A stretch of DNA of 38,277 nt from Cryomorphaceae bacterium (GTDB lineage: Bacteria > Bacteroidota > Bacteroidia > Flavobacteriales > Schleiferiaceae). The stretch covers positions 1 through 38,277 of the forward strand of contig JAFIEY010000013.1 of assembly GCA_020832345.1 (NCBI GenBank). Direction: 5' to 3'. The notes under the pieces were generated by a model that did no database searches, was not told the DNA's origin, and was given only the letters and a program-made list of their open reading frames with translations. Shown in pieces: positions 1-38,277 of the stretch. How positions within the stretch are numbered: position 1 is the first letter of the stretch; each line of letters begins with the position of its first letter. Position numbers and translations under genes: made by a program.

Positions 1-103
1 CCCCAGGTTAAAACCTGGGGCAATTATTTCGGTCGCTCCTATGGAGCTAGTAGGTGCGTGTGTGTTTGTGGCGTTATTATAATCATCAACACCCCTACGG
101 GGT
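1..103. repeat. REP-like palindrome cluster at left edge
   Basis: Three short perfect inverted repeats follow one another. Positions 1-9 and 12-20 form CCCCAGGTT/AACCTGGGG around a 2-nt centre. Positions 35-39 and 43-47 form GCTCC/GGAGC around TAT. Positions 91-95 and 99-103 form ACCCC/GGGGT around TAC. CTCCTATGGAG and CCCCTACGGGG style palindromes with 3-nt loops resemble the REP-type intergenic repeats I know from Bacteroidota genomes, some of which are linked to IS200-like REP-associated transposases. The first palindrome begins at base 1, so the cluster probably continues to the left. No coding potential is apparent. Confidence 0.55.
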
Positions 104-143
104 TGATTCTGTGTGTTGTGCTTACTATTAAAACGACGACCAA

Positions 144-516
144 ATGGTTTCGGGCTCTCGCAATCTCTACAAAAACCGAAAACCGTTCCTCGTCCACATT
201 GTCAACTGTCCATTGTCAACTAAAAGAGTCCCGATTACCTTAATGTTTACAAACCAAAAAAGACCACGAACCAAAAACTCCCGGTCTCACGAATCCTCCA
301 CGAATACCGGAAAAGGTTCGGTCTCAAAACGACTCAACGCCTAAACATTCAACCCCATTGCACAAAAACGCTCGGTTTCTCGAAACCTCTACGAATACCG
401 AAAATAGTTCGGTATGAAACATTCACCATTTTAAAAACCATTTACCATTAAAAAAACGACACACCAAAAAGATCCAATATCCCAAAACTTCCACGAATAA
501 AGAACCCATGTTCGGT
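144..516. repeat. Four decayed copies of a ~42-bp repeat in gene-free DNA
   Basis: Four diverged segments share the core CTCTACGAATACCGAAAA followed by GTTCGGT. They lie near 144-188, 281-322, 370-413 and 475-517, with intervening DNA of unequal length. The best copy, 396-414, can fold as TACCGAA/TTCGGTA around AATAG, while the other copies keep this inverted repeat only partly. A direct repeat of ATTGTCAACT also occurs near 198-220. This accounts for most of the gene-free stretch before the first gene. Short open frames here have low-complexity translations and no recognisable domain. Function unknown; possibly a relic repeat array. Confidence 0.5.
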
Positions 517-549
517 TAAAAAATTCACCATTTTTTGTCCCGTATTTCG

Positions 550-557
550 TAGGTTTG
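550..557 (+). promoter_or_regulatory. Candidate Bacteroidota -7 box for the aminotransferase operon
   Basis: TAGGTTTG matches the TAnnTTTG -7 consensus of Bacteroidota primary sigma factors and ends 18 nt before the ATG at 576. The nearest upstream TTG is about 12 nt away, shorter than the usual 17-23 nt, so the -33 element is weak. The box overlaps an in-frame TTG at 555, which argues that the TTG is promoter sequence and not the start codon. Confidence 0.45.
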
Positions 558-575
558 CGCCTTTATACAATATTT

Positions 576-1772
576 ATGCGCTTATCTCAGAGAATACAGG
601 GGCTATCTGAAAGTCAGACCATCGCCATGGCCAAAAAAAGCCGTGAGCTGAAGAATCGTGGTAAAGATATCATTAGTTTGAGTCTTGGTGAGCCGGATTT
701 CCATACACCGGACTTTATTAAGGATGCGGCAAAGCAGGCCATTGACGATAATTTTTCCTTTTATACGCCAGTTGCTGGTTATGCTGATTTGCGGGAAGCC
801 ATTGTAAAAAAGCTGGAGCGCGATAACGGTTTATCTTATCATCCGGATGAAATTGTTGTGAGTACCGGCGCCAAGCAAGCCATTATCAACGCCATTATGT
901 GTACGGTAGATCCGGGCGATGAGGTAATTATCCCTGCGCCGTATTGGGTAAGTTATGTAGCTATGGTGGAAATTGCCGGAGGAAAACCGGTTATTATTCC
1001 AGCCGGGGTTGAGCAGGATTTTAAAATCACGCCACAGCAACTTGAAGATGCCATTTCACCTAAAAGCCGCCTTTTGTTGTATAGTTCCCCCTGCAATCCT
1101 TCCGGAAGTATTTATTCCGAAGATGAGTTGCGAGCTTTGGCGGAGGTCATTAAAAAGAAAGAAGAGCTATATGTCATTTCGGATGAAATTTATGAATTGA
1201 TTACTTACAACGGTAAAGTACCCAGCATGGCTGCTATTGAAGGTATGCAGGAACGCACGATGGTGGTCAATGGTTTGTCTAAAGGGTTCGCTATGACCGG
1301 TTGGCGATTAGGATACATGGCCGGACCAAAGGAAATTGCACAAGCTTGTGATAAAATGCAGGGTCAATTTACTTCTGCAACCAACAGCATCACCCAACGC
1401 GCCGCCATTGCTGCGGTAAACGCAGATCCCTCAGCATTAGAATACATGCGAAGTGCTTTTGAAAATCGGCGAAATCTCGTGATTGAGGGTTTGAAGAAAA
1501 TTCCAGGCTTGGTGGTCAACGAACCCAAAGGCGCTTTTTATGCCTTTCCCGATGTTTCAGCATATTTTGGAAAATCTTACGGTAATCACCATATTGCTAA
1601 CTCAACCGACCTAAGTCTGTATTTACTGGAAGATGCACTGGTTTCAGTCGTTACCGGAGATGCTTTCGGATCACCAAATTGCCTAAGGTTATCCTACGCA
1701 ACCTCCGAGGATATGCTAGAAAAAGCCCTGGAAAGACTGACTTCTTCTTTTTTAAAACTTTGGAATGCCTAA
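576..1772 (+). CDS. aspC: PLP-dependent aminotransferase, aspartate aminotransferase type Ib-like
   Basis: Fold-type I class I/II aminotransferase of 398 residues, the usual length for the bacterial aspartate aminotransferase Ib group, which moves the aspartate amino group to 2-oxoglutarate in the cytoplasm. Visible landmarks are LGEPDF near residue 37, NPSG with N174, SDEIY with D203 and Y206, the PLP-binding Lys236 in NGLSKGF followed by TGWRLGY, and the substrate-carboxylate Arg371 in CLRLSYA. I chose ATG 576 over the in-frame TTG at 555 because the TTG lies inside a promoter box and the family normally begins close to the RIQ motif. The stop overlaps the next gene by 8 bp, so this is the first gene of a rightward operon. 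Exact substrate preference (aspartate, prephenate or other) cannot be read from the sequence. Confidence 0.88.
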   Translation: MRLSQRIQGLSESQTIAMAKKSRELKNRGKDIISLSLGEPDFHTPDFIKDAAKQAIDDNFSFYTPVAGYADLREAIVKKLERDNGLSYHPDEIVVSTGAKQAIINAIMCTVDPGDEVIIPAPYWVSYVAMVEIAGGKPVIIPAGVEQDFKITPQQLEDAISPKSRLLLYSSPCNPSGSIYSEDELRALAEVIKKKEELYVISDEIYELITYNGKVPSMAAIEGMQERTMVVNGLSKGFAMTGWRLGYMAGPKEIAQACDKMQGQFTSATNSITQRAAIAAVNADPSALEYMRSAFENRRNLVIEGLKKIPGLVVNEPKGAFYAFPDVSAYFGKSYGNHHIANSTDLSLYLLEDALVSVVTGDAFGSPNCLRLSYATSEDMLEKALERLTSSFLKLWNA

Positions 1773-2379
1773 CACCATGGTGGAGAATTGGTTTGATATT
1801 TTTAATCGTGCCATTGAGGATTATCACCTTTTGGATGATGTGAATCAATCGATGCCCAGTGCCTACCCACAGGGTAGTGAATCTTTTTTGCTCTATAAAA
1901 AATGCTGGATCGACACTGTTCAGTGGCATTTGGAAGACATTGTCCGCGACCCTGAAATTGACCCGGAAAAGGGCATGAAAATCAAACGGGAAATCGATGC
2001 GTCAAATCAGCGGAGAACTGATTTGGTGGAACAACTAGACGATCATTTTATCAATGTTCTCCAATTGCCAGAAGTTCCACCTGCAAGCGCCCGCCTCAAT
2101 ACTGAAAGTTTGGCTTGGGCCTTAGATCGCTTGTCTATCCTGGCGCTCAAGATTTATCACATGGAAATTGAATTCGAAAGGGCGCAAGGGGATCGAAAGA
2201 CTTTTTTGGAGGCGAAGAGGTCTATTCTTCTTGCCCAAAAGGCGGATTTGTTTCATTCCATTAATGCATTAATCGAAGATGTAAAACTAGGGAGGCGTTA
2301 TTATAAGGTTTATAGACAGGTGAAAATGTACAATGATCCCAGCTTAAACCCTGTTCTTTACAAAAACACCAAGTCGTGA
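1765..2379 (+). CDS. DUF4254 family protein
   Basis: Protein of 204 residues that I recognise as the Bacteroidota family DUF4254. It is acidic and predicted mostly helical, with no signal peptide or membrane segment, so it is probably cytoplasmic. Characteristic stretches include the N-terminal FNRAIEDYH, the LYKKCWIDTVQWHLED segment near residues 43-58, and IDASNQRRTDLVEQLD near 88-103. Its start lies inside the 3' end of the aminotransferase gene (8-bp overlap) and its stop overlaps the glycosyltransferase start by 4 bp, so it is translationally coupled to both. Coupling to a heptosyltransferase-like gene suggests an envelope or LPS-related role, but that is inference from position and no activity is known to me. 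A second in-frame ATG at 1777 is an alternative start. Confidence 0.8.
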   Translation: MPNTMVENWFDIFNRAIEDYHLLDDVNQSMPSAYPQGSESFLLYKKCWIDTVQWHLEDIVRDPEIDPEKGMKIKREIDASNQRRTDLVEQLDDHFINVLQLPEVPPASARLNTESLAWALDRLSILALKIYHMEIEFERAQGDRKTFLEAKRSILLAQKADLFHSINALIEDVKLGRRYYKVYRQVKMYNDPSLNPVLYKNTKS

Positions 2380-3353
2380 CCATTCTGGTAATCCGACTTT
2401 CAGCCATTGGCGATGTGGCCATGCTGTATCCGGAGTTGTATCGCTTTGTACACGCCCATCCCGAGGTGAGGGTCAAATTACTGACCAGAAAATTTCTAAT
2501 GCCCATTTTTGATGATTTACCACAGGTGGAATGTTTGGAGGCTGATGTAAATGGAAAACACAAGGGTATTGGTGGTTTGGTTCGCTTGGCCAAAGAAATC
2601 CGTCCACTTGATATTGATGTGGTTTTGGATATGCACGATGTTTTGCGGTCACAGGTGCTTCGCAGGGTATTTCGTCGTTGGGGTACACAAGTTTTTTCCA
2701 TCGATAAGGGCAGAAAAGAGAAAAAGAAAATGGTGAAAAAGCGGAATAAACACCGTACTTCCCTTCCCCATTCGGCAGAGCGGTATCGCAAGGTTTTTAA
2801 TCAGGCTGGTTTTTCTTATCCCATAAATGATGTGCCCCCGATTTCCCCTCGTCCGAAAATATTAAATGGAATAGGGGTAGCCCCTTTTGCCGGGTTTCCC
2901 CAAAAACAATGGCCTTTTGAAAAAATAATCACATTGGTCAAAAAGCTTTCAGAATCAGGGGAAAAGGTCATAATGTTTGGCGCCCCGGGAGCGGAAAGAA
3001 AAAGACTTGAGCACCTTTGCAATTATCCGGGTGTTTCCGTTGCTGAGCCTTCAGGTGGACTAAAAGCGGAGCTGCAAATTATGGCGGGATTAAGGTGTAT
3101 GTTGAGTATGGATTCCGGCAATGGTCATTTGGCAACACTGGTAGGTTGTCCGGTCGTAACCGTTTGGGGCGCGACCCATAAGGATGCGGGATTTTCACCC
3201 TTAGGTGAAGTTCAGCATATTGAAATTCCCACGGAGGAATTGCCATGTCGTCCATGTTCTGTATTTGGGAGCAAGCCGTGTTGGCGTGGTGATTTGGCTT
3301 GTTTGGAACGAATAGAAGTCAATAGCGTTTTTAAGGCGTTAACAAGTTACTGA
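2376..3353 (+). CDS. Glycosyltransferase family 9 (ADP-heptose:LPS heptosyltransferase-like)
   Basis: GT-B glycosyltransferase of family GT9, 325 residues. Members transfer ADP-activated heptose to the LPS core at the inner face of the cytoplasmic membrane. The N-terminus ILVIRLSAIGDVAM (3-16) is the typical GT9 opening with the GD dipeptide. The C-terminal nucleotide-sugar domain has GVAPFAG (167-173) and MDSGNGHLA (245-253), then VVTVWGATH, the family signature. A Cys-rich segment CRPCSVFGSKPC (291-302) is common in Bacteroidota members. The GTG start overlaps the preceding TGA (GTGA), indicating coupled translation. The exact sugar cannot be assigned, because Bacteroidota LPS cores vary and many lack heptose. 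Confidence 0.85.
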   Translation: MTILVIRLSAIGDVAMLYPELYRFVHAHPEVRVKLLTRKFLMPIFDDLPQVECLEADVNGKHKGIGGLVRLAKEIRPLDIDVVLDMHDVLRSQVLRRVFRRWGTQVFSIDKGRKEKKKMVKKRNKHRTSLPHSAERYRKVFNQAGFSYPINDVPPISPRPKILNGIGVAPFAGFPQKQWPFEKIITLVKKLSESGEKVIMFGAPGAERKRLEHLCNYPGVSVAEPSGGLKAELQIMAGLRCMLSMDSGNGHLATLVGCPVVTVWGATHKDAGFSPLGEVQHIEIPTEELPCRPCSVFGSKPCWRGDLACLERIEVNSVFKALTSY

Positions 3354-3391
3354 ACTGTCAATTACCATTTTTAACGGATATTTGCCGCCTG

Positions 3392-5206
3392 ATGCTTAAT
3401 ACTCTTCATAAATTTAGGGAAGCCGTAAATCTCAGATTATACGGAAGTAAAGAGCGGGTTGCAAATGTGTTTAACCTGCTGAGTGCCTTGGTTTCTATCA
3501 TGGTGCTAAGTTCCCTGGTGTATTATTACGGTTATCCGGAAGAGCGTGTGCGAAAGGATGTAGTGGTCGTATTGGTGAATGCTTCCCTGAGCTTTTATGT
3601 GTTAAAATACTTTTTGGGCTATGTGTATTCATTTCAGCCCATGACATATTTTCGAAAATCCCGTTGGGAAGGTCTGGCGATTGGACTCATCGTGATCAAC
3701 AGTTTGAGTATTTTACTGTTCAATATCAATTTGTTGATATGGTTTGGAAAAGTATTTGATTTTCCTTGGTTCAACGATTTTATCATTGGTTTTTTGCAGA
3801 TTTATTTACTTGTTCTGGTTGGAATGGAAGTCGGGAAATCCACGACCATTTTTAACCGTATCAATATTCCTCCTCCGGCCGTCTTTACACTTTCTTTGTT
3901 GTTTTTGATTTCGGTGGGCACGGGTTTGCTCATGTTGCCCGAAATGACGACCGATGGTAATGGCGCCGCCTTTTTTGACGCTTTGTTTACTTCCATTTCT
4001 GCGAGTTGTATTACGGGTTTAATTGTAGTTGATACCGGGACATTTTTCAGTCTTAAAGGTCAAGTTGTTATTTTAATGCTGGTGCAGTTGGGCGGCCTCA
4101 ACATCATCGCTTTTGCAACATTGTTGGCTTATTTTGCCCGTAATGGTATTGGTTTACGATTTCAGTCGGTATTGCAAAGTAGCATGACCGCGAACAACCC
4201 GGAAAGCACCGATCGGGTTTTTCGTCAAGTGATGTTGTTTGTTTTCACTTTTGAGTTTATCGGATTTTTCATGGTGTATTTCAGCACCCAAAGTGTTGAT
4301 TTTTCATCCCAGGCGGAGCATATTTACTTTTCAATATTTCACGCCATATCTGCATTTAACAATGCGGGGTTTGCCCTTATGCCGGAGAGTTTGGCAACGG
4401 AAGGTTTTTCAGGTCTGTACGGGCTGCACTGGATGGTGGGGATTTTGATTTTTGCCGGATCATTTGGGTTTAGCAACATTGGGGATATTTTGGGCGTTTG
4501 GTGGCATCGAAGGAAAAAAAACCGACCGTTGCGAAAATTGCGAATTGATACGAGAATTAGTATCTATGCAGCGATTGCTCTTTTTTCTTCTGCGTTCTTT
4601 TTGATTTTTTTATTGGAATTCGATGGACTGCTTGCGGGAAAAGATGCGATAGGAAAATTGACGGCTTCTTTTTTACAAGCCGTAACCTTGAGATCTGCCG
4701 GGTTCAACAGTATTGATATTGGTTCGGTTTCAACCGCTTTGGTGGTGGCATTTATTTTTTACATGTTTGTCGGTGGGTCGCCCGGTTCAATGGGTGCGGG
4801 TATCAAAACAAATACCTTCGTTTTGTTGTTGGTTTCAGGGTATTCCATTATTCGGGGTAAACCACGTTTGGAATTGTTCAAATCGACCATATCAACTGAT
4901 TTATTGCAACGCGCTTTGGCTATTTTTTTATTTTCACTCAGTCTGATTACGTTTGGCATTTTTTTATTAACCATCTTTGAGCCCAATATACCTTTTGTGG
5001 ATCTTATGTTTGAAGAGGTTAGTGCATTTTGTAATGTCGGTTTGTCAAGAGGGATTACAGCTGAGCTTTCCGCGCCTGCGCGTATTGTCATCATGGTATC
5101 CATTTTTGTGGGCAGGATGGGTGCCCTGACCTTAGCTTTTGCGCTATTAAAGCCAAAAAAATATAAAAATTACAAATACCCTTCGGCACACATTACCGTG
5201 GGTTAA
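3392..5206 (+). CDS. trkH: TrkH/KtrB-family potassium uptake channel subunit
   Basis: Integral membrane K+ translocation subunit of the Trk/Ktr superfamily, 604 residues. The four selectivity-filter loops expected of the four-fold repeat are visible: SCITGL (205-210), AFNNAGF (321-327), LRSAGFN (433-439) and AFCNVGLS (545-552). The gating-loop segment GGSPGSMGAGIKT (461-473) follows the third repeat. About 150 residues with extra membrane helices precede the first repeat, making it longer than E. coli TrkH (483), as is usual in Bacteroidota. No trkA/ktrA regulatory subunit lies nearby, so it presumably pairs with one encoded elsewhere. A 38-bp gap with a near-consensus GATATTTG box separates it from the glycosyltransferase; ubiE starts 9 bp after the stop. 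Confidence 0.9.
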   Translation: MLNTLHKFREAVNLRLYGSKERVANVFNLLSALVSIMVLSSLVYYYGYPEERVRKDVVVVLVNASLSFYVLKYFLGYVYSFQPMTYFRKSRWEGLAIGLIVINSLSILLFNINLLIWFGKVFDFPWFNDFIIGFLQIYLLVLVGMEVGKSTTIFNRINIPPPAVFTLSLLFLISVGTGLLMLPEMTTDGNGAAFFDALFTSISASCITGLIVVDTGTFFSLKGQVVILMLVQLGGLNIIAFATLLAYFARNGIGLRFQSVLQSSMTANNPESTDRVFRQVMLFVFTFEFIGFFMVYFSTQSVDFSSQAEHIYFSIFHAISAFNNAGFALMPESLATEGFSGLYGLHWMVGILIFAGSFGFSNIGDILGVWWHRRKKNRPLRKLRIDTRISIYAAIALFSSAFFLIFLLEFDGLLAGKDAIGKLTASFLQAVTLRSAGFNSIDIGSVSTALVVAFIFYMFVGGSPGSMGAGIKTNTFVLLLVSGYSIIRGKPRLELFKSTISTDLLQRALAIFLFSLSLITFGIFLLTIFEPNIPFVDLMFEEVSAFCNVGLSRGITAELSAPARIVIMVSIFVGRMGALTLAFALLKPKKYKNYKYPSAHITVG

Positions 5207-5211
5207 TTTTG
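5204..5211 (+). promoter_or_regulatory. Candidate -7 box directly before ubiE
   Basis: TAATTTTG is an exact TAnnTTTG match ending 4 nt before the ubiE ATG. Initiation from it would give an almost leaderless mRNA. It overlaps the trkH stop codon, and I found no clear -33 TTG, so it may be only an internal promoter within a longer operon. Confidence 0.4.
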
Positions 5212-5215
5212 CAGC

Positions 5216-5956
5216 ATGAAGGAAACGAAAGAAGTGCGACCATATTCGGATCGCGAAGGAACGAAAAAGGAACAAGTGGCGAATATGTTTGACAATATCG
5301 CCCATAGCTACGACCGTCTAAATCATATCTTATCACTGGGAATTGATAAGGGTTGGAGGAGGAAGCTGCTTAAAATGGCGCAAAAAGGAAAGTCGGAAAA
5401 AATCCTTGACGTGGCTACCGGCACAGGAGATTTAGCCATTGCGTTGAGCAAATTAAACCCGAAAAAAATCATCGGGGTGGACATATCTAACGGAATGTTG
5501 GAAATTGGTCGTAAAAAAGTGGCCAAACGAGTACTCGAAAAGCAAATTGAATTAATTTACGGAGATAGCGAAAATCTACCATTTGAGGATAATTCATTTG
5601 ACTTGGTAACGGTCGCTTTTGGGGTGCGAAATTTTGAAAACTTAGAAAAAGGCATGCGGGAAATGTTGCGGGTTTTAAAGCCCGGTGGACAAATTTTGGT
5701 GTTGGAATTTTCTCAGCCCGAAACCTTTCCGTTTGCACATATTTATAAATTCTATTTCAAATACATCCTCCCGGGTGTTGGCCGATTGTTATCCAAAGAT
5801 GCATCTGCATATACCTATTTACCGGCTTCAGTTGAGGCTTTTCCCTATGGAAAAAATTTCACGGATGTGATGGATAAATGCGGGTATAAAAATAACGCCA
5901 TCAAAAAACTTACCCTAGGGGTCGCCAGCATTTACAAAGGGGTAAAACCATCTTGA
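5216..5956 (+). CDS. ubiE: Demethylmenaquinone methyltransferase UbiE/MenG
   Basis: SAM-dependent C-methyltransferase of 246 residues for the last step of menaquinone synthesis. In Bacteroidota, which use menaquinone, the ubiquinone role does not apply. Landmarks are the UbiE signature around AHSYDRLNHILSLGID (29-44) with WRR, SAM motif I LDVATGTGDLA (64-74), the acidic GVDI after strand 2 (87-90), and GVRNFENLEKGMREMLRVL (136-154) followed by KPGG. The C-terminal segment ASVEAFP is also typical. It lies 9 bp after trkH and 56 bp before porT, and the ubiE-porT pairing is one I know from flavobacterial genomes. Its cofactor SAM is made by MetK, encoded later in the window. Confidence 0.95.
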   Translation: MKETKEVRPYSDREGTKKEQVANMFDNIAHSYDRLNHILSLGIDKGWRRKLLKMAQKGKSEKILDVATGTGDLAIALSKLNPKKIIGVDISNGMLEIGRKKVAKRVLEKQIELIYGDSENLPFEDNSFDLVTVAFGVRNFENLEKGMREMLRVLKPGGQILVLEFSQPETFPFAHIYKFYFKYILPGVGRLLSKDASAYTYLPASVEAFPYGKNFTDVMDKCGYKNNAIKKLTLGVASIYKGVKPS

Positions 5957-6012
5957 GAAAGTAGTTCTCGATTATAAAATAAACAGTAGCCCCAGTCGTT
6001 TTACATTTCAGT

Positions 6013-6714
6013 ATGCTAAGAAATCTTGTTCTAATTTGTGCTTTCCTTTTCTCCACCACATTTGGTTGGGGACAGATTAGTTCGCAACGTAATCTGCCCA
6101 ATTACGATAATAAGCCGTATCACTTCGGGTTCTATCTGGGCATTAATTATATGGATTTTCAAATTAGGCATACTGAAAATATAAACGATTTAGAAAATTA
6201 TATTTCGGCCATCACGCAAACGGTGCCAGGTTACCACGTAGGTATTATTTCTGAGTTATCTCTGGGGAAATACGCCGGACTTCGCGTAAATCCTACCTTT
6301 TCAACCACGGTACGCCGAATTACCTTCGATGCTTACAGTCGGAATATCAACCGCAGAGATTTGCACGTTCGTGATATCGAGTCGTCGTTTATCGAAATTC
6401 CCATAGAGTTTAAGCTCAAGTCTTTTCGCATCGACAATTACCGGATGTATTTATTGGTGGGGGTGCGCTATAATATTGATTTGGCCTCAAATGAAAAGGT
6501 TTTTGACCAGGAATTGGTGAAAATAAAATTCAATGATTTTGCCTATGAATTTGGCGTTGGTTTCGATATCTATTTCGAGTATTTTAAAATGTCGCCCCAA
6601 ATAAAAGGTTCTTGGGGATTTTCAGATATTTTGGTTCGCGACGATGGTTTGTGGCCACAGGGTATCGATAAATTATTGACCCGGGGTATTCTTTTTGCCA
6701 TTACTTTTGAATAA
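6013..6714 (+). CDS. porT: PorT, type IX secretion system outer-membrane component
   Basis: Outer-membrane beta-barrel protein of 233 residues resembling PorT/SprT, required for type IX secretion in Porphyromonas and Flavobacterium. A signal peptide occupies roughly residues 1-20. The mature start, NLPNYDNKPYHFGFYLGIN, is the conserved NLPNxD...GFYLG entry of PorT. Later features are a central IPIEFKLKS strand, SNEKVF near 155-160, EFGVGFDIYFEYFKMSPQIKG, and a closing TRGILFAITFE with a terminal aromatic residue expected for barrel insertion. Position directly after ubiE supports the call. Its TAA shares one base with the next ATG. The sorted metalloprotease further along is a likely client of the system. 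Confidence 0.85.
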   Translation: MLRNLVLICAFLFSTTFGWGQISSQRNLPNYDNKPYHFGFYLGINYMDFQIRHTENINDLENYISAITQTVPGYHVGIISELSLGKYAGLRVNPTFSTTVRRITFDAYSRNINRRDLHVRDIESSFIEIPIEFKLKSFRIDNYRMYLLVGVRYNIDLASNEKVFDQELVKIKFNDFAYEFGVGFDIYFEYFKMSPQIKGSWGFSDILVRDDGLWPQGIDKLLTRGILFAITFE

Positions 6715-8276
6715 TGATCAAAGACGTCGATATTGTCATTGCCCCAAACCTGGGTGATAACATGCAGGAAGTAATTCGGTTGGCTACCCAAAAGTGTGGT
6801 TGGAAGATTTCTGATGTGCAGCGTGCCGAAGTTATCAAGCGCTCTGTTGACGCCCGTGGAAAATATGCCCGACTTCAGTTGCGTGTGCGTATTAGCGATG
6901 CTGAAGAAAACCTCTATCCACTTACAGATTTTTTTTGGCAAAATGTATCCAATTCCCCGGAAGTACTTATCATCGGTTTTGGCCCGGCAGGTATGTTTGC
7001 CGCGATGGAACTCATTCAGCATGGATTTAAACCAGTTGTATTTGAAAGGGGTAGTGATGTTAGAAAACGACGACGGGATTTAAAGGCCATTAATCGGGAT
7101 CATACGGTAAACCCGGAATCGAATTACTGCTTTGGAGAGGGTGGTGCCGGTACGTATAGCGATGGAAAACTCTATACTCGTTCTCATAAACGTGGAAACA
7201 TCTCTCGGATTTTAGATAATTTTGTGTACCACGGCGCGCACCCGGATATTCGCGTTGATGCGCATCCGCATATTGGAACCAATAAGCTACCGAAAGTTGT
7301 AGAGAATATCCGTGAAACGATAATTCAAGCCGGAGGTGAAATCCACTTCGATACTCGTGTGGACGAGATTTTTACTGAAAATGGAAAACTAACAGGGCTG
7401 CGGACGGCTACCGGTGAGCGATACCGTGGAAATGCCGCAATTTTGGCTACAGGTCATTCTGCCAGAGATGTTTTTCACCTGCTATATCGTTCGGGAATTA
7501 ATATTGAAAACAAGCCATTTGCGCTTGGGGTGAGGATAGAACACCCACAAGAAATCATCAATAAAGTCCAATATAGTTGCGACTATAACAATCCCCACTT
7601 GCCGCCGGCTTCTTATGCACTTTCCACTCAAGTTCAGGGTAGGGGCGTGTTTAGTTTTTGTATGTGTCCGGGTGGTTTTATCGTGCCTGCATCAACAGCA
7701 CCGGGAGAAGTAGTGGTCAATGGGATGTCACCCTCCCGCCGAGATGGGAAATTTGCCAATAGTGGGTTTGTGGTTTCTGTAGAACCGGAAGACTGGAAAT
7801 CATACGGTGAACACGGCCCTTTAGCTGCCATGGCCTTTCAGGCAGAAATTGAAAAAAAAGCATGGGAGGCAGGTGGTAAAACCATGGCCGCACCAGCTCA
7901 GCGTATGATTGATTTTGTTTCCGGAAAAAACAGCACTGATCTTAACGAGACTTCTTATATTCCCGGACTTACATCCGCCAACCTAAGCGAAGTTCTTCCC
8001 GGGTTTATCAGCCAGCGCATTCGCGAAGCTTGTTTGCATTTTAAGAAAAAAATGCCAAGTTACTATACCAATGAAGCCAATTTGGTGGGCGTAGAAAGTC
8101 GAACCTCCTCGCCGGTTCGGATTCCGAGAAATCCTCAGACACTTTCTCATCCCGAGGTGGAAGGTTTGTTGCCATGTGGCGAAGGCGCGGGATACGCCGG
8201 TGGGATAGTGTCAGCTGCGATGGATGGAGAAAGGTGCGCCCGTGCAGCGATAACCATAAAAAAAGCCGCGGATTAG
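6714..8276 (+). CDS. FAD-dependent oxidoreductase, COG2509-type
   Basis: Uncharacterised FAD-dependent dehydrogenase family (COG2509), 520 residues. An N-terminal region of about 80 residues precedes the dinucleotide-binding motif VLIIGFGPAGMFAA (84-97) ending in the acidic VFER (109-112). The family motif GEGGAGTYSDGKL (141-153) follows, and a C-terminal FAD-contact stretch CGEGAGYAGGIVSAAMDG lies near residues 486-503. No membrane segment is seen, so it is probably cytoplasmic. The substrate is unknown; some members are annotated as dehydrogenases without biochemical proof. The ATG overlaps the porT stop by one base (TAATG), implying coupled translation. The stop codon sits in the loop of the terminator hairpin that ends the operon. 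Confidence 0.85.
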   Translation: MIKDVDIVIAPNLGDNMQEVIRLATQKCGWKISDVQRAEVIKRSVDARGKYARLQLRVRISDAEENLYPLTDFFWQNVSNSPEVLIIGFGPAGMFAAMELIQHGFKPVVFERGSDVRKRRRDLKAINRDHTVNPESNYCFGEGGAGTYSDGKLYTRSHKRGNISRILDNFVYHGAHPDIRVDAHPHIGTNKLPKVVENIRETIIQAGGEIHFDTRVDEIFTENGKLTGLRTATGERYRGNAAILATGHSARDVFHLLYRSGINIENKPFALGVRIEHPQEIINKVQYSCDYNNPHLPPASYALSTQVQGRGVFSFCMCPGGFIVPASTAPGEVVVNGMSPSRRDGKFANSGFVVSVEPEDWKSYGEHGPLAAMAFQAEIEKKAWEAGGKTMAAPAQRMIDFVSGKNSTDLNETSYIPGLTSANLSEVLPGFISQRIREACLHFKKKMPSYYTNEANLVGVESRTSSPVRIPRNPQTLSHPEVEGLLPCGEGAGYAGGIVSAAMDGERCARAAITIKKAAD

Positions 8277-8286
8277 GCGGCTTTTT
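8260..8286. terminator. Bidirectional intrinsic terminator between convergent genes
   Basis: A perfect 10-bp stem (AAAAAGCCGC with GCGGCTTTTT) encloses a 7-nt loop, 8270-8276. The rightward transcript has a 5-U run inside the distal arm. The leftward transcript has about seven Us, from A residues 8258-8264. The loop contains the TAG stop of the oxidoreductase gene, so the proximal arm is coding sequence. The leftward lipoprotein gene ends 19 bp away, so the hairpin can serve both genes. Confidence 0.85.
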
Positions 8287-8304
8287 AGCGTACAAATATA
8301 TATT

Positions 8305-9255
8305 CTAAATTTTCGATTTATAGGAGTTGAGAATTGAAATAAAAACCAATGGGGGGCCATCCGGATCGGCTGGATCTATTTCGGTTTCCAATTCATAAAG
8401 CACAGTCCATAAAGCGTAACCGGAGGCATATTCGTTGTGAACATGAGTTTTGGGTAACGCCATACGGATTGGCATTTCTTTGGTGCCATATACATCGCCC
8501 ATTTCGTACTCTTTACCAAATATATTCACTGAATCTAAACTAACACCAAGGGGAAAATTAGGTTCTCCAATTAAAACATGACGGTGGGCATATTTTTCCC
8601 CATCACTGAAAATGGTTACCGAATCATTGGGGAAGTCCATGGTGAAAACGGTTTCATCATTTAAGTTGGAATTCCTGCCAGGAAATGGAGGCGCCATAAA
8701 ACTCGGCCCCATATCATGCCTTACCGCTTGAAATTCGGCAAGTAAATAAGATGCAACAAAATAGTTTTTTCCAATGGAGTTTTTGAAAAACTCAACACGC
8801 GCATTGACAATTACAGAATCACCTTGGGTTTTGTGAATGTGATTAACGGAAGCAACCGGCGGTTCAAATGGTGGAAACATATCTAAAAACTCGCGATCGG
8901 GATCGAGTTCAAAGACATTGGAGTTCATGTAGAAATCAAGCGGCCCAGCCAAGGCAGGCAGCACGTTGTGTATGAAATTGTGATCCGGGTCGTAGAACGC
9001 ATCACCTTCGCCGGGAATGTGAATTAAGAAATGGTTTTCAATTTCTTCTAGATTTGCGAACCTATGAGCGATCTCGGCATTGATGGATTTGCTCAGGATA
9101 TCGCCTACATTAATGATGGCACCATAGGTAATGGGCTCTGTGCTTACTTTGTCGATAGGATCTTTCGGTCTTCCGGGGCCTTCATCGTCTTTGTCGCGAT
9201 TACAGCCTGCGGCAATGAGTGAAAGTGCAATGACGGGTAAAATGAATTTCTTCAT
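8305..9255 (-). CDS. Lipoprotein of unknown function
   Basis: Predicted lipoprotein of 316 residues. The N-terminus is Met-Lys-Lys, a hydrophobic stretch and the lipobox LIAAGC, putting the lipidated Cys at residue 18, followed by an acidic linker with DKDDEG. I do not recognise a catalytic domain in the rest, which alternates short beta-like segments with Pro/Asp-rich turns. Several His residues occur (ENHFLIHIPGEG, VNHIHKTQGD, KYAHRHV, KTHVHNEY) but no metal motif is obvious. It is monocistronic, with 147 bp before the next leftward gene, and ends at the shared terminator. Exposure at the cell surface or the periplasmic face is possible; neither can be read from the sequence. Confidence 0.8.
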   Translation of the reverse strand: MKKFILPVIALSLIAAGCNRDKDDEGPGRPKDPIDKVSTEPITYGAIINVGDILSKSINAEIAHRFANLEEIENHFLIHIPGEGDAFYDPDHNFIHNVLPALAGPLDFYMNSNVFELDPDREFLDMFPPFEPPVASVNHIHKTQGDSVIVNARVEFFKNSIGKNYFVASYLLAEFQAVRHDMGPSFMAPPFPGRNSNLNDETVFTMDFPNDSVTIFSDGEKYAHRHVLIGEPNFPLGVSLDSVNIFGKEYEMGDVYGTKEMPIRMALPKTHVHNEYASGYALWTVLYELETEIDPADPDGPPLVFISILNSYKSKI

Positions 9256-9402
9256 GGGTGCTGGTCGGTATTTATGTTTTTCGGTGATGTTAATCTTTCT
9301 GGGGCGTAAAAGTACAAATTAATGTTTAGAGTTGGATTAATTTATTTTTTGCGCCTGAAAAAATTAGTCTTTGGTGCTTAAAATTGTTTTAACGATAAAG
9401 CT

Positions 9403-10488
9403 TTAGGGTTTCTTATACAAGTCGATAAATATGGGTAAATGATCGCTATAACCGCCTTGATATCTAAAGCCGATAAAAGTTCGAAATGGTTTTTCTCCGG
9501 CGTATTTCTCATCTTGGTGCAGCAAGTAATCGGGACGATATATCAAATCGGGATAATTGTTTATTTTCCAATAACCACCCGCATCTAAGAGGTATTGGGG
9601 GACAATAATCTGATCCAAATATCCCCATTTACCCTGATATCTTAGGGTGCCGAAATTGGTGGGTAATTCGCTCATTAAGTTAACCAAAAGTAAGCTGTCT
9701 GAAGGCTTTCCCGCCTGAAGGTGTTTTCTCAAACTCACATCATCCCATTCATCGTTAAAATCCCCCAAAATAATAATGGTGGGTTCGTCGAGATTTGAAA
9801 GTAGCGAATCGGTTTTTTCTTTGAGCAGGTTGGCTGCGGCAATGCGTTTTGGCTCGGATTTTACCTGACCCCCATATCGGGACGGCCAGTGATTGAAAAA
9901 TACGTGGAGGGTGTCACCCAGCACAAGACCTTTGATATACAATATATCTCGGGATCGGAAATTGTCATCATCGGGTAAGGTGAGTCGGTGAAAACGCTGG
10001 TCTAATAACTTGAATTTTTCGGGTCGGTAAATTGCCCCTACATCGATGCCCCTTCTGTCCGGTGAGTCGCGATGAATGATTTCGTACCCCGCATTTTTGA
10101 GTGTTGGATGGTTGATGAGCTTTTCAATAACCAATCTGTTTTCTATTTCACATAAACCCAATAGTTCGATTGGTTCCCATCCGCCCATATTACGAATGAC
10201 TTTAGCCAGGTCTGTGGTTTTTTTATTCCATCTATAGGTGTCCCAACGATAATTGCCATCAGGGGTAAAAGCTTCGTCCATAGTAAGTGAGTCATCATAT
10301 ACGTCAAATAGATTTTCAACATTGTAAAAACCAATGCGAATGCCTTTGTTTCCGCGAACTTCATCGTGTGGCTGTTGGGCACATGCTTGTAGCATTATTA
10401 GATACGTAGCCAAAATGGGATAACAAAGATTAAAGATTGATTTGCAACTAAGGTGAAGGCTTTGTTTTTTTTGTTTTGAGGTGCTCAT
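9403..10488 (-). CDS. Endonuclease/exonuclease/phosphatase-family lipoprotein
   Basis: EEP superfamily hydrolase (DNase I-like fold), 361 residues. Catalytic landmarks are FYNVENLFD (54-62, N56), LCEIEN with the metal-binding E114, FNHWPSR with H200, LGDFNDEWDD (241-250), and the C-terminal SDHLP with D349 and H350, so the active site looks complete. The N-terminus is basic, then hydrophobic, ending LQAC, so it is probably a lipoprotein cleaved before Cys36 and therefore acting outside the cytoplasm. It begins 4 bp after the HHH-barrel gene and is the last gene of that operon. Family members cleave nucleic acids or phosphoesters; the genomic context favours a nuclease acting on external DNA, but substrate is inferred. 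Confidence 0.85.
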   Translation of the reverse strand: MSTSKQKKQSLHLSCKSIFNLCYPILATYLIMLQACAQQPHDEVRGNKGIRIGFYNVENLFDVYDDSLTMDEAFTPDGNYRWDTYRWNKKTTDLAKVIRNMGGWEPIELLGLCEIENRLVIEKLINHPTLKNAGYEIIHRDSPDRRGIDVGAIYRPEKFKLLDQRFHRLTLPDDDNFRSRDILYIKGLVLGDTLHVFFNHWPSRYGGQVKSEPKRIAAANLLKEKTDSLLSNLDEPTIIILGDFNDEWDDVSLRKHLQAGKPSDSLLLVNLMSELPTNFGTLRYQGKWGYLDQIIVPQYLLDAGGYWKINNYPDLIYRPDYLLHQDEKYAGEKPFRTFIGFRYQGGYSDHLPIFIDLYKKP

Positions 10489-10492
10489 GATG

Positions 10493-12544
10493 TTAAAATT
10501 TAAGACGACATTGAACTTTTATTTCGTGGAAGTTATTTCCTTCGATGGTGTTTAATCCACTTCCCATGGTGTGTGTACCATGGTGGTGGGTGTTGGCGTA
10601 GCGAAGCCAAAGATCGATTTTTTTTCCGGTTTTCCATTTTAGCAATAGATACATTCTTCTTCCGGTTGAAAAATAAGCGGGGATGCTGAAAGCATAAAGC
10701 ACATCGTGTTCGTAAGCGTATATCCGCGCCGCGTATCCATCGGTGTCAAACAATGCATATCGCATGGTCAGTACCAATGGAACACGGAGAAAATGATATC
10801 GCAAATCTTGAAATATCAACCACCCGTTTTGGCTTTCTTCCAGATAATTTCGTCTGCTCATTTCAAGTCGTGATGCAAAAACCCAACGATCCAATTGATG
10901 GGAAAAATGAAGCCTAGCACTTCCTCTACTTTCATTGGCTAACGGACGAATGATTTGCTCATTTTCACCATTGATATCCCTGTTTTGCCATCGCAATCGG
11001 AAATACACCGAGGTGTTTTTGTCGTGTATGTATTCGGTTTGCCAAAGGTAATCAACTCCTTTTGTTGGAGCACCAGCCTGAAAACGCAACCATTGAAATT
11101 GGTAGTGGTCGGCGTAAGCATGGGTTACCCATTTTGAAAAAGGCCTCCACTCAAACCCCAGATAGGTGCCGCGTTCGCCATTTCCCTTTCCGTGTGATTC
11201 GCCAAAGGGAGCCATAAATAAGGCGTCGTATTGCGGGGAAAAGTTTCGGTGATGAAGGTTGAAAATGAGCTGTTGGTCAACCTCGACATACACACCATGG
11301 GTTTGAGCCCAAGCACCTCGTTCATTTTTGGCAACTTCACCAAAAAACTGCATTCCGCGCAGCACCCACTGATAGTCCATTGATAGGTTTTGTGAATGTG
11401 AACCTCGAAATTGATTTTGCCGGTATAGCTGGTCTGGAGGAACAATAGGTGATGCCAGTTGATGGTCAACGGCAGTTATTCCCAGGTGAAAATCTCCAAA
11501 GTCCCTTTGAATATTCCCCCCAATGGTTTGAATGGTCAAGCTGTTTTTATTGGCCAGTTCGGTAGGAGTTCGATGTAATCCTGACCACTGCAATCCATTT
11601 CTAACTTCCGGATCATTTGAAGGAATGGAAGCATCGAATCCTTTGTTTGAGTAAAATCCAGAAACAGTGGTTTTACCCCATTGAATAGTGGCTGCGGTGC
11701 CCCGGAAAAATCGATTTTCATCTGCCCCGGTATAACCGTAAACTCCTCGTGAAAACCGCTGGCTATTTAGGGTCATGGCAGATTTGGAAAACGCCATGCT
11801 CGACCAAAGTGCTAGTCCTTGACCAAATTGTGCTTGAAAATCGCCAACCACCAAGCGCTTTAAATGCCCAACATCCATTATGGCAATATGACCCGAGAGA
11901 AAATCAAATCCAATGGGGTTTTGCCAAGGTTCTCCGGGATCCTTTTCCAGGGTAAGTCCCATTTGAATATGTCGAGAGAAAGTGAATCTATGGCGGGCAA
12001 AAAAACGATTCGGATCTCCTAAATAATGTGTCCCTTGTGATTCTCCGGTCGATTCATACACTCGTCTTCTCTTATATCCCTCCTGTTCGTTTAAGACCCT
12101 TTGCCATCGGGTTAGGGTATTGTGCCGCCCGTATTTAAACATCTTTTTCCAGGGAATTTTTTTTGGCGACCCACTTCCAAAGTAGATAAATTCAGAAAGT
12201 TGTTTTGCCGTTTCTAAGTCCATCGCTTTTATGGCCATAAGTTCGTATGGCGCCAGTAGTGGGCCGTTTTTTTTGATGTATTGAAGAATGTTGTTGATTT
12301 GAAAGGCATTTAAAAATGGAAACTCTGCAAGGGTCATCCGGTCTGCGGTGTTGATGTTGATTTTTTGTTCCCGACGAATTTCTAGGTTTTCCGCAATTTG
12401 CACCAAATCACCTTCTTCGGATTCGATGTTTTCCGCAACGGATTCAATTTCGCGTTCAAGTGGAATCTGAGCGTGGACTTGCGCTCCGTATATCATCAGG
12501 GAGATAATACAAGTTGTTGATATGATGAAATTTTTACCACACAT
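10493..12544 (-). CDS. Helix-hairpin-helix (ComEA-like) domain plus outer-membrane beta-barrel
   Basis: Protein of 683 residues. A signal peptide ends near ...AQVHAQ (residue 26), followed by an acidic linker. Residues 61-105 form a ComEA-like HHH unit: ININTADRMTLAEFPFL, then a second helix pair ending YELMAI. From about residue 150 to the end the sequence alternates aromatic and polar residues in repeated beta-hairpins, ends in Phe (CRLKF), and looks like a large outer-membrane barrel. Such HHH-barrel proteins recur in Bacteroidota but lack an assigned function as far as I know. HHH units generally bind DNA non-specifically. The gene overlaps the PorV/PorQ-like gene by 11 bp and is followed 4 bp later by a lipoprotein nuclease, suggesting a shared envelope role with nucleic acid. 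Confidence 0.8.
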   Translation of the reverse strand: MCGKNFIISTTCIISLMIYGAQVHAQIPLEREIESVAENIESEEGDLVQIAENLEIRREQKININTADRMTLAEFPFLNAFQINNILQYIKKNGPLLAPYELMAIKAMDLETAKQLSEFIYFGSGSPKKIPWKKMFKYGRHNTLTRWQRVLNEQEGYKRRRVYESTGESQGTHYLGDPNRFFARHRFTFSRHIQMGLTLEKDPGEPWQNPIGFDFLSGHIAIMDVGHLKRLVVGDFQAQFGQGLALWSSMAFSKSAMTLNSQRFSRGVYGYTGADENRFFRGTAATIQWGKTTVSGFYSNKGFDASIPSNDPEVRNGLQWSGLHRTPTELANKNSLTIQTIGGNIQRDFGDFHLGITAVDHQLASPIVPPDQLYRQNQFRGSHSQNLSMDYQWVLRGMQFFGEVAKNERGAWAQTHGVYVEVDQQLIFNLHHRNFSPQYDALFMAPFGESHGKGNGERGTYLGFEWRPFSKWVTHAYADHYQFQWLRFQAGAPTKGVDYLWQTEYIHDKNTSVYFRLRWQNRDINGENEQIIRPLANESRGSARLHFSHQLDRWVFASRLEMSRRNYLEESQNGWLIFQDLRYHFLRVPLVLTMRYALFDTDGYAARIYAYEHDVLYAFSIPAYFSTGRRMYLLLKWKTGKKIDLWLRYANTHHHGTHTMGSGLNTIEGNNFHEIKVQCRLKF

Positions 12545-13316
12545 AGGAAAGACTTAAACCGGGAGACATGCCAATGATAGGGATATAGGAAAAGGAAAAA
12601 TCGCAAGCGAAACTTTCTTTTTTATACCCAATTCCAAAACTGTTGATTTGGGGTTGATTTCGAAGTCCTGTTCGGAGAAACAGACTTTCTTTAATGGACC
12701 ATTCAAGTCCTATTCCCGCCGAAAAAGGGGCATCCATAATTTTTATACAGTCTGAGGTAAAGGTCAGTTTATCTGAAAAATAATAGGCCAAACCAATAAT
12801 GAGTTGCTGCGAAGGACTTTCAGAATGGATGGGGATAAGGTTGCCTGCATTTACGCCAAAGTTGAGTTTTTCATTTACTTCATAATGGAGAAAAATATCC
12901 GGTGAAATGGAAATAATATTGTTGTTTTGTTCCGGAATGAAAGTATGATGAAGATTTAATCGTGTGGCTACACTGAATTTTGAGGATATTTTTTTCGCAT
13001 AAAACAAACGAAAATCTGAGGAAGAAAATGCGCTAAAACCTGTGTGGTAAAGAGAAAATCCAAGTCGGTCATTGTTGACTTTAAATATTCCGCCAACCGT
13101 GCTTTGAGATAATTTGTTGACCATGTAGCGATTTTCCCAATCTGTTATGAGCACATTGCGCTGTACATTTGTGGATGCTGCCGGATTGTTGAGTGCAGAA
13201 AATGCATCTGTCAGGCCAATGGTATTGCTGCCCATGGCGCGACCTTTTGCGCCTATTTGACAGACACATGAAAAGCTGCAAACAACCAGCGTAAATAGAA
13301 AATAATGTCGTTTCAT
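12534..13316 (-). CDS. PorV/PorQ-like outer-membrane barrel protein
   Basis: Protein of 260 residues with a signal peptide (MKRHYFLFTLVVCSFSCVCQ). It then has the GRAMGS...LTDAFSALNNPAA segment typical of the PorV/PorQ/FadL-related barrels, in which the NPA motif follows the first strand. The remainder is alternating beta-strand sequence ending in Trp (SLSYVW). I chose ATG at 13316; the longer open frame to 13445 adds a non-signal N-terminus and runs into the divergent kinase gene. It is the first gene of a three-gene leftward unit, overlapping the HHH-barrel gene by 11 bp. PorV and PorQ assist type IX secretion, but this protein is shorter and divergent, so a specific Por name is not justified. 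Confidence 0.75.
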   Translation of the reverse strand: MKRHYFLFTLVVCSFSCVCQIGAKGRAMGSNTIGLTDAFSALNNPAASTNVQRNVLITDWENRYMVNKLSQSTVGGIFKVNNDRLGFSLYHTGFSAFSSSDFRLFYAKKISSKFSVATRLNLHHTFIPEQNNNIISISPDIFLHYEVNEKLNFGVNAGNLIPIHSESPSQQLIIGLAYYFSDKLTFTSDCIKIMDAPFSAGIGLEWSIKESLFLRTGLRNQPQINSFGIGYKKESFACDFSFSYIPIIGMSPGLSLSYVW

Positions 13317-13352
13317 TTTCTTACAAAATTTGAATGCCGCAAAATAATAATA

Positions 13353-16250
13353 ATGTTTAATTTGTACAAATATTTTTTCAAAAAAAATGTAGTACTTGTC
13401 TTTACTATGTTTTTTGTTGTTATTGGATTCAAGATTAGGGCACAACAGTATGTGTTTGATGAGGTGGGGCGTGCTCTTGGTGTAAATGTTCCTTTGGTAA
13501 ATCGTGTTTACGAGGATAAAAATGGATATTTTTGGTTGCCAACTATGGGCGATGGATTGTTGTGGTGGAACGGCAGATCGTTTGTTGAGCCCTATGCTGA
13601 GAATTCGCTGTCAAACGATTATGTTCTCGATGTATGTTCTTATAAAAATGATGTTTTCATCCTTACCGAACAAACTTTGGAGCGCTTTGACGGCAGGTTG
13701 TTTGTGCCTCTGCAACTTCCTTTTGAGCGTTTTTTGCGTATGCGGGTTATCGATGGTGAAATGTATTTACTCTCTCAGCGTTCGGGAATTTGGCACTTTC
13801 AGGATGACACCCTTGTCAAACGCACATCATTTCCCGAGGATGTTCGAATGTACGATTTTCAATTTAAGGGAAATGAGATTTGGCTTGCGACTTCAAAAGG
13901 GCTGTGGCACTTGAACGATCGTTTTGAAGTCATTGATAAAATCATGCAAAGCGAATCTCTCCGCGTCCTAAAAGTAATTGATTCATCAAAAATTTTGGTT
14001 GGCGGCGAAAATGGTTTGTTTTCGGTTGATCCCATTTATCGCGAATATTATTCTGTGTTTTCTAATGCTGAGGTTCGTGCAATTACAAGCAATGGTGAGG
14101 ATTTTTGGGTAGGCACCGATGGTGATGGTATTTGGAAGGGCAATTCCAAAGGTGTTTGGATAAATAGAAGAAATGGATTGGAGAATTTACGGATTCGTTC
14201 CTTGTACTTTGACAAACTGCAAAGGTTGTGGATTACCACCACAGATGGAGTCTGGGTGATGGCCGGAGAGAATAACCGGTTTTATCCCATTGCAGGCGGC
14301 GTTAATCGCGGGTTTCTTTCCAGTAATAATGTACAGTGGTTAAGTAGTTCTTCACGAATATTACGTATAGAAGATGAAAGAGAAGAGGAGGTATTAGATG
14401 TTCAGGGCGGCGTTATACTTGCTATTCAAGAAGACGGTGAAGGCAATGTGATTTTTGGTGGGGAAAATGGGTTGTTGGTGCTTTCTTCGGAAGGGAAGCA
14501 CCTTAGTCATTGGAAAGATGAATTTCCGGATCCCTTTGTAACCGCGATGCACTTTGTGGGAAATACGCTTTTTGTGGGCAGTGCTTCCAGAACCTACCGA
14601 ATTAGCAACTACAAAAACGCCTTGACTTTTGATGAGGTCTTGAGTGAAGGTGTTTCACATCTGGCCTCATTTTCCGATACGCTTTATGCGCTAACACATA
14701 CCAGCGGATTGGTTTCCATTAGTAAAAGCGGGGAAATTTCACAAAGGACATCTTTTGCCGGATATTCTTTGAAGGAATTGATGCTAACTTCAATGTCGGT
14801 AAATCCCGAAGGAAATATTTGGTTGGGAACATCTAATAAAGGTGGATTTATACGAGAAAATGGAAAATGGTCAAAATTGGATTTGCAGGTTGAATCTATT
14901 TTTGATTGGTATAATTTGGGAGATCAAGGGATGTTGGCCACCACGGAAAGCGAGGTTATTGTAGTGAAAAAGGACGGTAGATTTTGGTCACATCCATTTG
15001 CATCCACATTTCCTCTGGGATATCTGAACCGAAGTTTTCCAATGGGCAAAACGAAAGATGAGGTGTTTTTTAGCACCAATGAGGGTGTGGTGGTATTGGG
15101 GATTTCTGCTTTTTCGGGTTTATCAACTCTACGCACGGAAATTTTTCGTATCGACTTGTATTTTGACTCCCATACCCGTTGGCAGGATAAATCGGGGGAA
15201 CTGCGCATGGGAAGTGGTGTCCCGCAAGAAATGCAGTTGGCCCATTATGAAAATTATTTGCGCTTTTTATTTGGAACCGCCGAAATACCGTTGCTCTCAG
15301 GATTTTTAGAATACCGCTACCGTATGACAGATTTGGATCCCAACTGGATCGAAACCGGGGAAATTCCGGAAGCAGTTTACACCAACATTCAACCAGGCAG
15401 GTATATTTTTGAGGTTCAGGCAAGGTGGCCCGGAAACACTTGGGGAGGCTCGGTAGATACCATTTCACTAATTGTAATTCCGCCCTGGTATAAAACCACC
15501 ATTTTTTATATTTTGGCGGGCTTGACCATATTATTGCTCACCATTGCTGTGGTTCGGTACAGGAGCAGGCAGATAAGTGAAAAGATACGTTTGGAAAATG
15601 CGGTTTTAGCCAATGAGCGCATTGCATTGCGGCTGCAAATGAATCCACACTTCTTATTTAATGCCTTGGAATCCATTGGCAATTTTGTCTTAAAAAACGA
15701 CACTGAATCGACGATGAAGTACCTCAATAGTTTTACGAAACTAATGCGACTCACATTGGAAGCGGGTACAGATAAGGATCACCCTGTAGAAAGTGAGATA
15801 ACTTTGTTAAAATCGTATGTGGTTTTGGAACAATTGCGATTTAATCATAGTTTTGAGGTGTTTTTTGAGGTTGATGAGGAGATAGATTACGATATTGCCA
15901 TTCCGCCTATGTTGGTTCAACCCCATGTTGAAAACGCCATCCTTCACGGCCTGCGGTATTTGGAAGGACGACGAGGTGCCTTGTGGATTCGTTTTTTTCT
16001 CGAAGATGATCGATTAATGGTCGAAGTTGAGGATAATGGTGTGGGAAGAGCGTATAATCGAGAACAGGTAAAAAGAAAGACACATCGTTCGATGGCTCTT
16101 GAAATCAACCGCAAACGAATAGAATTGTTATCTAAATCATTTAACCGCGAATTATTTCTGAAAATTATCGACCTTTACGACGAAACAAACCGCCCCACAG
16201 GGACGAAGATTATCATCAGTTTACCAATCATTTATCTTGACGCCACATGA
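13353..16250 (+). CDS. Propeller-type sensor histidine kinase, LytS class
   Basis: Membrane sensor kinase of 965 residues. A basic and hydrophobic signal or anchor comes first (1-30). Residues about 35-600 form a large periplasmic two-component-regulator propeller with recurring units such as WLATSKGLW, FWVGTDGDGIW and LWITTTDGVWV. A Y_Y_Y-type Ig-like domain follows (about 635-700, FLEYRYRMTDLDPNWIETG), then one transmembrane helix (about 714-736). The cytoplasmic LytS-type module has His766 in LQMNPHFLFNALES and an ATPase N-box with Asn861 (QPHVENAILHG), then DNGVGRA. ATG 13353 was chosen because the earlier ATG at 13305 overlaps the divergent gene and adds a non-signal extension. It overlaps the regulator gene by 4 bp (ATGA). 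The ligand is unknown. Confidence 0.92.
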   Translation: MFNLYKYFFKKNVVLVFTMFFVVIGFKIRAQQYVFDEVGRALGVNVPLVNRVYEDKNGYFWLPTMGDGLLWWNGRSFVEPYAENSLSNDYVLDVCSYKNDVFILTEQTLERFDGRLFVPLQLPFERFLRMRVIDGEMYLLSQRSGIWHFQDDTLVKRTSFPEDVRMYDFQFKGNEIWLATSKGLWHLNDRFEVIDKIMQSESLRVLKVIDSSKILVGGENGLFSVDPIYREYYSVFSNAEVRAITSNGEDFWVGTDGDGIWKGNSKGVWINRRNGLENLRIRSLYFDKLQRLWITTTDGVWVMAGENNRFYPIAGGVNRGFLSSNNVQWLSSSSRILRIEDEREEEVLDVQGGVILAIQEDGEGNVIFGGENGLLVLSSEGKHLSHWKDEFPDPFVTAMHFVGNTLFVGSASRTYRISNYKNALTFDEVLSEGVSHLASFSDTLYALTHTSGLVSISKSGEISQRTSFAGYSLKELMLTSMSVNPEGNIWLGTSNKGGFIRENGKWSKLDLQVESIFDWYNLGDQGMLATTESEVIVVKKDGRFWSHPFASTFPLGYLNRSFPMGKTKDEVFFSTNEGVVVLGISAFSGLSTLRTEIFRIDLYFDSHTRWQDKSGELRMGSGVPQEMQLAHYENYLRFLFGTAEIPLLSGFLEYRYRMTDLDPNWIETGEIPEAVYTNIQPGRYIFEVQARWPGNTWGGSVDTISLIVIPPWYKTTIFYILAGLTILLLTIAVVRYRSRQISEKIRLENAVLANERIALRLQMNPHFLFNALESIGNFVLKNDTESTMKYLNSFTKLMRLTLEAGTDKDHPVESEITLLKSYVVLEQLRFNHSFEVFFEVDEEIDYDIAIPPMLVQPHVENAILHGLRYLEGRRGALWIRFFLEDDRLMVEVEDNGVGRAYNREQVKRKTHRSMALEINRKRIELLSKSFNRELFLKIIDLYDETNRPTGTKIIISLPIIYLDAT

Positions 16251-17011
16251 TTCAAGCCATTTTAATAGACGACGAAAAAAACGCTCGCGAGAGCTTAAAT
16301 AAAAAATTGGAATTGTTTTGCCCTGAAGTTTCCATCATTGGGGAAGCCGAATCCATCGATACCGCTCTCGCACTTTTTGAGGAAGCCTGGCCACATCTTA
16401 TCTTTTTAGATATTCATCTGGGAAATAGTTCCGGGTTTGATTTGTTGGAACAACTTCCTACACAAAGCAAAGATCGTCCGCTTCCGGAAGTGATTTTTAT
16501 TACCGCCCACGATGAATACGCCATCCGAGCGATTAAATTTTCCGCACTTGATTATTTACTTAAACCCATTGATACCGAGGAATTGGTTAAGGCCATTCGG
16601 AAATTTCAAGACAAACACGAAGTTGATAGTCGGGGCAAATCTTATGACCTTTTACTGGAAAATCTTCAAAACATCAACAAACAACCCAAGCGAATTATGA
16701 TTCCGGCTGGTGATGGTATGCAGATTTTTAAAATCAGTGATATCATCCGTTGTGAATCGAGTAGTAATTACACCTATTTTCACATTAAGGGTGGTACCCG
16801 ACTTATGGCCTCAAAAACGCTAAAGGAATTCGATAATATGCTTTCACCGTATTCTTTTGAGCGGGTGCATAAATCGCATCTGGTCAATTTGGAATATGCC
16901 GTGCGTTATTTGCCCAGTGATGGTGGATATTTGGTTTTGGAGGATGGATCGAGTATTCCGGTAGCCAATCGGAAAAAGGAGCGATTGATGCGTTTGTTTA
17001 GGGGAAAATAA
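16247..17011 (+). CDS. LytTR-family response regulator
   Basis: Two-domain response regulator of 254 residues. The receiver domain (1-120) has the acidic pair D8/D9, phospho-acceptor D55 in LIFLDIHLG, T86 in FITAHDE, and K106 in YLLKPID, so all phosphotransfer residues are present. The LytTR DNA-binding domain (about 150-250) includes the FKISDIIRCESSSNYTYFH entry, the FERVHKSHLVNL segment and SIPVANRKKERL. It is the expected partner of the overlapping LytS-class kinase. The divergent OMP operon starts only 36 bp from the kinase gene and is the most obvious candidate target, with autoregulation also possible. Convergent with the MerR gene; no terminator hairpin was found in the 32-bp gap. Confidence 0.93.
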   Translation: MIQAILIDDEKNARESLNKKLELFCPEVSIIGEAESIDTALALFEEAWPHLIFLDIHLGNSSGFDLLEQLPTQSKDRPLPEVIFITAHDEYAIRAIKFSALDYLLKPIDTEELVKAIRKFQDKHEVDSRGKSYDLLLENLQNINKQPKRIMIPAGDGMQIFKISDIIRCESSSNYTYFHIKGGTRLMASKTLKEFDNMLSPYSFERVHKSHLVNLEYAVRYLPSDGGYLVLEDGSSIPVANRKKERLMRLFRGK

Positions 17012-17043
17012 ACACCTTGGTAAAATGTAAATCTCAATGGGGT

Positions 17044-17415
17044 TTATGAATCGTTTTGTTTTCCAAGTTTTTCGCGAATTTCCAACAATTCACTTTTGAT
17101 GTGTTTGAGACGGGCGATGACTTCGGCAATTTTTTCCACGTCGTCTTTTTGGTGTTCGATCACGCGCCTGGCGCCTTCAATGGTGTAACCTTTTTCACGG
17201 GTTAAATGGTAAATCAGACGGATGTTTTCCAAATCCTGACGGCTAAACATCCTATTGCCTTTGCGGTTTTTCTTAGGTTGAATGATGGGGAATTCCTTTT
17301 CCCAATATCTTAGATGAGATTGATTTACGCCAAACATTTCAGCGACTTCTCCTATAGAGAAATACAACTTATCGGGTGGGAGTTCGGCAGTTTCCCTCAT
17401 TTCAGACTTAGTCAA
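17044..17415 (-). CDS. MerR-family transcriptional regulator
   Basis: Small regulator of 123 residues with an N-terminal winged-helix MerR domain: YFSIGEVAEMFGVNQSHLRYWEKEFP (18-43), NRMFSRQDLENIRLIYHL (54-71), then a C-terminal helix (about 90-118) likely to dimerise by coiled coil. There is no Cys-rich effector-binding end, so metal sensing of the CueR/MerR kind is unlikely. The start overlaps the M23 peptidase stop by 8 bp, indicating a coupled operon. This peptidase-MerR pairing beside alaS is one I recall from Bacteroidota genomes; the regulon is unknown. Confidence 0.9.
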   Translation of the reverse strand: MTKSEMRETAELPPDKLYFSIGEVAEMFGVNQSHLRYWEKEFPIIQPKKNRKGNRMFSRQDLENIRLIYHLTREKGYTIEGARRVIEHQKDDVEKIAEVIARLKHIKSELLEIREKLGKQNDS

Positions 17416-18382
17416 AGGATTGATTTTCCTGTGAAGATAGAATAATCATTTGTTCGTACTCTTCAGGTGTAAGGTCGTTGTAGAAAAAGTTGACCGGATT
17501 GATTTTCCGTCCATTTTTTATAACTTCATAGTGGAGGTGAGGGGCGGTAGAGGTTCCTGTATTGCCAACAAAACCGATTACTTCACCGCGTTTTACCTTC
17601 TGACCGGTTCTAACATTTACCTTGCTCATGTGGCCGTATAGGGTTTGATAGCCATAACCGTGATCTAAGACCACATAGTTGCCGTAGCCAGCCGCACGTT
17701 TTCGCGGATCGTTGGAAACAACCCCGTTTCCGGTGGCGTAAATGGGCGTTCCTGTAGGGGCGGTAAAGTCCATTCCGGTATGTAGCTTCTTTATTTTGTG
17801 AATGGGGTGAAAACGATACCCAAAACCCGAAGCGATTCTGGTCAAATCTTTATTGGCGATGGGTTGAATCGCCGGAATACTGGCCAACATATTACTTTTG
17901 TTTTTGGCCATGTTGATGACTTCGTCAAAAGAACGCGATTGTATATAAGTTTGCTTAGTTAATACATCGAGTTTTTCGGTGGTTTCCTTTACCAGATTGG
18001 CATTGTCAAAACCCTCCAACTCTTTATAGCGATTTACCCCGCCAAAACCGGCTTTACGAATGGAAGTAGGAATGGGGTCAGCTTCAAATATTACCCGATA
18101 AATATTGTCATCCCGCTTTTGCATGTCTTCGAGAACCAACGAGAGGTTGTCGAGGCGGTTGTTTAAAACATCGTAATGCAGTTGCAGGTTTTCTAATTCC
18201 CGGTTAAGTGCTTTTTCTTTTGGGGATTCGACAAAATTGTCGGCTAATACGATTCCTAAAAAGGCAAAAAGCCCCGCCGCCAAAATGAAAATGGTGGTGT
18301 TCCTGAATCGATCCCAAGTACTTAGCTCAATCTTTTTATAAGATAAGCTTCTTTGATCGTAATAATATTTGACCTTCGCCAT
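17408..18382 (-). CDS. M23-family metallopeptidase (peptidoglycan hydrolase)
   Basis: Membrane-anchored LytM/M23 zinc endopeptidase of 324 residues. A single transmembrane helix (about 29-47) follows a basic cytoplasmic N-terminus. A coiled coil (about 57-90) and a spacer come next, then the peptidase domain (about 185-295). Zinc ligands are visible as H201 and D205 in HTGMDF and H284 in PHLHYEV, with catalytic H251 in YGHMS and H282, so the enzyme should be active, unlike degenerate EnvC-type activators. Expected action is cleavage of peptide cross-links in the periplasm during growth or division. It is cotranscribed with the MerR gene and diverges from alaS across 134 bp. Confidence 0.92.
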   Translation of the reverse strand: MAKVKYYYDQRSLSYKKIELSTWDRFRNTTIFILAAGLFAFLGIVLADNFVESPKEKALNRELENLQLHYDVLNNRLDNLSLVLEDMQKRDDNIYRVIFEADPIPTSIRKAGFGGVNRYKELEGFDNANLVKETTEKLDVLTKQTYIQSRSFDEVINMAKNKSNMLASIPAIQPIANKDLTRIASGFGYRFHPIHKIKKLHTGMDFTAPTGTPIYATGNGVVSNDPRKRAAGYGNYVVLDHGYGYQTLYGHMSKVNVRTGQKVKRGEVIGFVGNTGTSTAPHLHYEVIKNGRKINPVNFFYNDLTPEEYEQMIILSSQENQSFD

Positions 18383-18396
18383 TGATTGTTATTTTC

Positions 18397-18404
18397 TAAT
18401 TTTG
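18397..18404 (+). promoter_or_regulatory. Candidate -7 box upstream of alaS
   Basis: TAATTTTG exactly matches TAnnTTTG and would give an alaS leader of roughly 110 nt. A weaker TACTTTG-type sequence overlaps the TTG start itself. No well-spaced -33 TTG was found (nearest about 25 nt away), so which site is used is uncertain. Confidence 0.3.
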
Positions 18405-18449
18405 CGCCTTGTTGTGAAATACTAGTTTCAAGGGTAAAATTACAATTGA

Positions 18450-18457
18450 CAAATGTA
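18450..18457 (-). promoter_or_regulatory. Candidate -7 box for the M23-MerR operon
   Basis: Reading leftward, TACATTTG is an exact TAnnTTTG match, 67 nt before the peptidase ATG. No convincing -33 element lies at the usual spacing. Confidence 0.4.
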
Positions 18458-18516
18458 GTGATTCCTGAAAGATTGGACAGTTATTCACCATGTAACTTTA
18501 AAAACACTTTAATACT

Positions 18517-21129
18517 TTGAACGCTAACAACTTCTCATCGAATACCATTCGTCAAACATTTCTTGATTTTTTTCGAAATAAGCAACATAAGATCGTTTCT
18601 TCGGTTCCTATTGTGGTGAAGGACGACCCAACGTTGATGTTTATTAATGCCGGGATGAACCCTTTTAAGGATTATTTCCTCGGGAATGCTAAACCGGTTG
18701 CTCCTCGAATTGCTGATAGCCAGAAGTGTTTGAGAGTAAGCGGAAAACACAACGATCTTGAAGAAGTAGGCGTCGATACTTATCACCATACTTTGTTTGA
18801 AATGTTGGGCAATTGGTCATTTGGCGATTATTTTAAGGCCGAAGCCATTTCCTGGGCCTGGGAGTTGTTAACCGAAGTATTTAAAATGGATCCCGACCGC
18901 CTTTACGTTACCGTTTTTGAAGGTGATGACAAAGAAGGTTTGGAGCGCGATACTGAATCTGCACAATATTGGAAACAATTCGTGCCGGAAAATAGAATCC
19001 TAAACGGAAATAAAAAGGATAATTTTTGGGAAATGGGTGACACGGGTCCCTGCGGACCATGTTCGGAAATCCATGTTGACATTCGCTCCGAGGCAGAAAG
19101 AGCGCGTGTAAATGGCGCGGATTTGGTCAACGCAGATCATCCGCATGTGATAGAAATTTGGAATTTGGTTTTCATGCAATTTAACCGAAAGGCGGATGGA
19201 AGTCTGGAAAATCTCCCGCAAACCCATGTTGATACAGGGATGGGATTTGAAAGGCTGTGCATGGTATTGCAGGAAAAAGATTCGAGTTATGATACCGATG
19301 TTTTTCAGCCCATCATCCAAATCATTGCGAAAATTTCCGGGATACAATACGGCGATGACGAGCGAACTGATATCGCCATGCGGGTAATTGCCGATCACTT
19401 AAGGGCTGTGAGTTTTGCCATCGCCGACGGTCAGTTGCCGTCAAATAATGGTGCAGGTTACGTTATTCGTAGAATTCTTCGCCGTGCGGTTCGCTATGCC
19501 TATTCAGTACTAAATATTGATCGACCGGTTTTAGCTGAACTACTTCCTACATTAGTGACACAAATGGGCGATTTCTTCCCCGAATTGGTCAAACAGCAAA
19601 AACTTATTTCACAGGTAATTACCGAGGAAGAGTTGGCCTTTATTCGTACTTTGGAGCTGGGGCTTCAGCGATTGGAAGAGCATTTGGGTGAAAATTTAGA
19701 TGTATTGCCGGGGAAAATTGCCTTTGAGTTATACGATACTTTTGGTTTTCCGCTGGATCTTACCGCCTTAATTTTGCGAGAAAGGGGGAAATCTGTGGAT
19801 GAAAAAGGCTTTGCCGAAGAAATGCAAAAGCAAAAAGATCGCTCACGTGCAGCTGGAAAACTCTCCGTTGATGACTGGATTGTTAAGCGTGAAGGACAAG
19901 GCGTTTTTGTGGGATATGATCAACTTCAGGTAGTTGAGTCGACAATTTGTAGATATAGAAAAGTTGAAGAAAAGAAAAAGTCCTTTTACCAAATAGTTTT
20001 AGACAAAACCCCTTTTTATCCGGAAGGAGGAGGGCAAATTGGGGATTGTGGTTGGTTGATAGATGCTCGTGGTGAAAAAGTGCGGGTTTGGAATACCCGA
20101 AAGGAAAGTGGGTTGATTTTACATTTTGTCAACACCTTACCCTTTGGCGAGGTCGTAATTGCACAAGTAGATGAAGATGCCCGCAAGCGAACCACCGCAA
20201 ACCACAGTGCAACGCATTTACTCCACCATGCACTGCGTGAAATTCTGGGCACCCATGTTGAGCAAAAGGGTTCATTTGTCGGTCCGGAATACCTGCGTTT
20301 TGACTTTTCTCATTTCAGCAAGGTTCAGCCGGATGAATTAAGTAAAATTGAAGCAAGGGTAAATGCATTGATCGACGAGCAAATTCCATTGGGCGAATTT
20401 CGAAATATAAGTATGGAGGAAGCCACAGCAAAAGGCGCTCTTGCACTGTTTGGCGAAAAATACGGAGAGGTGGTTCGCGCCATTCAGTTTGGCGATAGTG
20501 TCGAGTTGTGCGGTGGAACCCACTTAAACAATACAGCTTATATAGGAATGTTTGTTATTACCGGCGAGAGCTCGGTAGCTGCGGGAATTAGACGAATTGA
20601 GGCCATTTCCGGCGCAGCTGTCAGGTCGTTGTTTCATCAGCAAAGGGAAGAGATTCAAACGATAAAAACCATTACGGGAAATCAGAAAAGCCCGAGCGAG
20701 GCAGTAGAAATGTTAAAGTCTGAATTAGCCGAGACAAAGGAGAAATTAACCGTTTTTGAGAAAGAGAAGAATAAGGCGCAAGTGGTAGAAATGGAGACTC
20801 AATTACGCGAGGTAAATGGTATGCAAGTGCTTATTCAAAAGACTGAACTCGATTCTCAAGTTATAAAAGACCTTGCTTTTTCCTGGAAGCAGAAGTATCC
20901 GAATTTGTTTTTGGTGTTGGGTACTTCCCTAGAGGGAAAAGCTGTTTTGTCCATTGCTGTTGGCGATAATCTGGTTGCAAAGGGGATGCATGCAGGCAAT
21001 TTGGTTAGAGAATGGAGTAAACACATCAGAGGTGGGGGAGGAGGTCAGCCCTTTTTCGCCACTGCGGGTGGTAAATTCCCCGAAGGTTTAGATACGGTTT
21101 TGAAATTGGCTAAAGAAATGGTGGGTTGA
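18517..21129 (+). CDS. alaS: Alanyl-tRNA synthetase
   Basis: Class II aminoacyl-tRNA synthetase charging tRNA-Ala, 870 residues, full length for the bacterial enzyme. The catalytic domain has PTLMFINAGMNPFKDYFLG, HTLFEMLGNWSFGDYF and TGPCGPCSEIH. The tRNA-recognition region includes GAGYVIRRILRRAVRYA. The editing domain carries zinc ligands H563 and H567 (NHSATH) and C665 and H669 (CGGTH). The C-terminal oligomerisation domain has the glycine-rich RGGGGGQPFFATAGG. No ATG or GTG lies between the upstream in-frame stop and the conserved IRQTFLDFF segment, so TTG at 18517 is the only standard start. It diverges from the M23-MerR operon. Confidence 0.97.
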   Translation: MNANNFSSNTIRQTFLDFFRNKQHKIVSSVPIVVKDDPTLMFINAGMNPFKDYFLGNAKPVAPRIADSQKCLRVSGKHNDLEEVGVDTYHHTLFEMLGNWSFGDYFKAEAISWAWELLTEVFKMDPDRLYVTVFEGDDKEGLERDTESAQYWKQFVPENRILNGNKKDNFWEMGDTGPCGPCSEIHVDIRSEAERARVNGADLVNADHPHVIEIWNLVFMQFNRKADGSLENLPQTHVDTGMGFERLCMVLQEKDSSYDTDVFQPIIQIIAKISGIQYGDDERTDIAMRVIADHLRAVSFAIADGQLPSNNGAGYVIRRILRRAVRYAYSVLNIDRPVLAELLPTLVTQMGDFFPELVKQQKLISQVITEEELAFIRTLELGLQRLEEHLGENLDVLPGKIAFELYDTFGFPLDLTALILRERGKSVDEKGFAEEMQKQKDRSRAAGKLSVDDWIVKREGQGVFVGYDQLQVVESTICRYRKVEEKKKSFYQIVLDKTPFYPEGGGQIGDCGWLIDARGEKVRVWNTRKESGLILHFVNTLPFGEVVIAQVDEDARKRTTANHSATHLLHHALREILGTHVEQKGSFVGPEYLRFDFSHFSKVQPDELSKIEARVNALIDEQIPLGEFRNISMEEATAKGALALFGEKYGEVVRAIQFGDSVELCGGTHLNNTAYIGMFVITGESSVAAGIRRIEAISGAAVRSLFHQQREEIQTIKTITGNQKSPSEAVEMLKSELAETKEKLTVFEKEKNKAQVVEMETQLREVNGMQVLIQKTELDSQVIKDLAFSWKQKYPNLFLVLGTSLEGKAVLSIAVGDNLVAKGMHAGNLVREWSKHIRGGGGGQPFFATAGGKFPEGLDTVLKLAKEMVG

Positions 21130-21222
21130 TGGGGTAATAAAAAAAGCTTTAGCATTTCCCCAAAAAAACAAATTCTTAGAGGCAATTATTGTTTTTTTCT
21201 TTGGATTAGAAAATTTTGAGAT

Positions 21223-21714
21223 TTAAAACGAATCCCCAAATGCCGCCATACGAACTGCTGCTACAGCCGCTTCGGTACCTTTGTTACCATGGATTCCTCC
21301 TGAGCGGGCAAGTGCTTGTGCCCGATTGTCGTCCGTAAGAACACATCCTATGATGGGGATGTCTAATTCGGAATTGAGTATAGATAAACCCTGAAATACG
21401 GATTGGCAAACAAAATCGAAATGGGCAGTTTCCCCACGAATAACCGAACCAATGATGATAATGGCCGAAGGAATAGCGCTTTTGGTCGCCATAGATTTTG
21501 CTGCATAAATGAGCTCCAGACTCCCGGGCACACGTCTGCGGAGAATGTTACGCTCAGCTACACCGATATCGAGAAGCGCTTCAATTGCTCCTTTTTCTAA
21601 ATTATCGGTAATGTCATTATTCCAGTCTGCGGTAATAATACCAAAACCTTTGTCCTCAACTGATGGTAATGATTCTTTGTTGTATGCTGAAAGATTTGTG
21701 CCTTGAGTTGCCAT
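21223..21714 (-). CDS. ribH: 6,7-dimethyl-8-ribityllumazine synthase
   Basis: Lumazine synthase, the penultimate enzyme of riboflavin synthesis, of 163 residues and normal size. It condenses 5-amino-6-ribitylamino-uracil with dihydroxybutanone phosphate and forms icosahedral or pentameric assemblies. Visible motifs are VPGSLELIYAAK (57-68), GSVIRGETAHFDFVC with the catalytic-region His, and IPIIGCVLTDDNRAQALAR, followed by GNKGTEAA. It lies downstream of a TPR gene on the same strand, separated by 254 bp that hold a hairpin repeat, a terminator and its own promoter box, so the two genes are probably transcribed separately. Confidence 0.96.
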   Translation of the reverse strand: MATQGTNLSAYNKESLPSVEDKGFGIITADWNNDITDNLEKGAIEALLDIGVAERNILRRRVPGSLELIYAAKSMATKSAIPSAIIIIGSVIRGETAHFDFVCQSVFQGLSILNSELDIPIIGCVLTDDNRAQALARSGGIHGNKGTEAAVAAVRMAAFGDSF

Positions 21715-21735
21715 ATTGGTATAAATTTATTGCGA

Positions 21736-21743
21736 CAAATGTA
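21736..21743 (-). promoter_or_regulatory. Candidate -7 box for ribH
   Basis: Leftward TACATTTG exactly matches TAnnTTTG and ends 21 nt before the ribH ATG. It lies downstream of the terminator that ends the preceding TPR transcript, consistent with independent ribH transcription. No clear -33 TTG. Confidence 0.45.
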
Positions 21744-21763
21744 ATAATGTAACTGAAATAAAA

Positions 21764-21796
21764 AAGGCTCGAACACTATGGAAGCATTCGAGCCTT
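21764..21796 (-). terminator. Intrinsic terminator of the TPR gene
   Basis: A perfect 10-bp stem (AAGGCTCGAA with TTCGAGCCTT) has a 13-nt loop. In the leftward transcript it is followed by a U-rich tract (TTTTTATTT, from the A-run 21757-21765). It sits between the hairpin repeat after the TPR gene and the ribH promoter box. Confidence 0.85.
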
Positions 21797-21840
21797 AAAT
21801 GAAATACACATTGAAATTGATTGCAATCAATTTACAATTA

Positions 21841-21968
21841 TGAGTCTGCTCTAAAAAGTTCCTTTCTGCCAAAATCTTCCTTGTCGGTAGATTTTGGAAT
21901 CCTCACTTGCTCCGGTTCAAAAATCCCCTCGATTTTGATTGAAATCATCCTTTTTAGCGTGGACTCAA
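21841..21968 (+). repeat. Stop-associated hairpin repeat, long form, copy 1
   Basis: 128-bp element with 18-nt terminal arms TGAGTCTGCTCTAAAAAG and CTTTTTAGCGTGGACTCA. These pair with two G-U wobbles and one mismatch on this strand. Inside are two further inverted repeats: CCAAAATCT/AGATTTTGG (9 bp, perfect) and TCAAAAATC/GATTTTGA. It abuts the stop codon of the leftward TPR gene with no spacer. Strand is given as the one whose first arm reads GAGTCTGC. Four related copies occur later in the window. Confidence 0.85.
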
Positions 21969-22664
21969 TTATTTATTTTCAAGCATGGCAATTAATTTGC
22001 CGGCTTCTTGCGCTTCTTCACTTTCGGAATAGTCTTTTTTAAGACGATTGAGATGTTTCAACGCCTTTGAATTGTCTTCCAATAGAATGGCGGTCTGAGC
22101 AGCCTTCATCAGGTACATAGGGACAACCATGTTGTTTTTGCTTTTCCTCACAGCCTTTTCGTAATACTCTAAACCCTCTTTTGTTTGGTTGAGTTCCAAA
22201 AACGCATCACCTATCGCGCCAATGGCTACTACCGAAAGGATATCGTCCTTGGTGGAAAACTTGTCGAGATATTTAATGGCACTTTTGTAATCACCGAGGT
22301 TTAGATAGGCAATTCCGGCGTAATAGTTAGAAAGGTTTGCAGCTTTGGTCATGCCGAAACTTTCCGCAATACCGAGAAAACCCATACTTGAACCGTCACC
22401 TTCTAAAGCGGTTTCGAAATTCTCACTGGCGAGTTGCTCCTGCGCCAGATATAATTCGTATTGAGCTTCCTTTTCAAGCGGTTGGAGATACAACATGGTA
22501 AAACCAAAATATCCGCCAATACCGACAAAAATTGCGATGAAAAAACCCATCAAGGCAGTTTTGTTTTTTTCTAGGTAAGCTTCAAAATTGGAGATCTTTT
22601 GTTCTACATCGATGAGAACTTCATCCTCCTGCTTTTGCTTCTTTTTACTTTTGTATTTAGCCAT
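21969..22664 (-). CDS. Membrane-anchored tetratricopeptide-repeat protein (YfgM-like)
   Basis: Protein of 231 residues. The N-terminus is strongly basic (KYKSKKKQKQ), then one transmembrane helix (about 37-57), then TPR-like helical pairs to the end, e.g. AANLSNYYAGIAYLNLGDYKS and AIGDAFLELNQTKEGLEYYE. This layout, a single helix with periplasmic TPRs, resembles YfgM, a partner of envelope chaperones and the Sec machinery in E. coli. ATG at 22664 was preferred over the in-frame TTG at 22670. Its position upstream of ribH is familiar from Bacteroidota genomes. Its stop touches a dispersed hairpin repeat. The function is a scaffold by analogy only. Confidence 0.85.
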   Translation of the reverse strand: MAKYKSKKKQKQEDEVLIDVEQKISNFEAYLEKNKTALMGFFIAIFVGIGGYFGFTMLYLQPLEKEAQYELYLAQEQLASENFETALEGDGSSMGFLGIAESFGMTKAANLSNYYAGIAYLNLGDYKSAIKYLDKFSTKDDILSVVAIGAIGDAFLELNQTKEGLEYYEKAVRKSKNNMVVPMYLMKAAQTAILLEDNSKALKHLNRLKKDYSESEEAQEAGKLIAMLENK

Positions 22665-22686
22665 TGCCAAAATGTTTGTTGTTTTG

Positions 22687-22710
22687 CAAAGGTATATTAA
22701 TTGATATACC
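22687..22710 (-). promoter_or_regulatory. -7 box overlapped by a 20-bp palindrome (candidate operator)
   Basis: Leftward TACCTTTG (22694-22687) exactly matches TAnnTTTG, 23 nt before the TPR-protein ATG. Overlapping it by 4 bp, 22691-22710 is a palindrome with perfect 7-bp arms GGTATAT/ATATACC around TAATTG, the layout expected of a site for a dimeric regulator. It lies between the TPR gene and the divergent AraC-like gene. Which protein binds is unknown. Confidence 0.4.
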
Positions 22711-22825
22711 GGTGTTTTTTAGGTGGGCAAAAATAGGATATTATTTTAAACTTTCGTTGTAGTTTTCTGATTTTAATTTAAACTCGTTCACTTTGGCGCG
22801 CTAACAACCCTGTAAATTTTTTAAA

Positions 22826-23401
22826 ATGAAGGATACGAACACATTATATATTAAAAACATGGTTTGTCAACGCTGCGTTATGGCGGTGGAATCTGTTTTG
22901 CAAAAACATCACATTCCCTATAATCGCATAGATTTGGGTTGGGTCGAGCTTTCTATGCAAATTTCTGATATCCAAAAGCAATCTTTTTTCGATGATCTTA
23001 ATGCCATCGGGTTTTATGAAGTCAAAAGTGTAGAGCTGCAGTTGGTGGAAAAAATACGAAACCATATAATTCAAGCTATCCAAAATGAGGATTTAAGTGA
23101 AATGAAAGAAACTTGGTCGGAGCGATTGGTCGCAAACTTCCACAAGGATTACAGCACCCTTAGCAAGGCTTTTTCTCAAAACCAAGGCTATACGATTGAA
23201 CACTTTGTGATCATTCAAAAGATGGAGCGAATAAAAGCCCTCCTACTGTATGGTGAACTTACAATTGCAGAAATTGCGTTTACCACCGGATATAGCAGTT
23301 CGCAGTTTTTGGCAACGCAGTTTAAGCAACACACTGGGATGACCCCTTCCGAGTTTAGAAAAAATCACAAGGGGAATCGCAGAGAAATTGATGAAATTTG
23401 A
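22826..23401 (+). CDS. HMA-like domain fused to AraC-type DNA-binding domain
   Basis: Compact regulator of 191 residues. Residues 6-75 look like a heavy-metal-associated (ferredoxin-like) domain, with IKNMVCQRCVMAVESVL carrying a CxxC pair (C14, C17) in the HMA position, although the flanking Gly-Met is replaced by Asn-Met. Residues about 100-180 form two AraC helix-turn-helix units: KDYSTLSKAFSQNQGYTIEHFVI and LTIAEIAFTTGYSSSQFLATQFKQHTGMTPSEFRK. Metal binding, probably copper, controlling transcription is the natural inference but is unproven, and no metal-transport gene lies beside it. The 160-bp upstream gap holds a palindrome. Convergent with the glycosyltransferase gene, with a hairpin repeat between them. 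Confidence 0.85.
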   Translation: MKDTNTLYIKNMVCQRCVMAVESVLQKHHIPYNRIDLGWVELSMQISDIQKQSFFDDLNAIGFYEVKSVELQLVEKIRNHIIQAIQNEDLSEMKETWSERLVANFHKDYSTLSKAFSQNQGYTIEHFVIIQKMERIKALLLYGELTIAEIAFTTGYSSSQFLATQFKQHTGMTPSEFRKNHKGNRREIDEI

Positions 23402-23478
23402 GAATAATAAAAACGTATATTTCAATAAAAAAAGTTCGGGAAGTCCTATGTTTATAAAGAACATACCCGCTTTAACAT

Positions 23479-23535
23479 TGATTCCACCTCGATATGGAAG
23501 ATTTTAGCAGAAAGTGACTTTTCGGAGCAGACTCA
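23479..23535 (-). repeat. Stop-associated hairpin repeat, short form, copy 5 (diverged)
   Basis: 57-bp element with the same 18/21/18 arm-loop-arm architecture as the copy at 26187. It ends 4 bp from the stop codon of the leftward glycosyltransferase gene. In the GAGTCTGC-strand orientation 14 of 18 arm positions still pair (three as wobbles). Positions 12-13 have changed from T-A/A-T to C-G/G-C on both arms, i.e. two compensatory changes. Confidence 0.75.
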
Positions 23536-23539
23536 ACAA

Positions 23540-24568
23540 TTAAAAAACTTCTTCATTCACAATAGGCTTTGTAATCCAAGGTGAAGCAATAACGGTTTTC
23601 CAATTTACCCGTTTGAGTTTGGATTGACGCATCACGGTCACTGCATATTTTTTTCGCAGACGATTGGCGAGATACTCTTGTTCTGTTTGACCCGGTGTGG
23701 GAATAAGTAATGGACTAACATTGAATGGGTAAATGTCCATCAGGGTAGAATAACCACTGCGACACACCACAACCTTTGATCTTGCAAGCAGGTTGGAAAT
23801 TTGCCCTGCATCAGCTAAATCGTAAATTTCCCGGTTTGGAAAATTCGTTTCCAAAGGCTTTTTTGAACCGCGAACCAGCACCACCTTTTTATCAAAATCT
23901 TTTAATCCGTTGACCAAAAGATTTTCAAAAACACTCCTTTGTGGTTCCGGCCCACTTAAAAGCAGCAATATGTCGATGTCCTTTTCGGGTAAAGTGGCGG
24001 GTACGGTCAGGCGAGATAAAAACCCCAAATAGCGTTTGTGAATTTTTTTTGTGCGCCACATGCTCAACTTTCCACTTAATGTATGTTTTCGGGTATCGGG
24101 TATCCAAATCTCCTGAAATTTCAGCATATAATTTCGGTGGAAAAAGGTGAGAACTTTGCCCCCTAAACCCCCGAGGATTTTCAATTGATGGGTGATGTAA
24201 ACGTTTCTACACCAAGAATTGTAACAGCCCAAACGATTGTCGGAAATTATGCGATCAAAATTGTGTGCTTTGACCAATTGATTAACCACTTTATTTTCCT
24301 TTAAAATACTTGTAAAAATGGCAGGACCTTTTACGAGCATCATAAACCAAAGGTTGTTTTTCTTTCCGTATTTTATGTTGTAAGGCGGTAATTGATGGAA
24401 ACTGCAGCCGGGAAATTCACTCTTCAAAACCTCTAAAGCCTCTCCGTCAGAAGCGATGTGTACTTCATGGCCTTTCGCCAACATACTTCTTATGATGGGG
24501 GTGCTTCGGGTTGCATGTCCCAAACCCCAATTGAGAACGCAAAACAAAACTTTTTGATTAGAGGCCAT
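23540..24568 (-). CDS. MurG-like glycosyltransferase (GT28/GT1-type)
   Basis: GT-B fold glycosyltransferase of 342 residues. The N-terminal domain opens with VLFCVLNWGLGHATRSTPII (7-26), the GxGHxxR-type acceptor-side loop seen in MurG and UDP-sugar transferases. The C-terminal half has LLLLSGPEPQRSVFENLL and the donor-binding region VVVCRSGYSTLMDIYPFN followed by LLIPTPGQTEQEYLA, equivalent to the MurG SGxxT...P....QxxNA region. It is a predicted member of the COG1819-type group, probably building a surface glycan or glycolipid; substrates are unknown. ATG 24568 was chosen over an upstream in-frame start at 24619, which falls upstream of the -7 box. It diverges from trmB. Confidence 0.82.
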   Translation of the reverse strand: MASNQKVLFCVLNWGLGHATRSTPIIRSMLAKGHEVHIASDGEALEVLKSEFPGCSFHQLPPYNIKYGKKNNLWFMMLVKGPAIFTSILKENKVVNQLVKAHNFDRIISDNRLGCYNSWCRNVYITHQLKILGGLGGKVLTFFHRNYMLKFQEIWIPDTRKHTLSGKLSMWRTKKIHKRYLGFLSRLTVPATLPEKDIDILLLLSGPEPQRSVFENLLVNGLKDFDKKVVLVRGSKKPLETNFPNREIYDLADAGQISNLLARSKVVVCRSGYSTLMDIYPFNVSPLLIPTPGQTEQEYLANRLRKKYAVTVMRQSKLKRVNWKTVIASPWITKPIVNEEVF

Positions 24569-24584
24569 GATAAATATTTGTTGG

Positions 24585-24592
24585 CAAAGATA
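24585..24592 (-). promoter_or_regulatory. Candidate -7 box for the glycosyltransferase
   Basis: Leftward TATCTTTG matches TAnnTTTG exactly, 17 nt before the chosen ATG (24568). An upstream TTG lies at 24-nt spacing, just outside the usual range. The site excludes the longer start at 24619. Confidence 0.5.
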
Positions 24593-24623
24593 ATTTACAG
24601 CTCCTGCATTTTGCCTCAATCCC

Positions 24624-24631
24624 TACCTTTG
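24624..24631 (+). promoter_or_regulatory. Candidate -7 box for trmB
   Basis: TACCTTTG matches TAnnTTTG exactly and ends 4 nt before the trmB ATG, so the transcript would be nearly leaderless. No TTG at the usual -33 spacing. Confidence 0.45.
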
Positions 24632-24635
24632 TCGC

Positions 24636-25313
24636 ATGGCAAGAAAAAAATTGAGTCGGTTTGAAGAAAACCGAAGTTTTCCGCACGTAATTGAACCCAC
24701 CCGTGCTCAGGTAGTTGATGGTTTAAATTTGCGCGGAAATTGGCGTAAAGATCATTTTAAAAAAGACGTCCCCCTGGTTGTCGAACTTGGGTGTGGAAAG
24801 GGAGAATATACTGTGGCTTTGGCCGAAAAGTATCCGGAAACCTGCTTTGTTGGGGTGGATATCAAAGGCGCGCGAATTTGGTATGGTGCTAAAGATATTG
24901 CCGATAAAGATTTCCAAAACGCTGCTTTTTTACGAACAGAAATAGAGCTTATTGACGGCTGTTTTGGCCCCGAGGAAGTTGATGAGATTTGGATTACTTT
25001 CCCCGATCCGCAGATAAAACACCGAAGAAGTAAACACCGGCTTACACACCCAGTGCTTCTTGAAAAGTACGCTGATATCCTTAAGCCAAACGGCGTATTG
25101 CATTTAAAAACCGATAGTGAATTCCTCCATGGATATACCCTAGGTGTATTGCATAATCACCCTCGGTTCTCAGTGGAATCTGCATATTTCGACATCGATC
25201 ATCAACTTACCATTAAGGATGATTTACTGCACAGTGTGCAAACACATTACGAAATGATGTTTCGGGAAAAGGGAAAGTCAATTACCTATTTGAAAGCCAT
25301 CAGAAAAAAATAA
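24636..25313 (+). CDS. trmB: tRNA (guanine-N7-)-methyltransferase
   Basis: SAM-dependent enzyme methylating G46 in the tRNA variable loop, 225 residues, standard length. SAM motif I is VVELGCGKGEYTVALAEKYP (48-67), followed by FVGVDIKGARIW. The catalytic signature DEIWITFPDPQIKHRRSKHRL (109-129) has the family Asp and the basic RNA-binding run, and HLKTDSEFLH lies downstream. It heads a rightward pair, with the MtfA-like gene starting 3 bp after its stop. One of several SAM users in the window. Confidence 0.96.
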   Translation: MARKKLSRFEENRSFPHVIEPTRAQVVDGLNLRGNWRKDHFKKDVPLVVELGCGKGEYTVALAEKYPETCFVGVDIKGARIWYGAKDIADKDFQNAAFLRTEIELIDGCFGPEEVDEIWITFPDPQIKHRRSKHRLTHPVLLEKYADILKPNGVLHLKTDSEFLHGYTLGVLHNHPRFSVESAYFDIDHQLTIKDDLLHSVQTHYEMMFREKGKSITYLKAIRKK

Positions 25314-25316
25314 GTT

Positions 25317-26186
25317 ATGGAAGAGGAAGCAATGCTTTGGTACGAAATATTGGGGATAGTTCTTTCCATTTTTATAGTAGTGATGTTTGCAAGTGTATTA
25401 TTTCTGCACTTCTTTGCAGGAATTTTAAATCGCTCATTCGGGTTTGTCGAAATCCTCTATATTAAGTTGACCGGACGCCCATTAATGAAACATTTTGTCC
25501 TCTTTAAAAAAAAACTTGAACAAGGCGAGGAGACGATACTTTATAACACTTTCAGGATGTATCGCAAACTTCCACCTGACGAACAAGAAGTTTTTCAACA
25601 CCGGGTTGCGAGGTTTATGTCGAAAAAGGAGTTTGACGGTAGAAGTGGAATTGATTTAGATAGAAGAAAAAAAATTATCATCAGTGGAATTGCGGTGAAA
25701 CTCACCTTTGGGTTTAGAAGGTATTCCATGCCAATTGTTCAAAAAATCATTGTATTCCCGGAACCTTTTAAAAACAGCAGAACAGGTAACTTCCACAAGG
25801 GGGAATTCAGTGTAGCCCAAAAGCATATTGCATTTTCATGGAAAGACCTCATTCAAGGTATTGAAGATCCGAATGACAACTTGCATTTGGGTTTACACGA
25901 GTTTGCCCATGCTTTATTACTTGAACTATTGCACGGACATTGGGCGGATAGCTACTTTAAGCACCGATTTCAGGAGGTTGATCGCTTGATGAAAAAGCCG
26001 GAAAACTTTCGCCGTATTTCGTCTCATCCTTACTTTCGGGAATACGCTCAAACCAATAAAATGGAGTTCTTCGCTGTCGCTGTAGAACACTTCTTCGAAA
26101 CCCCGCTAACCTTTCGCCGTCAACTTCCCGACCTTTACGATATTTTCATGAGAATGTTTAACCTCGACCCGGTAACCTTCAATTGA
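25317..26186 (+). CDS. MtfA-like (M90) zinc peptidase with N-terminal membrane anchor
   Basis: Zinc-dependent peptidase of 289 residues related to MtfA (Mlc titration factor A). Zinc motif HEFAHA gives ligands H194 and H198 with catalytic E195. A further acidic segment, MEFFAVAVEHFFETP near residue 250, fits the third ligand region. Unlike E. coli MtfA, which is cytosolic, it has a hydrophobic helix at about residues 8-32, suggesting membrane attachment. It lies 3 bp after trmB, so it is cotranscribed; a functional link to tRNA methylation is not apparent. The stop TGA is followed at once by a hairpin repeat. The natural substrate is unknown. Confidence 0.85.
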   Translation: MEEEAMLWYEILGIVLSIFIVVMFASVLFLHFFAGILNRSFGFVEILYIKLTGRPLMKHFVLFKKKLEQGEETILYNTFRMYRKLPPDEQEVFQHRVARFMSKKEFDGRSGIDLDRRKKIIISGIAVKLTFGFRRYSMPIVQKIIVFPEPFKNSRTGNFHKGEFSVAQKHIAFSWKDLIQGIEDPNDNLHLGLHEFAHALLLELLHGHWADSYFKHRFQEVDRLMKKPENFRRISSHPYFREYAQTNKMEFFAVAVEHFFETPLTFRRQLPDLYDIFMRMFNLDPVTFN

Positions 26187-26243
26187 TGAGTCCACTCTAA
26201 AAAGGAAGATTTTGGCAGAAAGGGACTTTTTAGAGCAGACTCA
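26187..26243 (-). repeat. Stop-associated hairpin repeat, short form, copy 3 (best preserved)
   Basis: 57-bp element: 18-nt arms 26187-26204 and 26226-26243 flank a 21-nt loop. On the minus strand the arms TGAGTCTGCTCTAAAAAG and CTTTTTAGAGTGGACTCA pair at all 18 positions, with two as G-U wobbles. On the plus strand those two positions become C-A mismatches. The element begins at the base after the MtfA-like stop codon, between convergent genes. Confidence 0.9.
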
Positions 26244-26440
26244 ATGATTAAATCGAGTTTATCCATAACGGCCAAGTGGCTAGGCTAGAAAGTTCGAGAG
26301 CAATGCTTGCGGCCTCGACCTATAGGTATATTGAAAAAAACAATGAGTTTACAATTAGTAAATGACCTTTTTTTCAACCGAGCCTTAAAACCTTCGATAA
26401 GGGCAGGCATTACGCAGCTATTGCACTTTTAAGACAAGCA

Positions 26441-28138
26441 CTAAATGCCTTCTTTTTTTAGCTTCTTATACTTAAACTTAGATCCCGCAGTATTGCCCAA
26501 ACGCTTCCGCTTGTTTTCTTCGTAATCGGAATATCCACCCTCAAAATAATATACACTGGCGTCGCCTTCAAAAGCGAGGATGTGGGTACAAACGCGGTCT
26601 AGAAACCAACGGTCGTGACTAATGATTACCGCACAACCGGCGAAATTGTCGAGTGCTTCCTCCAACGCACGAAGGGTGTTAATATCAAGGTCGTTGGTTG
26701 GTTCATCGAGAAGGAGTACGTTGCCGCCTTCTTTTAAGGCCATGGCCAGATGAAGTCTGTTGCGCTCTCCACCGGAAAGCACACCTACCTTTTTACTTTG
26801 GTCTTGCCCGGAAAAGTTAAATCGACTGAGATATGCCCGCGCATTCACCCTTCTTCCGCCCAGTTCAAACTCCTCGTCTCCATCAGCAATGATTTGGAAG
26901 ATGTTTTTTTCCGGTGTCAATTTTTCATGGCTTTGGTCAACATAGGCAATCTTCACCGTTTCACCAATGGTAAACGATCCGTTATCCGGTTTTTCGCTGC
27001 CCATAATCATTCGGAAAATGGTCGTTTTTCCAGCACCATTAGGTCCAACAATACCAACAATACCCGCTGGAGGTAGGTTGAAATTGAGGTTCTCGTACAA
27101 TAGTTTATCCCCAAATGCTTTACTTACGTTTTTGGCTTCAATCACATTTGTTCCCAAACGCGGCCCGGCAGGGATAAATATTTCGAGTTTTTGCTCCTGT
27201 TCTTTTCCTTCCTGACTGAGCAATTTTTCGTAGTTACTCAACCTGGCTTTGGATTTTGCTTGACGCCCCTTGGGGTTCATTCGCACCCATTCCAATTCTC
27301 GCTCCAGTGTTTTCCGCTTCTTGCTGGCCTGTTTTTCTTCCTGAGCCAATCGTTTGGATTTTTGCTCCAACCAACTGGAATAGTTTCCTTTAAAAGGAAT
27401 GCCTTCGCCACGGTCGAGCTCGAGAATCCAGCCGGCCACATTGTCGAGGAAATACCTGTCGTGCGTTACCGCAATTACAGTTCCTTTATATTGCTGTAAA
27501 TGTTGCTCTAACCAATGTACTGATTCCGCATCGAGGTGGTTGGTCGGCTCATCGAGTAAGAGTACATCCGGGGTGGAAATCAATAATCGACAAAGGGCTA
27601 CCCGACGGCGTTCACCGCCCGATAAGGTTTTTACAGGAATATCGCTGTCCGGACAATTTAGGGCGCTCATGGCACGTTCGAGCTCAGTGTCGAGTTCCCA
27701 TGCGTTTACTGCGTCAATTTTGTCTTGAAGAACCGCCTGACGCGCCATGAGTTTATCCATTTTATCGGCATTTTCATAAACCTCAGGCAAGGCAAAGTCT
27801 TCGTTTATTTTATTGTATTCATCAAGTAGGGCAACTGTTTCTGCAGCGCCTTCACGAACTATTTCAATCACGGTTTTATTCTCGTCCAATTCGGGCTCCT
27901 GGGCCAAATATCCCACTGTATATCCGGGGGAGAAAACCACATCACCCTGGTAATTTTTATCTATTCCGGCGATAATTTTTAACAAGGTAGATTTGCCAGA
28001 GCCGTTTAAACCAAGAATACCAATTTTGGCTCCGTAGAAAAAACTCAGATAAATGTTGTTGAGAACGGGTTTGTTTGCACCACTGAAGGTCTTGGTCAGA
28101 CCACTCATGGAGAATATTACTTTTTTATCGTCAGACAT
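26441..28138 (-). CDS. ettA: Energy-dependent translational throttle protein EttA (ABC-F)
   Basis: Ribosome-binding ABC-F ATPase of 565 residues without transmembrane segments. Two nucleotide-binding domains are complete: Walker A GLNGSGKST (43-51) and GPNGAGKTT, signatures LSGGERRRVAL and LSGGERNRLHL, Walker B LLLDEPTNHLD and LLLDEPTNDLD. The charged inter-domain linker (ERELEWVRMNPKGRQAKSKARL) is the EttA P-site tRNA-interaction motif, and an arm insertion lies in domain 1. EttA adjusts early elongation to cellular energy state. It lies only 20 bp after metK on the same strand, so it is probably in the same transcript and under the same leader control. It ends before a 197-bp spacer containing a hairpin repeat. 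Confidence 0.95.
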   Translation of the reverse strand: MSDDKKVIFSMSGLTKTFSGANKPVLNNIYLSFFYGAKIGILGLNGSGKSTLLKIIAGIDKNYQGDVVFSPGYTVGYLAQEPELDENKTVIEIVREGAAETVALLDEYNKINEDFALPEVYENADKMDKLMARQAVLQDKIDAVNAWELDTELERAMSALNCPDSDIPVKTLSGGERRRVALCRLLISTPDVLLLDEPTNHLDAESVHWLEQHLQQYKGTVIAVTHDRYFLDNVAGWILELDRGEGIPFKGNYSSWLEQKSKRLAQEEKQASKKRKTLERELEWVRMNPKGRQAKSKARLSNYEKLLSQEGKEQEQKLEIFIPAGPRLGTNVIEAKNVSKAFGDKLLYENLNFNLPPAGIVGIVGPNGAGKTTIFRMIMGSEKPDNGSFTIGETVKIAYVDQSHEKLTPEKNIFQIIADGDEEFELGGRRVNARAYLSRFNFSGQDQSKKVGVLSGGERNRLHLAMALKEGGNVLLLDEPTNDLDINTLRALEEALDNFAGCAVIISHDRWFLDRVCTHILAFEGDASVYYFEGGYSDYEENKRKRLGNTAGSKFKYKKLKKEGI

Positions 28139-28158
28139 GGGGGAGGTTTTTTTTAAAT

Positions 28159-29418
28159 TTACAACAATTCGGCTTTGATGGCGTCCACATAATCGAGCTT
28201 TTCCCAGGTGAAAAGTTCAATTTCTCGCTCAATGATTTCTTCTTTTCCGTTGTTTAGTCGTTTGAATGTTTTGGTTACTTTTTCGCTTTGACGACCCATG
28301 TGGCCATAGGCAGCAGATTCACTGTACATTGGGTTGCGCAGGTTCAGTCGGGTTTCAATGGCGTAAGGCGTAAGCGGGAAAAGTTTCCTTACAACTGTAG
28401 CAATTTTTTCGTCACTTAAATTGTTTACTGCGGTTCCGTATGAATTTACGAAAATATTCATGGGCTCTGCAATTCCAATGGCGTAAGAAACCTGAACGAG
28501 AATTTCTCTACAAACACCCGCAGCCACAAGATTTTTGGCGATATGGCGTGCTGCATAGGCCGCAGAACGATCCACTTTGCTCGGGTCTTTGCCGGAAAAT
28601 GCACCACCTCCATGAGCGCCTTTTCCGCCGTAGGTGTCAACAATAATTTTTCTTCCCGTAAGTCCGGCATCGCCGTGAGGCCCGCCAATAACAAACTTAC
28701 CGGTGGGATTGATGTGATAAATAATGGAGTCATCAAAAAGTGATTGAACCGCTTCGTTCAACTGGGCCTTTACCCTGGGGATTAAAATCTGCACGACATC
28801 ACGACTGATTCGTGCTTGCATTTCTGCTTCTTCTCCGAAGTCATCGTGTTGGGTAGAAATAACAATGGTGTTAATTCTAATGGGCTTGTTATCATCGCTG
28901 TATTCGATGGTAACCTGTGCCTTGGCATCCGGACGGAGATAAGGAATTTCGTCGTTTTCTCTTCTCAATGCGGCCAATTCCATCAATAATCGGTGGGAAA
29001 TATCCAGGGCAAGAGGCATGTAGTTCGCGGTTTCTGAAGTTGCGTATCCAAACATCATTCCTTGGTCGCCGGCACCTTGCTCCTCGGGATTTCCTCGATC
29101 CACCCCTTGGTTGATGTCGGATGACTGCTCGTGAATGGCCGAAAATACCCCGCAAGAATTTCCGTCAAACATGTATTCACTTTTGGTATAACCGATTTTG
29201 TTAATGGTGTCGCGGGCAATTTGTTGCACATCGATATAGGTGTTTGATTTCACTTCCCCGGCTAAAACAACTTGACCGGTAGTAACCAAGGTTTCAACTG
29301 CAACCTTACTGGAAGGATCAAAAGCAAGAAAATTATCGAGAATGGCGTCGGAAATTTGATCGGCGACTTTATCGGGATGTCCTTCTGATACGGACTCGGA
29401 GGTAAAAAGATAGGGCAT
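28159..29418 (-). CDS. metK: S-adenosylmethionine synthase
   Basis: MetK makes SAM from methionine and ATP; 419 residues, the length usual for Bacteroidota. Motifs include the N-terminal [18 protein letters not shown] (10-27), the hexapeptide-type [12 protein letters not shown], and the P-loop-like [30 protein letters not shown] 29418 gives the canonical [14 protein letters not shown] opening. The gene has an unusually long leader, about 150 nt from the predicted -7 box to the ATG, containing a SAM-II-like aptamer, which implies feedback control by its own product. ettA follows after 20 bp. UbiE and TrmB in this window use the product. Confidence 0.97.
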
Positions 29419-29445
29419 TTACTCGTGTGTTATTTTTGTTAATAA

Positions 29446-29526
29446 TCATCTTTCAAACTGTGAAAAATAATGATTTTGACCAATCAATCTGAAAATGAAT
29501 GCCTTGCAGGGTAGCTGCTTTAGCAT
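29446..29526 (-). other. Possible 26-codon leader ORF in the metK 5' UTR
   Basis: An ATG within the 3' part of the aptamer opens a 26-codon frame ending in TGA (begins MLKQLPCKAF, ends HYFSQFER), 27 nt before the metK ATG. It contains no run of Met or Cys that would suggest attenuation. It may be chance; recorded because its start lies inside the structured element. Confidence 0.15.
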
Positions 29527-29563
29527 TTTTTATGGTGGTTGCAATCAGTCAAATCTTTCCACG
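29511..29563 (-). ncRNA. SAM-II/SAM-V-like riboswitch in the metK leader
   Basis: Read leftward from 29562, the RNA has GUGG (29562-29559), then GAUUUGACUGAUUGCAA (29555-29539), then CCAC (29538-29535) closing a 4-bp P1, then AUAAAAAAUGCUAAAGCAGC. The known SAM-II aptamer has the same order of conserved pieces: a P1 arm, GAUUUAAC..UAUUGCAA, the P1 partner, AUAAA, and GCUAAA. The P2 pseudoknot could form by loop CUG with CAG (29517-29515), replacing the CC/GG of the metX example. Position upstream of the SAM synthase gene fits SAM sensing. P1 is shorter than usual, and the element lies about 93 nt from the ATG, farther than typical SAM-II. Choice between SAM-II and SAM-V is open. Confidence 0.75.
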
Positions 29564-29570
29564 GGGGCGG

Positions 29571-29578
29571 CAAATGTA
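29571..29578 (-). promoter_or_regulatory. Candidate metK -7 box
   Basis: Leftward TACATTTG matches TAnnTTTG exactly. It would start the transcript just before the SAM-II-like element, giving a leader of about 145-150 nt. No -33 TTG at the standard spacing was found. Confidence 0.5.
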
Positions 29579-29670
29579 CATAACAGCGCAAAATATTTTG
29601 AGGGTAACTTTCATCACCTAAATGACCACTTAATTTTTGTAATATTGCAAAGTAAACTAAAGACAAAAAA

Positions 29671-30066
29671 ATGATGATTATACGAAAGCTTGTTTTTGCG
29701 ATGACCATTTCTTTTATGGCGGTTTCCTGCACGGGTCAATCTTCTCAATCCATGGAAAACAAAAACGTTGACGAGGTCGTGGAGTTGGAAAAGGAAAAAG
29801 ATGTTTTACTCATTGATGTGCGAACTCCAGGTGAAGTTGCCTCCGGATATCTCAAAGGAACAGATTATTTTTTTGATATAAGTAATCGTGATTTTGAAAA
29901 GAATATTGAAGGTCTCGACAAGAATAAAACCTATGTGGTTATTTGCCATAGTGGCGCCAGAAGCAGTAAAGCGGCAAATTATATGTTGAAAAATGGCTTT
30001 ACCCGAGTCATAAATATGTCGGGAGGAATGCGGGTTGTAAAGAATAACGCGTATATCACCAAATAG
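29671..30066 (+). CDS. Rhodanese-domain lipoprotein
   Basis: Single-domain rhodanese of 131 residues with a lipoprotein signal (MMIIRKLVFAMTISFMAVSC, lipidated Cys20), so it acts outside the cytoplasm. The domain starts near DVLLIDVRTPGEVASGYLKG (44-63). The active-site loop is VICHSGARSSKAA with catalytic Cys92 and the CxxGxR(S/T) pattern intact, so sulfurtransferase activity is plausible. It ends with GFTRVINMSGGM, the usual C-terminal helix-strand. The YeiH-family gene follows after 4 bp. Sulfur or thiosulfate chemistry is suggested by the pairing; the substrate is unknown. Confidence 0.9.
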   Translation: MMIIRKLVFAMTISFMAVSCTGQSSQSMENKNVDEVVELEKEKDVLLIDVRTPGEVASGYLKGTDYFFDISNRDFEKNIEGLDKNKTYVVICHSGARSSKAANYMLKNGFTRVINMSGGMRVVKNNAYITK

Positions 30067-30070
30067 CCCA

Positions 30071-31048
30071 ATGCTTCACTGGTTGCGCGAGCACGCCCCG
30101 GGTTTGGGGCTTATTTTATTTGTTGGTTTAGGATCTCATTTAGGCGCCGACTATTTGCCGGGGGTAAATGGTATTATGCTCGGGTTATTGCTCGGTATCG
30201 CTTTGGGTAATATCATCTCACTCCCCAAAAATTTTGAAAAAGGCGTTGGATTTTCGAGTTCTAAGGTACTTGAATTCTCCATCGTGATGATGGCTTTTTC
30301 CATCAATTTTGGTCATTTTGCCAAGTTGGGATATGGAAATCTTTTGTTGGTTGTTCTGGTTATGTTGGGGGTTTTATTACTCACTGTTTTTTTGGCCAGA
30401 AAATTAAACTGTCCCGATTCAACCGGATTTTTGGTTGGATTTGGAACCGCTATTTGCGGCTCCTCAGCAATTGCTGCTGTAGCGCCCAGTATAACTAAAA
30501 ATAATGCAGACATCGGAATTGCCTTTGCCGTAGTAAATCTCATGGGAAGTCTGGGGATGATTGCCATGCCTTTTGTTTTGTCTCTGTTTCAATTAACCGA
30601 AATTGAAAATGGTGTAGTGGTGGGCGCCTCCCTTCACTCCGTAGGTAATGTGGCCGGTGCTGGTTATGGAATGGATAAATTGGTTGGCGATACGGCAATT
30701 TCCATTAAAATGGCCAGAGTTGCACTCCTTTCGCCCGCTGTTATCTTTTTTACTTTTTTGGTCAATCGAAAAAATGCCGGTAACTGGAAAGATCACTTTA
30801 AACTGCCTTTGTATTTATGGGCGTTTATCGCCGTGACTTTGATGACTACATTTTTGCCCATTCCGGAAAATTTTATCCAAACCATGAGCAGTGTGGCCAA
30901 GCTCCTTTTGACTTTTGCCATGGTCGCAATAGGATTTAAGGTGAGTTTTAAAAACTTGTATCAATCCGGACGAAAAGCCATGACTTTTGGGTTGGTGATT
31001 TTCGGGGTTCAGATTATTTTGATTGCCATTTTCATGGTTGTACTATAA
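30071..31048 (+). CDS. YeiH/PSE-family membrane protein (putative sulfate exporter family)
   Basis: Polytopic inner-membrane protein of 325 residues with about ten hydrophobic helices. It belongs to the conserved hypothetical 698/YeiH family, often annotated as putative sulfate exporter. Family marks are GIALGNIISLP near 42-52, STGFLVGFGTAICGSSAIAAVAPSI near 117-141 with the conserved ICGSSAIAA, and VGASLHSVGNVAGAGYGM near 184-201. It is only 4 bp downstream of an extracytoplasmic rhodanese, so the two are almost certainly cotranscribed, which fits handling of an inorganic sulfur anion. The transported species is unproven. A degraded hairpin repeat follows 9 bp after the stop. Confidence 0.88.
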   Translation: MLHWLREHAPGLGLILFVGLGSHLGADYLPGVNGIMLGLLLGIALGNIISLPKNFEKGVGFSSSKVLEFSIVMMAFSINFGHFAKLGYGNLLLVVLVMLGVLLLTVFLARKLNCPDSTGFLVGFGTAICGSSAIAAVAPSITKNNADIGIAFAVVNLMGSLGMIAMPFVLSLFQLTEIENGVVVGASLHSVGNVAGAGYGMDKLVGDTAISIKMARVALLSPAVIFFTFLVNRKNAGNWKDHFKLPLYLWAFIAVTLMTTFLPIPENFIQTMSSVAKLLLTFAMVAIGFKVSFKNLYQSGRKAMTFGLVIFGVQIILIAIFMVVL

Positions 31049-31057
31049 AATAATAAA

Positions 31058-31110
31058 TCGACTCCAAAAAGGAAAATTTTGGCAGAAAGGGACTTTTAGG
31101 GGCAGACTCA
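31058..31110 (-). repeat. Stop-associated hairpin repeat, short form, copy 4 (eroded)
   Basis: 53-bp relative of the family with one well-kept arm (minus strand TGAGTCTGCCCCTAAAAG) and the shared loop words CCCTTTCTGCC and AAAATTTTCC. The other arm is truncated, so the hairpin is largely lost. It lies 9 bp after the YeiH-family stop and 4 bp from the stop of the convergent metalloprotease gene. Confidence 0.75.
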
Positions 31111-31114
31111 ATAA

Positions 31115-33298
31115 TCACTTTTTAACTAAGAGCTTTTTCGTTTGCAATATTGATCCTTTTTCATCGCGGATATATATGAAATATACGCCGTTGGACAAAC
31201 GATCTACGTCCAGATTTGCTTCATTTTGACCAGTGGAAATTTGCGCCTTTTGAATGATCTGGCCAGCGATATCGACAAAGGTAATGTTTTGAGAATCGGG
31301 GTGTAAGTTTTTAATACTGACCTTTGATTGGGCGGGATTAGGGAAAATTACCAAAGGAAAATTATCGGATATTTTTGTGGAAAAAACTTCGTTATCCCAA
31401 AGGTCAAACCGCTCGCTTATTTGATAAAAAATACCGTCGTCGGCTTTAAATAACAAACGGCCCTGAGCGGTGGTGGGTGTATTGCTTGGAAGATAAACGA
31501 ATGCAAATCCAATATTTGCGTAAGTTCCCAAAAATTGGTCAAAGTTTGCCCCGTTGTCGAAACTGAGCCAGATGTTAATTCGTTCACAGGATATGGGTGC
31601 TTCGTCTGTGTTGCCAGGATCCCAGGTAATTAAATTTAGGGCACGGTTATAAAGTCCCTCTCCACTATTGAGGGCCAATATTTCAAAGGGTTCGTCACCT
31701 ACGGTATTAAAAAAAACATTCGACCAGGATACGGCGCTACCTTGGGGATTATTGTCCCGAACTGTGACGCGAAAATTGAGGCGTCGCGGAGCAAAAATCA
31801 ATCTTTCACCAAGAATATTTACGCCGGACAGTACAGTACTAATTCGCGGAAAATATTGAACCCCCTCTGTTGAAGGTGAAAAACTGCGATATACCGGGCC
31901 TCTGTCTATGGTCGTCGATTGGTTGGCTGGCCCCAAATCATATTGTTCCCAAGTATAAGTCAACGGATCGCCTTCAGGATCAGTTGCGGAAGCGGAGAGG
32001 TAAAAGGGCGTTAAAATAGGTGCGTATTGACTGGCAAGTGATGTCGTAATGGTCGCGGCCTGGTTGCCGGTAGAAACCTTGGCTGCACAGTTGTTTCCGG
32101 CGGCATTAAAGGCAAAATTCGTGATTTCCCGAATGGAGTGATGGTGGAAGTAATCGTCGGAATTGCTCTGAAGGTTTGGGGGGCATATCCCGGCATATCC
32201 CATAATTGTTGACGCACTAAACGGTTCGTAGGCAGATTGTCCCGACCTGTTGCAACTGTTGTTTTGGGTATGGCGTGCTCCAAATTGATGCCCTATTTCG
32301 TGGGCGACATAATCAATATCGAATGGGTCGTTTATTGGACTCTGAATACCGGTAACGCCTCTCGCTTTCTGGGTAGTACACACCGAGCCAAGTGAAGCTA
32401 ACCCGCCAGCGCCAGTGGAAAATACATGTCCAATATCGTAATTCGAAAACCCTATGCTTCCATTGATGACTCCGGGATTGGCATTAATCATTTGGGTCGC
32501 ACTGCTATTGTTGTAGGGGTCGGTTGACGGATTGGTGAAAATTATAGATGCATTATTTGGAATCAATTCCAGTGTAATGGCAGCGTCCGTTTCATAAACA
32601 GAATTTACCCGGTTAATTGTCGTGACAATTGCGGCAAGGGCACTGTTAACCGTCCCACCGTGAAAAATCGTGTATTCCCCGGTAGCAGCTACGGCAATTC
32701 TGTATTTGTTGAATTCATTTTCAACGAAAACATTGGAATTTTCCGCTGCCCCATTTGTCATTTCCGACAAATAATTTTCCATGGAATCCGCATCGATCAA
32801 ACAAGCGTGGTTAGCATTTCGCAACAAGTTCTCTCGTTTGTAAAAAGTGCGTAAATTATGGTTGTCTAAATTTACAGGGTCAATATACAATTTCTCAGAG
32901 GGTGTATTGATGACGGCACGAAAACCAAACGCCGGACTGTAGTCGAAGTAAATTACGGCTTGGGTTTTTTTGTCATAACCTTTTCCTGCAAAAATTTCCG
33001 GAAACTGATTTTGCAACTCCGGATGCATGCAGTGATTGGTTAGGGGAGTGAAGGAGTAAACCCCATTTTCTGGTGTATGTATATTAATGCTATAACCCTG
33101 TTCTTCTCGTGCGAATTTTTTTAGGTTGGGGATGTTTTCCGGTTTTTCGGGTAGGACAAGGAAATAGTTGCTATTGTTCGGAATGTACAAGGAATCCCCC
33201 ACACTATAGTTTTCCATTTTCTCTACATAAAAGTCTATGGATTGCCCTGATAGGAAAAAAGCCAAGAGCGCGAAAACAATGATAAACTTTAGCCGCAT
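31115..33298 (-). CDS. Secreted reprolysin-type zinc metalloprotease with T9SS sorting domain
   Basis: Protein of 727 residues. A signal peptide (1-18, ending FLSGQS) precedes a propeptide-like region to about 190. The metzincin catalytic domain (about 195-400) carries HEIGHQFGARH (333-343), with zinc ligands H333, H337 and H343 and catalytic E334. The Met-turn is IMGYAG (M366). One or two Ig/cadherin-like domains follow (e.g. LSASATDPEGDPLTYTWEQY). The last 75 residues are a type A type IX sorting domain, opening VIFPNPAQSKVSI and ending LSNGVYFIYIRDEKGSILQTK with basic terminal residues. It is therefore exported by Sec and then by the Por system, of which PorT is encoded here. Cys90 or Cys166 in the prodomain could act as an inhibitory switch. 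Confidence 0.93.
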   Translation of the reverse strand: MRLKFIIVFALLAFFLSGQSIDFYVEKMENYSVGDSLYIPNNSNYFLVLPEKPENIPNLKKFAREEQGYSINIHTPENGVYSFTPLTNHCMHPELQNQFPEIFAGKGYDKKTQAVIYFDYSPAFGFRAVINTPSEKLYIDPVNLDNHNLRTFYKRENLLRNANHACLIDADSMENYLSEMTNGAAENSNVFVENEFNKYRIAVAATGEYTIFHGGTVNSALAAIVTTINRVNSVYETDAAITLELIPNNASIIFTNPSTDPYNNSSATQMINANPGVINGSIGFSNYDIGHVFSTGAGGLASLGSVCTTQKARGVTGIQSPINDPFDIDYVAHEIGHQFGARHTQNNSCNRSGQSAYEPFSASTIMGYAGICPPNLQSNSDDYFHHHSIREITNFAFNAAGNNCAAKVSTGNQAATITTSLASQYAPILTPFYLSASATDPEGDPLTYTWEQYDLGPANQSTTIDRGPVYRSFSPSTEGVQYFPRISTVLSGVNILGERLIFAPRRLNFRVTVRDNNPQGSAVSWSNVFFNTVGDEPFEILALNSGEGLYNRALNLITWDPGNTDEAPISCERINIWLSFDNGANFDQFLGTYANIGFAFVYLPSNTPTTAQGRLLFKADDGIFYQISERFDLWDNEVFSTKISDNFPLVIFPNPAQSKVSIKNLHPDSQNITFVDIAGQIIQKAQISTGQNEANLDVDRLSNGVYFIYIRDEKGSILQTKKLLVKK

Positions 33299-33342
33299 GA
33301 ATAGGTTTTTTTATGTGGGGATGCACACTTATTTTTACCCCT

Positions 33343-33371
33343 CAAAAATACGAGCCGGACGAGGATTACAA
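33343..33371 (-). promoter_or_regulatory. Full -33/-7 promoter for the metalloprotease
   Basis: Leftward TTG (33371-33369), an 18-nt spacer and TATTTTTG (33350-33343) match the TTG-N17-23-TAnnTTTG consensus. The 5' UTR would be about 40 nt. It lies in the 102-bp gap shared with accC, which lacks an equally good box. Confidence 0.65.
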
Positions 33372-33400
33372 TCTTCGTTAAAACTATAAAAATCAGAAAT

Positions 33401-34885
33401 ATGAAAAAGCTCTTGGTGGCCAATCGCGGAGAAATAGCCTTGCGAATAATGAAAACTGCACGCGAAATGTGCATAAAATCAGTTGCGGTATATAGTGAAG
33501 CGGATGCCACTTCTCCACATGTTAGGTATGCAGATGAAGCCGTTTGTATAGGTCCGCCGGCCTCTGGAGAATCTTATTTACGGATTGATAAAATATTGCA
33601 GGTAGCCAACGATACCGGTGCAGATGCGATTCATCCGGGTTACGGCTTTTTAAGTGAAAACCCTGTATTTGCTGATGAGGTGCAAAATGCGGGTTTTATT
33701 TTTATTGGGCCAAATGCACATTCCATGCGAACCATGGGCGACAAGTTATCAGCCAAAGAAGCTGTGGCAAAATACGGTATTCCCTTGGTTCCTGGTTCTG
33801 ATGGGGAGGTTTTAGACCCAAAGCTGGGTAGAGAAATTGCCATGGGTATTGGATACCCGGTTTTAATCAAAGCATCTGCCGGTGGTGGTGGAAAAGGTAT
33901 GCGCATAGTATATGAAGATGCGGATTTTGAAGAGCAAATGCAATTGGCGATAAATGAGGCAAAATCTGCATTTGGAAATGGAGCCGTTTTCATAGAAAAA
34001 TTTGTTGAAAAACCCCGACACATTGAAATACAAGTACTTGCTGACAAACACGGCCATGTTGTGCATTTATTTGAGCGGGAGTGTAGCATTCAGCGCCGTC
34101 ATCAAAAAGTAATAGAGGAGGCGCCGTCATCCGTTTTGACCCCAGAATTGCGCAATGCAATGGGCGAGGCCGCGGTAAAAGTTGCCAAAGCCTGTGATTA
34201 TGTCGGGGCGGGAACTGTAGAGTTTTTAATCGATAAGGATTTAAAATTTTACTTTTTGGAAATGAATACCCGATTGCAAGTTGAACATCCGGTGACCGAA
34301 CTCATCACGGGATTGGACCTTGTAAGGGAGCAAATAAGGGTTGCCAGAGGAGAGGAATTGGGATATGCCCAGAATGATTTACGCATTTTTGGACACGCGA
34401 TCGAGGCCAGAGTTTACGCCGAAGACCCAACTGAGAATTTCATGCCTTCAACCGGAAAACTTGAGGTTTATCGCCTTCCAAGTGGCCCCGGTATTCGCGT
34501 GGATGACGGTTTTGAAGAAGGTATGCAAGTGCCCATTTTTTATGATCCCATGTTGAGCAAACTCATTGTATATGCGCAAAATCGCGAACAGGCAATGGAC
34601 AGAATGATTCGCGCTTGTATGGAATATGAAATTCAGGGGATTCAACACACCTTGCCCTTTGTGCGTTACGTGATGCAACACGAAGCTTTTAGAAGCGGAG
34701 CGTTTGACACCAACTTTGTGAAAGACTTGTTCAATCCCGAAGACCTGATGCAAATTGACGAAGACGTGGCGGAAGATGCGTCATTGATCGTGGCACATTT
34801 GTTGAAAAATCAAAAGCAAAACTCGCCCGTAAATCATGAACAAAATCAGCATGTTTCGGCCTGGAAAACCAACCGCAAACAATAA
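33401..34885 (+). CDS. accC: Biotin carboxylase (AccC-type)
   Basis: ATP-grasp biotin carboxylase of 494 residues. The N-terminal domain opens KKLLVANRGEIALRIMKTARE. The ATP lid has KASAGGGGKGMRIV near 158-171. ERECSIQRRHQKVIEEAPS and EMNTRLQVEHPVTELITGLDLV provide the metal, bicarbonate and catalytic residues. The C-terminal domain ends near NFVKDLFNPEDL. AccC is usually about 450 residues; the last 45 form a polar, poorly conserved tail that overlaps the next gene by 50 bp. No accB or carboxyltransferase gene is adjacent, so it could serve propionyl-CoA or another acyl-CoA carboxylase as well as acetyl-CoA carboxylase. It diverges from the metalloprotease. Confidence 0.9.
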   Translation: MKKLLVANRGEIALRIMKTAREMCIKSVAVYSEADATSPHVRYADEAVCIGPPASGESYLRIDKILQVANDTGADAIHPGYGFLSENPVFADEVQNAGFIFIGPNAHSMRTMGDKLSAKEAVAKYGIPLVPGSDGEVLDPKLGREIAMGIGYPVLIKASAGGGGKGMRIVYEDADFEEQMQLAINEAKSAFGNGAVFIEKFVEKPRHIEIQVLADKHGHVVHLFERECSIQRRHQKVIEEAPSSVLTPELRNAMGEAAVKVAKACDYVGAGTVEFLIDKDLKFYFLEMNTRLQVEHPVTELITGLDLVREQIRVARGEELGYAQNDLRIFGHAIEARVYAEDPTENFMPSTGKLEVYRLPSGPGIRVDDGFEEGMQVPIFYDPMLSKLIVYAQNREQAMDRMIRACMEYEIQGIQHTLPFVRYVMQHEAFRSGAFDTNFVKDLFNPEDLMQIDEDVAEDASLIVAHLLKNQKQNSPVNHEQNQHVSAWKTNRKQ

Positions 34886-35588
34886 ACCTCAAATCTCAAG
34901 GCCATGGTCCGCTACCTTTTGGTTGTGGATCATGTCGCTATTTCTCTTGGTTGATGTGTCCGCCCAGACACAGCAACCAGATTCTATTTTTTCTTATCAG
35001 GAAAAAAACAAACGCGATATGTCCCGTGGTTTAATAATTGACGGGGACACCATTTCTCTATATGTGCTCGACGAAGTATTGCTGCTGGAAACCCCTACCT
35101 TTGACAGTGATGAAGCGCGTCGCAGGTACAATCTTCTCCGCAGGAAAGTAATCAAGGTTTATCCCTATGCGGTCATTGCGGGAAATAAAGTTGACTCCCT
35201 GAATTTTGCCTTGTCATTAATTAAAAAGAAGCGACAAAAGAAAAAGTACGTCAAAGAATTTCAAACTTATCTGGAAAATGAATTTGCAGATCAATTGAAG
35301 AAGCTTACGCGCTCGGAAGGGCAAATTTTGAGTAAACTGATTTTTCGGGAAACCAACATGACTACCTACGATTTGATCAAAGATAATCGAAGTTTTTTGA
35401 AGGCATTTTGGTATAATACCATGGCCAATTTTTATGAAATTAGTTTGAAACGACCTTATGCCCCGGAAGATAATGAGGAGGATAAATTGATAGAAATGAT
35501 TCTCCGTAAGGCATTTATAGAAGGTCAACTCAAGGAACGAACACAAAAGGAGTTTACTGAAGACGACTTTCCAGAGCTGCTGAGATAA
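34836..35588 (+). CDS. DUF4294 family protein
   Basis: Exported protein of 250 residues of the Bacteroidota family DUF4294, function unknown. The start gives a long polar N-terminus, then a hydrophobic stretch (about 27-43) ending DVSAQ, a plausible signal-peptide cleavage. The domain has LIIDGDTISLYVLDEVLLL and RRRYNLLRRKVIKVYPYAVIA near 90-110, then a very basic segment (KKKRQKKKY) and LSKLIFRETNMTTYDLIKDNRSFLKAFWYNTMA, the best conserved part. It overlaps accC by 50 bp if this start is right. ATG at 34932 would avoid the overlap but would leave a poor signal peptide. It is followed by a separate promoter for sucD. Confidence 0.8.
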   Translation: MNKISMFRPGKPTANNKPQISRPWSATFWLWIMSLFLLVDVSAQTQQPDSIFSYQEKNKRDMSRGLIIDGDTISLYVLDEVLLLETPTFDSDEARRRYNLLRRKVIKVYPYAVIAGNKVDSLNFALSLIKKKRQKKKYVKEFQTYLENEFADQLKKLTRSEGQILSKLIFRETNMTTYDLIKDNRSFLKAFWYNTMANFYEISLKRPYAPEDNEEDKLIEMILRKAFIEGQLKERTQKEFTEDDFPELLR

Positions 35589-35601
35589 GCACATAAATCC
35601 C

Positions 35602-35632
35602 TTGTGCGCTTAAGACCTGCCACCTATTTTTG
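35602..35632 (+). promoter_or_regulatory. Full -33/-7 promoter for sucD
   Basis: TTG (35602-35604), a 20-nt spacer and TATTTTTG (35625-35632) agree with the Bacteroidota consensus TTG-N17-23-TAnnTTTG. This is the clearest promoter in the window, giving a leader of about 25 nt before the sucD ATG. Confidence 0.75.
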
Positions 35633-35661
35633 CAGGCCTATAAAACAATAATTTTCTTCAC

Positions 35662-36531
35662 ATGAGTGTACTCGTAAATAAAGATTCAAAAATCATCGTT
35701 CAGGGATTTACCGGAAAGGAAGGAAGCTTTCACGCTTCACAAATGATAGAATACGGAACCAATGTTGTTGGTGGAGTTACCCCCGGAAAAGGCGGACAAA
35801 CCCATCTCGATCGTCCGGTTTTTAATACCGTTGATGAGGCCGTTAAAGAAACCGGTGCCGATGTTTCCATCATTTTTATTCCACCTGCATTTGCAGCAGA
35901 CGGAATTATGGAAGCGGCCAATGCTGGAATTAAAGTGATCGTTTGTATCACCGAAGGCATCCCCGTTAAGGACATGATTAAGGTAAAAGAGTATCTCAAG
36001 GCATTTGACTGTACACTTATTGGTCCTAATTGTCCGGGTGTAATTACTGCGGATGAAGCCAAAGTAGGTATCATGCCGGGCTTTGTTTTCAAAAAAGGCA
36101 ATGTTGGAATTGTATCCAAATCGGGCACACTTACCTACGAAGCAGCCGATCAGGTTGTAAAAGCGGGTCTTGGTATTACCACCGCCATTGGAATTGGTGG
36201 AGATCCAATCATCGGTACACCTACACTTGAAGCTGTGAAAATGCTTATGGAAGATGAGGAAACCAAAGGGATTGTTATGATTGGTGAAATTGGTGGAAAT
36301 CTTGAAGCCTTAGCGGCGAAGTGGATTAAAGAAAACGGCACAAAACCCGTTGTCGGATTTATCGCCGGGGAAACTGCACCTGCCGGACGTACCATGGGAC
36401 ATGCCGGAGCAATTGTTGGAGGCGCAGAGGATACTGCCCAAGCTAAAAAGACCATCATGCGAGAATGCGGTATTCACGTCGTTGATTCACCTGCCGATAT
36501 TGGAACTAAAATGGCAGAGGTTTTAAAATAA
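35662..36531 (+). CDS. sucD: Succinyl-CoA synthetase alpha subunit
   Basis: TCA-cycle enzyme subunit of 289 residues, normal length. It has the CoA-binding Rossmann region VQGFTGKEGSFHASQMIEYG (13-32), the IGPNCPGVI segment (120-128), VSKSGTLTYE, and the phosphohistidine loop GRTMGHAGAIVGG with His247. The alpha subunit carries the catalytic His and binds CoA, and the beta subunit SucC provides nucleotide grasp. No sucC is adjacent, unlike in enterobacteria, so the partner is elsewhere in the genome. It is transcribed from its own promoter and ended by a strong hairpin. Its TAA is directly followed by a long-form hairpin repeat. Confidence 0.96.
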   Translation: MSVLVNKDSKIIVQGFTGKEGSFHASQMIEYGTNVVGGVTPGKGGQTHLDRPVFNTVDEAVKETGADVSIIFIPPAFAADGIMEAANAGIKVIVCITEGIPVKDMIKVKEYLKAFDCTLIGPNCPGVITADEAKVGIMPGFVFKKGNVGIVSKSGTLTYEAADQVVKAGLGITTAIGIGGDPIIGTPTLEAVKMLMEDEETKGIVMIGEIGGNLEALAAKWIKENGTKPVVGFIAGETAPAGRTMGHAGAIVGGAEDTAQAKKTIMRECGIHVVDSPADIGTKMAEVLK

Positions 36532-36668
36532 GAGTCTGCTCTAAAAAGTCCCTTTCTGCCAAAATCTTCCTTGTCGATAGTCTTTTGAATCCTCACTAAC
36601 AGCTGGTTAGCTGCGGTTCAAAAATCTCCTCTATTTTGATTGAAATCATCCTTTTTAGAGTGGACTCA
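36532..36668 (+). repeat. Stop-associated hairpin repeat, long form, copy 2
   Basis: 137-bp element beginning at the base after the sucD stop. Its arms GAGTCTGCTCTAAAAAG and CTTTTTAGAGTGGACTC pair completely with two G-U wobbles. It matches copy 1 along its length except for an extra small hairpin, CTAAC/GTTAG around AGCTG (near 36595-36610), and a decayed first internal inverted repeat. A T-run of about 15 follows. Confidence 0.88.
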
Positions 36669-36699
36669 AATTTTTTTTTTTTTTGCATCATTTTTATAT

Positions 36700-36735
36700 A
36701 AAGCCGAACTCTTAAATCAAGGGTTCGGCTTTTTT
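36700..36735 (+). terminator. Intrinsic terminator of sucD
   Basis: AAAGCCGAACTCTT pairs with AAGGGTTCGGCTTT through 14 positions (one T-G wobble) around a 5-nt loop, AAATC, and is followed by a T-run to 36735. It lies about 30 bp past the long repeat copy, ending the sucD transcript before the SPOR gene. Confidence 0.9.
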
Positions 36736-36806
36736 AATGCGTAATATCTTTTTTCATTGTAATTTCGCAAGGCTTTCAGTTCAACCTAATCATTAATTAC
36801 CCAACC

Positions 36807-37343
36807 ATGGCAATATCCGGTTCTCAAGATCAACAAAGCACCATTCAGAAATACGAAATTGAAATAAAAAAGCTCAAAAGGGCAGAAGCTGAACACAAAT
36901 CCCGTTTATACGGTGTGAAAGTCACCGCTTGGTTGTTGGGCATTCTTTTGTTTCTGGCCTTTGGTTTTATCGGGTATTTGTGGTACGATAAGGGTCAGTT
37001 GTTCGGAGCTGAAGGCAGTCAGCCCAGCATCGTGGAGGTGGTAGATACGGTCGAGGTACAAGTGCCTGCAGAGGCAGGATCTCCATGGAGTAAGGGTGTG
37101 TATTTTTGTGTGCAAATTGGAGCTTACAAAAAAGTGGACTTATCGCTTTATTCCGAAAAATACACTTTTTTCCGTTACCATCTACGGGATGATCTTTACA
37201 AATACACACTGGGAATTTTCTCCACCTATGAACAGGCGCACGCCTTTCGCAGTGAGTTGATTCGATTGGGTTTAAAAGATGCCTTTGTTCAAGCCATCCG
37301 CGATGGAGAGCCGGTCGATATTCGGGAGGTTATAGAAAAATAA
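36807..37343 (+). CDS. SPOR-domain membrane protein
   Basis: Protein of 178 residues with a cytoplasmic charged helix (about 10-35, possible coiled coil), one transmembrane helix (about 39-61), a short periplasmic linker rich in Val/Glu, and a C-terminal SPOR-like domain (about 98-167) containing YFCVQIGAYKKVDLS and YKYTLGIFSTYEQAHAFRSELI. SPOR domains bind denuded glycan strands at division sites, so it may be a cell-division or envelope-remodelling factor, by analogy with FtsN/DamX/DedD. The upstream box TAATTTCG is one base off consensus. It converges with the DUF2279 gene, the two overlapping by 14 bp at their 3' ends. Confidence 0.82.
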   Translation: MAISGSQDQQSTIQKYEIEIKKLKRAEAEHKSRLYGVKVTAWLLGILLFLAFGFIGYLWYDKGQLFGAEGSQPSIVEVVDTVEVQVPAEAGSPWSKGVYFCVQIGAYKKVDLSLYSEKYTFFRYHLRDDLYKYTLGIFSTYEQAHAFRSELIRLGLKDAFVQAIRDGEPVDIREVIEK

Positions 37344-38262
37344 GGTGAAATTGCCAGCCGTATAGGGTGTTGTATTCAACTGCCGGCGCGGGCATTTTTA
37401 GCAAATTCAACCCTTCTAAAAATCCTTTAAGCCAACGACTTTTGATGGGAAGAGCAGCGAAGTCTATATCCGGTGAAATAAAAAACTGACGATAGCGGGT
37501 TAATTCCGGTGCCGGCTGTCCGTAGATGAAACGCGGGTTTTCAAATTCTCCCAACATACCGCCTGCGCCATATCCAAAGGCGATGCTCAACCAGTCTGGG
37601 ATGGCTTCATTTCTCCATATTCGATTTACATTTATGCTGAGCCAATAACTTTGCGCATTGTAATCCATAAACAAATTCTCTACAACATTCTCACCCAAAG
37701 CACGTGGTCGCATCGGTGCATATTCCGAGGGGGCAAAGGAAAATTTAAATTTAATGGGTTGTTCGTCAAAAAAGTGTTCCTGCGTCATAAAGAGTACCGA
37801 ACCAGCTGTGTTGGCCCAAACATCACCCCATGAGAATCCGTACCCCTCATAAATTCCGTCAAATATTTCGATGGGGAGTTGCAGAAAGAATCCGAGCGTT
37901 CCCCCATACCACAGGGCTTTCTTTTTAGAAACACCACTCCACCTTAGGGCATGGTATCCCGCCCTACTTTGGTGATAGGCAACATAACCATGCGCCCATT
38001 TGTCCATTTGTTTCCAACCGGCATTGTCATTGTAAAAAGTAAAAGGCACTCTTTGGTGATCCCGATACCAAACCTCAGATAAGTAATACATCCCGCCAAT
38101 GTAAAAAGTGCCGATTGTTGAGGTTACAATAGCTAGGCGAGTGCCATTGATTTCACTTGAATCGGGGGCTAATTTATTGGAGTCGTGTTTTATGGAGGAG
38201 TTGGGCGAAAATGAAAAAGAGAAAACAACACTAAACAGAAAACCGATGGGTGTTTTTTCCAA
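37330..38262 (-). CDS. DUF2279 family protein
   Basis: Protein of 310 residues resembling the DUF2279/YfiM-like group. An N-terminal hydrophobic segment is signal-like (IGFLFSVVFSFSFS). The DUF core has DKWAHGYVAYHQSRAGYHALRW near 87-108 and GFFLQLPIEIFDGIYEGYGFSWGDVWANTAGS near 124-155, with conserved His, Glu and Asp in membrane-adjacent helices. The rest is beta-like and ends with FHLIFL. Function unknown. The only standard start is TTG at 38262, which coincides with the last bases of an exact -7 box (TAAATTTG, 38267-38260). The true start may therefore be a non-standard codon slightly downstream, or transcription may begin beyond the window. Confidence 0.75.
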   Translation of the reverse strand: MEKTPIGFLFSVVFSFSFSPNSSIKHDSNKLAPDSSEINGTRLAIVTSTIGTFYIGGMYYLSEVWYRDHQRVPFTFYNDNAGWKQMDKWAHGYVAYHQSRAGYHALRWSGVSKKKALWYGGTLGFFLQLPIEIFDGIYEGYGFSWGDVWANTAGSVLFMTQEHFFDEQPIKFKFSFAPSEYAPMRPRALGENVVENLFMDYNAQSYWLSINVNRIWRNEAIPDWLSIAFGYGAGGMLGEFENPRFIYGQPAPELTRYRQFFISPDIDFAALPIKSRWLKGFLEGLNLLKMPAPAVEYNTLYGWQFHLIFL

Positions 38263-38277
38263 ATTTATTTTTTTTTT

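Follow-up and report, generated by a model that had tools for sequence, protein, structure and literature searches.

The leader of metK in the 38,277-nt stretch of Cryomorphaceae DNA analyzed here (hereafter, the window) contains a SAM-II riboswitch aptamer of the long-loop group, as supported by a full-length covariance-model match. This riboswitch probably exerts feedback control on metK, with the leader switching between the aptamer fold when SAM is bound and an anti-aptamer fold when it is absent; a Rho-dependent output is the least certain part of this reading. An Rfam scan of the whole window gave RF01726 (SAM-II long loop) a score of 64.7 bits, above its cut-off of 44 (E = 2e-10), with a 59-nt aptamer that covers the model end to end (positions 1 to 60 of 60; Table 1). 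No other Rfam match in the window exceeds its cut-off, and the 4.03-Mb genome has no second RF01726 copy. The initial annotation had recognized a SAM-II- or SAM-V-like element here, and all of the parts that it described (i.e., the -7 box, P1, loop block, A-tract, GCUAAA, and CUG/CAG) are present on the minus strand. The SAM-II assignment holds for the long-loop model, while the SAM_alpha model (RF00521) gave 13.9 bits, below its cut-off of 36. The likeness to SAM-V is not borne out, as a 281-base query against all of Rfam returned no SAM-V match at E <= 10.

Table 1. Features of the metK locus and of the related locus L114
Feature	Sequence	Position	Strand	Basis or remarks
-7 box TACATTTG (TAnnTTTG)	window	29571-29578	-	read in sequence
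SAM-II aptamer	window	29510-29568	-	RF01726 full-length covariance-model match (29568-29510)
P1 and loop	window	29535-29562	-	GUGG 29562-29559 / CCAC 29538-29535; compensatory UA to AU in relatives
Aptamer block GAUUUGACUGAUUGCAA	window	29555-29539	-	read in sequence
P2 pseudoknot	window	29515-29548	-	P2b CUG 29548-29546 / CAG 29517-29515; P2a GCA 29542-29540 / UGC 29525-29523
A-tract	window	29531-29526	-	read in sequence
GCUAAA block	window	29524-29519	-	read in sequence
Proximal anti-aptamer hairpin	window	29498-29527	-	predicted fold; AAUGCU 29527-29522 / GGCAUU 29503-29498; GCAG 29518-29515 / CUGC 29509-29506
Distal anti-aptamer element	window	29472-29485	-	predicted fold; 13 bp with aptamer 29555-29543; incompatible with P1/P2
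Extra 11-bp hairpin	window	29445-29471	-	predicted fold; just ahead of metK; not seen in congeners
metK, methionine adenosyltransferase, 419 aa	window	28159-29418	-	NCBIfam TIGR01034, 513 bits (cut-off, 309); Pfam S-AdoMet_synt N, M, and C
SAM-II-like aptamer	L114	2075-2130	-	precedes O-acetylhomoserine sulfhydrylase (methionine gene), 664-1974 (-)

Weinberg et al. described RF01726 in 2010 (PMC2864571), listing it as a cis-regulatory switch found in Bacteroidetes and in marine samples. The window aptamer agrees with this family in its conserved blocks, its phylum, and its P2b letters, with no difference in the aptamer, and thus adds one member to an already catalogued kind. The suggestion that it might be a variant is therefore set aside; the CUG/CAG pairing in P2, which had been taken as a departure from the known aptamer, is present as proposed and is the RF01726 consensus. 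Classical SAM-II (RF00521) shares the block order GAUUU, AUUGCA, GCUAAA as well as P1 and the P2 pseudoknot, whereas its P2b letters and loop lengths differ from those of the window. Judging from family membership, the window aptamer would bind SAM.

The P1 helix and the P2 pseudoknot both pair in the window sequence. Across 31 aligned aptamers, standard pairs occupy 97.4% of cells, and the covariation score is 0.187, compared with 0.069 for shuffled alignments and at most 0.108 for versions slid by 1 to 3 columns. Pair exchanges among relatives occur in P1 (Table 1) and in P2b, which appears as CG, UA, and AU, and in 129 of 164 distinct loci the tail carries a triplet complementary to P2b (82.6 +- 3.8 in shuffles). 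Because the structure in the RF01726 model omits the pseudoknot, this covariation supports the pseudoknot beyond the Rfam match itself.

RF01726 matches above the cut-off were found in 64 of the 88 genomes of the same family (the window's own genome included) and in all four congeners. A phylum-wide sample of 395 genomes gave 57 with such a match and another six at weaker scores. The related loci number 237, comprising 119 from the RF01726 searches of family and phylum and 118 retrieved from named genomes by DNA pattern (the two sets may have a few species in common). They were reduced to 164 distinct leaders on the basis of shared 7-mers, and as the loci are mutually related, all such counts overstate independence. 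The conservation of the aptamer blocks expected of related metK leaders is confirmed. metK lies directly downstream in 234 of the 237 loci; of the remaining three, L061 and L214 reach the end of their sequence within about 60 nt of the aptamer, and L114 precedes a different gene. An aptamer together with its leader is common to L063 and L170, the latter named as a Cryomorphaceae metagenome-assembled genome, which places that group within the family of the window. The distance to the start codon, which the initial annotation had taken as a possible sign of a variant, is indeed longer in the window (91 nt) than in congeners (58 to 62 nt), but it is roughly 46 to 150 nt in nearly all relatives, and aptamers in the Bacteroidota as a rule lie far from the start codon.

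Two groups of relatives depart from the compact form. The aptamers of L059, L100, L103, L106, and L110-L113 form a low-scoring subgroup (39 to 53 bits) with an extra stem in the first loop, the site of the P2b strand, and with GUGCUAA in place of AUGCUAAA. A second group, consisting of a single same-order family (L094, L095, L097-L099, L101, L102, L104, L105, L107, L108, and L115-L119), has at least one additional hairpin inserted between P1 and the A-tract, giving aptamers of about 105 to 115 nt and lowered Rfam scores. In a same-class genome with no RF01726 match, a SAM-I (S box) riboswitch lies near metK on the opposite strand (L252:1218-1316, -).

Of the 164 distinct loci, 152 have a strict TAnnTTTG box upstream of the aptamer, compared with 5% expected by shuffling. 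Since the flavobacterial -7 box sits at positions -12 to -5 (PMC9723704), transcription is predicted to start at about 29566, about 4 nt ahead of P1. The metK product makes SAM, and the combination of aptamer family and gene suggests that metK is feedback controlled by SAM.

The leaders between aptamer and metK hold complements of the aptamer blocks. Read side by side, these complements stand in nested reverse order, like an inverted copy: CUUUAGC of GCUAAAG, GCAAUC of GAUUGC, GUCAAAUC of GAUUUGAC, and UUUCC[A/U]C of the P1 5' strand. Their median positions after the aptamer are about 15 to 18 nt for the GCUAAAG complement and about 27 to 38 nt for the 5'-strand complements. Measured against dinucleotide-preserving shuffles, which keep composition, pairing of the aptamer 5' strand with the leader gave a mean z of -2.00. 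Of the 164 distinct leaders, 79 reached p <= 0.05, where chance would give about 8, as did 23 of the 40 distinct leaders of the window's own family; in half of the leaders, the complementarity was not significant. The corresponding values for the 3' strand were a mean z of -0.82 and 31 of 164 leaders, and controls (i.e., upstream DNA and the first 60 nt of metK) were near chance, with mean z between -0.21 and +0.36.

In the window, two pairings of this kind are predicted by folding with standard parameters at 37 C, with neither pseudoknots nor ligand (Table 1). The proximal hairpin is incompatible with P2 and has an equivalent pairing in congeners; it gave p = 0.02 as a 3'-strand duplex and p = 0.33 in a local-fold test. 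The distal pairing, which is strong across relatives, was not significant at the window locus alone (p = 0.07 to 0.10), and the whole-leader fold gave p = 0.09. Because these pairings are weak singly while 23 of 40 own-family leaders are significant, an anti-aptamer at this locus is suggested mainly by the family. Congener leaders are about 30 nt shorter than that of the window.

We propose that, when SAM is low, the leader would pair with the aptamer, the distal element with the 5' strand and the proximal element with AAUGCUAAAGCAG, so that the aptamer comes apart and metK is expressed. When SAM is present, P1 and P2 would form, the anti-aptamer strands would be freed, and metK would be turned down (OFF). 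The aptamer and anti-aptamer folds are mutually exclusive as modeled. The direction of the response follows the same logic as the antiterminator and terminator of L114 (described below), which is an analogy and not proof. A similar opposition is found in the SAM-II riboswitches of Sinorhizobium meliloti metZ and metA, in which the aptamer is opposed by an alternative fold and SAM lowers expression (PMC9373788). The outputs of these switches are a Rho-independent terminator (metZ, predicted) and a Shine-Dalgarno (SD) sequence (metA), neither of which is general in Bacteroidota metK leaders.

For the output step, Rho-dependent termination is the tentative first choice and translational control an equally tentative second. 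The largest predicted change upon withholding the aptamer strand is at positions -60 to -31 relative to metK, where the unpaired probability rises from 0.31-0.35 to 0.53-0.58; a smaller predicted opening extends to -21. The transcript may be lost by Rho-dependent termination at this freed single-stranded segment, 20 to 60 nt ahead of the start codon. Such an output is proposed because hardly any leader has an intrinsic terminator and the start codon neither adjoins the aptamer nor is clearly masked, and Rho is encoded in the genome. An excess of C over G in the leaders (C, 0.20; G, 0.107), considered as a Rho signature, is partly common to control metK leaders without an aptamer. Extended to the whole phylum, the proposal becomes tentative: SAM-II metK switches of Bacteroidota might generally use a conserved anti-aptamer, an imperfectly inverted aptamer copy within the leader, with SAM exposing a Rho-loading or otherwise destabilizing segment.

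It is possible, if somewhat doubtful, that the same aptamer/anti-aptamer switch acts with no termination, by altering how readily ribosomes reach the metK start or a standby site within the leader. mRNA structure tunes translation in Bacteroidetes (PMC6847099), a SAM-II switch of Sinorhizobium controls translation from a distance (PMC9373788), and positions -10 to -1 are slightly less open with the aptamer strand withheld (0.45 versus 0.51). However, little change is predicted around the metK start between the two folds, and the structure that does change sits 20 to 60 nt upstream of it. The SD-sequestration type of SAM-II switch, with a ribosome-binding site in or next to P2, does not fit the window, whose start codon (ATG at 29418) lies 91 nt downstream of the aptamer. 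SD masking is in any case no option, because Bacteroidetes lack the SD sequences that such switches hide (PMC6847099). A peptide encoded in the leader and starting at the aptamer AAAAAAUG (26 codons in the window) was considered and rejected: its median length is 19 codons, compared with 18 in another frame, and 14 of 164 loci lack the AAAAAAUG-start AUG. A 70-codon open frame that covers the promoter along with most of the aptamer (window 29520-29732, -) is probably spurious.

That the aptamer is real and its complementary leader has no switching role, the complementarity being a consequence of pyrimidine-rich composition or a structural by-product, appears unlikely. Leaders are C- and T-rich, which eases pairing with GGAAAGA; the lack of significance of the distal element in the window alone also agrees with such a reading. 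Against it, the shuffles that keep composition are clearly exceeded, and leader complementarity is locus specific, each leader preferring its own aptamer: when 5' strands were swapped between loci, the mean rank of the own aptamer was 0.26, compared with 0.46 for shuffled leaders, in which the preference is lost, and 0.56 for the metK start. Exact 6-mer complements are enriched up to 12-fold, and they include the mixed-composition GCAATC and TTTAGC, in nested order. The sequences also change together. Where the core reads CTTGC in place of ATTGC, the leader tends to read GCAAG in place of GCAAT (GCAAG in 5 of 9 versus 4 of 152 distinct loci; Fisher, 2e-4), a match that few evolutionary events may underlie, and leader CCAC occurs in 24 of 88 GTGG loci versus 6 of 75 GAGG loci. 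Covariation in the flanks of the complementary blocks is mixed, being significant for the right flanks of CAAATC, CAATC, and TTTAG and not for others.

Release of a classical terminator hairpin upon SAM binding, as predicted for alphaproteobacterial SAM-II switches, many of which use terminators (PMC2258182; PMC9373788), is very improbable as the general mechanism, as 3 of 164 leaders carry a terminator-like hairpin (6 once the aptamer 3' strand is added), even though L114 provides an instance in the same phylum. The L114 aptamer scores below both cut-offs (31.9 of 44 for RF01726 and 30.8 of 36 for RF00521). In its predicted fold, the aptamer GCUAAAAAGGUA pairs with UACUUUUUUAGC; with the aptamer strand left out, a long hairpin forms and is followed by a U8 run. 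This distant phylum member thus has an apparent antiterminator and terminator. Like the window, it has a GCUAAA strand that pairs downstream in the alternative fold, here with CUUUUUUAGC; it differs in having the strong hairpin and U8 run.

As the aptamer is already known, the importance of this locus may lie in the output step, and the expression platform may be new. The main text of PMC2864571 does not describe the leader platform proposed here, and the literature searched yielded no described expression mechanism for Bacteroidetes SAM-II switches. If the proposed switch is correct, it would represent a riboswitch working with neither an SD sequence nor an intrinsic terminator. The leaders yield a concrete model that can be tested by mutation, with two exclusive folds, a segment predicted to become exposed, and compensatory changes in relatives throughout the phylum, and gene control by a riboswitch without SD masking or an intrinsic terminator thereby becomes a directly testable question.

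Elsewhere around metK in the window, the genes divergent from it (29671-31048, +) encode a protein with a rhodanese domain and a membrane protein of the Cons_hypoth698 type, and a reprolysin-like metallopeptidase that bears a Por_Secre_tail sorting domain is encoded at 31115-33298 (-).
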